Origin: Massiliimalia timonensis
GTDB taxonomy: Bacteria > Bacillota > Clostridia > Oscillospirales > Ruminococcaceae
Reading direction: 5' to 3'
Length of the DNA: 64,000 nucleotides
Assembly (NCBI RefSeq): GCF_900186585.1
Contig: NZ_FYDD01000004.1
Coordinates: 62,001 to 126,000 of the forward strand
The notes under the pieces are model-generated. The model was not told where the DNA came from. It saw only the letters and a program-made list of their open reading frames with translations, and did not search any database. Positions 1 through 64,000 of this stretch are shown here, one piece after another (position 1 is the stretch's first letter; each line of letters opens with the position of its first letter). The position numbers were made by a program, and so were the translations under genes.

Positions 1-3000
1 CCCTCCGGCTAAAGAGTATTCCTGTTTCCCGGTCAGCGGGTCGGTGATCGGCAGTCCAGTTTCTTCGTCCAGCACCAAATACTGGCCGGTTTCCTGTCCG
101 TCGATTATTTCAGCAGCAACTGCCTGCCCGTCACGGTTTGCGGGATAGCCTTTTACTGTCAGCAGTTCTACCTTTACCCCATTGATCCCCGGATCGTCCT
201 CTTTCCCGTCAAAGTCCAGATCAGTTGTCTTGTTCTTTAACTGGATCCGTCCGGTCTTTTCTTCTACGCCGTAATCGCCTTCTCCGTCATCTGGAACAGT
301 GCTGTAATCCGCGTCGTTCCAAACGTAGCTTCCAATATAGCCCCGTCCGGCAGGCGCATTCGTATAAACGCCCGCCCGTACCAATTCGATCCGGCCGCTG
401 TTCCAATGCGCAACAAAGGTATTCCAAGCGCTGAAATCTTTTACCGCTTCGTTATACTGGACTGTTGCGTTTACTGCATCCTCTGACATTTGAAGCGTAC
501 CAACGTATTCCGGCAGGTTCAGCGGCGCATGCATGTCAAAGAACAGCCGCAAACGGTTGTTAGCCAAGATGGTATAGTCGTCCGCCATCTGTACCCAGAC
601 CGCGCGGATCCCCTTGATCAGGGTTTCCTTTTCTTCCCCGTCATCCAACGCCATCAGTTCATCCAGTTTTACAAAGTATTTCGCCTTTGCCTGGTCGCTT
701 GCCCGCAGCTCATCGTACGTTTCTTTTTTGGACATCGCTTCCTGATCCGGCAGGCTGCTAATATCATTGAGCACAAAATCAGAGCCCTGTTTTACGATCG
801 GTCCGACCCAGACCTCATAGTCTTTGTTCCGGACCAATTCGACCGAACCGGTTTCCACTCCGCCGGCAGAGGCGGCAAAGTCTAATACCCGAATGGTAGA
901 AGGGTCGATCCAGCCATGCCATTTAGAGTTCCTTGGGATTTTCTGATTGGTGCTGGTGTCAAGGTTTTTGATCTCATAGTCATCCAGATACGGCAGGACA
1001 TCATAGAAAACGCCCTCTGTATAATTCTGAGATTCACTCTTATTGATCATGGAAACCTTGTACTCATAAGTCCCACCTTCTGGGACAGGGGTGGCGATCT
1101 CGGTCTGATTGCTGACCAGATCTGTGGTTACGGTCTTGTTCTGTGACACAGAGGAAACCGTTTTAAATGCGATCGCATTAGAAGAACGGCTGACTCCCAT
1201 TTCCACTGTTTCGGTGTTGTTATTGACATCATAGTTGTCGTATACCAGCACCAGGCTGTCCAACGAGCTGCCCTGAGATTTAGTATATGGCTCAAAAGCG
1301 CCTTTTTTAAATCCATAGGCCTTGGACTGCAAAAGATCGGTCGGCACAGCGTTCCCGTCGGTTTCTTTTACCGGCAGCATAAACTCGATCTTCAGGGTCT
1401 GCCCTGCTTCCAAGGTTCCGGTAAAGTAGTAGTTTAAGATCTTGCGCTGGTTGGTGGTCTTGTCGATCACCTTGGTCGTAAAGGTCGGCGATTCCTGCGT
1501 CAGCTGCAATCCGTCCGGAATATTTTTTAGTTCCTCCGGCGTCAGGATCGTCCCGTCTTCATTCTGCACATACCAGGTCCACAGCGGTGTTTTATTGTCC
1601 AGATTTTCGGTGACCTTATGGGCTTCGTCCGTTTCATCTTCCATCTGCCCGTAAGCGTCGCCAATATAATAATCACCCTGATAGAAACCATCCGCTCCCG
1701 GCTCCTGATAATCCACATACTGGAAATCATCCTCACGAAGCCGGTCGATATACGGCACTGCTACAGAAATATTGGGATTGGATACGTTATCCTGCACAAT
1801 ATCAGGATCCTGTTTACTGCTGATACTGGAGTAGCTGACCTTATATTTCAACATCGTACTGCTGCTGGAATCAATAATGACGTTGTTATCCCATTTATAC
1901 CCTTTGATCGGGCCGCCGGTAAAGTAAAGCACATCGATCCCTAAATCTACGGTCGGCACTTCCGGGTCAACATAATACCCTCCGCGTGCACGTTCAGAAG
2001 TGAGCGTGTGCTTGCGGTCATCATATTGCGGGAACCCTGTTACAAAGTGATTGCTGTGTTTGTTCTTGCCATCGTCATCATTCAAATCACGCCGTCTGGT
2101 GTTCAGTTCAATATATGCGCTGTTATCCTGAACATCTTGAGCCAGCTCGTCCTTGTTGTAACGTTCAGGATCAACATCATCCATCTCCTGCTTTCCATCC
2201 AACTGGTCGGAAGCGTCCACATCCAAGCGGAAGCCCGCCGGGACTGGATAGTAAATCGGCGCCTGTTCTGCGCTGTAGGTCACCCCTTCTTCAGAGATAA
2301 AGCCCTGTGTTTTAATGACCCAGCGAACCTGATAAATCTGGCGCTGATACTGTGGATAGTCCTTTCCAATGTCGATGGTGGCGTTTTCATCCAGCCGGTA
2401 ACCGCCCTGTTTGCCAAGCGTTATCCAGCCATTGCTATCATTCGCCCCCGGATAATAATACCCAGTTTCATCCCATGGCTCCTCCAATGGCAGCACCTGT
2501 AGGTAGACCCGCAAATTTTCTTCCAAGATCCGGCGTGTTTCGGCGTCAAGTTCTGATTCCGGAATCGTATCCGGGATCTCCCAGCGGCCAGTCCGGATCT
2601 TATTCAGCGTCTGCCGCAGCGCTTTTTTACTGTTGTCATGAAACGCTTCGTCCGGCGTCCCTTCATCTGTTCCATAATATGGAACATTGTAGTTGACGAT
2701 GAAAGTGTTTACCGCAGCTGTTTCATTGACAGCCTGATCCATCCACATCCACATGTTATAAGCAGAACGAACATGCGCGTCTTCCATAATGTAACGATCA
2801 GCCGTTGGGTCGTTGACCTGAAGCCTCTGTTTCCCTGTGTCTACCCGCACCGTGCTTCGCGGTTTTTGAATATTGACCTGCGCAGTCCTTGCAGTGACAT
2901 AATTGGCGTCATATTCCTGGTCCCGGTCATGATCCTGCGTCAGATCTCCCTGGTCGTCTTTTTCATCGCTGACCTGTTCCGCCGGTCCCCACAGGCAAAG

Positions 3001-6000
3001 AGCCTGCGCCTGTTCATAGAACCGATGCCCATCCGGCGTTTCGACCTTGTAACCGTTATAGTTATCGGCCGGGATTCGGTCTGCTTCAGCTTCCGGAGCA
3101 AATGTCCCATCGTCCCGCAGCGCATAATAGCCGTCTGTATCATGGATTGTGGTATATACCTGCGAGGTATAGCCGCTCCATACATCCGGGGCATCCAGCA
3201 CGCCGGTATCGGAAACATTGTCCACACGGGTACGGATCTTAAAGTTCATCCAGCTCCCGCTCGGGAAATATCCCGCTGGCTTTTCGCCCTGAACATAGGA
3301 AGCGTAGTCGGTAAAGCCTTCCGATTTCGGGGTAGTCACCTCAAAGGTGACGATCTGACCTTTGTGGTTGAGATCCGTATCCTTCCATTCCTCGGAAGAG
3401 TCAGAGATCAGCTGTACGCCCCAGCCCTGTTCGCGCATCTCTTTCTGGCTTAAGGTCACTGTTTTCTTTTTCTCCGCGTCATAATACTCAATGCAGAAAT
3501 CATTCTCATTGTTATACATGTACTGATCTGCAGAGTTTTCAACATTCCATCCTGCGGAACCGGAATAATTCACCACTGACGGCAGATGGAACGAGAATAC
3601 CATCTTCGCATGATGGACAGCGCCCATCTGTTCATAGTTGGCAGCAGAGCTTGGCTCATTGACCACCTTGGCGCTGTACCAGATATCATCGGAATAATCA
3701 AAGGCCTGGGTGTCATCACCGCCCTCTTTTTCCCCTAACGCGTTTTTGTCCGGCGCCACATAATGTTCCACCGACAGCCTTGGTGACGAGGTGCGGATCT
3801 TCAGCGTATTAGTGACGCCTAAATCAGCAAATGCCTGCGTGCTCAAGTCGTCGCTGTGGGTGTTCGCCCCGTTTTGGTCAAAGTCTTTCTGGGTGCTGCT
3901 CAACACCGCCTTGTCATTTAACTGTGGATAGTCCTCCACGTTGAGCTCCTGCGTTTCTTCATACTTTGTCAGCTTGCCGATCAGGCCGGTATTTTGCTCA
4001 TAGGTATGGTTCAGCTTATCATCAGGGAGATTCCCCATCGTATGGTAAGCAACGCTGTTCCCACCGTTATAGGTATATGTGTAGGTGTGCTTGATTGCAT
4101 CCAAACGGTCGTCCGGGATCTGCGCGCCGTTGGTGTTCGGATACAGATGCTGTCCCAGTGAACCAACCGTATACGGATTAACATAACTGGTGCTTTCACC
4201 CGAGCGCTTGATATCCTCGTCAACAATATACTTAAAGCCCGGCATTCTGCTGGTCAAGTAGGTGCGGTTGTCCTGATAGTTGCGGTAGAGCTCATCCTCT
4301 TCCCCGGCTGTGCCGTCCTTGCTGGTCGCAGCCTTTGGCGCGGCATAGGTAAAGGTATCCAGTGAAAAGATATTCGCTTTCTGAGAAGCCAGCCGCGCTT
4401 CTTTTGCAATGTCCCCGCCGTCTGCCGCTGCAGCCGGTGTAAAGGTGACCACATAACGGCCTTCCTTCTCTCCGGTAGGCTGGCCGCTGCTGTCCACCCG
4501 GTCGATCAGCTCGTAGGTGACCCGCGCGTCATATTTTTCCTGTTCCGCCGGCACCGACGCCGCCGTTTTCACATTCTGTCCCGCCGCCAGATCCCGCTGA
4601 TACAGAGTCCAGGATACCTCCTTGCCGGCGTTTACAGCATTATCCTGACTGAACAGCGTACCATCTGTTGCTACCGGAACAATGCCGTAAGGCAGGATAT
4701 TTGTGATGACAGGCAAAATCAGATCGCCCCTGGCGCCGCCGTCTACCTCATAGTTATGGACAAACTTCGCGTAATCATAGTTATATTTGCTCTCCGCATT
4801 CGGCGCATACTGATCCAGCCAGTATTTGTTTTCCACATGGATGTTGATCTTGCTGGTATCGCCCTCGGTATCAAAGTAGTAATCCGAACGGGTCGCCCCG
4901 GTCAAATCATCCCCAGCGGTGCTCCACAAGCGCACAAATGGTTTCCGCATGACCGCGCGGGTACCAGTTTGCGCATACAGGTCGCTCTTGTCAGCGGTCG
5001 TGTAGTTGTCATATTTATTTTGGGTCCGGGTCCCCATGACATCGCCGCCACTTAGCTGGACCTCGTTATCCTGAATGTTATAGCCATCAATATACGGCGT
5101 GTTCGGCGAACCAACATGGTACATATACTTATTATCATTTACATTATAGTAATGATACCACATATAATCCATGCCGTAGCATTGGTTGTGGCGCATCCGC
5201 TCCTTGGTGGTGCCTTCCCAATGGTCATAGTCCAATATCTGGTAATAATAGTAGTTCTTAGAGTCCGGCTTCATATACGGCCTTGTAACGACACGGTCGT
5301 ACCAATACTGGTTTTCATTGGTCAGGTAAACGTTGCTTGGGATATTTACCCGAATCTTATAGCCCTTTTCTGTTCCGCGGTTAAACCATTTGTTCAGTCC
5401 ATGCTTCACCGTGATCTTCAATACCCACGGCTGTGTATTCTGCGACTCATCACTTCTGGAATAATAGGTATCATCGGTATCCGGATTCCACTGCGGGTCC
5501 TGCGGGCGGTTCGGCGCCTTGTAGCCTTTATCCTCCCCACTAGGAGTTTGCAGTACTTCTACCTCAATATCACCCGGGTCGATCGGCGTATAACCGTCGT
5601 TGAGGGTATATCCGCTGGTAGAAACAGAGCTGAGCACCTCCGCTGTAATAGAGGAAGGATCAAAATTGCCGTTTTCGTCCAGCTTGGGACGGATGCCCCT
5701 TGGCATAGTATAAGTAAATTCCACACCATCCAGCTTCCAGTCACCGTAATTGAGCGCGTACAAACGGGTGGTGAAGTCTTCATTATACTGCAATGCCACA
5801 ACACTGCTGTCGTCAGTCAGCTTCCGGTACCCATTGGCCAGCGATTCACTTCCGGTATGATTCTCATTAGCGCTGTAATTTGGATTTGCTGGGAAATTGG
5901 TGTAACCATCCCCTTCGGTCTTTTCATAGATCCGGTTCTTACCCGCCATTTCGCTGGCAGTTACCAGCCACGCCTTTTGCAGGTGCAGCCGGGTCTGGCT

Positions 6001-9000
6001 CCATAAAATCGGCATCCGTTGGTCTAAATCATTGGCTTTTCCATCCCAGTCGCAGTCAAACTGGGTCCTTGGGGACAGGACAAACCTCCACCAGTCACGC
6101 AATCGGTTATTGCTGTTTACCATCTTTTGGGAAGACGGCATATCGTCAGAATTTTTATTGGTTGTATCCCCATAATAGGTCGCTGCCTGGTGATTGTTTG
6201 CCGGATTGATGTCTTCGTCAAATAGCACCCCATTATCTCCAAGATAGTTGTCTCTCCATTGATAAGAATTTTGTGATATATCTTTCGCCGAACCCGGAAT
6301 CTGGGTCTGGCTACCGTTTAGATATTCCCAGCGGTCCACCTGTTCGTTCTTCTGCCCGGACAGGCCAATATCGTGCATCAGGTAATCCAGATCCATCAAC
6401 CGGTTTTGGTTGTTGATCGCACGGGCCTCCTCATTGGTTGCAGTAGAAAATGGGAAAGACTCCCCATTCGCATGCAGCGCACTATGCGCAAGGGTATAGT
6501 ACTCCCCTACCCGCGGGAAATATCCTGGATGCTGATCGTCTGTACTGGCAAGGTCACGGTCCTGGTCTACATAAACCATCGGCAGATCATCTTTTCGAGC
6601 TTTGACCTTGTACCAGATCTCAATGGTATCCCCTACTTCTACGCGGACAGCCTGCCCATTCTGCTTTTCAAAGCGCAGTTCATACACCGTAAAGTCGATC
6701 TGCTTGCTGTTTGCCGCGCTCGGCTTCAAGTCGTCAAACAGTTTCGCATCTTTATTAACCAATGTGTTTGTCTGCGATTTGGGGTAAACCATCGCCCCGC
6801 CGTAATCTTCTCCTCTGACAGGATGCGTTGCGGCGACCTGAAGCTTCGCGTCAGGATTCTTTTCCTTTCCGGTAATATCCAGCCAGCGAACTGTAAAGTT
6901 TTCGTTCTCCAAATCTTCGGAGGACAGATATTCCGGTAACTTGTCGTAGAAAACAGGATCGATCAAAACCCCTTGGTCAGCAGTCTGTTTCCCGTTAGAA
7001 GCTTTGTGGTTATTGATCAGTACGATCTTCTGCCACATTTCCTCCTCCGGACGGTAGCCGACCTTCTGGGTGGCATTGATGTTGATTGCAGCTTCAGCCT
7101 CAGCCTCTGTATCAAACACCTGAGTGTAGAAATTCACTTCCGGATTTTCACGGTACACCTGCCTGGTATAAACTTTATCCTCTGTCAGGGACACGGTTTC
7201 GTTCAGCGTGACCTGTGTGGCGTCGTCTTGGACTGTTTTTGTTTCAACGTTCGGATGGTTATGGACCACCTCTGTATCGATGCTGGCTAAATAGCTTTCT
7301 GCCATCGCAGTGGTATCGGCCGGTTTCCGAATATCCTCGTAACGGCCTACCCCGATCAGTTCGACATTATCAAATGTAAGCTCATTGCCGTCTGTGCCGA
7401 ACGCGTCGATTTCATAATAAGTCCACCGGATCTTCTGAACTGTGCGCAGGAACGCCTCATCCTCATTCCCGGTACTGGTTATCCAGTCATTTTCCCCTTC
7501 ACACCAGTATTCCAGCTTAATGTCAGGTTTTGTGTTGGCATCTGCCAGCAAAGCAGGATAACCGATGACTGGATTTTGGGTTAAGGTAAAGCCGCGGTAA
7601 CCGGCCGGGTCAAGCAGGGATATGGTGACCTGCATTGATTCCAGATAATGGCGGGTATCATTCTTGATACTGGAAATAGTCAGTTTTGCGCCTTGCTCGT
7701 CATAGGCATATTCCTCATCATCAAAGCTGTACGTTGCCACCAGCTCGGTGGTGTCTTTAAACGTAACATCACTGACCATGCGGGATTCATATACTTGGTT
7801 TGATTTCCCATTCACTGCTCCCGTATAGTTCCGGGTATAAGTGACCTCTCCGCCCAAATCATTTAGCGTCTGGTACTTTCCAGTGGTGGAGTTAATATTT
7901 CGTGTTTCAATGCAGTACTGCGGGTAAGCATGCTTTGAGGCCGCAGTTACCCAAGCGTTTGCCTGCAAATTTTCGCCTTCAAACGCTGGCTTTTGCGCTG
8001 TATCGGTCAATTCCTCGGTAAGTTGGGTCGTAATACGGATAGTAATCCCTGTTCCAGCAGGGATCTGCGCCCCGTCTTTCCCGCCGGTGATCACAAGCTC
8101 ACGGTAATAGTTCTGGCTTCCGTCATTTCCTAGGGAATAGTCTATTTGCGGCTGTGCCGCAATTTTGGCACCGGAAGCATCCGTCATTTCAGCGGTAATG
8201 TCCGCGCTGTCAATCCCCGTTGTATTGGAAACGATCTCCCATTTTACCAGCCGCTGGCCTTCTGGAACAGCAAAGTGCATGGTCGGGCGTTCCAGCGGGA
8301 TGGAGCTGTCGTCTTTGGCAGAAGTACTCAGCGTGTATTCCAAATAATCATATGGAACCAGGTGGTCTTTGTCCACCTCCAGCCGGCTGCCGGGATTTTT
8401 ATCATTATCATAAGCAAAGCCGGTATTCCCTCCGCCCAGATCACGGTTTCTGCTCAATCTGGTCACCATGGTGGCAACTAGGTTGCTTAGGACAAAGTGG
8501 TCCTCTCCGTCAGAGTTAGGGGTGATCAGGTTGCTGTCGTAAATATCAGCGTTCGGGTCTACCGAAGTAAAGGTAGCCGACAGCCTATTGTAAAAATAGT
8601 TTCCGTCTATCAGCCAGCCAGTGCTACTTGAGTAAGCATCATTAGCGGCAAACCTATTCGGGTTTTTCCCAAAGGACGGGGTGGAATCAGCAGTCCATTC
8701 ATCTTTGTCAAAATCCTCCGGCGTGCGGTCCACATATACGCCGTCGTACCAATATGCGTACCCGTCTGCTTTATCTGCCGACAGGTACTGCCCGTTCTCC
8801 AGTACAGAATTCGGGTCTTCACGGTCTGGACGGACTGCCTCGAACACGATCTGGAATTTATCCACAAACGCCTTGCTGTATGTAACAAAATCTGTCTTGG
8901 AGTTTGCATAGGAGCTTACCAGATCCGGATTTTCCCGAAGCAGCTGCTCCACGTCTATTTCATAGCAGCCCGGTTTTGATGCAGACAGGCTAAGATCCTG

Positions 9001-12000
9001 GCTGGAAACCGGGATCTCCTTTGTCTTTCCATTCGCGGTCAGCACCAGTTTGGAAACGCGGAACCAATCCCCGGTAACAAAGGCTTCCGGGATATAGATG
9101 TGCTGTAACCGATAATAGGGATTCATCGTGTTGGTCGCGTTTGCCGACTGGACCCGCGCCACCTTATTGACCCCGTCGTTATTCCCTGTATTGTTCTGAT
9201 TGTACAGCTTTACACCAAATTCCGCAACATTCGGGTCTAAGTTATTGGTTTGGTAATCTGTAATATCACGGGTGCCTTGTTGACGGATCTGATACCCGGC
9301 ATGGAAATCGATCAAAAAGCCCATCAGGCGTGCTGTTTCTGTATAGGTCGCGTTGCTATAGGAGGTTTCCTGAATGATGTTCACATAATTTTTGCCCGGC
9401 TCATAATCCGTTTTGGTGATCGGCTGAATCGTGTTGGTGCCGTCCTTATCCGGGTTCTTTTGTTTAATGGTGTACGGGCGGCCGTGAATGACCAGGTCTG
9501 TATCCGCATTGGTCCCGTTTCCATCCGGGGTGCCTTTCGACCCGACCTCTTTGTTGTATTCGCCGTTCCCCATCATGTCTGTTAGATGGATGTCATAGCT
9601 GGTCAAAAACTGTCCCGGCTTCAGGGTCAGTACGCCGTTAGAAACGCTTTCCTCGGCTGAGGTATCGCTGTATTCCAGTTTTAAGGTCAGCACCCCGCCG
9701 GAATCAGTCAGGTCATTGCGGGTAAGCACAAGCTGCTTCTGATTGGTCTTGTTGCCACTGTTATCCACGTCCTCAAGGTTCAGCACCATTTTGTCAAAAT
9801 ACTTGGAGATAGCAGGCTTTAATTCCAACCCAGTCGCAAGGAAGCCGTAGTAGGAATAGGTTGCATCCGGGCGGATCATCGGCATGGTGTCGCGTAAGAT
9901 CACCTCGTCCGCATATCCGATCTTTCCGCTCCAGTCATCCGGATCCTGATCACGCCATGTATCCAGATTTCCGGTCGTTTCATAGTCATAACCACTGGTC
10001 TGATAACGCGCAGTCCGACTATTCCGGAAAAAGCTGACAACAAACTGGTTATCCATCCCAAATTCTGCCTTGTCGTTTACATCATTGGTCGGGATCGTTG
10101 TTGCTCCTTTATAAACCCGGTCATAATCATGGACCGTGTGCACCATGGTTTTGCTGAATAAATGCCCCGCTTTATATTCACGTTCTACATAGCTTCCATA
10201 GTAATAATATCCCCGATAATAATCCTTAAAGCTCCACGGTGATTTTGTTGTCTGCGCCCCGTCAGATACACGTTCTATACTACGACCGCCGCCAATGGTC
10301 ATCTTGGTGGTAGCTGTCGCCACATTTTTTCCTGCTTTGTTAGGCGTTTCATCCATACGGTAAAACCGGCCGCTGACCTCAAACATATATTTGCTGGCTT
10401 CATTGCTATCTTGATACCAAGTGCCAAAATCGGGATTGTTCGCAATCCGCTGGCCATCTTTTTCGGTGTACTGTTCCTGATTGATTTTCAGCGTAATATC
10501 AATCTTGGTAACAGGGTTCTGCGGCAGAGTTTCACCGTATTGCTCAGGCGCCAAATAATAGTCCTCCAAGTTATTGGAAAAAGCGGCGTCCTTATTCCCC
10601 TTCAGGAGATTTACCCTGCAGTATTTGTTTCCATTGGAATCCTCTTCCACTGCCCCGTATACCAGCTCGCTTTTGTCCAGCTCATAACTGGCGCCGTCTT
10701 TCTGGTACACCTTGATCTTCTGCACATAGTCTTTTGCCCGTGGGTCGATCTTCAAATAGTGGCTGTCAAAATAATCCTCCGGCAGGTCGATCGTTGTAAC
10801 CAGCTCCGCCGCGGTATTAAAGGACTGTGTGCGGACATAATCCATGCCCTCATGTTCCTGACGAGTAACCTCAAAGGGACGAACCGTCCCTGCATTCAGA
10901 TACTGCCGGAAATCGACTGCAAAAGAACCGAGCGCCTTATAACCCACTTCCAGCTCGGAATTATCCCCCCACTTGCTTCCGCCGGAAGAACGATACTCTG
11001 TGCGGACATGTTCCAGCGGTGTGGAAGTCTTGCTGTATTTTTTAGTTGGTTCGTTATCGTTATAGCCGGCTGTGATGACCGTGTCAAAATACATCTTGGA
11101 CACATAAGCAAGAACGTCATCCTTGGCCTTGCTCTGGAAGCTGTCAACATTGCGCAGTCCATCCAAAAAGTTCACAGAGTCGACCTTCAGCACTTCCTTG
11201 CTGCCGATCTCTGCGTCTTCATACCCGTAAAAATCCACATAGTATTCTTTGCTGTCGTCAGTTTCTGTGATCTGGTACTGTTTCCCGGTCAAAACTAACG
11301 AAACCAGCCCGTTCAGTCCCAGATCCTGTTCCATCTGTTCCCGGTTCACGGTCCAGCCGCCGTCAGCAAGAGGGTACTCCTGCCCGCTTTCAGCACGGAA
11401 CACCTCGCGTCCTGCGTCATAGGTCAGCACCTGCGTGTTGCCGTCAAGGTCTGTCAGGGTGATTTTTTCAAAAGTACGGTAATTTTTCAGGACGTCTTCG
11501 TACAATTTCCATGCGGTGGTGTGGAACCCGCCGGCAGTCTTGTCCAGCTTCAGGGTAAAGGTAGTATCCACATCGTCCAAAACAGAGATAGACTGGTTCA
11601 CCAATTCCGTCCGGAAAATAAAATCCCGGTCATATGGGATCCCCAGTGCCGCTTGGTTTTTATCGGTATTTTCAGTGCTGGCCAAAGAGGATTCTTTCAC
11701 ATCGTCATAGACGATATGGGCATGCGGCAGCTGAGCAGGGCGATCCACCTGAAATGCCGCCGTGCTTTTCACAATATCTTTATCCGTATAAATTTTTGAA
11801 CGCGGAATAAAGGAACACACATTGTCAAGCTTGTCATACCAGTCTGTGTTCCCATAAATTTTCACCTGCAAAGAGGCATCCTGATCCGGGTCAGAATCCG
11901 CAACAGCCAAGCCGTTAAATTTCGTATAGTGGATCCGGATAGATTTTAACTGCGTCAGCGCAGAAAAAGCGTCTTTCGGAATAGAGATCCCTCCGTCAGC

Positions 12001-14964
12001 AGTTCCATAATCCTTTACCAGATCAGCAAACGGGATCTTAAGCTTCGCCTGATCCTGATCCACCGCCTGATTCCAGTCGTAAAACTCGATATAATCGATC
12101 ACGCCCGAACGCACATAAGACGGACCGATTTCGATCCTGTCTGTTCGGAAACCTTGGATCTGATCCGGAGAGCCGCTGTTTGCCTTGTTTCCCACGCTGG
12201 TCAGGTCAAAATCAACGTCAACGATCCCCGCGGAAGATTTGGAACGGTTTTCCACGGTGAATTCATACCAGCCGTTTGCCTTATTCGGCACAGTCAGCGT
12301 CGCAGCGGATTTCCCGTCATAGTTGGCAGTGCCGGTAATGACCGGCTCTATCTTCAAAACATTTAATTTGGCCGCTTTTTCAACAATGTCCTCAGCCATG
12401 TTTGGAATATCGTATTGTGTCTGCCAAACGGCATTTGCTTCATATTCCCCAATTGTATTCGGTGTCCCCAAAATATCTACAAACGCATTTTCAGAGACCT
12501 TGACGTTACCGTCAAAGCTGTCAAAGATAATTTTAGCTTCTTTTAAAATGTCAAAATCCGGCTCTTTTCCCAACCATTGTGAAGCGTCGAGCCTAATTTC
12601 CCCGTTAGAGTCCGCTTTCAATTCATCTTTTTCAAAGACCACTTCTTTTCCATTGATGTCTGTCAGAACGATCTGCTGTACAGCAGCATGGGCAAGCAGT
12701 TGTTTGGATAAACGGACGGTATTTGCCTCCAGCCCGCTGAAATCCTTCGTTTTCGGATCAACTGTTCCAAGCGGTCCAATTTCCAAAACGCCCGGCAGCA
12801 TTTTAGAGATGCTTTCGTTCCCCAGCACATACCGAAGCGAAGACATATCTTCATTCACCGGAACGTCCTGTTTTTCATCCGCTGGTCCTACATCTTCGTT
12901 CCCGTTTTCGCGCAGCACGCCGTGTGTTTCTATGACAGGCTCTGCGCGCTTTGTAGTCAGGGCCGCGCTGTCAGGATCTACCTGTTTATTTTTTTCTACA
13001 ACATAGCCTTCCTTTATTTCAGCGGTGCCAACTGTGTAATACCAGTGTTCAAAGCTTGTGTCGATCTGGTTTTTATACTCCAACAGCCGGTCTACTTCCC
13101 CGGTCACCGCGATCCGACCCTGAAAGGTATCCCCCGCAGGAATCCGTTCTTTAAAGTACAGCTTAAACTTCTGGGCAAACGTCCAGCCGGCATGCTGGTC
13201 CAAATAATCCTGGATCGCCTGGCGCACAGAGTACGTCCACGTCTTGTTCTGCTGTGCATCCACGCTTGTTTGGGCGGATACTCCCAGTTCCTGAAGCGAA
13301 ACCTCTGTTTCTTTCTGGTCCTGATCTAAAAACAGGAACGTCAGCACGTTGTCTTTAAACCAGTCGCCCAGCTCCGGCTCCCGGCCATCCCCGGAGGAGT
13401 TGAGCGTGATCTCCAGTTGATCCAGCCGGAATTCTTCGGGCAGGGTATCGGTCGTCACTGCATTGAACACCGGAACATTTCCTGTGTTGTCAAACCCGTC
13501 CAGATAATAGGTGTCCGTATCGCCGATCGCGATCTCCTTGTTATCTGCGGGGGTCTGTCCGTCTAAAATATATTTGTGATGGTTAAATTCATATTTCTTC
13601 TGGACAAACTGCCACGTTTGCTTCCCCGTATCCTTGGTCCACTCCAAATCACGGCCGCCAAAATAAATAGTGGGCCGGAAAGTAGCCTCACAGTCCAAGG
13701 AAGCGCCAAAGTTATTGGGATACGGCACAGCAACATAATATTCCCGGTAGCTGTGTTTTTCACCCTCAGCAACTGCGTCAGACTTTTCAGGATACAGCTC
13801 AGAATGTTCCTCATCCAGCGGGATCCCGATCGTTCCCGGCAAGGTGTAGTTATATGGCAAAGGATCCCCTAAATTGCTAAACGTGTCCAGATCAAGTTTT
13901 TGACGCTCTGCTTCCGGAATATCCGTAACATCATAGATCAGCGCGCCGCCCTCGTTCGGCTTTCCGATAAAGGTTTTTCTGTAGTCCTCTTCAGAAACAG
14001 CCTCGTTTTTGATTGGGTCCTGACCTTCCACATACTCCCACTGCATCATATCTTTTTCCAGAACGCCGCCTTTTCCCATAGAACCGGTGGTATTCTGTAC
14101 ATACATGATTAGGTTGAAGTGGTCTATCTTACTGGTTACATCCTCCGATTGGTTATCGATCCGCACCTTGTAGACCATATAGTTATACTTATCCCACAAA
14201 ACAGAGGTCTTCACCAAGTCGATCGAAGGCGTCCAAACCAAGTTGGAGTTGACCAGGTTGATGATCCGGATCGCAGAAGGGTCGTCCGCAACAGATCCCG
14301 GCTGAATATCATATCCCGATTCCGAAGTACCGCCTTTTCCGTCATGGTAATAGGCATATCCGCCGCCGATTTTGATGTTGGCGGATTCGTTTTCCGGCAA
14401 ATCGCCAAAGAACCGGCAGGTCAGGTCAAAGGAAAGCGGCTGGTTAGCCGGCACTTGGAACCCATCATAACTTTTCAACAGGATCGTTCCCCGACGGTAC
14501 CCCTCGTTTGCCGCTTCCCCTTCTGAGTTATCTACCAACCAAGTGTCAGATTCTGCCACCTTAGCCTCTATCCCCATCAGTTTGTCTTCCGGGATATTAT
14601 CCGGCTTTGTATCACTGATCGTCATTTTTCCGGTCTCCGGATCAATGTACAGGTACGGCAGCACGATCTTCAGGTATGCTCCAGTCACATATCCCCCGCT
14701 GCTTTGATTCACATTATACCGCATGGAGATCATGAACTGCCTGTCACTGCTTAACAGGTACAGGTTGTCCGAAACCTTGCTGGCCCCGCTTCCCGACATC
14801 TGATCACTTTCAAAGGTGATACTGGCCGACGGGATGGGAACCTCTCTGGGTTCTGCCGCAGAGACGGACGGAACCATGCTCCCTATTACCATATTTAATA
14901 CAAACAAAACCATCATCAGCATGCTGACCGCACGCTGAAAGCCGCTTCTTTTTGAACTTGTCAT
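1..14964 (-). CDS. Giant secreted surface protein with SdrD/SpaA-type B domain (partial, C-terminus outside window)
   Basis: The frame starts at the ATG at 14964 and stays open through position 1, giving 4,988 codons without a stop. I read many stretches across its whole length, and it is continuous. The start has AGGGGG nine bases upstream. Residues 1-37 form a signal peptide: basic SSKRSG, a hydrophobic stretch MLMMVLFVLNMVIG, then a VSA-A cleavage site. The body is acidic and rich in Asp, Asn, Tyr and Trp, with recurrent aromatic strings such as YWYD, and looks like long beta-rich extracellular modules. From about residue 4870 the text becomes typical of an SdrD-type B (Cna-B-like) domain: IGSYVWNDADY, a DFDGKEDDPGINGV linker, VKVELL, then TGQYLVLDEETG. 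Proteins of this kind are wall-linked adhesins, but no sorting signal is visible because the end is missing. No catalytic domain was recognised. It is apparently monocistronic. Confidence 0.9.
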   Translation of the reverse strand, partial: MTSSKRSGFQRAVSMLMMVLFVLNMVIGSMVPSVSAAEPREVPIPSASITFESDQMSGSGASKVSDNLYLLSSDRQFMISMRYNVNQSSGGYVTGAYLKIVLPYLYIDPETGKMTISDTKPDNIPEDKLMGIEAKVAESDTWLVDNSEGEAANEGYRRGTILLKSYDGFQVPANQPLSFDLTCRFFGDLPENESANIKIGGGYAYYHDGKGGTSESGYDIQPGSVADDPSAIRIINLVNSNLVWTPSIDLVKTSVLWDKYNYMVYKVRIDNQSEDVTSKIDHFNLIMYVQNTTGSMGKGGVLEKDMMQWEYVEGQDPIKNEAVSEEDYRKTFIGKPNEGGALIYDVTDIPEAERQKLDLDTFSNLGDPLPYNYTLPGTIGIPLDEEHSELYPEKSDAVAEGEKHSYREYYVAVPYPNNFGASLDCEATFRPTIYFGGRDLEWTKDTGKQTWQFVQKKYEFNHHKYILDGQTPADNKEIAIGDTDTYYLDGFDNTGNVPVFNAVTTDTLPEEFRLDQLEITLNSSGDGREPELGDWFKDNVLTFLFLDQDQKETEVSLQELGVSAQTSVDAQQNKTWTYSVRQAIQDYLDQHAGWTFAQKFKLYFKERIPAGDTFQGRIAVTGEVDRLLEYKNQIDTSFEHWYYTVGTAEIKEGYVVEKNKQVDPDSAALTTKRAEPVIETHGVLRENGNEDVGPADEKQDVPVNEDMSSLRYVLGNESISKMLPGVLEIGPLGTVDPKTKDFSGLEANTVRLSKQLLAHAAVQQIVLTDINGKEVVFEKDELKADSNGEIRLDASQWLGKEPDFDILKEAKIIFDSFDGNVKVSENAFVDILGTPNTIGEYEANAVWQTQYDIPNMAEDIVEKAAKLNVLKIEPVITGTANYDGKSAATLTVPNKANGWYEFTVENRSKSSAGIVDVDFDLTSVGNKANSGSPDQIQGFRTDRIEIGPSYVRSGVIDYIEFYDWNQAVDQDQAKLKIPFADLVKDYGTADGGISIPKDAFSALTQLKSIRIHYTKFNGLAVADSDPDQDASLQVKIYGNTDWYDKLDNVCSFIPRSKIYTDKDIVKSTAAFQVDRPAQLPHAHIVYDDVKESSLASTENTDKNQAALGIPYDRDFIFRTELVNQSISVLDDVDTTFTLKLDKTAGGFHTTAWKLYEDVLKNYRTFEKITLTDLDGNTQVLTYDAGREVFRAESGQEYPLADGGWTVNREQMEQDLGLNGLVSLVLTGKQYQITETDDSKEYYVDFYGYEDAEIGSKEVLKVDSVNFLDGLRNVDSFQSKAKDDVLAYVSKMYFDTVITAGYNDNEPTKKYSKTSTPLEHVRTEYRSSGGSKWGDNSELEVGYKALGSFAVDFRQYLNAGTVRPFEVTRQEHEGMDYVRTQSFNTAAELVTTIDLPEDYFDSHYLKIDPRAKDYVQKIKVYQKDGASYELDKSELVYGAVEEDSNGNKYCRVNLLKGNKDAAFSNNLEDYYLAPEQYGETLPQNPVTKIDITLKINQEQYTEKDGQRIANNPDFGTWYQDSNEASKYMFEVSGRFYRMDETPNKAGKNVATATTKMTIGGGRSIERVSDGAQTTKSPWSFKDYYRGYYYYGSYVEREYKAGHLFSKTMVHTVHDYDRVYKGATTIPTNDVNDKAEFGMDNQFVVSFFRNSRTARYQTSGYDYETTGNLDTWRDQDPDDWSGKIGYADEVILRDTMPMIRPDATYSYYGFLATGLELKPAISKYFDKMVLNLEDVDNSGNKTNQKQLVLTRNDLTDSGGVLTLKLEYSDTSAEESVSNGVLTLKPGQFLTSYDIHLTDMMGNGEYNKEVGSKGTPDGNGTNADTDLVIHGRPYTIKQKNPDKDGTNTIQPITKTDYEPGKNYVNIIQETSYSNATYTETARLMGFLIDFHAGYQIRQQGTRDITDYQTNNLDPNVAEFGVKLYNQNNTGNNDGVNKVARVQSANATNTMNPYYRLQHIYIPEAFVTGDWFRVSKLVLTANGKTKEIPVSSQDLSLSASKPGCYEIDVEQLLRENPDLVSSYANSKTDFVTYSKAFVDKFQIVFEAVRPDREDPNSVLENGQYLSADKADGYAYWYDGVYVDRTPEDFDKDEWTADSTPSFGKNPNRFAANDAYSSSTGWLIDGNYFYNRLSATFTSVDPNADIYDSNLITPNSDGEDHFVLSNLVATMVTRLSRNRDLGGGNTGFAYDNDKNPGSRLEVDKDHLVPYDYLEYTLSTSAKDDSSIPLERPTMHFAVPEGQRLVKWEIVSNTTGIDSADITAEMTDASGAKIAAQPQIDYSLGNDGSQNYYRELVITGGKDGAQIPAGTGITIRITTQLTEELTDTAQKPAFEGENLQANAWVTAASKHAYPQYCIETRNINSTTGKYQTLNDLGGEVTYTRNYTGAVNGKSNQVYESRMVSDVTFKDTTELVATYSFDDEEYAYDEQGAKLTISSIKNDTRHYLESMQVTISLLDPAGYRGFTLTQNPVIGYPALLADANTKPDIKLEYWCEGENDWITSTGNEDEAFLRTVQKIRWTYYEIDAFGTDGNELTFDNVELIGVGRYEDIRKPADTTAMAESYLASIDTEVVHNHPNVETKTVQDDATQVTLNETVSLTEDKVYTRQVYRENPEVNFYTQVFDTEAEAEAAININATQKVGYRPEEEMWQKIVLINNHKASNGKQTADQGVLIDPVFYDKLPEYLSSEDLENENFTVRWLDITGKEKNPDAKLQVAATHPVRGEDYGGAMVYPKSQTNTLVNKDAKLFDDLKPSAANSKQIDFTVYELRFEKQNGQAVRVEVGDTIEIWYKVKARKDDLPMVYVDQDRDLASTDDQHPGYFPRVGEYYTLAHSALHANGESFPFSTATNEEARAINNQNRLMDLDYLMHDIGLSGQKNEQVDRWEYLNGSQTQIPGSAKDISQNSYQWRDNYLGDNGVLFDEDINPANNHQAATYYGDTTNKNSDDMPSSQKMVNSNNRLRDWWRFVLSPRTQFDCDWDGKANDLDQRMPILWSQTRLHLQKAWLVTASEMAGKNRIYEKTEGDGYTNFPANPNYSANENHTGSESLANGYRKLTDDSSVVALQYNEDFTTRLYALNYGDWKLDGVEFTYTMPRGIRPKLDENGNFDPSSITAEVLSSVSTSGYTLNDGYTPIDPGDIEVEVLQTPSGEDKGYKAPNRPQDPQWNPDTDDTYYSRSDESQNTQPWVLKITVKHGLNKWFNRGTEKGYKIRVNIPSNVYLTNENQYWYDRVVTRPYMKPDSKNYYYYQILDYDHWEGTTKERMRHNQCYGMDYMWYHYYNVNDNKYMYHVGSPNTPYIDGYNIQDNEVQLSGGDVMGTRTQNKYDNYTTADKSDLYAQTGTRAVMRKPFVRLWSTAGDDLTGATRSDYYFDTEGDTSKINIHVENKYWLDQYAPNAESKYNYDYAKFVHNYEVDGGARGDLILPVITNILPYGIVPVATDGTLFSQDNAVNAGKEVSWTLYQRDLAAGQNVKTAASVPAEQEKYDARVTYELIDRVDSSGQPTGEKEGRYVVTFTPAAAADGGDIAKEARLASQKANIFSLDTFTYAAPKAATSKDGTAGEEDELYRNYQDNRTYLTSRMPGFKYIVDEDIKRSGESTSYVNPYTVGSLGQHLYPNTNGAQIPDDRLDAIKHTYTYTYNGGNSVAYHTMGNLPDDKLNHTYEQNTGLIGKLTKYEETQELNVEDYPQLNDKAVLSSTQKDFDQNGANTHSDDLSTQAFADLGVTNTLKIRTSSPRLSVEHYVAPDKNALGEKEGGDDTQAFDYSDDIWYSAKVVNEPSSAANYEQMGAVHHAKMVFSFHLPSVVNYSGSAGWNVENSADQYMYNNENDFCIEYYDAEKKKTVTLSQKEMREQGWGVQLISDSSEEWKDTDLNHKGQIVTFEVTTPKSEGFTDYASYVQGEKPAGYFPSGSWMNFKIRTRVDNVSDTGVLDAPDVWSGYTSQVYTTIHDTDGYYALRDDGTFAPEAEADRIPADNYNGYKVETPDGHRFYEQAQALCLWGPAEQVSDEKDDQGDLTQDHDRDQEYDANYVTARTAQVNIQKPRSTVRVDTGKQRLQVNDPTADRYIMEDAHVRSAYNMWMWMDQAVNETAAVNTFIVNYNVPYYGTDEGTPDEAFHDNSKKALRQTLNKIRTGRWEIPDTIPESELDAETRRILEENLRVYLQVLPLEEPWDETGYYYPGANDSNGWITLGKQGGYRLDENATIDIGKDYPQYQRQIYQVRWVIKTQGFISEEGVTYSAEQAPIYYPVPAGFRLDVDASDQLDGKQEMDDVDPERYNKDELAQDVQDNSAYIELNTRRRDLNDDDGKNKHSNHFVTGFPQYDDRKHTLTSERARGGYYVDPEVPTVDLGIDVLYFTGGPIKGYKWDNNVIIDSSSSTMLKYKVSYSSISSKQDPDIVQDNVSNPNISVAVPYIDRLREDDFQYVDYQEPGADGFYQGDYYIGDAYGQMEDETDEAHKVTENLDNKTPLWTWYVQNEDGTILTPEELKNIPDGLQLTQESPTFTTKVIDKTTNQRKILNYYFTGTLEAGQTLKIEFMLPVKETDGNAVPTDLLQSKAYGFKKGAFEPYTKSQGSSLDSLVLVYDNYDVNNNTETVEMGVSRSSNAIAFKTVSSVSQNKTVTTDLVSNQTEIATPVPEGGTYEYKVSMINKSESQNYTEGVFYDVLPYLDDYEIKNLDTSTNQKIPRNSKWHGWIDPSTIRVLDFAASAGGVETGSVELVRNKDYEVWVGPIVKQGSDFVLNDISSLPDQEAMSKKETYDELRASDQAKAKYFVKLDELMALDDGEEKETLIKGIRAVWVQMADDYTILANNRLRLFFDMHAPLNLPEYVGTLQMSEDAVNATVQYNEAVKDFSAWNTFVAHWNSGRIELVRAGVYTNAPAGRGYIGSYVWNDADYSTVPDDGEGDYGVEEKTGRIQLKNKTTDLDFDGKEDDPGINGVKVELLTVKGYPANRDGQAVAAEIIDGQETGQYLVLDEETGLPITDPLTGKQEYSLAGG

Positions 14965-15274
14965 CCAAATTGTCCCCCTGTCCGGAATAATCAGACTTTT
15001 TCTGTTCCATCAAAACGCCCCCTGAAACACCCAAAATTGGGTGTTTTTTTAGCTTTTCAACGGATTTTACGGCGAGCGAAAAAGTCTACAATTTCAAGCA
15101 ATCTTATCTGGCACAAAGCGCACTTTACAGTCCGCTCCACAAACTTAGCTGTCTATCTTATTAAAATCAAGCAATACCCTTTTGGGACCTCTGGATCTAC
15201 ACGAAAATACGATTAAAACGGCGAGTATTTTCCCCAAAAAGGCTCCTAAAAATAGGTATATTTAAATCAGCTTA
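14965..15274 (-). other. Long untranslated leader of the giant surface-protein gene
   Basis: About 300 bases separate the candidate promoter from the ATG at 14964. They are AT-rich and contain no gene of convincing length apart from a short overlapping frame starting at ATG 15010. I looked for a c-di-GMP or other known riboswitch core and found none. The only clear structure is the hairpin at 15027-15044. Confidence 0.4.
15027..15050 (+). terminator. Hairpin followed by T-run (ACACCCAA/TTGGGTGT)
   Basis: An 8-bp perfect stem with a two-base loop is followed on the plus strand by seven T residues, so it has terminator form for plus-strand transcription. No plus-strand gene ends here. On the minus strand the same hairpin lies in the leader of the giant gene, just upstream of two AGGGGG ribosome sites, where it could influence initiation. 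That role is inference. Confidence 0.4.
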
Positions 15275-15303
15275 ATTATATAATATAACCCTGCAAAAAG
15301 CAA
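15275..15303 (-). promoter_or_regulatory. Candidate promoter of giant surface-protein gene
   Basis: On the minus strand TTGCTT (15298-15303) and TATAAT (15275-15280) are separated by 17 bp. It is the best sigma-A-like match upstream of the gene, and nothing else lies between it and the gene. Confidence 0.5.
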
Positions 15304-15402
15304 TTCCTTTCGACTTGTTTTTCCTCAATTTTATCAAAAGGTAAAAAATCCTTTCTACAATTTTATACATTATCGGTGAACTTTCTTGACAAGTTCCCTA
15401 AA

Positions 15403-15440
15403 TAAAAGAAAAACCGGTAAAAATACCGGTTTTTCTTTTA
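15403..15440 (-). terminator. xpt terminator
   Basis: A perfect 17-bp inverted repeat with a four-A loop is T-rich on both flanks. Its base overlaps the xpt stop codon, so it may also work for the opposite strand. Confidence 0.8.
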
Positions 15441-16013
15441 TTCCCGAAAGGTTATAGTTTGGTCTGAAATTGATGAAATGACAGCCAGTGATTCCAGACG
15501 GATTCCCTTTTCCCGAATCATTTTTCCACCTTCCTGGAATCCTTTTTCTATCACGATTCCGCACCCGGCAAGCGCCGCCCCCGCCTGCTCCACAAGATCC
15601 GATAGCCCCAGCAGAGCCTGTCCCTTTGCTAAAAAATCGTCAATGATCAGCACATTGTCTTCTGGGACGAGAAACTGCTTTTCCACCTGGATCTGATAGG
15701 TGATCCCTTTTGTAAATGAACGCACTTCTGAAGTAAGCAGAACGCCATCCAAATTTTTAGAGCGTGTCTTTTTGGCAAATATGACCGGAACATAGTCAAA
15801 ATACTGCGCCGCAATCGCCGCAATCCCAATTCCGGAAGCCTCGATTGTCAGGATTTTCGTGATTTTTTGATCCGAAAACCGGCGCGCAAATTCCTCTCCA
15901 ACTGCTTCCAGCAGCCGAATATCCATCTGGTGGTTCAGGAAGCTGTCCACCTTTAAAATATTCCCCTCTTTCACTTTTCCATCCTTTAAAATCCGTTGCT
16001 TTAACAGTTCCAT
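15438..16013 (-). CDS. xpt: Xanthine phosphoribosyltransferase
   Basis: This 191-residue cytosolic enzyme converts xanthine and PRPP to XMP in purine salvage. The length and text match the Xpt family: N-terminal MELLKQRI, the base-contacting region IEASGIGIA, and the PRPP motif [17 protein letters not shown] with its paired aspartates around residue 125. The C-terminus ends right after the fold, as expected. It stands alone, without the pbuX permease often found beside it. No purine riboswitch core was found in the leader. A weak promoter and a GGAGG ribosome site precede the ATG. XMP made here could feed GuaA, whose gene lies at 48.9-50.5 kb. Confidence 0.93.
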
Positions 16014-16048
16014 CCATATTTCCTCCGTTCTCCTTTGTTATGATGCTT

Positions 16049-16077
16049 ATTGTATCACAAACACGAAAAAAAGAACA
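16049..16077 (-). promoter_or_regulatory. Candidate xpt promoter
   Basis: On the minus strand TACAAT (16049-16054) serves as a -10 element, about 35 bases before the start codon. The -35 element 17 bp upstream (TGTTCT) is poor, so only the -10 is convincing. Confidence 0.35.
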
Positions 16078-16153
16078 GCTCTCCGGTATCCAGTCACCAA
16101 AGAGAGCCTAGACCGCATAGAATAGACTGTCATGCAGCTAAAGGAGCCCTATT

Positions 16154-16606
16154 ATGAAAAACTTGATCCTCAATCCCCGGCGCATCCCAGACAGGAATAA
16201 CGCGCCAAAATATTTCACATCATCCGGAATCAATTTTGACCATTGCTGGATCAACGGATTCCGCACCTGCAGTCTGACCCGGGAGGATACCGACAAGGAA
16301 GACACCTTCGAGGCGTATAGCCAGGCGATTCCTGTACAGGGTCAGCGAGCCATAAAATGGGGATACCATATCCGGGCAGTCGAAGCGCAAAACGTAATTT
16401 TAACCGCCCGTTTTTATGACGAGACCGGCGTGCTCCTGCACACCTTAAAACAGCCGATCGCAAACTGGCTCACTCCGGAATGGCAATGGCGGCTTGCCCG
16501 GTTCCCCATTCCGCCCGGTGCACAAACCGCCCGGCTTTCCATAGAATTTTCCGGAAAAATTACGGCGTGCACCTTTTACGGCCCTACTGCATTTTACTGC
16601 AAATGA
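16154..16606 (+). CDS. Uncharacterised 150-residue protein
   Basis: The ATG is preceded by AAAGGAG at a good distance, and the frame fills the space between xpt and a terminator, so this is probably a real gene. The protein has no signal peptide or membrane segment. It is rich in Trp, Tyr, Arg and alternating hydrophobic residues (for example IKWGYHIRAVEAQNVILTAR and TARLSIEFSGK), which suggests a beta-sandwich resembling the jelly-roll of carbohydrate-binding modules. No catalytic motif is visible and I do not recognise the family. It is transcribed alone, divergently from xpt. The fold assignment is inference only. Confidence 0.6.
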   Translation: MKNLILNPRRIPDRNNAPKYFTSSGINFDHCWINGFRTCSLTREDTDKEDTFEAYSQAIPVQGQRAIKWGYHIRAVEAQNVILTARFYDETGVLLHTLKQPIANWLTPEWQWRLARFPIPPGAQTARLSIEFSGKITACTFYGPTAFYCK

Positions 16607-16644
16607 TCCTTCATCGTTCTAAAGTATTAGTGATTCGTTCTGAG

Positions 16645-16683
16645 AAAAAAGGACTGCCTCCTTTTGGAAGCAGTCCTTTTCGG
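16645..16683. terminator. Bidirectional terminator
   Basis: The stem AAAAGGACTGC/GCAGTCCTTTT has a 12-base loop and A/T flanks on both sides. It sits between the convergent 150-residue gene and the ABC exporter operon. Confidence 0.8.
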
Positions 16684-18573
16684 TTATGAAAGCTCCAGTT
16701 TTCCAGTATAAAGCTGGTAGTAGGTGCCCTTTTGTGCGATCAAGTCCTCGTGGCTTCCACGCTCAATGATCCTGCCGTGCTCCAGTACCATAATGGCGTC
16801 GCTGTTACGGATGGTGGACAAACGGTGCGCGATCACAAATACTGTGCGCCCCTTCATCAGGTTATCCATCCCCCGCTGCACGATACTTTCGGTACGGGTA
16901 TCAATGCTGGATGTTGCTTCATCCAAAATCAAGACAGGCGGGTCAGCCACCGCGGCGCGGGCGATCGACAACAGCTGCCGCTGTCCTTGGGACAATTCTT
17001 CCCCGTCCCCGCTGATCATGGTCTGGTAACCGTTCGGCAGCATCCGGATAAACTGATCCGCATGCGCCAGCCTTGCCGCACGGTAAATTTCCTCTTCAGT
17101 GGCGTCGATCTTGCCATAACGGATATTGTCCATAATGGTCCCGGTAAACAGGTGGGTATCCTGCAGAACAATTCCCAAAGAACGTCTTAAATCCGCTTTT
17201 TTGATCTTATTGATATTGATCCCGTCATACCGGATCTTTCCGTCCTGCACGTCATAAAAACGGTTGATCAGGTTGGTGATCGTGGTCTTTCCAGCGCCGG
17301 TGGAACCAACAAACGCCAGCTTCTGCCCCGGCTTTGCATATAAAGTAATGTCGTGCAGGACCATCTGCTCCTCATTGTACCCAAAGGTCATGTCAAAGAA
17401 CCGGACATCGCCTTTGAGTTCAGTATAGGTGACGCTTCCATCCTCCTGGTGCGGATGCTTCCACGCCCATAGACCGGTCCGTTCAGGGCATTCCTCAATG
17501 GTGCCATCCGGCCGTTTTTTCGCATTGACCAGAGTGACATACCCCTCGTCTACTTCCGGCTCCTCGTCGATCATCTCAAAAATCCGGCCTGCCCCGGCCA
17601 GCGCCATAATAATCGAGTTAAACTGCTGCGCCACCTGCATAAACGGCTGGGTAAAGCTTTTTGTAAACTGCAAATAAGAGGCCATGACCCCCAGCGTGAT
17701 CCCCCCTATACCAAAGACGGACAGGAATCCGCCCAAAACAGCGGTCAAAACAAACTGCAGGTTTCCCAAATTCCCAATGACCGGGCCCATCATATTGGCA
17801 TAGGTATTGGCGTTTGCCGCGCTGTCATAAAGCTGGTCGTTTAAGGCGTCAAATTCCTCTTCAGAGACCCGCTCATGGTTAAAGATCTTCACCACACGCT
17901 GGCCGTTCATCCGCTCTTCAATAAAGCCGGTCACGTTTGCCAGATCCATCTGTTGCTTCACGAAATACTTTCCGCTGTTCCCGCCGATTTTTTTTGTCAC
18001 GAAAATCAATAGAAAGATCATGAGGACCGCCAGCAAAGTCAGCAGCGGGCTAAGCGCCAGCATGGTGATAAAGGTAACGATGATGGTAAACAGACTCATC
18101 AGAACCTGCGGGATCGACTGGTTGATCATCTGGCGCAGGGTGTCCGTATCGTTGGTGTACAGACTCATCACCGAACCGTTGGTGTGCTGGTCAAAATAGC
18201 GGATCGGGAGCGTTTGCATATGTTCAAACATCTCATCCCGCACCTTTTTCAAAACGCCTTGGCCGATCCTTACCATCATTCTGGTATAGATAAAGGCCGC
18301 GATAACGCCCGCAAGGAAGATGCCGCCAAGAACTGCCAGCGCGCCGTACAGTTCAGCAAAGTTAGGCTTCTGCTGGCCAATCAGTGGGATTATAAAATCG
18401 TCCAGTAAAAATTTCAAGGACAGGGAAACAGAAATGGAGGCGACAGAACTCACCAGAATGCAGACTACGACAATAATAAACGAAACCTTGTAATCCTGCG
18501 TTACATACTTTAACAGTCGTTTCCCTGTTTTCAAAGCATTTTTATCCAGCTTTGGCTTTTGTGCTCTACTCAT
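16684..18573 (-). CDS. ABC exporter half-transporter, consensus catalytic-site subunit
   Basis: This 629-residue protein fuses an ABC transmembrane domain (about residues 30-330, six helices) to a nucleotide-binding domain. Walker A (GSTGAGKTT, Lys near residue 429), the signature LSQGQRQ, Walker B LILDEATSSID with the catalytic Glu, and the switch His in VIAHRLSTI are all present. About 35 extra residues rich in charge and Trp precede the nucleotide-binding core (KKRPDGTIEECPERTGLWAW). It overlaps the upstream exporter gene by 8 bases, so the two are translationally coupled and almost certainly form a heterodimer of the LmrCD/TM287-288 type. Such pumps export drugs, peptides or lipids; the substrate cannot be read from sequence. 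Confidence 0.92.
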   Translation of the reverse strand: MSRAQKPKLDKNALKTGKRLLKYVTQDYKVSFIIVVVCILVSSVASISVSLSLKFLLDDFIIPLIGQQKPNFAELYGALAVLGGIFLAGVIAAFIYTRMMVRIGQGVLKKVRDEMFEHMQTLPIRYFDQHTNGSVMSLYTNDTDTLRQMINQSIPQVLMSLFTIIVTFITMLALSPLLTLLAVLMIFLLIFVTKKIGGNSGKYFVKQQMDLANVTGFIEERMNGQRVVKIFNHERVSEEEFDALNDQLYDSAANANTYANMMGPVIGNLGNLQFVLTAVLGGFLSVFGIGGITLGVMASYLQFTKSFTQPFMQVAQQFNSIIMALAGAGRIFEMIDEEPEVDEGYVTLVNAKKRPDGTIEECPERTGLWAWKHPHQEDGSVTYTELKGDVRFFDMTFGYNEEQMVLHDITLYAKPGQKLAFVGSTGAGKTTITNLINRFYDVQDGKIRYDGININKIKKADLRRSLGIVLQDTHLFTGTIMDNIRYGKIDATEEEIYRAARLAHADQFIRMLPNGYQTMISGDGEELSQGQRQLLSIARAAVADPPVLILDEATSSIDTRTESIVQRGMDNLMKGRTVFVIAHRLSTIRNSDAIMVLEHGRIIERGSHEDLIAQKGTYYQLYTGKLELS

Positions 18574-20299
18574 TGTTTTCCCCTCCCTTCACCTGTGATT
18601 CATATACTTCCCGGTAAATGGTATTCGTCTTTAACAATTCTTCCGATGTGCCGATCCCATTGATCCTGCCGTCATCCAATACGATGATCTGGTCCGCATC
18701 CTCGATCGAGGAGACCCTCTGTGCAATGATGATTTTGGTCGTATCCGGAATCTCTTCCCGGAACGCCTTACGGATCAGCGCGTCGGTTTTGGTATCCACC
18801 GCACTGGTGGAATCGTCTAATATCAATACCTTTGGCTTTTTCAGCAGCGCCCGGGCAATACAAAGCCGCTGTTTCTGCCCGCCGGAAACGTTGTTCCCGC
18901 CCTGAACGATCATGGTGTCATAGCCATGCGGGAAATCCTGCACAAACCCATCGGCCTGTGCCAAACGACAGACACGCCGTACTTCCTCGTCGCTGGCATC
19001 CCTATCCCCCCAGCGGATGTTTTCGTAGATCGTTCCGGAAAACAGAACATTTTTCTGTAAAACCATAGACACCTGGTCGCGCAGGGCTTCCAAGCCATAT
19101 TTGCGCACATCGATCCCGCCGACCCTGACACAGCCGGAAGTGACGTCGTAAAGCCTTGGGATCAGCTGTACCAACGTGGATTTCGCGCTCCCCGTCCCGC
19201 CGATAATCCCAATCGTCTGACCGGATCTGATGTGCAGGTCAACATCCTTCAGCGCAAGGTTTCCGCCCTCGCCGGCATAGCTAAAGCTCACGTGATCAAA
19301 ATCAATATCCCCGTTGGGAACCTCGTGGATTGCGTCCGGTACATCCTGCATCTCCGGTTCTTCTTCCAAAACCTCTTTGATACGGTCGCTGGAAGCTTCC
19401 GCGATCATAATCATGACAAACACAAAGGAAACCATCATCAAAGAGCTGAGGATCTGGATCGCGTAGATGATCACGCTGGTCAATTCCCCAGTTTCCATGG
19501 TCTGAAGCACAATGCTCCTCCCGCCGATCATCACCATCAGTAGAACGACCCCGTACATGGTAAACTGCATAACCGGCGAGTTCCATGCGACGATCTTCTC
19601 CGCTTTGGTAAACAGCTCGTATACGATTTTGGAAATCCCATGAAACTTTTTTATCTCATGGTCTTCCCGCACATATGCTTTTACGACTCTGGCCGCATTG
19701 ACGTTTTCCTGTACAGTGTTGTTCAGTATGTCATATTCGTCAAACACCTGAATAAAGTGAGGATGCGCCTTTTTCGCAATTAAAATCAGCACCCCTCCCA
19801 ACACAGGAATTGTCACCAGCAAAATCAAAGCGATCGGCATGCTGATGGTCATAGTCATAACCAGCGACAAAACGATCATGATCGGCGCACGTGCCAAAAG
19901 GCGGATGCTCATCATGTATGCCATTTGTACGTTGGTAATGTCGGTAGTCAGCCTTGTTACCAAGCTGGAGGTGGAAAAGCGGTCGATATTTTTAAACGAA
20001 AACTGCTGCACCTTGTAAAAAATATCGTGCCGCAGGTTTTTGGCATATCCGGCGCCAGCCTGGGCTGCCATTTTCCCGGCTTTCACCCCGAAATATAGGG
20101 CAAGCATTGCCATAATGACCAGGATCAGGCCCATTTTGACAATATAAGCCAAATCCCCGTTTTGGATACCGACGTCAATGATTTTTGCCATCTGCAACGG
20201 AATAAGTACTTCCATCAGCACTTCCAGAATAACAAAAATCGGCGCTAAAATAGATTCTTTTTTGAATTCACGGATTGATTGAAATAGTTTTCGATTCAT
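18566..20299 (-). CDS. ABC exporter half-transporter, degenerate-site subunit
   Basis: This 577-residue protein has six transmembrane helices (about residues 15-300) and a nucleotide-binding domain with Walker A GGTGSAKST (367-375) and signature VSGGQ (471-475). Two catalytic positions are altered: Walker B reads LILDDSTSAVD, with Asp496 where the Glu normally sits, and the switch His is Gln527 (IIAQR). That is the known pattern of the non-hydrolysing site in asymmetric exporters and fits pairing with the downstream partner. The ATG has AGGAG eight bases upstream. It overlaps the end of the MarR gene by 32 bases, so the three genes form one operon. Confidence 0.92.
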   Translation of the reverse strand: MNRKLFQSIREFKKESILAPIFVILEVLMEVLIPLQMAKIIDVGIQNGDLAYIVKMGLILVIMAMLALYFGVKAGKMAAQAGAGYAKNLRHDIFYKVQQFSFKNIDRFSTSSLVTRLTTDITNVQMAYMMSIRLLARAPIMIVLSLVMTMTISMPIALILLVTIPVLGGVLILIAKKAHPHFIQVFDEYDILNNTVQENVNAARVVKAYVREDHEIKKFHGISKIVYELFTKAEKIVAWNSPVMQFTMYGVVLLMVMIGGRSIVLQTMETGELTSVIIYAIQILSSLMMVSFVFVMIMIAEASSDRIKEVLEEEPEMQDVPDAIHEVPNGDIDFDHVSFSYAGEGGNLALKDVDLHIRSGQTIGIIGGTGSAKSTLVQLIPRLYDVTSGCVRVGGIDVRKYGLEALRDQVSMVLQKNVLFSGTIYENIRWGDRDASDEEVRRVCRLAQADGFVQDFPHGYDTMIVQGGNNVSGGQKQRLCIARALLKKPKVLILDDSTSAVDTKTDALIRKAFREEIPDTTKIIIAQRVSSIEDADQIIVLDDGRINGIGTSEELLKTNTIYREVYESQVKGGENNE

Positions 20300-20780
20300 C
20301 GCGTCTTCTCCTTTCTTCTTTCTTCTCTTCTTCCATCAGGTTTTCAAAAACCTTCCAAAGCACCAGTTTGCAGGCTTCATAGTCTTCCCTTGGGATCCCC
20401 TGTTCCATCCTCGCTTCATTTTCACGGATGTTTTCCAAAATCTTTTCCCGGTATCCCTCCGCCTTTTTGGTAGGGACCAGCCGCTTTAAGCGTCCATCCT
20501 GTTCCACGCTTTCCCGGGAAATGAAACCTTTCTTTTCAAGTAATTGCAGGATCCCCGTCGCCGTAGACTTTCTAATGTGGAACTCCTCTTCAATGTCCTT
20601 TTGGTACAGGTCCAGATGCAGGGAACGCAGCAGGATAAACCGCAGCACAAGCCTTTGCATATGGGTCAAGTCGCTGGGGCCGGCCTCCATGCTGTCCCGC
20701 CGCTTTAGCTGGTTAGACAGCATATGGACAAGCTTTCCCATGTGCATGTCCCATACATTTTCCTTCTCCTTTTCCATCAT
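20268..20780 (-). CDS. MarR-family transcriptional regulator
   Basis: The 170-residue protein has a winged helix-turn-helix: LTHMQRLVLRFIL, then DIEEEFHIRKSTATGILQLLEKKGFISRE, followed by a wing with QDGRLKRLVPTKKAEGY. This is the MarR pattern. The tail is very basic and acidic (EEEKKEERRRRDE). It is the first gene of a MarR-ABC-ABC operon, a common arrangement in which the regulator represses the exporter genes until a ligand is bound. A strong promoter whose spacer contains a 13-bp palindrome lies just upstream, consistent with autoregulation. The ATG at 20780 follows GAGGTG. Confidence 0.9.
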   Translation of the reverse strand: MMEKEKENVWDMHMGKLVHMLSNQLKRRDSMEAGPSDLTHMQRLVLRFILLRSLHLDLYQKDIEEEFHIRKSTATGILQLLEKKGFISRESVEQDGRLKRLVPTKKAEGYREKILENIRENEARMEQGIPREDYEACKLVLWKVFENLMEEEKKEERRRRDESKTISINP

Positions 20781-20810
20781 TTCACCTCAAACTTTGTTCG
20801 CTTCCTAACT

Positions 20811-20839
20811 ATTATAGGGATAATTAAATTATTTGTCAA
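20811..20839 (-). promoter_or_regulatory. Promoter and candidate MarR operator
   Basis: On the minus strand TTGACA (20834-20839) and TATAAT (20811-20816) are separated by 17 bp, a consensus promoter. The spacer holds the perfect 13-bp palindrome ATAATTAAATTAT (20820-20832), placed where a bound dimer would block polymerase. Confidence 0.75.
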
Positions 20840-20900
20840 CCAAGATCCCTTGCATTTTGGTTCATTTAACAAAATGGTAATCAGTTTCCTTTTTCTCTCT

Positions 20901-20933
20901 ATAAAAAATACCCTGCGGGTTTTCCCGCAGGGT
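20901..20933 (-). terminator. Terminator of amine dehydrogenase gene
   Basis: A 10-bp GC-rich stem (ACCCTGCGGG/CCCGCAGGGT) with a four-base loop is followed on the minus strand by TATTTTTTA. Confidence 0.85.
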
Positions 20934-20947
20934 AAAAGTTCATCCTA

Positions 20948-21982
20948 TTAGTCCACATACAAATGCATCGGCCAGGTCAAATATTCCAAATCATCCAGCT
21001 TTTCAGCAGTGATATAGCCAGCCGGCGCATTGAGGATCGTTGGGATCCGGTTGACAACGGAAGCGCAGGTGTGTGCCGGCGTATCCGGTTTTTTCACACT
21101 GAATACGGTGTCCGGTTCCCCTTTGATGGTCCAATCACACATATCGCCGTCATCCGGCCCGTAAACTTTTCCAATGCACTGGGTTTCAATGACCGGGCCC
21201 TGGAATGTTTCAGTAGTCACTACCGCGCTCATTCCAATGCAGTTGCCCTTGGGGATGGTTTCGCCGATCGTTTCGCACCACAGATCCGTATCATAGAAAT
21301 ACGGGACGCATTTCTGGGTCATGGATTTGATTGTCAATCCTAGTTTATTGCACAGCGCTTCATTCGAGTTCCAAACATAAGCCGGTTCTAGGGTCGTCGG
21401 ATGCGCAATTTTTTCTTCAAATTCTTCCGGGGTCAGACCAACGCCGTGGGCCTTAGCCAGAGCCAGACCGTAGTCCTCTACGTTGTAGCTGACAGCGCCT
21501 TCGATCCGGTCGATCCGGTGTACCGCGCCTGCGACAGTGCCGATCCAGTTTGCCCAGAAAATGTCCTGCATCCCCGTTCCGGTGATGGTGCAGTTATTTT
21601 CCTTTGCCAGTTTATCCAAACGGTTTGTGATCCCAGCGGCTGTAGTCCACGGGTAGATCGCCTCTTCACAGGTGGTAACGACATTGATCCCGCGAGAGAG
21701 GCAGCGGATAAAGTGTTCTTCCACATCCGTCATAAAACTGAACAAGGTCACGATCGCAATGTCCGCGTCGCATTCATCTAATACGGCGTCTGCATCGCTG
21801 CGGATCGGGACATTCAGCTTCACACCCAGTTGTGCAAAATCGCCAACATCCATTCCGACTACTTCCGGGTTGACATCGATCGCGCCAACAATCTCCGCAC
21901 CCTTTTCATACAGATAACGCAAAGTGTATTTTGCCATTTTTCCGCAGCCATACTGCACTACGCGAATTTTTTCACAATTCAT
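20948..21982 (-). CDS. NAD(P)H-dependent amine dehydrogenase family protein (2,4-diaminopentanoate dehydrogenase-like)
   Basis: This 344-residue protein has an N-terminal Rossmann fold ([19 protein letters not shown], then [13 protein letters not shown]) of the dihydrodipicolinate-reductase type, followed by a long catalytic domain. The sequence style, with [10 protein letters not shown] and [10 protein letters not shown], resembles 2,4-diaminopentanoate dehydrogenase (Ord) of clostridial ornithine fermentation and its relatives that oxidatively deaminate amino acids or amines. The ornithine aminomutase genes that would confirm the Ord pathway are not nearby, so the substrate is open. A MerR-type promoter with a 19-bp spacer lies upstream, and a MerR regulator gene lies directly behind it. 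A terminator follows. Confidence 0.75.
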
Positions 21983-22043
21983 GTTCTTAACCTCTCTTTA
22001 CTTTTATAAATTCACAGTTAGCATGCCCAATCTGTGTAATTTT

Positions 22044-22074
22044 AGTATAGAGGTTATACCTGTTATAAGGTCAA
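22044..22074 (-). promoter_or_regulatory. MerR-type promoter of amine dehydrogenase gene
   Basis: On the minus strand TTGACC (22069-22074) and TATACT (22044-22049) are separated by 19 bp, the overlong spacer typical of MerR-activated promoters. The spacer is filled by a dyad TTATA-n5-TATAA. Its plus-strand text ttatacctgttataaggt (22054-22071) recurs with 15 of 18 bases identical before the MerR gene. Confidence 0.75.
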
Positions 22075-22085
22075 TTGGATTTTTG

Positions 22086-22937
22086 TCAGTTTTTTAACGT
22101 TCTTTTTGTGCAATATGCCACCGGCACCTGAAGTCGTAAAAACATTTTCCTTTCCCCGCTGAAAGAAAGCGGTATATCTGCGATCGCTTCGCATAGGTAA
22201 TCCCCGCACACCTCACAGTTTTGTGCCCGAATATATGCCAAGAGCTTTTTGGCATATTCTTTTTCCTTATAAAAATCATCACAGTAAATGCAGGCATAAT
22301 TGCCCGCTGGGAAGGTCGTGATCAATTCGTCCGAAACAAACTCCCGGTCCACAAACACGAACGCCTCGGTAGAATAAAATTCCTGCTTTTGAAACAGTTC
22401 CTGCCGCAAAACTGTCCCGGCATTGCAAAAATAAATTTGGGGCAGCTTATTTTTTACCAATCCGTCCTGTAATTTGCGTAGTACAGTCTCATAGATCTCC
22501 AGTCCATGCTCGTAAAAATTGATCTGCGTATCCGCCAGATACGCCTGCCGCTGCGGAATATATTCCATCTGCACCCGTCCGTCAGGCGGGGCATACCGGT
22601 AACGAGAAAAGCTTTCGATCGTTCTGGAAAGCGCCTTCTGCCGGCATTTCAGCGTCCGGATCTCCTCGTCTGTCTGACGTTGTTTTTCCCGCAGCGCCCG
22701 CTCGATCCCGTCAATATCCTGTTCCTTGAGCTGCCGTTTGATTTCTTTCAAGCTGATTCCCAAAGACTTCATATACTGGATAATATCAAGCAAGGCGCTC
22801 TGCTTAATATCGTAATATCGGTATCCGTTTTCTCCCCGCACATTCGGGCGCAGCAGGCCCTCTTTATCATAAAGCCGCAATGTCTGCTCGGATACATGGT
22901 TCAGCCGCGCCATCTGGCCAACTGTCAACAACTGCAC
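22086..22937 (-). CDS. MerR-family regulator with effector-binding domain
   Basis: This 283-residue protein begins with a MerR winged helix (LLTVGQMARLNHVSEQTLRL, YDKEGLL, NGYRYYD), continues through a coiled-coil dimer helix (about residues 75-110) and ends in a GyrI/BmrR-like ligand-binding domain (from about 120). The start is GTG with GGGAGGTG upstream. The family twists DNA at promoters with 19-bp spacers to activate them. Exactly such a promoter lies directly downstream, in front of the amine dehydrogenase, so that gene is the likely target. The C-terminal domain usually binds small hydrophobic or cationic ligands; which one is unknown. Confidence 0.9.
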   Translation of the reverse strand: MQLLTVGQMARLNHVSEQTLRLYDKEGLLRPNVRGENGYRYYDIKQSALLDIIQYMKSLGISLKEIKRQLKEQDIDGIERALREKQRQTDEEIRTLKCRQKALSRTIESFSRYRYAPPDGRVQMEYIPQRQAYLADTQINFYEHGLEIYETVLRKLQDGLVKNKLPQIYFCNAGTVLRQELFQKQEFYSTEAFVFVDREFVSDELITTFPAGNYACIYCDDFYKEKEYAKKLLAYIRAQNCEVCGDYLCEAIADIPLSFSGERKMFLRLQVPVAYCTKRTLKN

Positions 22938-22969
22938 AACAACACCTCCCGGTATCTCTATTTTTCCAC

Positions 22970-22988
22970 ATTATACCAGATATAAGGT
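22970..22988 (-). promoter_or_regulatory. Second MerR box over MerR -10 element
   Basis: The plus-strand text ttataccagatataaggt (22971-22988) matches the box before the amine dehydrogenase. Here its edge forms the TATAAT -10 element (22970-22975) of the MerR gene itself, suggesting autorepression. The -35 region is weak. Confidence 0.55.
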
Positions 22989-23044
22989 TTCGCTTCCAGA
23001 TAAAACTTGTATCCGATCCGTTAATTTTTATCTTCCCCCTCCAA

Positions 23045-23082
23045 AAAGAAACGGCGGGAAACTTTTCCCGCCGTTTCTTTTG
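23045..23082 (-). terminator. Ferredoxin gene terminator
   Basis: A long GC-rich stem (GAAACGGCGGGAAA and its complement) with a short loop is followed on the minus strand by a T-run. Confidence 0.85.
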
Positions 23083-23277
23083 CTATTCTCTGTCTGCGCT
23101 GACCTCGATCGCGCTGACCGGACAGCTTTCCTGTGCTTCTACCGCCTGGCTCTCCATTTCTTCCGACACCTCGGCGATCACCTGCGCCACATCCTCGTCC
23201 GTCATTTCAAATACCTCCGGGCAAATTCCCACACAAAGGCCGCAGCCGATGCAGTTTTCATTGACATATGCTTTCAT
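23083..23277 (-). CDS. Small 4Fe-4S ferredoxin
   Basis: The 64-residue protein carries a single-cluster ferredoxin pattern: Cys9-x2-Cys12-x2-Cys15 near the N-terminus and Cys52 in the closing SCPVSAI motif. Cys19 (in ICPEVF) is the extra cysteine seen in Desulfovibrio-type monocluster ferredoxins. The middle is strongly acidic, as expected for a soluble electron carrier. The ATG follows GGGAG. It is its own transcription unit; no partner oxidoreductase is adjacent apart from the amine dehydrogenase 1 kb downstream, so its partner is unknown. Confidence 0.93.
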   Translation of the reverse strand: MKAYVNENCIGCGLCVGICPEVFEMTDEDVAQVIAEVSEEMESQAVEAQESCPVSAIEVSADRE

Positions 23278-23439
23278 TGTTCATTCTCCCTTGTAAAAAT
23301 TCATTTGGCCTGAAAAGGATTCCCGGCCTTACTGCTATTTTTTCCAGAATGTTCCGGATTCATACAGCAGCTTCAAAATTTTCCCATAAAGGCGTTTCTG
23401 AACGCATTATCCGTTTTCGATTCCCAAGTAAACCGCATC

Positions 23440-23467
23440 AAAAAGCCCCCGGACATTGCCGGGGGGA
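23440..23467 (-). terminator. Antiporter gene terminator
   Basis: The stem CCCCCGG/CCGGGGG with a six-base loop is followed on the minus strand by CTTTTT. Confidence 0.8.
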
Positions 23468-23470
23468 GGA

Positions 23471-25075
23471 TCATCCCTCTTCCTTTGCAAAATGAGCTAT
23501 CACCAGCGTATCTTCTTGATGGATCACTGTCCGCCCATAGGGGATCAACGTCTTTCCTTTCCGCTGGATCGCAACGATCAACGAATTTTCTAACATCTCG
23601 ATCTCCTGCAAAGACTGTTTTTCCCATTTGTGGCCTTTGGGGATGTTCATCTCATACAAAGATAAATTAGCCCGGTCCTCAAACGTCTTGGCAGTTACCA
23701 CCAATAAGTCGCCCGGCAAAAGCTGCGTATTCCCGTTCGGGATGATATTTCCTTCTTTGCGGATGATCAGCGCCACCAAAAAATCAGGGGCAAGCGCAAA
23801 ATCCTTTAATTTCCGGTATGCCAGCGCGTGGCGCTCTGTAATATGGATCTTCACAAAGCTGATGTCGCTGTCTTCCTGATAGTCGTTAAAGGTCCGGGAA
23901 ACTTCTGCATGACGGTCAATCATCTTCAGCTTTTTAGATACCCATGGCAGAAACGTCCCCTGAATCGCCATAGAGAACAATACGATACAGAACACTAGGT
24001 TAAACAGATTGTATTTCATCGGTACCTTGTTCAGCACCACATAGATCGCAAACACGATAGATGCGACCCCGCGCAGGCCGGACCAGGACACCAGTCCAAT
24101 CTGTGCAAGCGGAGCGCGGAACGGCAGCAAGATCGCCGAAACCGCCGCCGGACGTGCGACCAAGGTAAGAAAAAGCGTGATCAGCAGCGCAGGCAAAACC
24201 ACTTCCGAAAGCTCGACTGGAGTGACCAAAAGGCCCAACAGGAAGAAGATCATCATCTGCGCAATGCCTGTCACCGCGTCAAAAAAGTGTACCTGCTCCT
24301 TTTTCTGTGGGATATATCCATTTCCCAAAATGATACCGCTCAAATAAACGCTTAAATAGCCGTTTCCGCCTAATACAGACGGCAACGCAAAAGCCAGTAA
24401 AGCGATCCCAAACAGAAAGATGGCCCTGCCCTGCTCCATATAAAAGGAAAATCGATTGAGCAAATACAGCCCTAATTTCCCTAGGACTACACCAAAAAAA
24501 AGTCCGAAAGCAATTTGTTTGAATAAGACCAGTGGTACGGAAATATCTTGTCCCAGCAGCAGGGACACCATTAAAATGGTCAGCATATAGGAGATCGGGT
24601 CGTTTGAACCGGATTCCATCTCCAACATGGAAGCCGTATTATGCTTTAGGTCAAACTTCTGTGAACGCAGGATATTGAACACAGAAGCCGCGTCGGTTGA
24701 AGAGACGACAGAACCGATCAGCATGCTTTCGATCCAGGGAAGCCGAAGGCAAAAATGAATAAAACAGCCAAGAAAAGCGGCAGTCATCACTACCCCGACT
24801 GTTGACAGCAGGATCGACTGCGCCGCTACCGGCCTAGCCGCCTGCAGGTTGGTGCCGAATCCGCCGTAAAACATAACAAAGACCAAACAGATCGAACAGA
24901 TATGTTCAGAGATCCGGTAATCGTCAAAAGCAATCCCCAAAAAGCCGTTTACGCCAAAACACATTCCAAGACCAATGAAAATCAGCAGTGACGGAACCGG
25001 TAATTTTTCTGCAAACCGGCTCAGCAAAATACACAAAATGATCACCGTCCCGGCCAACAACAAATACATACTCAT
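23471..25075 (-). CDS. Potassium/proton antiporter (CPA1 family) with C-terminal RCK_C domain
   Basis: This 534-residue membrane protein has about 12-13 transmembrane helices over residues 1-385. It contains the CPA1 core signatures VVSSTDAASVFNIL and EMESGSNDPISYML, where the conserved acidic residues carry ions. The C-terminal part (about 400-534) is cytosolic and contains an RCK_C/TrkA-C-like region (LVALIIRKEGNIIPNGNTQLLPGDLLVV). This layout matches the YcgO/CvrA-type K+/H+ antiporters, which vent K+ or Na+ in exchange for protons under nucleotide or turgor control. The start has AGGAGG upstream. It is a single-gene unit with its own terminator. Confidence 0.88.
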   Translation of the reverse strand: MSMYLLLAGTVIILCILLSRFAEKLPVPSLLIFIGLGMCFGVNGFLGIAFDDYRISEHICSICLVFVMFYGGFGTNLQAARPVAAQSILLSTVGVVMTAAFLGCFIHFCLRLPWIESMLIGSVVSSTDAASVFNILRSQKFDLKHNTASMLEMESGSNDPISYMLTILMVSLLLGQDISVPLVLFKQIAFGLFFGVVLGKLGLYLLNRFSFYMEQGRAIFLFGIALLAFALPSVLGGNGYLSVYLSGIILGNGYIPQKKEQVHFFDAVTGIAQMMIFFLLGLLVTPVELSEVVLPALLITLFLTLVARPAAVSAILLPFRAPLAQIGLVSWSGLRGVASIVFAIYVVLNKVPMKYNLFNLVFCIVLFSMAIQGTFLPWVSKKLKMIDRHAEVSRTFNDYQEDSDISFVKIHITERHALAYRKLKDFALAPDFLVALIIRKEGNIIPNGNTQLLPGDLLVVTAKTFEDRANLSLYEMNIPKGHKWEKQSLQEIEMLENSLIVAIQRKGKTLIPYGRTVIHQEDTLVIAHFAKEEG

Positions 25076-25175
25076 CGTATCGCCTCCTTTTTTAAAATCA
25101 TTTTCTTTTTTATTATAACAGATTACAGCGCTAAATTCATCATTTTTTGTTCTTTGTTTGTCAGGCTTTCATGAA

Positions 25176-25215
25176 AAAAAGAAGGGGGAACACAAAAGGT
25201 TCCTCCTTCTTCCTT
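25176..25215 (-). terminator. glgP operon terminator
   Basis: The stem AAGAAGG-GGAAC pairs with GTTCCTCCTTCTT around a short A-rich loop, followed by T-rich sequence on the minus strand. Confidence 0.7.
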
Positions 25216-25224
25216 TTCTTCAAT

Positions 25225-27585
25225 TTAGAGCAGTCCCCAAATCTCCCGCGCATACTGTTTCACGGTGCGGTCGCTGGAGAACTTCCCAGCGTTTGCAATG
25301 TTTAACAGGCGCTTTTTCGCAAAGGCAAGGCTGTCTTTATAATCACGGTTTACCTGTAATTTTTTGTCCAGATAGTCTTTCAAGTCGTAAAGCAGGTAAT
25401 AATTATCTGCCTTGTGCCAGCTCGCCCCTTCCAACAGCGATGTGTACAGTTCCCGGAACATTCCGGTCCCTTCATCATCAAAAGTGCCGTCGACCAGGGT
25501 GTCAACCACTCGTTTGATACGCGGATCTTGCTCATAAACTGTTTTCGGGTCATAGCTGGGCGCTATTTGGGCAATCTCCTCTACCCGGGCGCCGAAGATA
25601 TAGTTATTCTCTTCCCCAGCCTGCTCCACGATCTCTACGTTGGCGCCGTCATAGGTTCCCAGCGTGACCGCGCCATTGAGCATGAATTTCATATTCCCAG
25701 TACCGGAGGCTTCTGTCCCCGCGGTAGAGATCTGCTCCGAAACATCGGCGGCTGGAATCAGTTTTTCCGCGTAGGATACCCGGTAGTTGCTGACGAATTT
25801 CACTGCAAGGCGGTCCTTTACGTCAGGGTCATTGTTGACAAGCTCTGCAATGCAGTTAATGTATTTGATGATCCCTTTTGCACGGTAATAACCGGGGGCA
25901 GATTTCGCCCCGAATAGGAATACCGTTGGAGTAAAGTCTTTGAGTCCGCCCTCTTTCATGGTAAAATACAGATCCATGATGGAAAAGGCGTTCAATAACT
26001 GGCGTTTATATTCGTGCAGGCGTTTTACCTGAATATCAAAGATAAAATTCGGGTCTAAGGCAAAGTCCTCTTCCCGCTTCACATAGTCGCAAAGAGTGCG
26101 TTTATTCTCCAGCTTAATCTGATTCAGGCGTTTCAAAATATTTTCGTCATCCTGATATGCTTCCAGCTTTTTCAGCTCCTCCAGATCAGTCAGCCAACCG
26201 TCGCCGATCAGCTCAGTGATCATGGCAGAAAGCTGAGGATTGCACAAACCAAGCCATCTGCGCTGGGTGATTCCGTTCGTTTTGTTCTGGAAACGCTCCG
26301 GGTAAAGCGCATACCATTCCTTTAACGCGTCATTTTTCAGGATCTCCGTGTGGATCTGCGCCACTCCGTTGGTTGCAGAAGATGCGTAGATCGCCATCCG
26401 CGCCATATGGATCAAATCCCCGTCAATGATCCGGTACTGTGCCAGTTCTTCCTGAGATACTCCTTTTTGTGTAAGATCCTCCACCAAATGGCGGTCTAAT
26501 AACACTACCATTTTGTACACCTGAGGGATCACAGAACGGAATAGAGATACGTTCCATTTTTCCAAGGCTTCGGGCATGATGGTATGGTTGGTGTAAGCAA
26601 ATGTTTTGCAGGCGATCTCAAACGCCTCCTGAAATGCTACGCCCTCCCCGTTGACAAGTAGGCGCAATAGTTCCGGGATAGAAACGGTTGGATGTGTATC
26701 ATTCAACTGGATCGCGGCAACCTCCGGCAACTTAGAAAAATTATTGCCGTACTGCTTTTTAAATTTGTGCAGGATGTCCTGCAAGGAGGCGCTGCTGAAG
26801 AAATACTGTTGCTTTAACCGCAGGCGTTTCCCCGCATTGGTATCGTCATTCGGATAAAGGACTTTGGAGATGTTTTCCGCGTCATTGCGTTCCTTCACCG
26901 CTTTGTCATATTTCTGCTCGTTAAACAGCGCTAAATCAAAATCATGCACCGCTTCGCTCTGCCACAGGCGCAGGGTCCCCACGTTTTCAGTGCGGCAGCC
27001 GATGATCGGCATATCATACGGTACCGCCTTTACCGTTTGGCGGGCAAAGTGGATCAGCACGCTTTCCTCTTCCCGGCGGATACTCCATGGATCGCCGAAG
27101 CGCTGCCAGTCGTCCGGCATTTCTTTCTGGAAGCCGTTTTCAAAGTACTGCTTGAACAGCCCGTACTGGTACCGGATGCCGTACCCATCCAGCGGGATAT
27201 TCTGGGTCGCAGCAGAATCCAAAAAGCAGGCTGCCAAACGTCCCAAGCCGCCGTTTCCCAGCGCATCATCCTCAATTTCCTCCAGCATAATAAGATCCAC
27301 GCCCTTTTCCTCCAGTGCTTTGCGGACCTCATCTAAGACCCCAAGGCAGTACAGGTTATTGAATACTGCACGGCCCATCAAAAATTCTGCGGAAAAATAA
27401 TAGGCCCGTTTCCCCGCGGCATGGTTTTCCTCGCTTTTGGTCCAGCGGCTGTGGATTTGTGCCATCACCGCCTTGGACAATGCATAATGCAGTTCCTTGG
27501 GAGTAGCCTGCTGCAGCGTTTTAAAAGATTCCGCCTGTAAAAGTTCTTCCGTTTTCTGCATGATCGCAGATGCTGTTTGATTCAT
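25225..27585 (-). CDS. glgP: Glycogen/starch/alpha-glucan phosphorylase
   Basis: This 786-residue cytosolic enzyme releases glucose 1-phosphate from alpha-1,4-glucans. The pyridoxal-phosphate lysine is Lys633, in the family motif EASGTGNMKFMLNGA. Other conserved blocks are YYFSAEFLMGR, LGNGGLGRLAACFLDS, LNDTHPTVSIPELLR and KRLHEYKRQLLNA. Length and order fit the usual compact bacterial form. It lies 21 bases downstream of malQ in the same direction, so the two enzymes are co-expressed: MalQ remodels short maltodextrins into substrates for the phosphorylase. Confidence 0.97.
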   Translation of the reverse strand: MNQTASAIMQKTEELLQAESFKTLQQATPKELHYALSKAVMAQIHSRWTKSEENHAAGKRAYYFSAEFLMGRAVFNNLYCLGVLDEVRKALEEKGVDLIMLEEIEDDALGNGGLGRLAACFLDSAATQNIPLDGYGIRYQYGLFKQYFENGFQKEMPDDWQRFGDPWSIRREEESVLIHFARQTVKAVPYDMPIIGCRTENVGTLRLWQSEAVHDFDLALFNEQKYDKAVKERNDAENISKVLYPNDDTNAGKRLRLKQQYFFSSASLQDILHKFKKQYGNNFSKLPEVAAIQLNDTHPTVSIPELLRLLVNGEGVAFQEAFEIACKTFAYTNHTIMPEALEKWNVSLFRSVIPQVYKMVVLLDRHLVEDLTQKGVSQEELAQYRIIDGDLIHMARMAIYASSATNGVAQIHTEILKNDALKEWYALYPERFQNKTNGITQRRWLGLCNPQLSAMITELIGDGWLTDLEELKKLEAYQDDENILKRLNQIKLENKRTLCDYVKREEDFALDPNFIFDIQVKRLHEYKRQLLNAFSIMDLYFTMKEGGLKDFTPTVFLFGAKSAPGYYRAKGIIKYINCIAELVNNDPDVKDRLAVKFVSNYRVSYAEKLIPAADVSEQISTAGTEASGTGNMKFMLNGAVTLGTYDGANVEIVEQAGEENNYIFGARVEEIAQIAPSYDPKTVYEQDPRIKRVVDTLVDGTFDDEGTGMFRELYTSLLEGASWHKADNYYLLYDLKDYLDKKLQVNRDYKDSLAFAKKRLLNIANAGKFSSDRTVKQYAREIWGLL

Positions 27586-27606
27586 CGTTTTCCTCCTGAA
27601 TATTCG

Positions 27607-29079
27607 TTACCGCGCATAAGTCTGGCACAGGTCTTTGATTTTTTGGGCCAGCTCGTCAGTAAATGCGCCCGCTTTCATCCGCCATTTCCAGTTGTTCCCG
27701 CCCAGAGTAGAGGGCGTATTCATCCTTGCCTCGCTTCCCAGTTCCAGAAAATCCTGCATGGGGATCACAGCAAGGTTTGCGGTGCTCATATAAGCAGCCC
27801 GGATAAAGTCCCAGTTATAGCATTTTTTCCGCCCTAGCTGCAGGTATTTACGGGCGCACATTCTGTCAGCCCGGCAAATTTCCCTGTACCAGCCTGCAAG
27901 GGTATTGTTGTCGTGGGTGCCGGTGTAAACAACACAGTTTTTGTCATAGTTGTGCGGCAAATAGTCGCTCTCTTCCCGGGAATCAAATGCGAATTGCAGC
28001 ACCTTCATCCCTGGATAGCCGGACTGTTTTAAAAGCTTGTAAACACTTGGCGTCAAAAAGCCTAAGTCCTCTGCAATAATGTCCAGTTTTCCCAGCTTTT
28101 TCTCTACGGTTTTGAAAAAGTCATATCCCGGGCCTTTTTCCCAACGGCCAAATTCAGCGGTCTTGTCGCCATAAGGGATCGCATAATATTCATCAAACCC
28201 GCGGAAGTGGTCGATCCGTACTGTATCATAAAGGGTAAAGGAATACTGGATGCGCTTGACCCACCAGGCATATCCGTTTTCCTTGTGCTTTGGCCAGTCG
28301 TACAGAGGATTTCCCCAAAGCTGGCCGGTCGCAGAAAAAGAATCCGGCGGACATCCCGCTACACGGGTCGGGACATGGTCCTCATCCATCTGAAACAAGC
28401 TGGTATTCGCCCAAGTATCGGCGCTGTCCAGTGCCACGTAGATCGGAATATCTCCAATGATCTTGATACCCTTATTATTGACGTACAGCTTTAAAGCATT
28501 CCATTGCTTGGTAAATAAATACTGGATAAAGGAATAAAACTCGATCTCCTCGGCACATAGCTTCCGGTAGCGCTCCATTGCCTTTGGTTCCCGAAGCTTA
28601 ATATCCTCTTCCCATTCCTGCCATGCAGCCTGCTGAAAATGCTGCTTCACCGCCATGTACATGGCGTAATCCTCTAACCAGTCCATCTCCTTTTTGAAAG
28701 AAATGTAATCGTTTCCATTTTTGTCAAAACGAGAAAATGCTTTCCTCAACATCAAAAAACGCGCCCGGTAAATTTTTTCATAATCAACCCTTACCGGATC
28801 ATCTCCAAAATCAGCCGTTTCACATTCCTCTTTTTTTAATAGCCCCTCATCACACAGAAGCTCTAAATCAATAAAATAGGGGTTGCCGGCAAAGGTGGAA
28901 AAAGACTGGTACGGGGAATCTCCATACCCGGTGGAACCCAGCGGAAGGATCTGCCAGTATTTTTGGCCGGCCTTTTCCAGAGAATCCGCAAATTCATAAG
29001 CACTTTTTCCAAAGGTGCCAATGCCATAACGGGAGGGTAAACTGGAGATAGGCATTAAAATCCCGCTTGCTCTCATCAT
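27607..29079 (-). CDS. malQ: 4-alpha-glucanotransferase (amylomaltase)
   Basis: The enzyme is 490 residues long if it starts at the ATG at 29079, which has AAGGAAG seven bases upstream. A TTG start seven codons earlier would place the ribosome site inside the gene, so I reject it. GH77 features are clear: MPISSLPSRYGIGTFG, the nucleophile region VRIDHFRGFDEYYAIP, the acid/base IIAEDLGFLTP, and TGTHDNNTLAGWY. It transfers glucan segments between maltodextrins. The gene begins 13 bases after the stop of the upstream membrane-protein gene and is followed closely by glgP. Confidence 0.96.
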   Translation of the reverse strand: MMRASGILMPISSLPSRYGIGTFGKSAYEFADSLEKAGQKYWQILPLGSTGYGDSPYQSFSTFAGNPYFIDLELLCDEGLLKKEECETADFGDDPVRVDYEKIYRARFLMLRKAFSRFDKNGNDYISFKKEMDWLEDYAMYMAVKQHFQQAAWQEWEEDIKLREPKAMERYRKLCAEEIEFYSFIQYLFTKQWNALKLYVNNKGIKIIGDIPIYVALDSADTWANTSLFQMDEDHVPTRVAGCPPDSFSATGQLWGNPLYDWPKHKENGYAWWVKRIQYSFTLYDTVRIDHFRGFDEYYAIPYGDKTAEFGRWEKGPGYDFFKTVEKKLGKLDIIAEDLGFLTPSVYKLLKQSGYPGMKVLQFAFDSREESDYLPHNYDKNCVVYTGTHDNNTLAGWYREICRADRMCARKYLQLGRKKCYNWDFIRAAYMSTANLAVIPMQDFLELGSEARMNTPSTLGGNNWKWRMKAGAFTDELAQKIKDLCQTYAR

Positions 29080-29092
29080 CAATCTTCCTTTC

Positions 29093-30139
29093 TTATTCAA
29101 TGTAGGTTTTAATTTGTGATTTTAAAACAGATAATTTATGGGAAAGAGGGCATTCAGGCTGAAGATATTCAGAAGGAATGCCGCCGATCACATACAATAC
29201 GTATAGCTCGATCCGGTCTTTGCTGACCGAAGCCTGCTGCTCCACCGTATAAAAATAGGTGTGCTCCGGAATCGTCTGGATATAATCATAATTGGGGACT
29301 CCATAGCGGAATCCTTTGGGATTATACTGCACAAACTCCTCATGCAGCGTCGCCATATCTGTTTGAACAGACATCACTGTTTCCAATATACCGACAGTTT
29401 TTTCTAAAAACAGGTATTCCCAACTTCCCTGCCCCGCACCGATCCGGTAAGATATGGATTTTCCTTGGACTTCAGCCGTGATTTGATTAGAAACATGATG
29501 GGACAATACCATATTGATATGATAGCCGCGCCTGGATAAACCGGAAAATATCTTCCGGTCAAACCGCCCCAAATAATTTTCTAAACGCTGTGCTGTCAGG
29601 GCGGCCAACTCCGTGTTTTGAAAAGCGGTATCCGAATCAACAGGGTCATCCGCTGTGTTTAAAGTAACAGTCATTTCATAGTTTTTGGCGATCCGGTCCG
29701 CATATTCTTCTGCTTCAGAAAAATCTTGGACCGCAGGAGGCTTTTCATCTTCTTGCGGCTTGCTTATCTGGCTATCATCGGGATCTGTTTCCACAGTGCT
29801 GCTGTCGTTTGTTGAAGCGGAGTTGTCAGGCGTGATAACAGGAACCGAAACCGGCGGCAATGTATCTTCTAAAATTTCTGAACTCACCCCGGATAAAAGC
29901 GATTCTTCCTGTTGCTCTTCTTTCTGACCTCCATCTTTTGGGGAACTGCCGTCCTCTTTAGAAGCAGTACTGTTCTTATGCCCGACTTTTTGATCGTTTT
30001 GTAACGTATGATAGGCACCGTTATTTTCACCAGTAATAATTATAGTAACTCCCGGACGAAAAGTCAAATAAACAGCAGCTAAAAAGGCCAGCAGCACGAT
30101 CATCACTAATATTAGACAAAATACTCTCTGCTTTCTCAT
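29093..30139 (-). CDS. Membrane-anchored protein with long linker and unknown C-terminal domain
   Basis: The true start is probably the ATG at 30139, preceded by GGAGTG. The frame extends upstream to a TTG at 30202, but that TTG is part of the -35 TTGACA of the operon promoter. The 348-residue protein has a single membrane helix (CLILVMIVLLAFLAAVYL), then a Ser/Asp/Pro/Gln-rich low-complexity linker (about residues 40-145), then a mixed domain to the end. That domain has DFSEAEEYADRIAKNYEMTV and FDRKIFSGLSRRGYHINMVL, a motif style loosely like putative zinc-peptidase or basic secretory domains, without a clear metal motif. I do not recognise the family. It heads the malQ-glgP operon, which is unusual. 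Confidence 0.75.
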   Translation of the reverse strand: MRKQRVFCLILVMIVLLAFLAAVYLTFRPGVTIIITGENNGAYHTLQNDQKVGHKNSTASKEDGSSPKDGGQKEEQQEESLLSGVSSEILEDTLPPVSVPVITPDNSASTNDSSTVETDPDDSQISKPQEDEKPPAVQDFSEAEEYADRIAKNYEMTVTLNTADDPVDSDTAFQNTELAALTAQRLENYLGRFDRKIFSGLSRRGYHINMVLSHHVSNQITAEVQGKSISYRIGAGQGSWEYLFLEKTVGILETVMSVQTDMATLHEEFVQYNPKGFRYGVPNYDYIQTIPEHTYFYTVEQQASVSKDRIELYVLYVIGGIPSEYLQPECPLSHKLSVLKSQIKTYIE

Positions 30140-30173
30140 ATTGACTTCACTCCATTTGGAAATTCTTTCCTTT

Positions 30174-30202
30174 ATTTTACCGTATTTGTCGAAATATGTC
30201 AA
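30174..30202 (-). promoter_or_regulatory. Promoter of membrane protein-malQ-glgP operon
   Basis: On the minus strand TTGACA (30197-30202) and TAAAAT (30174-30179) are separated by 17 bp, about 30 bases before the chosen start. Confidence 0.7.
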
Positions 30203-30235
30203 AACTCACAAAGAAAAATATTTTTATAAAAGGTG

Positions 30236-30264
30236 TTGACAAATAAAGACTTTTCAGATATAAT
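30236..30264 (+). promoter_or_regulatory. Promoter of tRNA-Pro
   Basis: TTGACA (30236-30241) and TATAAT (30259-30264) are separated by 17 bp, a full consensus promoter 45 bases upstream of tRNA-Pro. Confidence 0.85.
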
Positions 30265-30308
30265 ATAAAAGCTGTTTCATGCGTTGATGTACGGCGTCAG
30301 CAGACTGT

Positions 30309-30385
30309 CGAGGCGTAGCTCAGTTTGGTAGAGTGCTTGGTTTGGGACCAAGATGCCGCAGGTTCGAGTCCTGTCGCCTCGACCA
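30309..30385 (+). tRNA. tRNA-Pro (TGG)
   Basis: The 77-base gene folds as a cloverleaf. The acceptor stem is CGAGGCG/CGCCTCG with an encoded CCA end, the anticodon loop is TTTGGGA (anticodon TGG), and the T-arm is GGTTCGAGTCC. Confidence 0.97.
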
Positions 30386-30401
30386 ATTTCTTAAAAAGAT
30401 A

Positions 30402-30430
30402 TTGACAGAGTTTTTTGGATATGCTATAAT
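30402..30430 (+). promoter_or_regulatory. Second tRNA promoter
   Basis: TTGACA (30402-30407) and TATAAT (30425-30430) are separated by 17 bp and lie between tRNA-Pro and tRNA-Thr, giving the last two tRNAs their own promoter. Confidence 0.85.
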
Positions 30431-30446
30431 ATCCAAGTGCTTAAAT

Positions 30447-30522
30447 GCTGGTGTAGCTCAGTTGGTAGAGCAGCTGATTTGTAATCAGCAGGTCAGGGGT
30501 TCGAGTCCGTTCACCAGCTCCA
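30447..30522 (+). tRNA. tRNA-Thr (TGT)
   Basis: The 76-base cloverleaf has acceptor stem GCTGGTG/CACCAGC, anticodon stem GCTGA/TCAGC, loop TTTGTAA (anticodon TGT) and an encoded CCA. Confidence 0.97.
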
Positions 30523-30551
30523 ATCTTTTCAAGCATATAATAATTTAATAT

Positions 30552-30637
30552 GGTGGAGTTCCCGAGTGGCCAAAGGGGGCAGACTGTAAATCTGTTGCTT
30601 CTTAGCTTCGATGGTTCGAATCCATCCTCCACCACCA
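30552..30637 (+). tRNA. tRNA-Tyr (GTA)
   Basis: The 86-base class II tRNA has acceptor stem GGTGGAG/CTCCACC, anticodon loop CTGTAAA (anticodon GTA), a long variable arm (TTGCTTCTTAGCTTCGA region) and an encoded CCA. Confidence 0.97.
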
Positions 30638-30675
30638 AGTGGTCCGGTCATCTATTATGACCGGACCACTTTTCT
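30637..30675 (+). terminator. tRNA operon terminator
   Basis: A perfect 15-bp stem (AAGTGGTCCGGTCAT and complement) with a five-base loop is followed by TTTCTT. Confidence 0.9.
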
Positions 30676-30907
30676 TAGATTTCATGCGGGTTTTCGGGCC
30701 TCAAAAAAGGATCGGTGTCCCATTACTGTCATCCCCGTTTAAGAAATATTTGCAAAAACAAGTGGAGTTTTCACCTGGTTTTTCAGGCTGGGAACTCCGC
30801 TTGTTTGTGTTTACCACCCTTTTTTCCTGTTGTCGAAAGTGTAAATATTTCTGGCAGATGATGTCATTCTGACGACAAGCTAGCTTCTGGTTTGAAGAAC
30901 TTTCTAA
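30676..30907. other. Non-coding stretch with an imperfect hairpin
   Basis: No convincing gene lies here. An imperfect 20-bp inverted repeat occupies 30756-30806, with arms around AAACAAGTGGAGTT and AACTCCGCTTGTTT. It has no clear T-run. It may be a structured relic; I see nothing else. Confidence 0.35.
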
Positions 30908-30949
30908 AATATCAAAACGGGACAGATTTTTCTGTCCCGTTTTGATATT
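30908..30949 (-). terminator. dapA operon terminator
   Basis: A perfect 19-bp inverted repeat (arms 30908-30926 and 30931-30949) with a four-T loop lies just downstream of dapA on the minus strand. The flanking sequence is AT-rich. Confidence 0.7.
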
Positions 30950-30995
30950 ACAAAATTCTTTTTGACTACTGACAACCAAATAATGTGTGAACTCA

Positions 30996-31961
30996 TTATG
31001 GATTTCTACGGCTCATCAATACACCCATCGGACGATGTATTGTTACTGTTCCAACAGAACGCCGGCGTTCTTTAGAAATTAGTCCATATTGATTCAATAC
31101 ATGATGTAAATGTTCTTTTAATGCGCTGTCCATACTGCACAAAGGCAAACGGCAAGGCCCTACAGGGAGCCCCATGTCGTTGAGCGCTTGTTTAACAGGG
31201 ATCGGGTTAATATCTGAAAACAATGATTCGATCAACTCCAAATATCTGATCTGCAGAGTATCACTCTGCGCAGTGTCACCCTTCATAAAACTATCGCATA
31301 ACAGATGAGTTTCCTCCGGTACGATATTCGCCAATACAGAAACGACCCCTTTCGCACCCAGCGCTAAGGCTGAGGTGATCTGATCGTCATTTCCTGAATA
31401 AATGTCCAGATCATCACCACACAAAGACAATATTTTTGCGATCTGTGAAAAATTCCCGCTTGCTTCTTTTACTGCCACAATATTCTCGATCTTTGATAAC
31501 TTTTGATATGTTTCCGGCTGAATATTTACCCCTGTTCTAGACGGAACATTATAGAGAATGATCGGAAGATCTACAGATTCTGCACATGCTCCAAAATGCA
31601 TCAACAAGCCTTTTTGAGAAGCTTTATTATAATACGGCGTAACATGCAGCAGGGCATCCGCACCCACTTTTTGTGCCATCTTAGATAAAGCAACCGCATG
31701 CATAGTATTATTACTGCCGGTTCCTGCAATAACCGGAATATTTCCATTTACTTTTTTTACAGTAAAACGGATCAGCTCCTCCTGCTCTTCATCTGTTAAG
31801 GTGGCTCCTTCACCGGTCGTTCCTGCAACCACGATTGCATCGGTATGGTGTTTTAAATGAAATCGAATTAACCATTCTACCATATTATAATTGATACTTA
31901 AATCCTCATTCATAGGAGTGACCAAAGCCACCGCCGAACCAGTGAATACGGTTTGTTTCAT
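30996..31961 (-). CDS. dapA: 4-hydroxy-tetrahydrodipicolinate synthase
   Basis: From the ATG at 31961 the protein has 321 residues; a start four codons earlier would leave no ribosome-site spacing. It condenses pyruvate with aspartate semialdehyde at the entry to lysine and cell-wall diaminopimelate synthesis. Family residues are intact: GTTGEGATLT (47-56), the YNVPSRTG motif (Tyr137, Arg142) that is diagnostic for true DapA, and the Schiff-base Lys165 in AVKEASG. The typical fold ends near YGLI, and about 26 basic residues follow (ERRRSVGTVTIHRP), an unusual tail. It shares an operon with the 120-residue protein upstream. Its position opposite a sugar-acid dehydratase leaves room for a related aldolase role. 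Confidence 0.85.
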   Translation of the reverse strand: MKQTVFTGSAVALVTPMNEDLSINYNMVEWLIRFHLKHHTDAIVVAGTTGEGATLTDEEQEELIRFTVKKVNGNIPVIAGTGSNNTMHAVALSKMAQKVGADALLHVTPYYNKASQKGLLMHFGACAESVDLPIILYNVPSRTGVNIQPETYQKLSKIENIVAVKEASGNFSQIAKILSLCGDDLDIYSGNDDQITSALALGAKGVVSVLANIVPEETHLLCDSFMKGDTAQSDTLQIRYLELIESLFSDINPIPVKQALNDMGLPVGPCRLPLCSMDSALKEHLHHVLNQYGLISKERRRSVGTVTIHRPMGVLMSRRNP

Positions 31962-32008
31962 ATCCGAAACCATCCTTCCAATATTTCAATGATATATTTG
32001 CGGACCGA

Positions 32009-32371
32009 TTACTCTTGATAACTAATGGCCTGACATTTTGCAGCCTCCAGCAAGGATTCTTCAATAAAATGCCTTGGGGTTTCCTGTTTGCTCTCAATTA
32101 TCGTTTGATCACAACGGATCGCTTCGTTTAACAACAATTTCCGGGCGAACCCCCATTCATCCGCAACAGACGCAATCGCAAACAAATCCCCATGATACCG
32201 ATCACATAGCGATCCGCTGAACTCATTCCATTCAGTTTCAGAGGATGCCTGCTCCGGACAAACTTGAATAATATGATAATGTTCAGAAACCTCTTGGTCC
32301 ATCGGACTATACCCTTTATCCAACAATAAAACTGTCGGGTCTTGTGTCTTGCCATATTCTTGAATTCTCAT
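32009..32371 (-). CDS. Small uncharacterised protein, possibly degenerate alpha/beta-hydrolase
   Basis: The 120-residue protein starts at an ATG with GGAGG upstream and lies 47 bases before dapA, so the two are co-transcribed. The text MRIQEYG, PTVLLLDKGYSPMD, HYHIIQVCPEQ and LFAIASVADEWGFARKLLL follows the order of an alpha/beta-hydrolase N-terminal half, that is, strand, oxyanion turn, second strand, and nucleophile elbow. However, the elbow lacks the G-x-S-x-G serine, and the C-terminal half with the His is absent. It could be a shortened, non-catalytic relative or simply unrelated. No membrane segment or signal is present. The family resemblance is inference. Confidence 0.6.
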   Translation of the reverse strand: MRIQEYGKTQDPTVLLLDKGYSPMDQEVSEHYHIIQVCPEQASSETEWNEFSGSLCDRYHGDLFAIASVADEWGFARKLLLNEAIRCDQTIIESKQETPRHFIEESLLEAAKCQAISYQE

Positions 32372-32730
32372 ATAAACGATTCCTCCAATAGGATTATATT
32401 ATTCTTTATTTCCTACACCTTACATTGTAACGATTCTTTTTAAAATTACGAGCAATATTTCATTAAAATAATGCGTCTCGCATTAAAATTTCATAAATAC
32501 CTATCCTGTCCAGTTGAGAACCCTCCCGGAAGGCGCGGAACAATCAAAATGATCTTCAATCTGTTCCTTCCGAGTCACAGCCTGCGCTCAATCAAGGAAA
32601 CCTTGAAACGGAAAGGATCATTGAATCGGCAGCAATCCTTTCTGTCGCCAAAATCAGAGTATGGTTTCTCCACGGGGATAATCAGGCTGCAAACCTACCA
32701 CCGAAAAAATAAATTAGAGTGCCTAATCCA
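32372..32730. other. Divergent intergenic region between dapA operon and dehydratase operon
   Basis: The region contains a 17-bp palindrome (32469-32485) and a -10-like TACAAT for the minus operon near 32425. Short plus-strand frames exist (for example 32471-32734), but they lack ribosome sites and recognisable content, so I do not call a gene. A start-less frame ending near 32710 reads protein-like (ETERIIESAAILSVAKIRVW) and might be a gene relic. Confidence 0.4.
32469..32485. promoter_or_regulatory. Candidate operator palindrome (TAATGCG-n3-CGCATTA)
   Basis: Perfect 7-bp arms surround a TCT centre. The site lies about 100 bases before the dapA-side ATG, between the two divergent operons. 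The regulator is not encoded next to it. Confidence 0.5.
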
Positions 32731-32759
32731 TTGACGGATGCCTTTGAGGGTTCTATAAT
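32731..32759 (+). promoter_or_regulatory. Promoter of 46-residue ORF-dehydratase operon
   Basis: TTGACG (32731-32736) and TATAAT (32754-32759) are separated by 17 bp, about 68 bases before the first start codon. Confidence 0.75.
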
Positions 32760-32826
32760 TGGAATAAATCATATTCTTAAGATAGGGAAGAAAAATGGGA
32801 ATAAATATTCGATAGGAGGAGTCATT

Positions 32827-32967
32827 ATGAGCATCAAGAGGTTTGTTGTTTCTTATGTGCTAAGAGTCTGCGACATGCCAGTTGCTCCGTTTGAACCGCT
32901 GGATAACACGCGAAAACAACAGGTTAGAAATATTTTGACCGCCGCTGGTATTTTTCCAACGGTTTAG
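32827..32967 (+). CDS. 46-residue ORF resembling the C-terminus of a DapA-family aldolase
   Basis: The ATG is preceded by GGAGGAG at five bases, and a consensus promoter lies upstream, so it is probably translated. The dehydratase gene begins 15 bases after its stop, with its own AGGAGAAAGGA. The text VLRVCDMPVAPFEPLDNTRK, then VRNILTAAGIFPTV, follows the closing segment of DHDPS/keto-deoxy sugar-acid aldolases (G-x-P-V-x-P-x-x-P-L-x-x-L, then a helix ending L-x-x-A-G-I). Such aldolases commonly act after an IlvD/Edd dehydratase in sugar-acid breakdown. The body of the barrel, including the Schiff-base Lys, is missing. It may be a remnant of a deleted aldolase that kept translation, or a small protein with a new role. 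Confidence 0.6.
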   Translation: MSIKRFVVSYVLRVCDMPVAPFEPLDNTRKQQVRNILTAAGIFPTV

Positions 32968-32982
32968 GAGAAAGGACGAATT

Positions 32983-34710
32983 ATGGAAAATCAGAATCCC
33001 AAAAGTACAAAAGAACGGCTGTTGTGGGCGCAGTTTGACGCCCTTCAGCTTGGCACCGGCTGGACTTATTCGGATATTTCTAAGCTCCAGATATTGGTAG
33101 AGGATGTATATGGTGACAGCCATCCCGGCAGCGTGCATTTGAACCAGCTTTCCGAACAGGTGAAAATCGGGATTTATGAATCAGGCGGGAAACCGGCAAG
33201 CTTTCATGCAACAGATATCTGTGATGGATGTGCCCAAGGACATAACGGAATGAACTATGTCCTTGCCTCCCGCGAAGTTTTGACTGACATGGTGGAATTA
33301 CATGGAAGCGTCAACCCATGGGATGGGCTTGTACTTTTGTCCTCGTGCGATAAATCGGTTCCGGCCCACTTAAAAGCGGCAGGAAGGCTTAATTTACCGA
33401 CCGTGATTGTTCCGGGCGGCAGCATGCGGCCAGGACCGGATATGTCTACCTCAATCAAAGCCGGCGATATTTCACTTCGGCAGAAACAGAAGGAGCATAT
33501 CACACAGTGTGAAATTGATGATTATAAATTGACAGGCTGCCCTTCCGTGGGGGCGTGCCAGTTTTTAGGGACAGCCTCCACGATGCAGTGTATGGCCGAG
33601 GCGCTTGGAATGACGCTTCCAGGCGCCGCGTTGATTCCTGCTACGATGCGGGATATTGGCCAGTGGGCGCGCAATGCGGGGATAGCTGTTATGGAACTCG
33701 CACGCAAAGGAATTACTGCTTCTGATATTATGACGAAAGAGGCTTTTGAAAATGCAGTCATGGTGCACAGTGCGATCGGCGGCTCTACAAACGCCACGCT
33801 GCATCTGCCGTCTATCGCCGCAGAGCTAGGGATAGATCTTCCGATCGAACTCTTTGATAAGATCAACCATCAGATCCCGCATATTGCGAATGTCTATCCA
33901 AGCGGGACTCAAGTGACAGAAGCATTTTGGTTTGCGGGAGGGATCCCAATGGTGCAGTGGATGCTACGGGATTATCTGCATCTGGATGTCCTTACTGTCA
34001 CAGGGAATACATTGCGTAAAAACCTGGAACAGCTGGAGCAGCAGGGCTACTTTCATCGGTATCTTGGCTATCTGCGCAACTATGGTCTGACGCGCGAGGA
34101 TTTATTTACTCCGCTTGACGAGGTTTCAGAGATCGGATCGATCGCTATTTTAAAGGGAAACATTGCACCCGAGGGTTCCGTCATTAAATATTCGGCGGTC
34201 AGTCCAGATATGCGCAAGCACAAAGGACCAGTACGGGTGTTTGACAGGGAAGAAGACTGTTATGATGCCGTTGTAAATGGCATTATCGAACCAAATGATA
34301 TTTTGGTTATCCGTTATGAGGGGCCGCGCGGTTCTGGGATGCCAGAGATGCTGATGACTACGGAAGCCATCGTATGTGATCCGCGTTTAAATGGGACCGT
34401 TTCCCTTTTGACTGACGGAAGGTTCTCTGGCGCTACGCGCGGAGCCTGCATTGGGCATATTTCCCCTGAAGCAGCCCGCGGCGGCCCCATTGCTTACCTT
34501 CAGGACGGGGATATTATTGAATATGACATTCCAAACCGCACCCTTTCCTTGGTGGGAACGGCCGGCGTAGAAAAGACCGAAAAAGAGATCGGTATGATTT
34601 TGGCAGAGCGCCGGCGGAATATGGAACAAAAACAGCCCGCTCCGCGCAAGGGTATTTTCAAACGGTATACCGAGTCGGCAGCATCAGCAATGAAAGGCGC
34701 CGGTATATAA
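32983..34710 (+). CDS. IlvD/Edd-family dehydratase (dihydroxy-acid or sugar-acid dehydratase)
   Basis: This 575-residue Fe-S hydro-lyase contains the cluster cysteines and family motifs [27 protein letters not shown] and [19 protein letters not shown]. Further on are [14 protein letters not shown] and the C-terminal swivelling-domain sequences [13 protein letters not shown] and [22 protein letters not shown]. The family dehydrates dihydroxy acids, either in branched-chain amino acid synthesis or in sugar-acid (xylonate, arabinonate, galactonate) catabolism. No other ilv genes are adjacent. The aldolase-like fragment upstream and the divergent DapA-family gene point to sugar-acid breakdown, but this is inference. 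Confidence 0.88.
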
Positions 34711-34782
34711 TGAGCCTAAAGAGCATCGCTGAAAGTAATTTGTCAATACTTTTCTGATCTATTTTGACATCCCACAATAAAT

Positions 34783-34817
34783 ATGCCAAAAGACAAAAAA
34801 TGACGAGATTTTGGCAT
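34783..34817 (+). terminator. Weak hairpin after the dehydratase gene
   Basis: The stem ATGCCAAAA/TTTTGGCAT has a 17-base loop followed by a modest T-rich tail (CTTCTTGTCT). It could end the dehydratase transcript. Confidence 0.4.
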
Positions 34818-34936
34818 CTTCTTGTCTGTAAGAGGGAAAATAAAGATATGTCAGTTTTTTATATTTTATAGGTTAAAAGCTGTAAAGAACCATGCGAAAC
34901 TTTTTAATCTTTGCGGATAAGGCATGTATTTTCCAA

Positions 34937-34975
34937 AAAAAGCGGCCGGTTTTCAGACCGGCCGCTTTTTCTCTT
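34937..34975. terminator. Bidirectional terminator
   Basis: The 14-bp stem AAAAAGCGGCCGGT/ACCGGCCGCTTTTT separates the convergent dehydratase and MATE genes and has T-runs on both strands. Confidence 0.85.
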
Positions 34976-34980
34976 TTCTT

Positions 34981-36330
34981 TTATTTCTCTGCAAGGAGAA
35001 GCCCACGTTTCTTTTGCAGAGAACGGTAATAAAGAAGCCCAACAAGGTCAGCCAAAAACCAACCGATGGGAACTGATGCCCAGATCCCGATTGTCCCCAC
35101 CTGCGGGATCGCCGATAACAAATATGCCAACGCCACCCGTGTTCCCAGTGAAATGATCGTAAGCACCACCGACATTCCGGGCCGTTTGATAGCGCGGTAC
35201 AGCCCATACAGCAAAAACAGGCAGCCGATCCCACAGTAAAAACTGCCCTCGATCCGCAGGTACTCGATGCCAATGGCCAAAATCTCTGTTTCCTGCGGCT
35301 GGACGAAAATCAGCATCAACGGTTTTGCGAACAGCACAACTACCGCCGTAATGAGCAGACAGAACAGCACCGTTGTAATGACCGCGCTTCGCATCCCCCT
35401 GCGGATCCGGTCTTTCTTCCCCGCCCCGTAATTTTGCGCGATGAATGTGGAAAACGCGTTCCCAAAATCCTGCACCGGCATATACGCAAATGAGTCGATC
35501 TTTACAGCCGCCGCAAACGCCGCCATCACTGCCGGGCCGAAGCTGTTGACCAGCCCCTGCACCATGAGTATCCCAAAATTCATCACCGACTGCTGCAAAC
35601 AGGTCAAGGAAGAAAACTGAACGATCTCTTTCACGGTTTTCCGAGTCAAGCGCAGGTGCCGCCGCTCCAAGCGGAATTCCGGCATCCTGATCAGCGTATA
35701 AATGAAAATCCCAACCCCGGAAACATACTGTGAAATCACAGTTGCCGCAGCGGCGCCCGCCACCCCAAACTGAAATACCAATACAAATACAAGATCTAAT
35801 ACGATATTGAGTACCGCAGACACTGCCAAGAAAATAAGCGGAAGCACTGAATTTCCGACCGCTCGCAGCAAAGAGGCAAAATAGTTATACAAAAATGTTG
35901 CCGGTATCCCCCAAAAGATCACCCACAAGTACTCCCGCATTGGCAAAACGATCTCTTGCGGGACCTGTAAAAAGCCGATGATCCAATCAAGTCCCCAAAA
36001 GGACAATCCTGTCAGCAGCAAAGCGAACACCGCGATCAAAAGAAAAGAAGCAAACAGGCTTGATTTTAATCTATCAGGATCCTTCGCCCCATAGTAAATG
36101 GAGAACACTGCGCCGCTCCCCATACAAAGTCCCAATAAAATTGAGGTTAAAAACACCATGAGCGTATAGGCCGACCCAACTGCCGCCAAAGCGTCCGCCC
36201 CCAAAAACTGCCCGACGATCAAGGTGTCCGCAACATTGTAAAACTGCTGAAGCAAATTTCCCAAGATCATAGGAAGGGCAAAAAGAAGCATTGTTTTTGT
36301 AATAGGTCCGTTTGTCAGGTCGCGGGTCAT
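34981..36330 (-). CDS. MATE-family efflux transporter
   Basis: This 449-residue membrane protein has about 12 transmembrane helices in two homologous halves. The family opening is clear: a cytosolic MTRDLTNGPITKTMLLFALP, then ILGNLLQQFYNVADTLIVGQFLGADALAAVGSA. The second half starts with an equivalent segment (CLQQSVMNFGILMVQGLVNSFGP, AQNYGAGKKDRIRRGMR). MATE pumps exchange Na+ or H+ for organic cations or drugs; the substrate is unknown. It is a single-gene unit between two terminators. Confidence 0.93.
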   Translation of the reverse strand: MTRDLTNGPITKTMLLFALPMILGNLLQQFYNVADTLIVGQFLGADALAAVGSAYTLMVFLTSILLGLCMGSGAVFSIYYGAKDPDRLKSSLFASFLLIAVFALLLTGLSFWGLDWIIGFLQVPQEIVLPMREYLWVIFWGIPATFLYNYFASLLRAVGNSVLPLIFLAVSAVLNIVLDLVFVLVFQFGVAGAAAATVISQYVSGVGIFIYTLIRMPEFRLERRHLRLTRKTVKEIVQFSSLTCLQQSVMNFGILMVQGLVNSFGPAVMAAFAAAVKIDSFAYMPVQDFGNAFSTFIAQNYGAGKKDRIRRGMRSAVITTVLFCLLITAVVVLFAKPLMLIFVQPQETEILAIGIEYLRIEGSFYCGIGCLFLLYGLYRAIKRPGMSVVLTIISLGTRVALAYLLSAIPQVGTIGIWASVPIGWFLADLVGLLYYRSLQKKRGLLLAEK

Positions 36331-36411
36331 AACAATAAAAGTTCCTTTCTGATTTATGTTCCATTCTATCTTACCGAATCAAGGCTAAAATGTCAAAACG
36401 AGATATCTTTA

Positions 36412-36442
36412 GAAAGAAAACACGCCGCAGCTTTGCTGCGGC
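36412..36442 (-). terminator. Terminator of apiosidase-like gene
   Basis: The stem GCCGCAGC/GCTGCGGC with a three-base loop is followed on the minus strand by GTGTTTTCTTT. Confidence 0.8.
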
Positions 36443-36465
36443 GCCAAAGAAAAAACGATGGATGC

Positions 36466-38394
36466 TTATTTGAAAGTTCTTTCGATCTCAGTTGCCCCGG
36501 AGTCTACCTCTTCTTTTGTTTTGCGGTAAACTTCATAGGTGGTGGTTTCATTTTCCTCCATGCTGATTTCATATTCCCGGTCGATCTTATTCAGTTTGAA
36601 TGCCCAGTCTTCATCAGTCGGGTAAGCCGGCAGATGAAGCATCCCAAGGTAATCCACCTGAATCTCCACAGGGTCGGACCATTCCCCGGTTCTGACATCA
36701 AACCAAGTAAGGTTATAATACTCAAAGGGACGCAATGCGCGGATCGCGGTACGCGGGCATTCTTTCTCTACATATCCCATAACCAGATCGCGTTTTTTAG
36801 TGGCGGCTGCAAATGCCCAGCCACGGTAGCCATATGGATTTCCAGTCTTATTCGGGGTAATCAACTCTGCATTCGGGATCAGCTCCTGATAGCGCAGCCC
36901 TTCAGAAAGCAGGAAATCACGCAGGTATTTCACCTGATAGCTTGCCGGGAAGGTCATGGTGTCCCATACATTGTAGATGTTATTCTCTTCAATATTGCCG
37001 CCCCAGCCGCCTTCATAGCCTGCTAAAATCCCGCCGAATGCGCCGGACAATGCGCTTCCGTAATAACCGGTACGACAGTTCATGTGGTCTTCCGGATCAT
37101 CAATAGTCATATTGTTTCGGATGCTGACAAAATTCCCGTCGTCATCCAGCTTCAGCCCAGTTTCCGGATGCCCGGAATAGTACGGTTCCCCATTGATCGC
37201 CGGGCAGGCTGGGTCTGCGTGGTATGCATCGGTAAGGTACCAGTAAAATTCGTGTTCCCGCCAGTTCCCAAGCTGGTGGAAGGTCAGCCAGTGCTGTTCA
37301 TCCGGACCGCCGTAATTGATTAAAGTACTTGGAGAAGCATTCGTCCCCATCAGGGTTCCAAACGGCGGCTGGCCATAAATGTCTACAAACAGGTTGATCG
37401 CTTCATTAAATTCACGGCTGTCGATGGTATTCATCCGGATGTCAAAATGGATCGGGCTGAAGAAGCAGTTGTTTGTCTGATAACGCGCAAAGATATACTG
37501 GATATAACGGGTGTATACCATTGGCCAATCATAGTAATATTTCCATGTCTTGGAGCAGTCACGGCGCATCACTTCAATAAAGACGCTTAATCCGTGTGCA
37601 TTCAGCCAATCCATCTTCTTGTCTAAAACTTTAAAGTATTCCGGGTTGATCCGGTCATAATCCGGCACCACATCTTCATATCCCGCTACCTTTCCCGGGA
37701 AGAAGAACGGCCGCCCGCCTTCGTTATGCATGTCCTTGCAGTGTGCGACTGTGCCGCGGGTGGTAATAGAAGCAGAACCGTCCGCGGTCCATGCGTTCCG
37801 GATACAAGTTTCATGTCCGTCATCCAGCATGATCCACGGGTCTTTGCCATCGTCTGCCCAGGTCGGAAAAGCCGCAATCATCCCAACCGTGTTGTATCCC
37901 TGTTTTAACCGCTGGCGTGCCATGTCTTTGATACTCATACCGGGGCCAATCGGACGTTCTGTTTCATCCTCCACCCATGGATAGCGGTATGTAGCCAAAG
38001 CCCACCATGTATCGCCTACCATAATAAACGGCGTCCCGTCAGCGTATTCCATTGCATGGCCGTTTGCCGTAGCCCGGACGATCCCGCGGCGGGTAGGATT
38101 TTCTTTCTTTTCTGCTTCCGTCCATTCGATCCCGGTAAATCCGCCCGTTTTTCCGTTCAAACCATTGTCGTCTACGTTAGAACCCGTCACATAAGTCCAC
38201 AAGCCCGGTGCTGTTGCTGTAACACGGATGCGGAAGGTATTATCGCCATCCCAGAAGCCGAATACTCTTTTGTCAAATCCCGGTCCTTTCAGATCTGCCC
38301 ACACCATTACTTCGGTGTAGGGGTTCTCATAGCTGTTTGCTGCATTCAGAACAATCTCGTTGGTTTCCCAAAGGTGGATCGTTTTCTTTGCCAT
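36466..38394 (-). CDS. Apiosidase-like glycoside hydrolase (DUF5060/DUF4038-type)
   Basis: The 642-residue protein most likely starts at the ATG at 38394, after AGGAG; the GTG three codons upstream lies in the ribosome site. It has an N-terminal Ig-like DUF5060 region (IHLWETNEIVLNAANSYENP, RVTATAPGLWTYVTGS), then a TIM-barrel of the apiosidase-like/DUF4038 type (DGTPFIMVGDTWWALATYRY, INGEPYYSGHP, EVMRRDCSKTWKYYYDW), and a C-terminal beta domain (PYGYRGWAFAAATKKRDLVMGYVEK). Acidic residues in the NGEPY and VFIEVM stretches are candidate catalytic residues. There is no signal peptide, so it probably acts in the cytosol on imported oligosaccharides. A LacI regulator is encoded divergently. The exact substrate cannot be read. 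Confidence 0.82.
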   Translation of the reverse strand: MAKKTIHLWETNEIVLNAANSYENPYTEVMVWADLKGPGFDKRVFGFWDGDNTFRIRVTATAPGLWTYVTGSNVDDNGLNGKTGGFTGIEWTEAEKKENPTRRGIVRATANGHAMEYADGTPFIMVGDTWWALATYRYPWVEDETERPIGPGMSIKDMARQRLKQGYNTVGMIAAFPTWADDGKDPWIMLDDGHETCIRNAWTADGSASITTRGTVAHCKDMHNEGGRPFFFPGKVAGYEDVVPDYDRINPEYFKVLDKKMDWLNAHGLSVFIEVMRRDCSKTWKYYYDWPMVYTRYIQYIFARYQTNNCFFSPIHFDIRMNTIDSREFNEAINLFVDIYGQPPFGTLMGTNASPSTLINYGGPDEQHWLTFHQLGNWREHEFYWYLTDAYHADPACPAINGEPYYSGHPETGLKLDDDGNFVSIRNNMTIDDPEDHMNCRTGYYGSALSGAFGGILAGYEGGWGGNIEENNIYNVWDTMTFPASYQVKYLRDFLLSEGLRYQELIPNAELITPNKTGNPYGYRGWAFAAATKKRDLVMGYVEKECPRTAIRALRPFEYYNLTWFDVRTGEWSDPVEIQVDYLGMLHLPAYPTDEDWAFKLNKIDREYEISMEENETTTYEVYRKTKEEVDSGATEIERTFK

Positions 38395-38457
38395 AGAACT
38401 CACTCCTTTTATTATTTCAGTGTTTGTCTTTTCTCATTTTCAAGTAATATTTTTATA

Positions 38458-38509
38458 AAAACGTTATTATTGTGTCCTTATTATATATCCGCGCTTTTTA
38501 AAATGTAAA
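38458..38509 (-). promoter_or_regulatory. Promoter and proximal LacI-type box of apiosidase-like gene
   Basis: On the minus strand TTTACA (38504-38509) and TATAAT (38480-38485) are separated by 18 bp. The box AAAACGTTATTATT (38458-38471, plus-strand text) lies at the start of the transcript, where a bound repressor would block it. The same 14 bases recur at 38576-38589. Confidence 0.65.
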
Positions 38510-38575
38510 TATGTAATAAACACGGTTATTTTTTAATAAATTTATGCAAAACGCTTAAATTTATCATAATTTGTG

Positions 38576-38634
38576 AAAACGTTATTATTTTTTGCTCTTA
38601 TTAGGTTGACATTTTGTAAATTTATTTTTACAAT
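38576..38634 (+). promoter_or_regulatory. lacI-type gene promoter with distal operator box
   Basis: TTGACA (38606-38611) and TACAAT (38629-38634) are separated by 17 bp. The second copy of AAAACGTTATTATT (38576-38589) lies just upstream of the -35. The two boxes are 118 bp apart, which would allow looping. Confidence 0.65.
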
Positions 38635-38667
38635 AACAATCATACGAGATAGAAAGAAGGGAATTCC

Positions 38668-39687
38668 ATGGCTGCAACGATTCGCGACGTCGCCCGTTTG
38701 GCAGGCGTATCCACCTCTACGGTATCCCGGGCATTGAACGCGCCCTCCTGCGTGAAACATCAAACGCTTTCCAGGATCATGAAAGCGGTCCAAGAATGCC
38801 ATTATGTGCCCAACACCTTTGCGCGCAATTTAAAAACTAATTCTTCCAAGACCATTGGACTTTTGATCTCTGATATTTCAAACAGCCATTTCACCAGTAT
38901 GGCGAAAGCGATCGAAACGATCCTGCGGGAAAACGGGTTCAGCATGATCGTGTGCAGCACGGATGAAAATCCCCAGCAGGAACTGGACTATCTGCACCAC
39001 ATGCTAAGCTCCCAGGTGGATGGCTTGATTTTAAATACCACAAATTTTAATAACGACCAAATCGTGGAGTTCAGCAGCCGGCTGCCAGTGGTACTAATTG
39101 AACGAAATATCGAGGAACCAGGTTTCCGCGGAGATTACATCGGTTCGAATAATCAAGAAGGCATGAAAGAAATGACGCAATACCTGCTTCGCAAAGGACA
39201 CCGCAAAATTGGGCTGATCAACTGCGAGACACAGGTCAGCACCGGCCGGGAACGCTTGCAAGGATTTGTCAATGCCATGCGAGCGGCTGGTATCTCAGCA
39301 GGAACTGATTACCCTTATTTATTTGACTGCGCTTCTTTCAGCGTAGAAAATGGCTATACCGGCTGTGCGCATCTTATGACAATGGAGGATCGGCCAACTG
39401 CATTGCTCGTCACCAATAACACCCTGACGATCGGTGTCTTAAAATATTTGAGAAGCCACCAAGTTTCTGTCCCCAAAGATATTTCGGTAATGTCCTATGG
39501 GAACATCGAAAACAGCGATCTTTTTTTTGTGGATTTGGGGCATGCCGCACTTAGCCCATACCAAATCGGGGAAAAAGCAGCAGGATGTATTTTATCCCGC
39601 ATCGAAAAGCCGAATCTGCGGAACCGGGAAGTAATTTTTGAGCCTGTACTCATGACCGGGCAGAGCGTTTGCTCGACGAAAGGATAG
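38668..39687 (+). CDS. LacI-family transcriptional regulator
   Basis: The 339-residue protein begins with a LacI helix-turn-helix (ATIRDVARLAGVSTSTVSRA, LNAPSCVKHQTLSRI) and hinge, followed by a periplasmic-binding-protein-like ligand domain (TIGLLISDISNSHFTSMAK through the C-terminus). The ATG follows AGAAAGAAGGG. It lies divergent to the apiosidase-like hydrolase with two identical boxes between them, so it most likely represses that gene until a sugar is bound. A terminator follows its end. Confidence 0.93.
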   Translation: MAATIRDVARLAGVSTSTVSRALNAPSCVKHQTLSRIMKAVQECHYVPNTFARNLKTNSSKTIGLLISDISNSHFTSMAKAIETILRENGFSMIVCSTDENPQQELDYLHHMLSSQVDGLILNTTNFNNDQIVEFSSRLPVVLIERNIEEPGFRGDYIGSNNQEGMKEMTQYLLRKGHRKIGLINCETQVSTGRERLQGFVNAMRAAGISAGTDYPYLFDCASFSVENGYTGCAHLMTMEDRPTALLVTNNTLTIGVLKYLRSHQVSVPKDISVMSYGNIENSDLFFVDLGHAALSPYQIGEKAAGCILSRIEKPNLRNREVIFEPVLMTGQSVCSTKG

Positions 39688-39800
39688 CCATTCTAAAAGA
39701 AACAAAAAGCATAGAACAGCAAAAGGATAGTTTCAGGAACCCAGTGATGAAATGGCTGGAGCGTTCAAAGATAGACTCAAAAATATGTAATTAGGCAAAG

Positions 39801-39840
39801 AAAAAAAAGCTATCAGATTTTTGAAATCTGATAGCTTTTT
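39801..39840 (+). terminator. lacI-type gene terminator
   Basis: A long stem AAAAAGCTATCAGATTT with its complement and a three-base loop ends in TTTTT. Confidence 0.85.
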
Positions 39841-39946
39841 GCTTATTCTTATGATCATTCAAATAATTTTGCCGTTTTGTTGCCACTTAAGGGTTCCAAA
39901 ACGCCTAAAACCGCATAACTACGGGATTTTTCAGGGGTGTAAAATC
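39841..39946. other. Chromosomal flank that resembles an element end
   Basis: This gene-free stretch left of attL contains TTGTTGCCACTTAAG and CCGCATAACTACGGGATTTTT. The latter resembles the CCGCATAAATACTGGGTTTTT found inside the element next to attR. It may be the relic of an earlier, related insertion. Confidence 0.4.
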
Positions 39947-39958
39947 ATTCCCACTCGA
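39947..39958. repeat. attL core (ATTCCCACTCGA)
   Basis: This is the left copy of the 12-bp repeat. It lies outside any gene, downstream of the lacI terminator. Confidence 0.8.
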
Positions 39959-39978
39959 CAAAGTCTAATCAATTTTGT

Positions 39979-40197
39979 TTAGAGATTATTCTCTGTCATA
40001 TTCGTGGTGACTTTGATTATTTGATGTATCCATATTATCCTGCCTATATGAGCTAATGTTATCAGTTTGTTATCGGGGTTGATAACACTTGCCTCCCTTA
40101 GCGTAGATCTATATATAAGGCAATATTGCATAGTTCCTGTTCTTAATTCATTAAGTAACTCTCCATCAATCACTACTGCTGTTCTCGCCTTCCACAT
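39979..40197 (-). CDS. Hypothetical 72-residue protein
   Basis: An ATG frame begins three bases after the stop of the 195-residue membrane-protein gene and runs to near attL. There is no good ribosome site, so expression would rely on coupling. The text (WKARTAVVIDGELLNELRTG, then LITLAHIGRIIWIHQIIKV) has plausible alternating hydrophobics but no known motif. It could be a real small protein or a chance frame in AT-rich DNA. Confidence 0.35.
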   Translation of the reverse strand: MWKARTAVVIDGELLNELRTGTMQYCLIYRSTLREASVINPDNKLITLAHIGRIIWIHQIIKVTTNMTENNL

Positions 40198-40200
40198 GTT

Positions 40201-40788
40201 TTAAAGACAAGATTGCATGTTGTATTTTTTAAGCTCATTGTTTTGCTCTTTTAACTTCTTTAATAAATCTTCTTGTTTACTTTGTACCGAAAAAATTGTG
40301 GCATAGTTCTCCATATCAATATCAAATTCACTCTCGTATGTCTGCCCGTTAGCTTGATATATGATTTTACCTTTTGCTGACGGTTTATTAGGACATTCTC
40401 GATACTTTTGCGTTCCAATGAATAAATCGTAATGCTGTCCTACACCAATAATACAAGTTTTTTGGCTTGATTTTCGTAAAAGGCTTGAAAACGCAGATTC
40501 AGGAAGTGCATTAATAAATGCGTCTTCTAAAAGAATTCTTACATTTTTTGCTGTGTACTTTCCATGATTTATAAAACGAAGTCCATAAAATGCTCGCCTT
40601 TCATAAAGAAACTCTACCTCAATATTGGGACGATTTTCTTCCTGAAATTGTCTTCGCATTTCTTTAACCTGAGCCCATGCAGCTCGTGCCGAGCACAGAC
40701 TTAATATACAAGTTATAAGCGATGCAAGCACAGTTAAAAAAGTTAAGAAGCCACTATTATCATTTAACCAGAAGAAGATATTTGACAT
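40201..40788 (-). CDS. Uncharacterised membrane-anchored cargo protein
   Basis: This 195-residue protein has an N-terminal membrane helix (FLTFLTVLASLITCILSLCSA), a basic juxtamembrane helix (WAQVKEMRRQFQEENRP), then a beta-rich cytosolic domain of about 100 residues (IEVEFLYERRAFYGLRFINH, YTAKNVRILLEDAF). It ends in a short charged coiled-coil (KQEDLLKKLKEQNNELKK). The start follows AGAGGAACC. It lies in the AT-rich cargo next to the restriction-modification genes, divergent to the controller gene. I do not recognise the family. Similar small anchored proteins occur in defence or exclusion loci, but a function cannot be claimed. Confidence 0.7.
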   Translation of the reverse strand: MSNIFFWLNDNSGFLTFLTVLASLITCILSLCSARAAWAQVKEMRRQFQEENRPNIEVEFLYERRAFYGLRFINHGKYTAKNVRILLEDAFINALPESAFSSLLRKSSQKTCIIGVGQHYDLFIGTQKYRECPNKPSAKGKIIYQANGQTYESEFDIDMENYATIFSVQSKQEDLLKKLKEQNNELKKYNMQSCL

Positions 40789-40892
40789 AATTTTCGGTTC
40801 CTCTTTTTAACAAATTAGTTTTTATAATGGTTGGGTTATTATCAAGAATATTTTTTAATGTGTTCCTTCCAAATATTTTAGCATCATCCGAT

Positions 40893-40934
40893 ACTTATTG
40901 TATGTAGACTTATAGTATTCATTTTCATTATAAT
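40893..40934 (+). promoter_or_regulatory. Tandem controller boxes and promoter of the C-R operon
   Basis: Two nine-base boxes, ACTTATTGT (40893-40901) and ACTTATAGT (40908-40916), are spaced 15 bases centre to centre, like the C-boxes bound by PvuII- and EcoRV-type controller proteins. The -10 is TATAAT (40929-40934). The -35 position (AGACTT, 40906-40911) is weak and falls inside the second box, so the controller would both recruit and block polymerase, as known for this family. Confidence 0.7.
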
Positions 40935-40957
40935 ACAAATTGAGGAGGATTGCAACT

Positions 40958-41170
40958 GTGGATATTGTAAAAGTTTTTGGCGACAATCTAAAAAAATATC
41001 GCACTTCTTTGGGGCTATCTCAGGAAGCCTTTGCTGATAAATGTAGTATGCACCGTACTTATATTAGCGCAATTGAATGTTATCGTCGTAGTATTTCTTT
41101 AGAAAATATTCAGCGCATTGCAGATGCTCTAGGAGTTGAAACATATAAATTGTTCTTGGAGGAAAAATGA
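40958..41170 (+). CDS. Restriction-modification controller (C) protein
   Basis: The protein has 70 residues with a GTG start at 40958, nine bases after GAGGAGG; the frame runs upstream into the ribosome site but cannot start there. It is a compact XRE helix-turn-helix protein (VFGDNLKKYRTSLGLSQEAF, ADKCSMHRTYISAIE, RRSISLENIQRIADALG) matching C.PvuII/C.EcoRV-like proteins. These bind C-boxes to delay endonuclease expression until methylation is established. It ends directly against the endonuclease start codon, so the two are translated together. Confidence 0.88.
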   Translation: MDIVKVFGDNLKKYRTSLGLSQEAFADKCSMHRTYISAIECYRRSISLENIQRIADALGVETYKLFLEEK

Positions 41171-41992
41171 ATGGCAGATTTAATTATTGATAAATTCTAT
41201 CAAAAAATGGCAAATGTCAATTTGGAAGCATTTGGGATACTAGATTCAAGCAATTGTATTCATACATTGGGAACTGATTCCAAAATTATAGGCAGAATAT
41301 TTGAAATGTATGCCCAACCAATACTTGAAGAGATAGCGAAAGAACTTAAATACACCATTAAAACCCCAAAATCTCAAACTGTATATCCAGATTTCGTTTT
41401 ATTTAAACCAGAAAAACCAACAGAAAAAGTTGCCATAGATATAAAAACCACATACATAAACACTGAACAATCAACCATCAAGTTCACTCTTGGATCATAT
41501 GGCTCATATATGCGCAACAACACAAAAAATATAGAATACAAATATACGGATTATATAAAGCATTATGTGATTGGTTTTGTTTATAAACGGAATGGGCTAG
41601 CTCAAGAAAGCCGTGTTTATAAATACGAAGACCGTCAAAAAATAGTATTCCCATATAACGATGTTAAGTATTTTATCGAAGAAAAATATAAAATTTCCGG
41701 TGATAAACCAGGATCTGGAAATACAGAAAATATTGGCTCGTTTCCCACAAAAAACTTTTCTGACTTAAAATACGGAAAAGGCCCATTTAGTGAATTGGGA
41801 CAGGATGTTTTCGATATATATTGGAAATATTATCCTAAATATCGCACTTTCCAAAAAGCCTATACCTCACTAGATGAATTTTTAAACTGGCTTCCTAACA
41901 ACATAGATTCAATAGAGCTACTACACAAATTTGATGCAGAAAGCGTTATGGAAAGTATTTCACGATATAAGTTTATTCATCAAAATAAGTGA
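41171..41992 (+). CDS. Type II restriction endonuclease, EcoRV family
   Basis: The 273-residue protein reads like R.EcoRV over its whole length, including LGTDSKIIGRIFEMYAQPI, PKSQTVYPDFVLFKPEKP and IKFTLGSYGSYMRNNTKNI. The PD-(D/E)xK site falls at Asp74, Asp90 and Lys92, the same numbering as EcoRV. The DNA-reading loop GSGNTENIGS (181-190) corresponds to the EcoRV recognition loop. On this basis the predicted target is GATATC, cut blunt. It is preceded by the controller gene and converges on the cognate methylase. Base composition is clearly more AT-rich than the chromosome, a sign of transfer. Confidence 0.92.
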   Translation: MADLIIDKFYQKMANVNLEAFGILDSSNCIHTLGTDSKIIGRIFEMYAQPILEEIAKELKYTIKTPKSQTVYPDFVLFKPEKPTEKVAIDIKTTYINTEQSTIKFTLGSYGSYMRNNTKNIEYKYTDYIKHYVIGFVYKRNGLAQESRVYKYEDRQKIVFPYNDVKYFIEEKYKISGDKPGSGNTENIGSFPTKNFSDLKYGKGPFSELGQDVFDIYWKYYPKYRTFQKAYTSLDEFLNWLPNNIDSIELLHKFDAESVMESISRYKFIHQNK

Positions 41993-41993
41993 T

Positions 41994-42024
41994 AATAAAG
42001 AAAAGTATATCACTTTTCTTTATT
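41994..42024. terminator. Bidirectional terminator between endonuclease and methylase
   Basis: A perfect 13-bp stem AATAAAGAAAAGT/ACTTTTCTTTATT with a five-base loop lies between the convergent genes. Confidence 0.8.
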
Positions 42025-42025
42025 T

Positions 42026-42880
42026 TTACCTTTTTATCGCCAATACTTCGATCATTGGATGTCTATTGCTTTCTTTAGCGCCTATATGATAAAAATGATT
42101 TTGCTCATGCCAAGTAAAGTCAGACCAAAATTCAAATAAATGATTATTTTTCCTGAACTCATTTTCTTTCCACATAGATAAACAAACATTTGCAGGAGTC
42201 TTATGGGCATATTCTGCAAGCAAAATTGCTTCTTCTTCTGGCCACTCCCCAACATACGAAGTGTCTCTACCTATATATGGAGGGTCAAGATAAATATAAT
42301 CGATTTCACTTGCATTTTCAAAAGCTTTTTGCCAAGAACAGCATTCAAAGATCCAGTCTTTTCCCTTCATGATGTCTGCAACATTTGAAACCTGATTGCA
42401 AATTTTGGTTATGTAAGCTTTTGTAAATCTATTAGGTTTCTGACAAAAAGGGACATTAAAATTTCCTTGCCTGTTAAATCTAATCATTCCATTAAAATCT
42501 GACCTATTTAAAAACAGAAAATAGAGCGGCTCTCCATTGGTATTAAATTCTTCACGCATTTTTTTATAATATTCTGCACCATATTTTTCGAGTTCTCTTC
42601 CATGGAACTCTAAAAAATCTCTGACTATATTACTCGTAATAGTTCCATTTTGTATTCCTTGATAAAATGCAATGACATATCTGTTCTTATCTATTAGTTT
42701 TGCTCTTTTGGGTGCAATGTTAAATGCAACAACGCCTGTTCCAACAAACGGCTCTATCCATGTGCCATTTTCGTTAATTTTAACCTTCTCTTTGATAAAT
42801 GGAACAATTTTTGTTTTTATCCCCTGACATTTGATTGGTGGAACTAATACCCTAGATTTTTCCATGTTAAGTTTTGACAT
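42026..42880 (-). CDS. DNA adenine N6-methyltransferase, M.EcoRV type (Dam family)
   Basis: This 284-residue alpha-type methylase closely follows M.EcoRV: VLVPPIKCQGIKTKIVPFIK, the SAM motif EPFVGTGVVAFN (43-54), NRSDFNGMIRFNRQGNFNVP, the catalytic DPPY (199-202) and HFYHIGAKESNRHPM. It should methylate an adenine in the GATATC site and protect the host. The gene is the second of a minus-strand operon headed by an XRE-type regulator at 42899-43111, an arrangement not found in the classic EcoRV system. Confidence 0.92.
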   Translation of the reverse strand: MSKLNMEKSRVLVPPIKCQGIKTKIVPFIKEKVKINENGTWIEPFVGTGVVAFNIAPKRAKLIDKNRYVIAFYQGIQNGTITSNIVRDFLEFHGRELEKYGAEYYKKMREEFNTNGEPLYFLFLNRSDFNGMIRFNRQGNFNVPFCQKPNRFTKAYITKICNQVSNVADIMKGKDWIFECCSWQKAFENASEIDYIYLDPPYIGRDTSYVGEWPEEEAILLAEYAHKTPANVCLSMWKENEFRKNNHLFEFWSDFTWHEQNHFYHIGAKESNRHPMIEVLAIKR

Positions 42881-42898
42881 TTCATATTTTCCTTTTCT

Positions 42899-43111
42899 TT
42901 ATTTAATTATTTCTCCATTAGAAAGAACGAAATATTGTTCATATGTAGCTCCAAGCACTTTTGCAATTTGATTTAATTCTTCTTGGGTAACTGTATTTCT
43001 TTTTAATTTTGCATTAAAATTCTGAGGTGTCTGATCTATTCTTCTTGCAAGTTCAGACAAACTAATTCCTGTTCTTACGCACAATACTCGTATTTGTTCT
43101 GAAGTAGTCAT
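42899..43111 (-). CDS. XRE-type regulator upstream of the methylase
   Basis: The 70-residue protein is a minimal helix-turn-helix (EQIRVLCVRTGISLSELARR, IDQTPQNFNAKLKRNTVTQEELNQIAKVLG) with AAGGAGG before the ATG. It ends 18 bases before the methylase start, so both share a transcript. Directly upstream is a promoter that overlaps a 33-bp near-perfect palindrome, the expected operator for its dimer. It would let methylase expression be strong at entry and then self-limit. Other small XRE proteins of unrelated role look similar. Confidence 0.82.
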   Translation of the reverse strand: MTTSEQIRVLCVRTGISLSELARRIDQTPQNFNAKLKRNTVTQEELNQIAKVLGATYEQYFVLSNGEIIK

Positions 43112-43142
43112 ATAAAACCTCCTTGAAGAAATTGCACTTGAT

Positions 43143-43181
43143 ATTATAAATTATTTAATTGATATTATCAACTAAATAATT
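43143..43181 (-). promoter_or_regulatory. Promoter of regulator-methylase operon with 33-bp palindrome
   Basis: On the minus strand TTGATA (43166-43171) and TATAAT (43143-43148) are separated by 17 bp. The palindrome runs from 43149 to 43181 with 16-base arms, one mismatched pair, and a single central base. It covers the whole spacer and the -35. Confidence 0.75.
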
Positions 43182-43213
43182 TTCTAAAAGCGGTAGAGAG
43201 AAATCTCTACCGC
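43182..43213 (-). terminator. Terminator after tnpV
   Basis: The stem GCGGTAGAGA/TCTCTACCGC with a four-base loop is followed on the minus strand by TTTTAG. Confidence 0.75.
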
Positions 43214-43221
43214 CGTTGTAA

Positions 43222-43602
43222 TTATACCGTGAAAATAAGTTCTGAATCTACAATCTCCATCGCCCTGCTGCGAATGTTATTCATCCGGCCGACCCATTCT
43301 ATCCGATTTTCCGCCTTTAGCTGCTCGGTCACGCCCTCACGCTCCACCATCTGGTTTACCAGCCGAAAGAACAAATCTTCTGCTTGCTCGTCAATATCCG
43401 CAAGATAACTGTTCAACTTACCGCTTGTAAGCAGATTGGTATAAAGTACTTTGCGGTGCTGTTTGAGATAGCGCAGGTGCCGCTGTCCCCATACGCCAAC
43501 AGGCTTGTTTTCTTTTTCGGCGGGTAAGGACAGGCAAGGGAGAAAATAATCTCCCTGCCGTACATAAGCACCGCCCATTTCTTCAAAAATCGTTTTTGCC
43601 AT
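43222..43602 (-). CDS. tnpV: TnpV-family element-encoded protein
   Basis: The 126-residue protein reads like TnpV proteins of Tn4451-type and other clostridial mobilizable elements: FEEMGGAYVRQGDYFLPCL, VGVWGQRHLRYLKQHRK, SGKLNSYLADIDEQAEDLFF, AENRIEWVGRMNNIRSRA. Its role is not established; it usually lies at the end of the mobilization operon, as here, nine bases after the relaxase gene. Its presence supports the mobile-element call. Confidence 0.88.
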   Translation of the reverse strand: MAKTIFEEMGGAYVRQGDYFLPCLSLPAEKENKPVGVWGQRHLRYLKQHRKVLYTNLLTSGKLNSYLADIDEQAEDLFFRLVNQMVEREGVTEQLKAENRIEWVGRMNNIRSRAMEIVDSELIFTV

Positions 43603-43611
43603 TTCGTTTAC

Positions 43612-44865
43612 CTACCTTTCGTAATCTTTATTTTTAGAGCGTTTCCCACGCTCAGATAACTGTCGTTCACGAGCCGAAATCGGCTCATAATAAATGCTTT
43701 TTTCCTGCTTTTTGAATTTTTCAAGAATAACGCTGATAAACTCCTTGACCTTTTGCGGCGCAATCTTTAATGCCTCAAGGTACGGTCTGCACTTTTCGGT
43801 CAGCTCCCGCAGCGCAGTTCTTAACTTTGAAACCTCGCTTTGCAGCGACCATATTTGACGGGACAGATTTTTGTTTTCTTCTCTCAAACGCTGTGCCTCG
43901 GATACCGCCGAATAGCTGCGCTTTGCCAGCGTTGTCAGCTTTTCGTAATCCTCAGCCGATACCGTGTATTTGCCCGTGAAGGACTTTTTTCCTGAGCTGT
44001 CGATCTCCGCAAAGGTCATAAACGCCTTGTGGTTATCGTTATATCGGACTTGTTCAGCGGCAATTTTCTGTTCAATATCCGCCAGCCTTTTTTCGTCCTG
44101 CTGGATTTTATACCCCAACGAAGTTAGATTTTCTGCTGTACTTCCTCGCTCGCCACGGTTAAAGCCCTCAAATCCTGCGTCCTTCATATATTCGTAAAAG
44201 TTATCCTGTAAAATGCTGTATGAAGCACGGTAGACGGGTTTCCCCTTACTATTTAGTACGGGATTTCCGCTTTCGTCCAACGCTTTTTCTGATTTCCATT
44301 TCTTTGAATGGCTGACTTGATGAATCACCTCTTTCACAGTTCCTATCAGCGCCGGATCTTTACAGCGTTTCGACCAACGCACTTCTTTGTCCACCACAGG
44401 CAGCGCCATAATGTGCAGATGGTAGTGATAAATCGGCTTTCTGTACTTTTCAGTCATAGCGATATTCAACTCATCAGCGTGCATGACTGCGGAAACAATT
44501 TTGTCTTTTCCATAGAGCTTTTCTGCAAAATGGAACGCTTCTTCATAGAATCGGCAGGCGAAATCATAGCCGCCGTTTCTCTCGAAATAGTCTGTATTCA
44601 CATCCAAAATCATCTCGTTAAAGACTGTTGCGTCTGCTTTCAGTCCCTTTAAGGATACCACTCCGTCCTCAATCAGCCTGTCCAGATGTTCGTTGTAGGT
44701 AAGCTCGCCGCACCCTTGAAAATGAACATTCATGGGCGTGCGGGATAAGTCAACATTCATATTTTCATAGCTTTCATTTTTTCTCTCGATGTGCCGTTCA
44801 AACTTTCCGACGCTCGCTCTCGTTCGCTTTTCCACACGGGCAACGCTGAAATCTCCCTTCGGCAT
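43612..44865 (-). CDS. MobV-family relaxase (plasmid recombination/mobilization enzyme)
   Basis: The 417-residue protein starts at the ATG at 44865, after GGGAGGG; the frame extends 57 codons further up through the oriT-like region but without a usable start. It carries Mob_Pre features: an N-terminal FERHIERKNESYENMNVDL, the central metal-binding histidines in YHYHLHIMALPV, and a C-terminal coiled-coil (LREENKNLSRQIWSLQSEV, SKLRTALRELTEK). The enzyme nicks oriT and pilots the strand during mobilization by a helper conjugation system. The candidate oriT inverted repeat lies directly upstream. Confidence 0.92.
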   Translation of the reverse strand: MPKGDFSVARVEKRTRASVGKFERHIERKNESYENMNVDLSRTPMNVHFQGCGELTYNEHLDRLIEDGVVSLKGLKADATVFNEMILDVNTDYFERNGGYDFACRFYEEAFHFAEKLYGKDKIVSAVMHADELNIAMTEKYRKPIYHYHLHIMALPVVDKEVRWSKRCKDPALIGTVKEVIHQVSHSKKWKSEKALDESGNPVLNSKGKPVYRASYSILQDNFYEYMKDAGFEGFNRGERGSTAENLTSLGYKIQQDEKRLADIEQKIAAEQVRYNDNHKAFMTFAEIDSSGKKSFTGKYTVSAEDYEKLTTLAKRSYSAVSEAQRLREENKNLSRQIWSLQSEVSKLRTALRELTEKCRPYLEALKIAPQKVKEFISVILEKFKKQEKSIYYEPISARERQLSERGKRSKNKDYER

Positions 44866-44908
44866 TCGTATCCCTCCCTTCGTTTTGCGATACTGTGGAA
44901 CAGCGCAG

Positions 44909-44934
44909 TTACGCACCTTTTTCAAAGTGCGTAA
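44909..44934. other. Candidate oriT inverted repeat
   Basis: An 8-bp perfect repeat TTACGCAC/GTGCGTAA with a ten-base loop lies 44 bases upstream of the MobV start, in a 250-base gene-free stretch. MobV relaxases usually nick beside such a hairpin. The remaining stretch to 45115 has GC-rich short repeats (TTGCAA runs) but no gene. Confidence 0.55.
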
Positions 44935-45115
44935 ACTCACTATGACACTTTCAACCTGACGGTTGCAAAGATGTCGTGGGCTCTCCGAGGGGCAAGGGCT
45001 GTCCTTTGAAAAGGACACCCTTGCAACCCCGTCCAAACTTTATCACTTCCCGAAAAAGGAACATTGCAAGATTGCAGGTGTGCCAGTTTTTGCAATGTTG
45101 CAACCTTGAAAACCC

Positions 45116-46076
45116 TCACTCCGTTTTTTCGGGAAGCTCCCAGTACCACTGACTGCCCTCTTTGAGAGATTGGACATTCAGCGCCTTCTTCGCCTCGTCC
45201 AGCACACGCTTGGAGATACCAATCGCCTGTGCTTTCTTTACCATCTCCTTCTGCGGATATTTGCCCTTTGAAAGATATTCGAGTATTAAATTTTCCGCCT
45301 GTTCGGATTTCTTTTCTTTTGGAATTCCGCTTAATAGATCGTCCACCGATATATCATAATGACCGAGCCAGCGAAAGCCGTTTTCCTTGCCCAGCTCAAA
45401 AGCAATCGGCTCGCCTTCTGGAGCAAGGGAGGACTTGTCCTGCACCATCACCCTTATCTGCGGATTATCTTTTAACCTGCCGACAATCAGAACGCTCCGT
45501 GCAGTTGCCTGAAAGTCGATGGAACCAAGCCCTCTGTAATTGGATTTATTCCCCTGCGCTTTATTTAAGTGTCCGACCAAAATAATGGCGCACCGATATT
45601 GCCCGGCTATCCGCCCTAATTGGGAAAGGATAACTCTCACTTCATTTGCCCGGTTCATATCAACCTTTGCACCGATATACGCCTGTACCGGGTCTAAGAT
45701 AAGCGCTCTTGCACCTGTTTCCACAATCGCTTTTTCAATGCGTTCGTCCAGCATAGTAAGCGTTGCTTCCGACTCGTCTATGACTTTTATTTGCGAGCAA
45801 TCCGCATTACCGGCGAGCAGCCGGGGTTTGATTGTATCTCCGAGCCCGTCCTCTGCGGTCTGATAAATCACTTTGATCGGCTCACGCTCGGTGCTGTCGC
45901 AGGGGAGCTTTTCTCCCCTCGATAACAGCGCCGCCAACTGAAGGATTAAAGTGGTTTTTCCCTCGCCGCCGTCACCGTGAATAATGGTCAGTTTTCCAAA
46001 CGGGATATAGGGATACCAGAGCCACCACTTCTTCCACAGGGACTTCGTCCATACTGATAATTTTCAGTTCAGCCAT
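45116..46076 (-). pseudogene. AAA ATPase (RepA/AAA_25-like), frameshifted near its N-terminus
   Basis: The natural start is the ATG at 46076 (MAELKIISMDEVPVEEV), but that frame stops shortly after. The following text WYPYIPFGKLTIIHGDGGEG with Walker A KTT continues in another frame to 45116 and includes Walker B LILDPVQAYIGAK and LVGHLNKAQGNKSNYRGLGS. Relatives of this family typically read VEEVEWLWYPYIPFGK, so a two-base loss near 46020 would explain the break. The downstream frame has no ATG before the Walker A; the first in-frame start lies after it. The ATPase, a RepA/RAD55-like DNA-processing protein, is therefore probably inactive unless frameshifting occurs. A C-terminal winged helix remains. 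Confidence 0.75.
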
Positions 46077-46215
46077 TCATACCACCGCCTTCCAGAAGAA
46101 AAGCATTGATATTTCTGCCTTGATTGGTTATACTGTTATTAGTTACATGGAGTGACTGCCTATCATCTGCGCCAACAGATGTGTTACGGACGGTCATTTC
46201 TTTTTGCTTATTCAT
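46069..46215 (-). CDS. Small element protein, 48 residues
   Basis: The ATG at 46215 follows GAAAGGAGAGG, and the frame ends overlapping the ATPase start by eight bases, so it fits the operon. The text MNKQKEMTVRNTSVGADDRQ, then INAFLLEGGGMNG, has no known motif. Similar tiny frames occupy this place in related elements as far as I recall, but no function is known. Confidence 0.55.
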   Translation of the reverse strand: MNKQKEMTVRNTSVGADDRQSLHVTNNSITNQGRNINAFLLEGGGMNG

Positions 46216-46216
46216 T

Positions 46217-46540
46217 CTATTCCTCTCCTTTCAAGCCGCCGAGAATCACGGCGATTAGTTCAATGACATCGAGCAGTTCATCATCTACACCGTTTCCCGC
46301 TTCAATCCTCTGTAACTCCGTAAGGACAGCGGCAAGCTCCTGTTTCAGAGCCTTATACACCCTCGGATTGCCCTGCACCACCACATCCTGATTCAGACAG
46401 CGGCGGTAGCAGTATTCCTGCTTCGGCAATCCCGATAAAGCAACCGCCTTGTTAATGCGTTCGTTTTCTTCGGGCGATACCCGAAAACCTACCGTGATAT
46501 TCCTCCAACGGTTTTTGTTATCTCTGTTCTTAGCTGACAT
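46217..46540 (-). CDS. MobC-like mobilization accessory protein
   Basis: The 107-residue protein starts at the ATG at 46540 with AAGGAG nine bases before; a TTG two codons upstream is less likely. The ribbon-helix-helix style N-terminus (ITVGFRVSPEENERINKAVA, LSGLPKQEYCYRRCLNQDV) resembles MobC relaxosome accessory proteins, which bind oriT and help the relaxase. The C-terminus is a helical LTELQRIEAGNGVDDELL segment. It overlaps the integrase gene end by 11 bases and is co-transcribed with it. Confidence 0.72.
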   Translation of the reverse strand: MSAKNRDNKNRWRNITVGFRVSPEENERINKAVALSGLPKQEYCYRRCLNQDVVVQGNPRVYKALKQELAAVLTELQRIEAGNGVDDELLDVIELIAVILGGLKGEE

Positions 46541-47621
46541 TTTCAAAATCTCCTTTTCCTAAATCGTTTAATCGCTTCGCCATTTCCGTCTGTTTGGACG
46601 GGAACAGATGAGCGTACTGATAGGTGATTTCAATGCTCTCGTATCCCACACGGTCAGCAATCGCCACCGCTGAAAAGCCCATATCGATTAGCAAACTTAT
46701 GTGGCTGTGGCGTAAGTCATGAATGCGGATACGCTTCACGCCTGCGGCCTTCGCACCTCTGTCCATCTCGTGATGAAGGTAGCTTTTCGTTACCGTAAAG
46801 ATACGGTCTTTCTTTTTGAGTCCGTAGAGCATACCAAGATACTCCTGCATTTCCTCACAGAGAAAATGCGGCATTTTAATAGTGCGGTTGCTTTTCTTTG
46901 TTTTCGGCGAGGTAATCACATCTTCTCCGTGCAGGCGCTGATAGGACTTGTTGATCGTGACCGTTTCTTTGTCAAAGTCGAAGTCCGCAGGCGTCAGCGC
47001 CAGCAGCTCGCCCTCACGGATACCGCACCAGTAGAGCATTTCAAAGGCGTAAAAGGAAACGGGCTTATCCATCATCTCAAAGGCAAACTTCTTATATTCC
47101 TCTTTCGTCCAGAACAGCATTTCCCTGTGTTCCTCGCTTCCCATATTTCCCACCTTTGCGGCTGGATTAGAGCGCAGCTCGTAGTAGCGCACAGCGTGGT
47201 TAAAGATAGCGGAAAGCTGATTGTGCAGCGTCTTCAGATAAGTCTGTGAGTACGGTTTTTTCTTCTCGTCACGGTAAGCAAGCATTTCATTCTGCCAAGT
47301 GATGATTTCTTTTGTAGAAATCTCGCTGATTTTCAGCTTGCCGAAAAAGGGAAGTATCTTCGTGCGGATAATATGCTCCTTTGTCAGCCAAGTGTTTTCT
47401 TTCAAACGATTTTTTATATCTCTGATATATAGTTCTGTAAAGGCTTCAAAACTCATATCAAGGTCAGATGAATTCTGTAGCTGGAACATTCGCTCCCATT
47501 CCTGCGCTTCTTTCTTTGTGGTAAAGCCACGCTTGCATTTCTGCTTACGTTCGCCTTTCCAGTTCACATACCTTGCCATCACATACCAAGTACCGTTGTC
47601 CTCATTTTTGAATACCGGCAT
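46530..47621 (-). CDS. int: Tyrosine-type site-specific integrase
   Basis: The 363-residue recombinase has an N-terminal arm-binding domain (GTWYVMARYVNWKGERKQKC), a core-binding SAM-like domain (about 60-160) and a catalytic domain with Arg in CGIREGELLAL, HDLRHSH with the His-x-x-Arg pair, and the nucleophile Tyr in ITYQYAHLFPS. It is of the Tn916/phage-type family and should cut the guaA att core at 48948-48959. It shares one base with the end of the Xis-like gene upstream, so both are expressed together from the divergent operator region. Confidence 0.94.
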   Translation of the reverse strand: MPVFKNEDNGTWYVMARYVNWKGERKQKCKRGFTTKKEAQEWERMFQLQNSSDLDMSFEAFTELYIRDIKNRLKENTWLTKEHIIRTKILPFFGKLKISEISTKEIITWQNEMLAYRDEKKKPYSQTYLKTLHNQLSAIFNHAVRYYELRSNPAAKVGNMGSEEHREMLFWTKEEYKKFAFEMMDKPVSFYAFEMLYWCGIREGELLALTPADFDFDKETVTINKSYQRLHGEDVITSPKTKKSNRTIKMPHFLCEEMQEYLGMLYGLKKKDRIFTVTKSYLHHEMDRGAKAAGVKRIRIHDLRHSHISLLIDMGFSAVAIADRVGYESIEITYQYAHLFPSKQTEMAKRLNDLGKGDFENVS

Positions 47622-47809
47622 TATTCCTTCTCCTTTCCGGCTCCATAGAGCCTTTCATAAAAATACTGGCGGTTGACACGCCCTGCAATCGTAATAAACC
47701 CCTTCGCTTTTAGTTCCTCGTTCAGCTTTCTGATGAGTTTATAGGCATAGGGCTTCGATACATTGAGTTCCTGCGCCACATCATCGGCACGGATAAATCT
47801 GTTTTCCAT
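47621..47809 (-). CDS. Excisionase-like helix-turn-helix protein
   Basis: The 62-residue protein starts at the ATG at 47809 after AAAGGTG. The sequence ENRFIRADDVAQELNVSKPY, AYKLIRKLNEELKAKGFITI, AGRVNRQYFYERLYG is a MerR/excisionase-like DNA-binding fold. Proteins placed directly before integrases in this way act as recombination directionality factors or regulators. It is the first gene of the integration operon. Confidence 0.8.
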   Translation of the reverse strand: MENRFIRADDVAQELNVSKPYAYKLIRKLNEELKAKGFITIAGRVNRQYFYERLYGAGKEKE

Positions 47810-48190
47810 AAAAATCACCTTTCCTTCTGTTTTTCAAATTCATTTATTTCGCGTCGGAATACTTTCTTGCCGCCTTCCGATTTGCCCGGGCGGGTACGCC
47901 ATTACCGTGACGCACAACAGATATTAAACTTATTTGCTTAATGTTATTTTATTATGCTAAGCATATTTGCTTTTTTCAAGTGGTTTGAGAGAAAACATTA
48001 AACTTTTTTGCTTTATTTTCGCTTGACTTTCACTAAGCATATCTGCTATACTGGTTGTAGAATGAAACAGTGACCAGTTCAAGGTTCTGTCAGGCAGGAA
48101 AGGGTGGAGATTTTCGCAGAAAATACTACCCGGTGCTTGACAGGTTCTTATACTGATTGCAGAGATACATAAGCGAGGAGTGTAAACACT
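47810..48190. promoter_or_regulatory. Divergent control region with four operator repeats
   Basis: Four related sites lie at 47924-47940, 47958-47972, 47998-48015 and 48034-48048. Two read TAAGCATATYTGCT and two read TTAAACTTWTTTGCTT, alternating 34-40 bases apart. The minus promoter for xis-int is TTGAAA (47974-47979) to CATAAT (47951-47956), 17-bp spacer. The plus promoter is TTGACT (48023-48028) to TATACT (48047-48052), 18-bp spacer. One TAAGCAT-type site fills each spacer. The rest, to 48190, is a leader without a gene. Confidence 0.7.
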
Positions 48191-48724
48191 ATGGCGATTG
48201 GTGAGAGAATCCATTTTTTTAGACTTCTGCGTGGTATGACGCAAAAATATCTTGGTACGGCTGTCGGTTTTCCCGAAAGGAGCGCCGATGTGCGCTTGGC
48301 GCAATATGAAACAGGCTCCCGCAAACCGAAGGCGGATTTAACGGCTGCGTTGGCGCAGGTGCTTGATGTTTCCCCGCAGGCGCTTGATGTCCCCGACATT
48401 GACAGTCAGATCGGTCTCATGCATACCCTATTTACCCTTGAAGATGTTTATGGGCTGACCGTCAGCGAAGCGGACGGAGAAGTTTGTCTGAAAGTCAGCA
48501 GGGACAAGGGCAAAGAGGCTTACGAGATGCTGCAAATGCTCCATGCTTGGAAAGAGCAGGCGGACAAGCTCTCTGCCGGTGAAATCAGCAAGGACGATTA
48601 TGACCGCTGGCGTTACTACTATCCGAAATACGATACCACGCAGATCTGGGAGAAAGTCCCCTCGCAGGAGTTAAGCGATACGCTGGTGGAGGCATTTCAG
48701 GACAAGCTCAAAAAAGACAAATAA
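48191..48724 (+). CDS. XRE-family regulator of the element
   Basis: The 177-residue protein begins with a helix-turn-helix (IGERIHFFRLLRGMTQKYLG, RSADVRLAQYETGSRKPKAD, LAQVLDVSPQALDVP) and has an uncharacterised acidic C-terminal half ending YYYPKYDTTQIWEKVPSQEL. It is divergent to xis-int, with four operator-like repeats between them, so it probably represses both directions. The ATG follows GAGGAGTG. A terminator lies just after. Confidence 0.85.
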   Translation: MAIGERIHFFRLLRGMTQKYLGTAVGFPERSADVRLAQYETGSRKPKADLTAALAQVLDVSPQALDVPDIDSQIGLMHTLFTLEDVYGLTVSEADGEVCLKVSRDKGKEAYEMLQMLHAWKEQADKLSAGEISKDDYDRWRYYYPKYDTTQIWEKVPSQELSDTLVEAFQDKLKKDK

Positions 48725-48731
48725 GAACGGC

Positions 48732-48776
48732 AAAAAGCCCTTAGCTATGAGTTATTACCCACAGCTAAGGGCTTTC
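48732..48776 (+). terminator. Terminator of XRE regulator gene
   Basis: The stem AAAGCCCTTAGCT/AGCTAAGGGCTTT with a 17-base loop ends in TTTCTAAT. Confidence 0.75.
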
Positions 48777-48945
48777 TAATATGGATTTCGTTTGCCACAC
48801 AACCGCTTGTCAATCATTCTGCAACCCATAAACCACTGGATTACAAGAATAATGGCTCTTGTATGGCTGTTATCAAATTGTTATCAAAAGACTTCTCCAA
48901 GCGCCGCAAACCCGCATAAATACTGGGTTTTTACGGTACTTCGTT

Positions 48946-50481
48946 TTATTCCCACTCGATCGTTGCCGGAGGCTTAGTGGTCACATCATAGACAACCCGG
49001 TTAATGTGCTTGACCTCATTAACGATCCTGCTGGAAACTTTCGCAAGCAGATCATATGGGATCCGGGCAAAATCGGCGGTCATAAAGTCCGTTGTCGTGA
49101 CCCCGCGCAACGCCAAAGTATAGTCATAGGTCCGTCCGTCACCCATTACTCCAACGCTTCTCATCGAGGTCAGCACCGCGAAATACTGATGGATGTCCCG
49201 ATCCAAACCGGCAAGCGCGATTTCTTCCCGGAAGATATAGTCGGCATCCTGTAAGATCGCAACCTTTTCTGGGGTGATCTGTCCGATAATACGGATCGCA
49301 AGACCCGGGCCCGGGAAGGGCTGGCGCCAAACCAGATAATCCGGAAGTCCCAGTTCCATGCCAAGCCGGCGGGTTTCATCTTTAAATAACAATCTCAGCG
49401 GCTCGATGATTTCTTTAAAATCAACATAATCAGGAAGACCGCCCACATTGTGATGACTCTTGATCACCGCGGCGTCACCTGCGCCGGATTCGATAACATC
49501 CGGATAGATCGTCCCCTGTGCGAAATAATCCACTGTTCCGATTTTTTTCGCTTCCGCTTCAAATACCCGGATAAATTCTTCCCCGATAATCTTGCGCTTT
49601 GCTTCTGGTTCCTCCACCCCGTCCAGGCGTGCAAAGAAACGGTCGGCCGCGTTTACGCGAACAAAGTTGACATCCCAATCCCGGAACGCCGCCTCTACCT
49701 CGTCGCCCTCATTTTTTCTCATAAACCCATGGTCAACAAAGATGCAGGTAAGCTGCTTGCCTACAGCTTTGGAAAGCAGGGCAGCCAATACCGAAGAATC
49801 CACCCCGCCGGAAAGCGCCAGCAAAACTTTCCCATCGCCGACCTTTTCCCGGATCTCATTGATCGCGGTCTGGGCATAATTTCCCATGTTCCAGTCCCCG
49901 GTACAGCCACACACTTCATAGAGAAAGCTGCGCAGCATATCCAGTCCGTTTTCCGTGTGGAGAACTTCCGGATGAAACTGAAGTCCATATAATTTCCGTA
50001 CCGGGTCCGCGATCGCTGCCGTCGGGCAGGAATCGGTATGGGCGGTCACAGAAAAGCCCTCCGGCAATTCATTGATGTAGTCGGTATGGCTCATCCATGT
50101 AATCCCGGAATCAGGAAGTTCCCGGAACAGGGCGCAAGCCTTGTCAAAATATGTTTTTGTCTTTCCGTATTCACTTGTTGCATTGGCAGAGGTAACTGTC
50201 CCGCCTAGGACATGCGCCATCAGCTGGCAGCCATAGCAAATCCCCAAAACAGGAACGCCCAGTTCAAAAATCTCTTTCCCGATGCGCGGCGATTCTTCCA
50301 AATAAACGCTGTTTGGCCCCCCGGTAAAGATAATGCCATCTGGGTTTAATGCCCGAATCTCTTCGATCGGCGTCTGATATGATTTTACTTCACAGTAGAC
50401 ACTGCATTCCCTGACACGGCGTGCGATCAACTGGTTATACTGACCGCCGAAATCCAGTACCAACACAAACTGATGCTTCAT
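48946..50481 (-). CDS. guaA: GMP synthase (glutamine-hydrolysing)
   Basis: This 511-residue enzyme converts XMP to GMP. It has an N-terminal class I glutamine amidotransferase ([20 protein letters not shown], nucleophile Cys in [16 protein letters not shown] near residue 170), the PP-loop ATP site [17 protein letters not shown], and the dimerisation domain ending PPATIEWE, all complete. Its 3' end serves as the attachment site of the mobile element. It is transcribed alone from a moderate promoter upstream. Confidence 0.97.
48948..48959. repeat. attR core, within the end of guaA (ATTCCCACTCGA)
   Basis: This is the right copy of the element's direct repeat. It encodes the last residues (IEWE) and stop region of GuaA, so the gene is intact after integration. 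Next to it, at 48909-48932, lies an inverted repeat AAACCC/GGGTTT inside the element. Confidence 0.8.
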
Positions 50482-50527
50482 AAGTCGACTTCCTCCATGT
50501 TCTCATGTTCATTCTTTTGTTACTCCT

Positions 50528-50556
50528 ATTTTGCCATGATTTGAAAGCAAATGCAA
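50528..50556 (-). promoter_or_regulatory. Candidate guaA promoter
   Basis: On the minus strand TTGCAT (50551-50556) and CAAAAT (50528-50533) are separated by 17 bp, about 50 bases before the ATG. No purine riboswitch core was seen between them. Confidence 0.5.
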
Positions 50557-50681
50557 GTTTTTTGTCCTCGTTTTCCATGACTTCATAGGATTGTTAGAAA
50601 CAGCCCGGAATAAGCTCCTGTTTTTCGGTTAAAAATAATAGCGAAGAAAAAACTGGAAAGCATGAGGAGGCTGACGATCTT

Positions 50682-50828
50682 ATGATGCGAAAAACTGTTC
50701 CGGTATTGTGTTTTATTTTACTGTTTGCCGCGACCCTGTTTTCATTCTCCGGCCGCCTTTCCATTCAACCAGAAACAGACAATGCAGTGAGCTTTAGAGT
50801 GGAGGAAACAGTATGTGGAAACGGCTGA
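50682..50828 (+). CDS. Small membrane or secreted protein, 48 residues
   Basis: The frame begins with ATG-ATG after GAGGAGG (11 bases) and overlaps the next gene's start by 16 bases. The N-terminus is a basic MMRK followed by a hydrophobic helix (TVPVLCFILLFAATLFSF), so it is a single-pass membrane protein or secreted peptide. The remainder (RLSIQPETDNAVSFRVEETV) is polar. The overlap suggests translational coupling with the transpeptidase gene. Many cell-wall operons carry a tiny membrane protein before the transpeptidase, but I do not recognise this one. Confidence 0.6.
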   Translation: MMRKTVPVLCFILLFAATLFSFSGRLSIQPETDNAVSFRVEETVCGNG

Positions 50829-52432
50829 TCAGTATTTTTTGTACGATGTGCCTAGCATTTACCCTGCTCTATTTAAGGATTGGTTCGATCGGGGCCGACC
50901 CTTTTTATGTGACGGCCGGAAAAAGCCAATCCAGCTACACCTTGGAGCTGACAGTCAGCCGCGGCTTTCTATACGACACTAATCGTCTTCCGCTGGTCAA
51001 CCAGTCCCAGAAACTGATGGCGGCCATTTTAGTAACGCAGGAGAATGCAGAGCTAGTCGCCCAAATCACCGACCTTAATAAGCAGGAAGTCCAGGAAAAA
51101 TTGCAGGAAGCCAAACCCTTTCTACACGAGGTCAATACACAGGATGTCGACGATGACAACATCATCGTTTTTCCGGTTTACAACCGCTATGAGCAGGAGC
51201 AGACAGCCGCGCACCTAGTCGGCTACCTCTCGGAAGGCAAAGGTGTTTCAGGGCTGGAAAAAAGCTATCAGGACCTGCTGGAACAGAGCAAACGAACCGT
51301 TGAAATCACCTATACCCTGGACGCGATGGGACGGACAATCCCGGGCACCAAGCCTAAAGTGAGCTATTCCCAAGAAAGTGATTCCGGTATTGTTCTAACC
51401 TTGGATTCGCGCATCCAAAAAATCTGCGAGGAAGCCGGGCAAAGCCTAGAAAAAGGAGCGGTCGTTGTAATGGATTGCAAAACCGGCGAGCTTCGCGCTG
51501 TGTGCAGCTTTCCCACCTACAGCCCGTACCGTTTATCCGAAGCGATGCAGGATCCGGATTCTCCTATGATCAACCGGGCATTCACTCCGTTAAGTGTAGG
51601 CTCCACTTTTAAAATCGCCGTGGCAGCAACGGCACTGGAAGAGGGGATCAACCCCAGCTTTTCCTACGAATGCAAAGGCGGCTACCAGTTGGGAGACGTG
51701 GTCATGCACTGCCACAACCGAGCCGGGCACGGCAAGTTTTCCATGCAGGAAGCCATCGTAAACAGCTGCAACCCTTATTTTATCAATCTTGGGATGCATT
51801 TAGACCGGGAGCACCTGCTCCGCGTATCGAAAGACCTATCTTTCGGGAAAGGATATGAGCTTGCCCCCGGGCTTTCCACCCAAGCCGGGATCCTGCCGAA
51901 AACACTGTCGGACGGTGAACTGGCAAACCTCAGTTTTGGACAGGGGAACTTGCTGGGCACCCCTGTTCAGTTGGCGCAGATGCTCAGCGCAGTGGCAAAC
52001 GGCGGTATCACCCCCTCCCCTTCCTTGGTAGAAGGGATCGTAACCGAAAAAGGCGAATGGGTAGAACAGAAGGAACTGCCAAGCGGTATCCGGTCTATGC
52101 AGCCCCAAACAGCAAAACAACTGCAGGAGTTTTTGATCGACTGCGTAGAGCAGGAAGGACAAAACGCCCGATCCCCCTATACCACCTCCGGTGGAAAAAC
52201 CGCGACCGCGCAGACCGGCGTCTATGCAGACGGCGACGAGCTGGTAAACGGTTGGTTTGTCGGGTTCACCCCGGCCGAAGACCCGGAATATGTAATCGCT
52301 GTGATCGCAGAAGACGCGGAAAGCGGGAACAAAAGCGCTTCCCCTGTTTTTTCCGAAATTGCGGGAAAAATAGCGTTATTGCACAATCCCCAAGGTGGTT
52401 CAGACGGCTTCTCTGTTGGAAATTTGAGTTGA
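50813..52432 (+). CDS. Penicillin-binding transpeptidase (PBP2/SpoVD-like)
   Basis: This 539-residue class B-type protein has an N-terminal membrane anchor (ISIFCTMCLAFTLLYLRIG), a dimerisation region with SRGFLYDTNRLPLVN, and a transpeptidase domain from about residue 210. Catalytic motifs are Ser264-TFK, Ser318-Cys-Asn320 and Lys462-Thr-Ala464, the last replacing the usual KTG. There is no PASTA domain. The N-terminal start at 50813 overlaps the small-protein gene. It crosslinks peptidoglycan outside the membrane, possibly in division or sporulation; the sequence does not decide which. Its end overlaps the promoter of the alaS T-box. Confidence 0.88.
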   Translation: MWKRLISIFCTMCLAFTLLYLRIGSIGADPFYVTAGKSQSSYTLELTVSRGFLYDTNRLPLVNQSQKLMAAILVTQENAELVAQITDLNKQEVQEKLQEAKPFLHEVNTQDVDDDNIIVFPVYNRYEQEQTAAHLVGYLSEGKGVSGLEKSYQDLLEQSKRTVEITYTLDAMGRTIPGTKPKVSYSQESDSGIVLTLDSRIQKICEEAGQSLEKGAVVVMDCKTGELRAVCSFPTYSPYRLSEAMQDPDSPMINRAFTPLSVGSTFKIAVAATALEEGINPSFSYECKGGYQLGDVVMHCHNRAGHGKFSMQEAIVNSCNPYFINLGMHLDREHLLRVSKDLSFGKGYELAPGLSTQAGILPKTLSDGELANLSFGQGNLLGTPVQLAQMLSAVANGGITPSPSLVEGIVTEKGEWVEQKELPSGIRSMQPQTAKQLQEFLIDCVEQEGQNARSPYTTSGGKTATAQTGVYADGDELVNGWFVGFTPAEDPEYVIAVIAEDAESGNKSASPVFSEIAGKIALLHNPQGGSDGFSVGNLS

Positions 52433-52458
52433 CAAGTCCCGTCAAAACACAGTATAAT
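52429..52458 (+). promoter_or_regulatory. alaS promoter
   Basis: TTGACA (52429-52434) and TATAAT (52453-52458) are separated by 18 bp at the end of the transpeptidase gene, directly before the T-box leader. Confidence 0.8.
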
Positions 52459-52465
52459 AAGAAAA

Positions 52466-52735
52466 AAGATATACTATCAAAAAGCAATGAAAAGACCAAC
52501 CGGAACAAACCGCCTGCAACAGAGAACGGGCTCTTGGCTGAAAAGCCCCGCAAGCTGTTTTCGGAAGCCACCTTGGAGCCGGCAGTGGCTGAACTGCCCG
52601 TATCCCGCGTTAAGGGGAAAACAAGCGGCGGATACTGTCAAGGTACCCGCAATTTGGGTGGTACCACGGAACTTGAAAGAGCCTTCGTCCCATATCATAC
52701 TTTATGATATGACGGGCTCTTTTCTTTTTTGCTTT
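52466..52735 (+). ncRNA. T-box leader controlling alaS
   Basis: The T-box core AATTTGGGTGGTACCACGG (52651-52669) is canonical, and its UGGU bulge matches an ACCA tRNA end such as tRNA-Ala. A strong terminator hairpin (GAGCC...GGGCTC with TATCAT/ATGATA, then TTTTCTTTTTT) follows at about 52677-52730. A GCC followed by A at 52567-52570 is a plausible specifier codon for Ala. Uncharged tRNA-Ala would favour the antiterminator and allow transcription of alaS. Confidence 0.88.
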
Positions 52736-52764
52736 TTACTTATGACCAAGAGGGGGAAATCATC

Positions 52765-55404
52765 ATGGAATGGACCGGTTTGAACGAACTGCGTGAAAAA
52801 TTCTTAAGCTTTTTTGAAACAAAAGCACACACCCGCCTGCCCAGCTTCCCATTGCTGCCGCAGGGCGACCAGAGTCTGCTGCTGATCAACTCGGGTATGG
52901 CTCCAATGAAAAAATGGTTTTTGGGGCAGGAAACGCCGCCCAGCAAGCGGGTCACTACCTGCCAAAAATGTATCCGTACCCCGGATATTGAAAACGTTGG
53001 GAAAACAGCGCGTCACGGCACCTTTTTTGAAATGCTGGGGAACTTTTCGTTTGGCGATTACTTTAAGCACGAAGCGACAAAATGGGCCTGGGAATTTATC
53101 ACTGAGGAGTTGAAGCTCCCGGTAGACCGTTTGTGGGTATCCATTTACGAGGACGATGATGAAGCGCGCGACATTTGGATCAATGAAGTGGGAGTGGACC
53201 CTTCCCACATCGTCCGCCTTGGAAAAGAGGACAACTTCTGGGAAATTGGTGCAGGCCCGTGCGGCCCATGCTCTGAGATCTACTTTGACCGCGGCGAAGA
53301 AAAGGGCTGCGGCAGACCGGACTGCGCTGTAGGATGCGACTGCGACCGCTATGTAGAATTCTGGAACCTGGTATTCAGCCAATTTGACAATGACGGAGAG
53401 GGGCATTACACTCGCTTGGAGCATCCGAACATCGACACCGGGATGGGGCTGGAACGCCTTGCCTGCATCATGCAGGGGGTAGACAACCTGTTTGAGGTGG
53501 ATACCGTGCAAAATATCATGAAGCACATCAGTGAAATCGCCGGGGTAAAATATCACGAAGACGAAACCAAAGATGTTTCTCTGCGGGTGATCACCGACCA
53601 TATCCGCAGCACGGTATTTATGCTGGCGGACGGCGTGATGCCAGCCAACGAGGGGCGCGGCTATGTGTTAAAGCGGCTGCTTCGCCGGGCGGCGCGTCAT
53701 GGCAGGCTGCTTGGGATCAACGAACCATTCTTATACAGGGTGGTTTCCACAGTAGTAAAAGAAAATGAGGCCGCTTATCCAGAACTGAAAGAAAAACAGA
53801 ACTTCTTGGAAAAAATCATTAAGATCGAGGAAGAAAACTTTAACAAGACCATTGGAAAAGGGTTTGAGATCTTAAATCAGATCATGGAGAGCATGCAGAA
53901 CGGTGAAGAACAGAAAACCCTGTCCGGACAGGATGCATTCCGTCTGTACGATACTTATGGTTTCCCGATCGACCTGACCCGGGAAATCATCGCGGAAAAA
54001 GGCTTTGACATCGACGAGGTCTCCTTTACGGAACTGATGAACGTGCAAAGGGAGCGTGCCAGAAAAGCAAGAATGTCGCAGGATGATGTTGCCTGGGCAG
54101 ATGAAACGCTGGGGCTTGCGGGGGTGAAGACCCAATTTGTAGGATATGACGCCCTAAAAGCTGAAGGGAAAATTTTAGCGCTTTTGGTGGACGGCGAAAA
54201 GGTGGAAACCGCAGCGGCCGGACAAAAAGCGACCGTTGTTGTCGACATTACCCCATTCTACGCGGAAAGCGGCGGACAAGTGGCGGACAAGGGACGACTG
54301 ACGGCAAACGGCTGCGCCGCGGAGGTTTTGGATGTTCAGAAAACCGGGACCGGATTGTTTTTGCATTCCTGCGAAATCAAGGAAGGTATGCTTCAGGTCG
54401 GCGAAACCGTACAGTTGGAAGTGATGAACGCCATCCGGGAATCCATTAAGCGCAATCATACGGCTGCGCACCTGCTTCAAGCTGCTTTGCGGGAAGTTCT
54501 TGGCGATCATGTCCATCAGGCCGGACAGCTTGTCAACGCCCACACCCTGCGGTTCGACTTCTCCCACTTTGAGGCGATGTCCCCGGAAGAGATCCGGACC
54601 GTGGAAATGATTGTCAACGCGAAGATTTTTGAAGGACTGCCTGTTGAAGTAAAGGAAATGAAGATCGAAGAAGCAAAAGCGACCGGCGCTATGGCGTTGT
54701 TCGGGGAAAAATACGGCGATGTCGTCCGGGTCGTAAACGCAGGCGGCTACTCCATTGAGTTCTGCGGCGGCACGCACGTTGACAACACCTCCAAGATCGG
54801 GCTGTTTAAAATCGTGAGCGAATCCTCCGTCGCGGCAGGCGTTCGCAGAATCGAAGCCAAAACCGGGATGCAGATCTTGGAACTGCTTCAGGAAACCACA
54901 GCTACGCTTCACAAGGCTGCGGCAGAATTAAAGCTTTCCAACCCGGCGGAGCTGGTTGGGAAATGCGGTTCCATGATGCAGGAATTAAAAGAACGGAACC
55001 AGCAGATCGAAATGCTCAATGAAAAACTAGCGGCCATGCAGTTTGGTTCTTTGGCGGATAATGCGACAGAAATCAAAGGCTGCCGGGTGGTATCGGCCAT
55101 GATGACCGACATCAGCACCGAGGCATTGCGCGCAATGGGAGATAAACTGAGATCGGAAGCGCCGAACACAGTTGCCGTTTTAGTGGGTGTTAACGGCGAA
55201 AAGGCGAATATGCTCTGCGTGTGCGGAAAAGAAGCGGTCGCTTTAGGCGCTCACGCCGGAAAGATCGTAAAAGAGGCGGCGGCGATAACCGGCGGCAAGG
55301 GCGGCGGACGCCCGGACAGCGCGATGGCGGGCGTTGCCGACCAGACAAAGATCGACGAGGCGCTGCTGGCTGTGCCAACGATCTTGGAAAAAGTATTACC
55401 ATAA
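52765..55404 (+). CDS. alaS: Alanyl-tRNA synthetase
   Basis: The 879-residue class II synthetase starts at the ATG at 52765, after AGAGGGGGA; an upstream in-frame ATG at 52729 lies in the T-box terminator. The N-terminal aminoacylation domain includes LLLINSGMAPMKKWFLGQE, ARHGTFFEMLGNFSFGDYFK and TGMGLERLA. The editing domain has HTAAHLLQAALREVLGDHV and CGGTHVDNTSKIG, and the C-terminal C-Ala domain ends with GGKGGGRPDSAMAG. The T-box leader controls it by alanine-tRNA charging. Confidence 0.98.
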   Translation: MEWTGLNELREKFLSFFETKAHTRLPSFPLLPQGDQSLLLINSGMAPMKKWFLGQETPPSKRVTTCQKCIRTPDIENVGKTARHGTFFEMLGNFSFGDYFKHEATKWAWEFITEELKLPVDRLWVSIYEDDDEARDIWINEVGVDPSHIVRLGKEDNFWEIGAGPCGPCSEIYFDRGEEKGCGRPDCAVGCDCDRYVEFWNLVFSQFDNDGEGHYTRLEHPNIDTGMGLERLACIMQGVDNLFEVDTVQNIMKHISEIAGVKYHEDETKDVSLRVITDHIRSTVFMLADGVMPANEGRGYVLKRLLRRAARHGRLLGINEPFLYRVVSTVVKENEAAYPELKEKQNFLEKIIKIEEENFNKTIGKGFEILNQIMESMQNGEEQKTLSGQDAFRLYDTYGFPIDLTREIIAEKGFDIDEVSFTELMNVQRERARKARMSQDDVAWADETLGLAGVKTQFVGYDALKAEGKILALLVDGEKVETAAAGQKATVVVDITPFYAESGGQVADKGRLTANGCAAEVLDVQKTGTGLFLHSCEIKEGMLQVGETVQLEVMNAIRESIKRNHTAAHLLQAALREVLGDHVHQAGQLVNAHTLRFDFSHFEAMSPEEIRTVEMIVNAKIFEGLPVEVKEMKIEEAKATGAMALFGEKYGDVVRVVNAGGYSIEFCGGTHVDNTSKIGLFKIVSESSVAAGVRRIEAKTGMQILELLQETTATLHKAAAELKLSNPAELVGKCGSMMQELKERNQQIEMLNEKLAAMQFGSLADNATEIKGCRVVSAMMTDISTEALRAMGDKLRSEAPNTVAVLVGVNGEKANMLCVCGKEAVALGAHAGKIVKEAAAITGGKGGGRPDSAMAGVADQTKIDEALLAVPTILEKVLP

Positions 55405-55431
55405 CAAAATTGAAAAAGGAGGGGCGTTCTA

Positions 55432-55773
55432 ATGGAAGACTGCCTGTTCTGTAAAATCATTGCCGGGGAAATCCCGTCTAACAAACTGCACGAAGACGAG
55501 TTATGCTACGCTTTTTACGACATTGACCCGCAAGCGCCGGTACATTTTTTGGTAGTGCCGAAAACGCATATAAAAAGCGCCGATGAGCTGACGGAAGAGA
55601 ATGCCGGCGTTGTGGCGCACATCTTTGTAGTGATCAGCAAGCTTTCAAAGGAGCTGGGACTGGAAAACGGGTACCGGATCGTCAACAACTGCGGCCAGGA
55701 CGGCGGGCAAACGGTTGGGCACCTGCACTTCCATGTGCTGGCAAAGCGCTGTTTAGCGTGGCCTCCCGGCTAA
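55432..55773 (+). CDS. HIT-family nucleotide-binding protein
   Basis: The 113-residue protein has the Fhit/HINT pattern: DCLFCKIIAGEIPSNKLHED, VHFLVVPKTHIKS, and the catalytic HIT loop GHLHFHVLAKRCLAWPPG with three histidines. Such proteins hydrolyse nucleoside phosphoramidates or dinucleotides; the exact substrate is unknown. It starts 27 bases after alaS with GGAGG, so the two are likely co-transcribed. Confidence 0.95.
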   Translation: MEDCLFCKIIAGEIPSNKLHEDELCYAFYDIDPQAPVHFLVVPKTHIKSADELTEENAGVVAHIFVVISKLSKELGLENGYRIVNNCGQDGGQTVGHLHFHVLAKRCLAWPPG

Positions 55774-55805
55774 TCTAAATATTGAAATGAGAGGAAGGAT
55801 CCAGC

Positions 55806-57983
55806 ATGAAAAGACCGTTTTGTATAATCGGCGGAAGCTTTTTAACAGCGGCTTTTCTTGCTTCCTTTTTAAACGCGGGGATACAAGCCGTCGGACTGGC
55901 GGCTTGTATCCTTGCGTTTTTTACAGTCCTTTTCTTTTTCTCTAGAGAAAAACGGGTCATTGCCTGCACGGCCCTGTGCTCGGCCGCCTTGGCATTCGGC
56001 CTGTTCCTGCCCAACACCCTGCGGGAGGAACAAGTTCTTCCTTTACAGGAGCAGACGGTCGAGATCCACGCAACGGTGAAGTCAATCACCTCCCGCGGAA
56101 ACCAGAAATACAGCTATCAAATCGGGATAGAGCCAAGTGGATCAGTGCCTGTTTCGTTTGAAAGCCTGCTTTATACCAACCAGCCGCTGGAGGTGGAGAT
56201 CTCAGATCAGATCACCCTGCCGGTACGTTTTTTCGCGCCGGACACCACCAGCTATTTTGACGGCGCGCGCTACTACCGCGGACAGCATATTCTGCTGCTT
56301 TCCTACTACGATGGTGACGCGGCGGTAACGGTAACGCCGGCGCAGCAGCGTTCTTTCCGATACTATGTGAATGAATGCAGCCGCTTTTTGCGCGCTAAGG
56401 CTGAGCAGTATTTCTCCCCGGAGGCGGCTTCGATCCTAAACAGTATGCTGCTGGGAGATAGAAGCGGGATCCCCTTTGCCCTAAAGCAGAATTATACCGA
56501 TGCGGGCGTAGTCCATCTGCTGGCGATCTCGGGCGTTCATGTAGCGATCCTATCCGGAGCCTTGTTTCTGCTGCTGCGGCTGTTCCGTGTTCCCCGCCGG
56601 CTGGCGGTCATCCTGCAAATGACAGCCACGATAGGGTTTGTAGTCATAAGCGGCATGAGCGGATCTGCCATGCGTGCGGGCGGGATGATCCTGATCTTAC
56701 AGATCGGCCGCCTGTGTTACCGGCGCGCTGATTCTGTAAATTCTTTGTGCTGTGCTGGTTTTTTCATTGTTTTATGCGACATTTATGCTATAATGGATAT
56801 AGGTTTGCTGATGTCTATTTCTGCTACATTAGGCATTCTTTTGTGTGCAAAACCTTGTCAGGACTGGGTCTGCCGCAAGCTGGGGCTGACCTCCCCGTCC
56901 GCAGTGAAAATAACCGGACTTTTATCCTTGACCTTCAGCGCGAATTTATTTTTGCTGCCGGTTTATTTTGCTTCGTTTGGGACTATATCCCTGATCGCGC
57001 CTATCAGCAATTTGTTTACCACGGCGACTGCATCTGTGATTATTGCTTTTGGGATCTTTGTTTTGCTCTTCGTGGCGATTCCAACGCCAGAGGTCTTGCT
57101 CCATCTTTTGACCGCGGCAGAGCAGTTTTTCATTGACCTGCAAAACGGCATTGCCCGGTTTTTCGGTTCTCTGCCATTCGCTTCTATGGGATTGGACTAT
57201 CCGGCTTTAGGGGCATGGTTTGTCATCTGCCTGCTTTTTCTTGTGATGGGGCTTTTATTTTGGAAACGCCGCAGGCTGGCAGTTCCATTCCTATTATTTT
57301 CTGTATGCTTTTTCCTGATCAGCAATGCGCTTTCTCTGTTGTTTTTATATGACACGGGCCGAGTCGCGGTAATTGGTGATGGGACGACCTCTAATGTGGT
57401 GTTTATTGACCGGTTTCAGGCGATTGTATTTTCCTGCAGTGACGACGATTACATTGATGAATCCACTTACCGTTACCTGAAACGGATGGGGGTCCATCAG
57501 ATCAATACTTTAGTATTACTGTACCCAGATTTTGAGGAATATCAGGACACGGTGAATCTGGCTGAGGCAATGCCGGTCCAAAACCTGCTGTACAACCCAG
57601 AAAACACCGCCTGCAGGCAAATGATGGAAGAGCATGCGGCACAGATCCAGCCGATCGGATTTGGGTCTGAGATCCAAACAACGGATGGCTTCGACGCCTC
57701 CTTCACCATACATGATCACGGGGAAAAGTTTGGCGTCCAAATCAATTACCACGGGTACTCGATGCTCCTCTCTAGTTGTCTGGACGAGCTACGCCAAACG
57801 CAGGCGCAAACAGTCTTTGTATCTGGCTCCGTCACAGATCTCACCGAAATCAAAGCCGAACACCTGATCCTTTTAGAAAAGCAATGGCGGCCTGTGCTCT
57901 GCGACCAGCTTTACGAAACTGCGAAGCGGGAAGCAATCCAGTTTGAAATCAAAAAAGACGGGATCTGTTCCCGAATCCATTAA
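55806..57983 (+). CDS. comEC: ComEC/Rec2-family DNA uptake channel protein with divergent C-terminal domain
   Basis: The 725-residue protein has an N-terminal membrane segment and OB-like domain (EQTVEIHATVKSITSRGNQK), a competence domain of about ten helices (VVHLLAISGVHVAILSGALFLL, GMSGSAMRAGGMILI) and a C-terminal domain in the place of the metallo-beta-lactamase-like domain. The usual H-x-H-x-D-H metal site is absent: the equivalent stretch reads LVLLYPDFEEYQDTV. The DNA channel part is intact. In competent bacteria ComEC moves single-stranded DNA across the membrane; whether this host is competent is unknown, and only comEC of that pathway is in view. holA follows closely, as is common in Firmicutes. 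Confidence 0.9.
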   Translation: MKRPFCIIGGSFLTAAFLASFLNAGIQAVGLAACILAFFTVLFFFSREKRVIACTALCSAALAFGLFLPNTLREEQVLPLQEQTVEIHATVKSITSRGNQKYSYQIGIEPSGSVPVSFESLLYTNQPLEVEISDQITLPVRFFAPDTTSYFDGARYYRGQHILLLSYYDGDAAVTVTPAQQRSFRYYVNECSRFLRAKAEQYFSPEAASILNSMLLGDRSGIPFALKQNYTDAGVVHLLAISGVHVAILSGALFLLLRLFRVPRRLAVILQMTATIGFVVISGMSGSAMRAGGMILILQIGRLCYRRADSVNSLCCAGFFIVLCDIYAIMDIGLLMSISATLGILLCAKPCQDWVCRKLGLTSPSAVKITGLLSLTFSANLFLLPVYFASFGTISLIAPISNLFTTATASVIIAFGIFVLLFVAIPTPEVLLHLLTAAEQFFIDLQNGIARFFGSLPFASMGLDYPALGAWFVICLLFLVMGLLFWKRRRLAVPFLLFSVCFFLISNALSLLFLYDTGRVAVIGDGTTSNVVFIDRFQAIVFSCSDDDYIDESTYRYLKRMGVHQINTLVLLYPDFEEYQDTVNLAEAMPVQNLLYNPENTACRQMMEEHAAQIQPIGFGSEIQTTDGFDASFTIHDHGEKFGVQINYHGYSMLLSSCLDELRQTQAQTVFVSGSVTDLTEIKAEHLILLEKQWRPVLCDQLYETAKREAIQFEIKKDGICSRIH

Positions 57984-57995
57984 AGGAGGAATTTC

Positions 57996-59030
57996 ATGCC
58001 GACCGTAAAAAGCGATAAACTGATGAAATCGGTCCGTTCGGGCGAGATCGCGCCGATTTACTTTTTCTACGGCCCGGAGATCCAGCTGATGCGGAATACC
58101 GTGGATCTAATCGTCAGCCAGACTGTGGAGCCCGCCTTTGAGGGATTTAATCTGCACCGGTACGAGGACGACGCCCTTTCGGCTGGGGAATTGAAAAGCA
58201 TTTATGAAACCCTGCCGATGATGGCAAAATACCGTTGTATCACCATAAAAAACTGGAACCTTGACAAGCTCGCAAAGCAGGATTTAGAACAGCTTATATC
58301 CATGCTGGGAAATCCGAATCCATCGACTGTACTGGTGCTTTACGACACCCGGCAAAGCGTTGAGCCGAAGAAAAATGCGAAATACAAGAAAATTTATGAG
58401 GCCGTTGAAAAAAACGGCGTTGTGACCGAATTTTCTTTTCAAGATAAGGCAGCCTTAAAAAAAGCGGTGTTAAACCGCTGTCAAAAAGCAGGCGTCACCA
58501 TGGCACCGGAGTTATGCGAACGGCTGATCGAGCAGTGCGGCTCCCAGTACGCCATGATTTTAAATGAGTTGGACAAGCTGCTGTGCTACGCCGGGGAGAA
58601 CGGGACGGTCACTGCGCAGAGCATGGATCTCCTTTGTGTTTCCTCAATCCAGAACACAGCGTTTGACCTGTCCAACGCGATTTTAAAAAACCGATATGAG
58701 CAGGCCTTTTCTATTCTTGACAGGTTGTTTTATCTGCGCACGGAGCCAGTCATGATCTTAGGCGCTTTATCCAGCTCCTTTCTAAGCCTGTACCGGGTCA
58801 AAGCGGCAAAGGCGGCAGGCGTTTCCAATGAACAGGTGATGGCTGATTTCCATTACCGTTCCAAATACCAGATCCAAAAACTTGGGCAGGATCTTTCCCG
58901 TTTTTCCCTGGGGCAGATCCGCCGGTGCATGGAAAGCCTGGAAAAGGCAGACCGCCTGTTAAAATCCTCCCGGTTGGACAACCGAATCATCTTGGAGCAG
59001 ATGTTAGGCGAGATGATGGCGGCCCGCTAG
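57996..59030 (+). CDS. holA: DNA polymerase III subunit delta
   Basis: The 344-residue clamp-loader subunit opens the sliding clamp. It matches HolA in length and style: IYFFYGPEIQLMRNTVDLIV, an AAA+-like fold without a functional Walker A, LEQLISMLGNPNPSTVLVLY, EFSFQDKAALKKAVLNRCQK, and a C-terminal collar helix domain (DLSRFSLGQIRRCMESLEKA DRLLKS region). It lies 12 bases after comEC, with AAAGGAGG before the ATG. Confidence 0.92.
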   Translation: MPTVKSDKLMKSVRSGEIAPIYFFYGPEIQLMRNTVDLIVSQTVEPAFEGFNLHRYEDDALSAGELKSIYETLPMMAKYRCITIKNWNLDKLAKQDLEQLISMLGNPNPSTVLVLYDTRQSVEPKKNAKYKKIYEAVEKNGVVTEFSFQDKAALKKAVLNRCQKAGVTMAPELCERLIEQCGSQYAMILNELDKLLCYAGENGTVTAQSMDLLCVSSIQNTAFDLSNAILKNRYEQAFSILDRLFYLRTEPVMILGALSSSFLSLYRVKAAKAAGVSNEQVMADFHYRSKYQIQKLGQDLSRFSLGQIRRCMESLEKADRLLKSSRLDNRIILEQMLGEMMAAR

Positions 59031-59043
59031 GAAGGAAGAACAG

Positions 59044-59652
59044 ATGGAGAAGCTAAAGATCCGCCAGGTGATCCTGGTGGAGGGAAAATATGATAAAATA
59101 AAGCTGGAAAGCTTTATTGATGGGATGATCCTTACAACCGACGGTTTCCGCATCTTTAAAGATAAAGAAAAGCGGGAGCTGATCCGTACCCTTGCGAAAA
59201 AACAGGGATTGATCGTCATGACGGATTCCGATGTTGCAGGATTCCGTATCCGGAATCTGGTGCGCTCCGTTGTAAAAGATGCCCCTGTCATCCATGTGTA
59301 CATCCCACAGATACATGGAAAGGAAAAGCGTAAATCCGCTCCCTCCAAGGAGGGCACGCTGGGCGTTGAAGGGCTTTGCATCGAACTGCTGCAAAAGCTG
59401 CTGGAGGAACAGGGCGTAACCTCCCAGAAGGCCCCGCCTGCCGGGCGCCAGATCACCCGCGCTGATTTTCTGGAGGACGGGCTGATTGGCGGGGAAAACA
59501 GCTCGGAAAAGCGGGCAAGGCTGTTAAAAAGGCTTGGGCTTCCCCATTATCTTTCCACCAATGCCCTGCTGCAGGTCATCAATCGTCTCATCACCTATGA
59601 AGAATACCAAAAGCTGCGGGGAGAGCTCGACCTCCCTGCACAAGAGCAATAG
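59044..59652 (+). CDS. RNase M5-like Toprim protein with DUF4093
   Basis: The 202-residue protein starts with a Toprim domain (RQVILVEGKYDKIKLESF, with acidic E in VEGKYDK and D-x-D in IVMTDSDVAGFRIRNLV) followed by a DUF4093-type C-terminal domain (ITRADFLEDGLIGGENSSEK, KRLGLPHYLSTNALLQVINR). Family members include ribonuclease M5, which matures 5S rRNA, and closely related proteins of unproven activity. It lies 13 bases after holA in the same operon. Confidence 0.85.
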   Translation: MEKLKIRQVILVEGKYDKIKLESFIDGMILTTDGFRIFKDKEKRELIRTLAKKQGLIVMTDSDVAGFRIRNLVRSVVKDAPVIHVYIPQIHGKEKRKSAPSKEGTLGVEGLCIELLQKLLEEQGVTSQKAPPAGRQITRADFLEDGLIGGENSSEKRARLLKRLGLPHYLSTNALLQVINRLITYEEYQKLRGELDLPAQEQ

Positions 59653-59667
59653 AAAGGAGTGACCCGC

Positions 59668-61107
59668 ATGGTGTTTTCCAGTATCCCGTTTATCTTCTTA
59701 TTTTTACCGGCCGCTGTGCTGGTCTATCTTTTAACGCCTGCACGTTACCGGAATTTAGTGCTGCTGCTGGAGAACCTCGTCTTTTATGCCTGCTCCGCCC
59801 TGCCCGCGCTTCCGGTCTTAGCATGTTTGATCGTGGCGGATTACCTGTGCGGCCTGTCCATCTACCGGTACCGGCGCAGCAAAAAACGCGCGCGGGTCCC
59901 GTTGATCATCGGGGTATGTATCAATGTGATCTGCCTTCTTTTCATGAAACACAAACTATTCTATTTCAGCTTTCTGACTCTTCCGGCAGAAAGTAAGCTT
60001 GGCTTTGACTTTTTGATCCCGATTGGGATCTCTATTTATACCTTGCAGGGGATCTCGTATCTGGCGGATCTTTACCGTAACCGCGTCAAGGTGCAAAGGC
60101 ACTTTGTCTCTTTTGCCATGTACCTTTCCATGTTCCCGCAGATGATCTGCGGTCCGATCGTACGGTACAGCGACATTTCAGAAACGGTCGTCAGCCGCCA
60201 GACCAACGCAAACACCATTTCCAAAGGATATAATCTATTTATCCGGGGGCTGGCAAAAAAGCTGGTCTTGGCAGATACAATGCTTTCGTTATGGAAAACC
60301 GTGAAGGAAATGGATTATGCCACCCTTCCCGTCCTGACCGCATGGCTTGGGATTTTGGGGTTCGCGTTTGGGATCTACTTTTATTTTTCCGGTTATACCG
60401 ATATGGCCCGCGGGATCGCCAAGATACTTGGGTTTGAATTCCCCATGAATTTCAATTCCCCCTATACTGCCAAAAGCCTGACAGATTTCTGGCGCAGGTG
60501 GAACATCTCCCTCACTGTATGGTGCAAATCCTATGTGATCTCCCCGCTGGGGAAAAAGCATGATTCGTTTTTGATCACCATGTTCCGCCTCATCCTTTTA
60601 TGGGCTTTAATGGGACTTTGGTACGGGAACGGCTGGAACTTTTTGCTGTGGGGTCTAGTCCTTGGGGTATTGATCGCAGTGGAGCAGCTGTTCCTTTCCC
60701 CCCTGCTCGAAAAACTGCCTATTTTGATCCAACGGATCTACACCATTGTGATCGTCCTGTGCGCTTGGGTCATCTTTGAAATCAAAGATGTTACTCAGGT
60801 TTGGGCATACTATAAAGCAATGTTCACCGGAAACGCCGGTTCGTGGGGCGAGCTGTTTGCCGGCGGAGGCAGCTTTTTTGCAGATGGCACCAGCCTTTAC
60901 CTGCTGGGCTGTTACGCAGTGATCCTGCTGATCTGTATTTTGGGAAGCGGCAGCCTGATCCATAATCTTGGATTAAAATGCGAGCAAAGATCTTCCCGGG
61001 CGGCCTTGGGGCTGCGGATCGCCAGCGAAATCGTTTTGACCTTGCTGTGCCTGCTTATTTTGGCGGGCGGGGCCGGTATTGGCACAACCTTTTTCGTCCA
61101 CTTCTAA
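59668..61107 (+). CDS. MBOAT-family O-acyltransferase (AlgI/DltB-like)
   Basis: The 479-residue membrane protein starts at the ATG at 59668, after AAAGGAGTG; the GTG three codons earlier lies in the ribosome site. It has many membrane helices. The conserved block PQMICGPIVRYSDI, the catalytic-region TDFWRRWNISLTVWCKSYVI and the histidine position of LIHNLGL-type sequences follow the AlgI/DltB pattern. Such proteins pass acyl groups across the membrane to sugars or polymers. A DHHW-family protein follows directly, a typical partner in exopolysaccharide acetylation. Confidence 0.9.
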   Translation: MVFSSIPFIFLFLPAAVLVYLLTPARYRNLVLLLENLVFYACSALPALPVLACLIVADYLCGLSIYRYRRSKKRARVPLIIGVCINVICLLFMKHKLFYFSFLTLPAESKLGFDFLIPIGISIYTLQGISYLADLYRNRVKVQRHFVSFAMYLSMFPQMICGPIVRYSDISETVVSRQTNANTISKGYNLFIRGLAKKLVLADTMLSLWKTVKEMDYATLPVLTAWLGILGFAFGIYFYFSGYTDMARGIAKILGFEFPMNFNSPYTAKSLTDFWRRWNISLTVWCKSYVISPLGKKHDSFLITMFRLILLWALMGLWYGNGWNFLLWGLVLGVLIAVEQLFLSPLLEKLPILIQRIYTIVIVLCAWVIFEIKDVTQVWAYYKAMFTGNAGSWGELFAGGGSFFADGTSLYLLGCYAVILLICILGSGSLIHNLGLKCEQRSSRAALGLRIASEIVLTLLCLLILAGGAGIGTTFFVHF

Positions 61108-61134
61108 ACCACTGGAAAGGAGGGTTTCCCCTCT

Positions 61135-62346
61135 ATGAACAAAAAGATGATCTCCCCGGTCATGGGATGTGTTTTAAGCTTGACGCTGGGCGTGCTAGCG
61201 CTTGTATGGCCGCAGAAGCCCTCGGCAGAACCGCAGGCCTCTGTCCCTGCCTCCAGCGCCCTGGAACTACACAAAAATAAAATTTCCAGATGGAACCAAA
61301 CACTACAGAACAGGCTCCCCGGAAGCCAGTTTTTTATACAGGCAAACAATCACCTTTCTTTGTTGATCTCCGGCCCCAAAATAGATCAGGTTTTTTGCTT
61401 AAAAGACCGCTTGGTCGAAAACATTGGAGCCGCGAACCCTATTACCGCACGCCGGAATACCGAAGCGGTCAACCAATTTGTATCAAGATACGGGGAAGAC
61501 ATTCCGATCTATTTTTCTTTGGTCCCCTCTGCACAGGAAGTGTACCGGGAACAAATGCCAGACGCACCTAATGTTCTGGACCAAACCTCGTTTATCACCA
61601 ACATTTACGGGGACAGCAAGCAAAACACGTCGCTTTCAAGTAATAACTCAGCTTATAGCAAAACTGCCGCCTCGGATTATGGAGCTTTACAGGATGTCAG
61701 TGCAATCGACGTCCACACAGCGCTTTTGGCAAATCAAAAACAGGATCTATATTACCACACCGATTCCAATTGGACGTCGCTTGGCGCATATACAGCCTAT
61801 GGCAGCCTAGTCACCAGTATGGGACTATCGGCTATCTCCAGCGATTCTTTTAATATTGAGCATGTCCAGTATGACTATTTGGGAAACCTTTATCAAAAAA
61901 CCCTGGTCCGAAAAGGCTCACCCGACCGAATCGACCTATACACCTATGCCCCGAACACTGTAATAGACCGTGTGATCCGCTATGAAGGAACAAAAAGCCA
62001 GACCTCCAGTTCCATGTACTATTACGAGACGCTGAATACCCCCAACGCAATGGATGTATTTTTGGGACAAGATTGCGGCGTTACCAAAATTCACACTACC
62101 ATTGATACCGGTCAGGATCTGCTTTTGTTTGGCGATGAATACGCAAAACCTTTGCTTCAGTTTTTGTCTTTGCATTACCGGTCTATTACCTTTGTCAACC
62201 TAAGTAAATACACAGATGATCAAGCCAGCCTGATAAAGCCTGCTGACTATGATACGATCTTGTTTTTATACCAAGTAAAAAATTATATCTCCGACATCAG
62301 CGTAGCGGCTAGGCTGCCCAATATCGGAGAAACAGAAAATTCCTGA
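61135..62346 (+). CDS. DHHW-family (AlgJ/AlgX-like) secreted protein
   Basis: The 403-residue protein has an N-terminal membrane anchor (MGCVLSLTLGVLALVW) and a SGNH-hydrolase-like extracellular domain. The family motif is altered: DLYYHTDSNWTSLGAYTAY carries H-x-D-x-x-W in place of D-H-H-W. It lies downstream of the MBOAT gene and is co-transcribed, so the pair probably acetylates a surface polysaccharide. The acceptor is unknown. Confidence 0.85.
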   Translation: MNKKMISPVMGCVLSLTLGVLALVWPQKPSAEPQASVPASSALELHKNKISRWNQTLQNRLPGSQFFIQANNHLSLLISGPKIDQVFCLKDRLVENIGAANPITARRNTEAVNQFVSRYGEDIPIYFSLVPSAQEVYREQMPDAPNVLDQTSFITNIYGDSKQNTSLSSNNSAYSKTAASDYGALQDVSAIDVHTALLANQKQDLYYHTDSNWTSLGAYTAYGSLVTSMGLSAISSDSFNIEHVQYDYLGNLYQKTLVRKGSPDRIDLYTYAPNTVIDRVIRYEGTKSQTSSSMYYYETLNTPNAMDVFLGQDCGVTKIHTTIDTGQDLLLFGDEYAKPLLQFLSLHYRSITFVNLSKYTDDQASLIKPADYDTILFLYQVKNYISDISVAARLPNIGETENS

Positions 62347-62363
62347 AAGGAGCACTCCCCCTT

Positions 62364-63431
62364 ATGAAACAATCAATGAAACGTATCTTTACCTTTGCTT
62401 TGGCTTCCGCCATGGCTTTGACCATGGGAAGCTGTGGAAAGCAGGTCGCAGAGGAAACCAGTTCCCTCCCCCCTGTTTCCTCAGAGCCTGCCGAAGTGCA
62501 GCCGCAAGGAAACCAAAACCCGCTGACCGGCCTTTACGATCTGGATGAAACAATGGTGGGGAAACGCCCTGTCAGCTTTATGATCAATAACCATCACCGT
62601 TCCTGGCCGCAACGCGGGATCTCACAGGCGGATATTATTTATGAATTACCGGTAGAAGGCGGCCTTACCCGGCTCATGGCGATCTATGCCGATTACAGCA
62701 AAACAAAAGACTTTGGCTCTAACCGCTCCGTACGGCATGATTTCGTTGAGCTGTCCCTTCCCTTCCATACCATCTTTATTCATTGGGGCGGGAGCACTTT
62801 TGGATACGATTCCCTGAAAAAATATGGTGTGGACGATATTGACGGCATGATCTACGCAAACAAGTACTTTTATACCGACCGTTCCCTGCATAAGGATATT
62901 GAACACACCCGCTTCATGACCCAGGAAAACCTGCAGGATGCATTAACGGGCACTAAAATCGGGTTGACTGGGGATACCCCCACCGCTTACCAGTTTGCAC
63001 AGGAAGAGGATTCTGTTTCCTTCACAGACTCTGCTAAAAAGGCTTATGTAAAGGTTTCTTCTGCTGTAAAAACTACTTTTAACTATGATGAAACAAATAA
63101 GGATTACACCAAAGTAGAATTTGACGACGATGTAATTGACGGAAACACCAAGGAAAAGGTGCATATCAAAAACGTATTCATCCTGTATGATAACATCCCG
63201 CTGATGTCCGACGGGCTGCATGTCGACCTCTCCCTCAGCAGCGGCGGTGGCTGGTATTTGACCAACGGGACGCGGACTGCGATCACATGGTCAAAGGGCG
63301 ACGCCAAAAATCCGCTGACGTTCCAAACAGAATCGGGCGAAGCATTAACAGTAAACCCCGGCAACAGCTGGGTGCTGTTTGTACCGGACAATATGAAGGA
63401 GAAAACCACCTTTGACGACGCTCAGGCTTAA
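62364..63431 (+). CDS. DUF3048-family lipoprotein
   Basis: The 355-residue protein has a lipoprotein signal with lipobox MGSC at about residues 21-24 and a low-complexity linker (TSSLPPVSSEPAEVQPQGNQ). The DUF3048 domain follows (PLTGLYDLDETMVGKRPVSF, MINNHHRSWPQRGISQADII, YELPVEGGLTRLMAIY, TAITWSKGDAKNPLTFQTES). It sits on the outer face of the membrane. The family is common in Firmicutes and has no firmly known function. The next gene starts inside its end. Confidence 0.9.
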   Translation: MKQSMKRIFTFALASAMALTMGSCGKQVAEETSSLPPVSSEPAEVQPQGNQNPLTGLYDLDETMVGKRPVSFMINNHHRSWPQRGISQADIIYELPVEGGLTRLMAIYADYSKTKDFGSNRSVRHDFVELSLPFHTIFIHWGGSTFGYDSLKKYGVDDIDGMIYANKYFYTDRSLHKDIEHTRFMTQENLQDALTGTKIGLTGDTPTAYQFAQEEDSVSFTDSAKKAYVKVSSAVKTTFNYDETNKDYTKVEFDDDVIDGNTKEKVHIKNVFILYDNIPLMSDGLHVDLSLSSGGGWYLTNGTRTAITWSKGDAKNPLTFQTESGEALTVNPGNSWVLFVPDNMKEKTTFDDAQA

Positions 63432-64000
63432 ACGGGGCTTTCTTCTGGCGGTATTTTGCGCGTTTCCGCTTTTGGCCTTTTCCTCTTGCAAGGATACACA
63501 GCCGGTACGATCTGCCTTTACCGCCATGGATACGGCCATTACTGCAAAATTTTACGGAGCGGAGGCAAAGCAGGCCGCCGAGCACTTTCAAACACAAATC
63601 GAGGACTTAGACGGCCTTTGGTCAAAAACCGACCCGCAAAGCGATATTGCACGGTTAAATCTTTATGGAACGTTGCCTACCGGGCAACTGGATCTACGCA
63701 CCATCGCTTTATTAGAAAAATCCTCCCAGCTAAGCCGGGAAACAAAAAATGCCTTCGACCCCGCATTAGGACGACTGGTTTCCTTATGGGGGATCGGCAC
63801 CGAAAAGCAGCAGGTTCCCGGAGAAGGCGAACGGCAGGCCGTACTGGAACGATGCGGGAATGAAAACCTTATGATCACAGAAGACACCGTTTCTTTAAAA
63901 AATGAAATTCAGCTCGATTTGGGCGGGATCGCAAAAGGCGCCGCTACCGATGAGGCGGTAAAAGCGCTGGAACAGTTTTCTTTGGATGGCTATCTGTTAT
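63412..64000 (+). CDS. apbE: FAD:protein FMN transferase, ApbE family (partial)
   Basis: The gene runs off the window; 196 codons are visible. I place the start at the TTG at 63412, which has AAGGAG nine bases before it and overlaps the DUF3048 gene by 20 bases; this start is uncertain. A lipoprotein signal (LLAVFCAFPLLAFSSC) follows. The family blocks are AFTAMDTAITAKFYG, LWSKTDPQSDIARLN, AFDPALGRLVSLWGIG and DLGGIAKGAATDEA, which hold the flavin- and Mg-binding sites. ApbE attaches FMN covalently to secreted redox proteins such as Rnf and Nqr subunits. Confidence 0.88.
   Translation, partial: MTTLRLKRGFLLAVFCAFPLLAFSSCKDTQPVRSAFTAMDTAITAKFYGAEAKQAAEHFQTQIEDLDGLWSKTDPQSDIARLNLYGTLPTGQLDLRTIALLEKSSQLSRETKNAFDPALGRLVSLWGIGTEKQQVPGEGERQAVLERCGNENLMITEDTVSLKNEIQLDLGGIAKGAATDEAVKALEQFSLDGYLL

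Follow-up and report, generated by a model that had tools for sequence, protein, structure and literature searches.

Giant bacterial surface proteins are commonly regarded as lineage-specific oddities, and the usual role of those which are anchored in the wall is adhesion. Among the described systems the Sdr/MSCRAMM proteins of staphylococci (SdrD, SdrC) carry a beta-sandwich-type N-terminal head on a stalk of B domains (PF17210) ahead of the wall-sorting signal. In 2013 two giant LPXTG genes, AEQU_0093 (74,766 nt) and AEQU_1251 (74,247 nt), were reported from Adlercreutzia equolifaciens (PMC3778203). The Giant1-5 surface proteins of Apilactobacillus kunkeei are extracellular and 3,000-8,000 aa long, and Giant1-4 have an N-terminal beta-solenoid (PMC12863079).

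The gene presented here lies partly in a window, that is the whole stretch of 64,000 nucleotides which was analysed (G000:C1:62001-126000, contig C1 being NZ_FYDD01000004.1), from a genome of 2.7 Mb in 4 contigs; Ruminococcus callidus (contig NZ_KI260344.1) is a member of the same family as this genome. The initial annotation proposed an unbroken frame of at least 4,988 codons coding for a surface protein above 550 kDa, to be followed leftwards to its stop and any LPXTG motif. The minus strand does read 4,988 codons from an ATG with zero stops, and the probability of such a frame (ln P about -240 with uniform codons, -263 with the actual base composition) is so low that a chance origin is ruled out. 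Reading the same contig leftwards, the gene runs 5,097 bases past the left edge of the window and closes with a stop at C1:56904, so that the complete, intact gene counts 6,686 codons (C1:56904-76964, minus strand). The protein has 6,686 residues, a pI of 4.5 and a computed mass of 750 kDa, well in line with the proposed size. On the plus strand, the ORFs listed within 1..14964 represent antisense shadows of this giant frame. The features inside the window are collected in Table 1.

Table 1. Parts of the giant gene that fall within the window (window positions).
Feature	Position	Strand	Basis or remark
First 4,988 codons of the giant	1..14964	-	sequence; rest of the gene left of the window
Signal peptide and start, aa 1-37	14854..14964	-	sequence and hydropathy scan
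Head aa 36-1090, predicted all-beta, tandem beta-sandwich modules	11695..14859	-	model, mean pLDDT 81
Three hidden paralogous modules of ~200 aa, aa ~700-1290	11095..12867	-	profile-profile comparison only
Head aa 2480-3620, family-signature region	4105..7527	-	model, pLDDT 62
Head aa 4150-4890, last conserved part ahead of the stalk	295..2517	-	alignment
Stalk start, divergent SdrD-type B module from ~aa 4868	1..363	-	sequence and B-domain searches

Both ends of the protein have the features of an exported and wall-sorted product. The signal peptide noticed at the start of the frame is confirmed by the hydropathy scan as a hydrophobic segment at aa 8-37 (...SVSA/AEP), and at the C-terminus ELPKTGDNLW is followed by a hydrophobic segment and KRKNRKK, which is an LPXTG-type end of the kind sought to the left. 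More B domains were also expected there: eight clear ones are found with our own profile at aa 5275-6644 (C1:57033-61142, outside the window), and two further divergent B-type starts can be seen by eye at about aa 4870 and 5110. A search of the giant with PF17210 (SdrD_B) gives 8 stretches (2.1e-74), and the divergent module within the window is the one seen at its first reading. The number of B domains differs among relatives, being 8 here, 14-15 in several and 25 in Eubacterium sp. HAN012. Two sortase genes (PF04203, over cut-off) are found elsewhere in the genome. By its signal peptide, its LPKTG-TM-K/R tail and these sortases the giant is a predicted sortase substrate, most likely displayed on the cell wall of a gut-type bacterium. 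It should be mentioned that a separate frame of 1,931 codons in the same genome has a strong SdrD_B domain (61 bits, G000:C1:302871-303167) and contains repeat-rich surface-protein sequence.

The giant resembles the Sdr proteins in the B domains ahead of the wall-sorting signal and in the beta-sandwich-type head on the stalk. Unlike these, it has a head of 4,900 aa of unrelated sequence and a signal peptide without YSIRK. No Pfam or NCBIfam match to an A-region family of the ligand-binding (N2/N3) type is found in aa 1-4900, no serine-aspartate repeat stands ahead of the anchor in its sequence, and the NCBIfam model MSCRAMM_SdrD, whose cut-off is 2,500 bits, scores 63, gained from the B domains only. 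Membership of the Sdr family was therefore rejected.

The head, N-terminal to the stalk, is about 4,900 residues long and non-repetitive. It had first been described as modules of no known family, which holds for Pfam and NCBIfam, where aa 1-4900 give nothing over cut-off (sub-threshold DUF11/DUF7619 only), but giants in two phyla have this head in common, so the modules are not confined to the present protein. The DUF11 / B_ant_repeat model (TIGR01451) scores 13.5 bits against a cut-off of 24, and a kinship at the level of the fold is possible. A PDB sequence search with the head gave zero matches. A check for internal repeats by BLAST and phmmer self-comparison revealed no recent ones of note; profile-profile comparison finds paralogous modules at aa 700-1290 alone and gives no support to a duplication of 2,000 residues suggested by weak phmmer pairs, which was thus rejected.

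Structure prediction had also been recommended, and on the parts of the head where it was run the fold is not exotic. The AlphaFold2 model of aa 36-1090 (14 sequences) has a mean pLDDT of 81 and strands predominate; that of aa 2480-3620, a region with the signature motifs PVITNILPYGIVPV, LHLQKAWL, SPNTPYIDGYNI and TGTRAVMRKPFVR, is of moderate confidence (pLDDT 62). Both models resemble beta-sandwich modules in tandem, and their Foldseek matches are beta-sandwich chains including integrin alpha ectodomains and, from bacteria, antigen I/II C-terminal domains, UafA and the pilins SpaD and RrgB. Foldseek gave no full-length structural match of the head models (TM < 0.2 by query length). The antigen I/II C-terminal domains and isopeptide pilins (SpaP, AspA, BspA, SpaD, RrgB) are thus the nearest bacterial folds, although the matches are local and of low TM and no sequence family is held in common. 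With the A. kunkeei Giant1-5 the protein has in common that these are giant extracellular proteins of Gram-positives; an N-terminal beta-solenoid is not seen, since the model of aa 36-1090 consists of beta-sandwiches and its best Foldseek hits include no solenoid.

That the protein might be a lineage orphan was an idea which arose from a query with aa 2401-4900 (0 matches, 100 relatives) and an empty contig scan with a single sequence. It was rejected when queries with the N-terminal half and with an alignment found collinear relatives. The search with aa 1-2500 of 398 genomes of the family gave strong relatives in three other genomes; two of these have long frames collinear along the entire head (about 4,900 aa at ~30-40% identity, BLAST), and in the third a contig end leaves an N-terminal fragment only. 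The distribution is patchy, with one other carrier among 394 genomes of the order. The alignment query against genome contigs gave 22 loci, which belong to Oscillospiraceae, Ruminococcus, Eubacterium, a Blautia MAG, Beduini massiliensis (two copies), Candidatus Stoquefichus and an Erysipelothrix MAG, as well as Adlercreutzia, Slackia, Leucobacter chironomi and Arthrobacter citreus. Judged from these alignments, giants of Bacillota and Actinomycetota have the head in common as one conserved unit of collinear sequence.

The frames of the relatives vary a good deal in length, from 5,100 codons in Arthrobacter and 5,447 in Leucobacter through ~6,300-8,300 in the majority of Bacillota, where contig ends truncate several frames, and 11,651 in Eubacterium sp. 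HAN012 to 11,666-34,927 in Eggerthellaceae isolates. With Eggerthellaceae frames of 22,000-35,000 codons, the family ranks, to our knowledge, with the largest proteins known from bacteria. Slackia sp. ZJ119 has a single frame of 34,927 codons (G773:C39:9969-114749) ending in LPQTS and a membrane segment, and Adlercreutzia caecimuris one of 24,922 codons (G768:C1:912897-987662) ending in LPQTG. In both the head blocks of the window's giant are found in the same order, spread across ~14,000-19,000 residues, which indicates that size differs mainly by insertion between fixed blocks. The Adlercreutzia giants resemble the present one as giant sortase substrates, with the head-block order kept in A. 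caecimuris, but they are 3-5 times longer with large insertions between the blocks; the family link rests on A. caecimuris, the A. equolifaciens genes being compared by description. Slackia sp. ZJ119 and A. caecimuris each have additional giant frames of 12,000-30,000 codons, and a PASTA match (PF03793, 29.7 bits), at an odd site for this domain, is found in the insertions of the Adlercreutzia giant (L131:5001-20000).

For the closest pair of relatives (L079 and L081) dN/dS is 0.09 over 6,930 codons and lies between 0.05 and 0.17 in every window of 500 codons. The relatives are under purifying selection along the full length, and the low value in each window means that the entire protein is kept, not a tip alone. 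Since the order is kept across two phyla and the relatives are under selection, the head can be treated as a functional unit which may be named, divided into modules and tested.

Directly downstream of the giant gene, on the same strand and outside the window, lies a gene for a membrane-tethered protein of 513 aa (C1:55295-56833), here called the helper gene. It belongs to SBP_bac_5 (PF00496; 106.6 bits against a cut-off of 32.4, 2e-30), as do the corresponding genes in 5/5 relatives scanned. The helper adjoins the giant in all 14 Bacillota copies with a readable gene end (three of these with giant head and tail on separate contigs), at 27-70 bp from the stop of the giant where measured. A sortase gene follows the helper directly in five of the 14 loci, and apart from this the flanking genes are not generally common among loci. 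Helper scores are 250-650 bits in giant-bearing genomes and at most 71 bits in three giant-free genomes of the same genera, which by this measure hold ordinary SBPs only. Giant and helper are co-inherited: the head and helper trees agree with a Mantel r of 0.84 (p 0.0001), a correlation which also reflects any vertical descent in common, and the Erysipelotrichales member Stoquefichus falls among Clostridia in both trees, a placement that suggests joint movement of the two genes. Beside the Actinomycetota giants examined, that of A. caecimuris among them, no SBP_bac_5 helper is found, so the helper is not required throughout the family. Between the giant stop and the helper start there is a G+C-rich stem-loop of 11 pairs with a weak T tail (C1:56868-56897), possibly an attenuator of the helper, which could uncouple the expression of the two genes. 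In Beduini massiliensis (NZ_CDPP01000006.1) two giant-helper pairs (L075 and L078) are found on one contig, ~370 kb apart.

The giant LPXTG genes of Adlercreutzia were known; the common giant family and its helper gene appear undescribed. For the head family, its cross-phylum link and the helper gene no description was found in the open literature.

The explanation which we find somewhat probable is that the giant is a sortase-anchored adhesive filament whose conserved multi-module head is carried by a B-domain stalk of variable length, and that a dedicated helper assists its folding or assembly outside the cytoplasm. From the parts of the giant it is proposed that the protein is exported by Sec and, once across the membrane, folds into a long row of beta-sandwich modules, that its LPKTG end is joined to peptidoglycan, and that the stalk, of variable length between relatives, projects the head of ~4,900 residues off the wall. 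The head would probably be a long adhesive or bridging surface towards host mucus, matrix or other cells, and not an enzyme. SBP_bac_5 proteins are rather indifferent to sequence and bind peptides in an extended conformation, so the helper could keep beta segments of the giant bound as they emerge, until folding or sorting. OppA-type proteins are reported to have chaperone-like activity (PMC7442780; review PMC8144458). This activity, the lack of an adjacent transporter and the linkage to the giant alone are the reasons for favouring a role as chaperone.

The main rival to the chaperone role takes the SBP_bac_5 partner as a ligand collector or sensor, to which the head passes (glyco)peptides for a distant Opp-type importer or for signalling. 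SBP_bac_5 is an oligopeptide- and nickel-binding family whose solved members are transport binding proteins, and the partner is invariably beside the giant in Bacillota. By sequence the helper is indeed a family member like OppA, DppA and NikA; unlike them, it is linked to a giant surface protein and not to a permease; neither here nor in the relatives do the flanking stretches that were read contain an Opp/Dpp-type permease or ATPase next to the pair. The helper sequences are also far diverged from the transport SBPs and most lack a lipobox, as does the one here, which has an N-terminal hydrophobic anchor. We consider the collector role doubtful.

It could also be argued that the giant is mainly structural, a spacer, fibre or coat which shields or spaces the cell without a specific ligand. 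The long acidic chain of tandem beta-sandwiches, the variable stalk and the growth of the Eggerthellaceae relatives via insertion between blocks are what one would expect of such a structure. A non-repetitive, collinear head exceeds the needs of a pure spacer, however, and the purifying selection in the relatives and the aromatic-rich motifs conserved through the entire head make a purely structural role rather improbable. That the frame is an assembly artefact, or decayed or untranslated, is a question prompted by its extreme length alone and is rejected as extremely improbable on the relatives' dN/dS and the chance calculation, on the 6,686 codons without a stop and on intact collinear frames in relatives from independent isolate and MAG assemblies.

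If the giant is an anchored adhesive filament served by its helper, a wider formulation would be that a Bacillota/Actinomycetota family of giant sortase substrates has gone from ~5,000 to ~35,000 residues by insertion, and that in Bacillota an oligopeptide-binding protein has turned into a chaperone with one client; this is more tentative, possible but not something to be counted upon. The linked SBP_bac_5 gene offers a testable answer to how Gram-positives handle a secreted beta protein of 750 kDa to several megadaltons.

Elsewhere in the window, at 41171-42880, an EcoRV-like restriction endonuclease gene (PF09233, 1.6e-53) faces a D12-class adenine methyltransferase gene. This stretch is AT-rich (G+C 0.33-0.37 against ~0.49), and the pair looks like an acquired restriction-modification system. 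Three clustered tRNA genes, Pro-TGG, Thr-TGT and Tyr-GTA, are located at 30309-30637.
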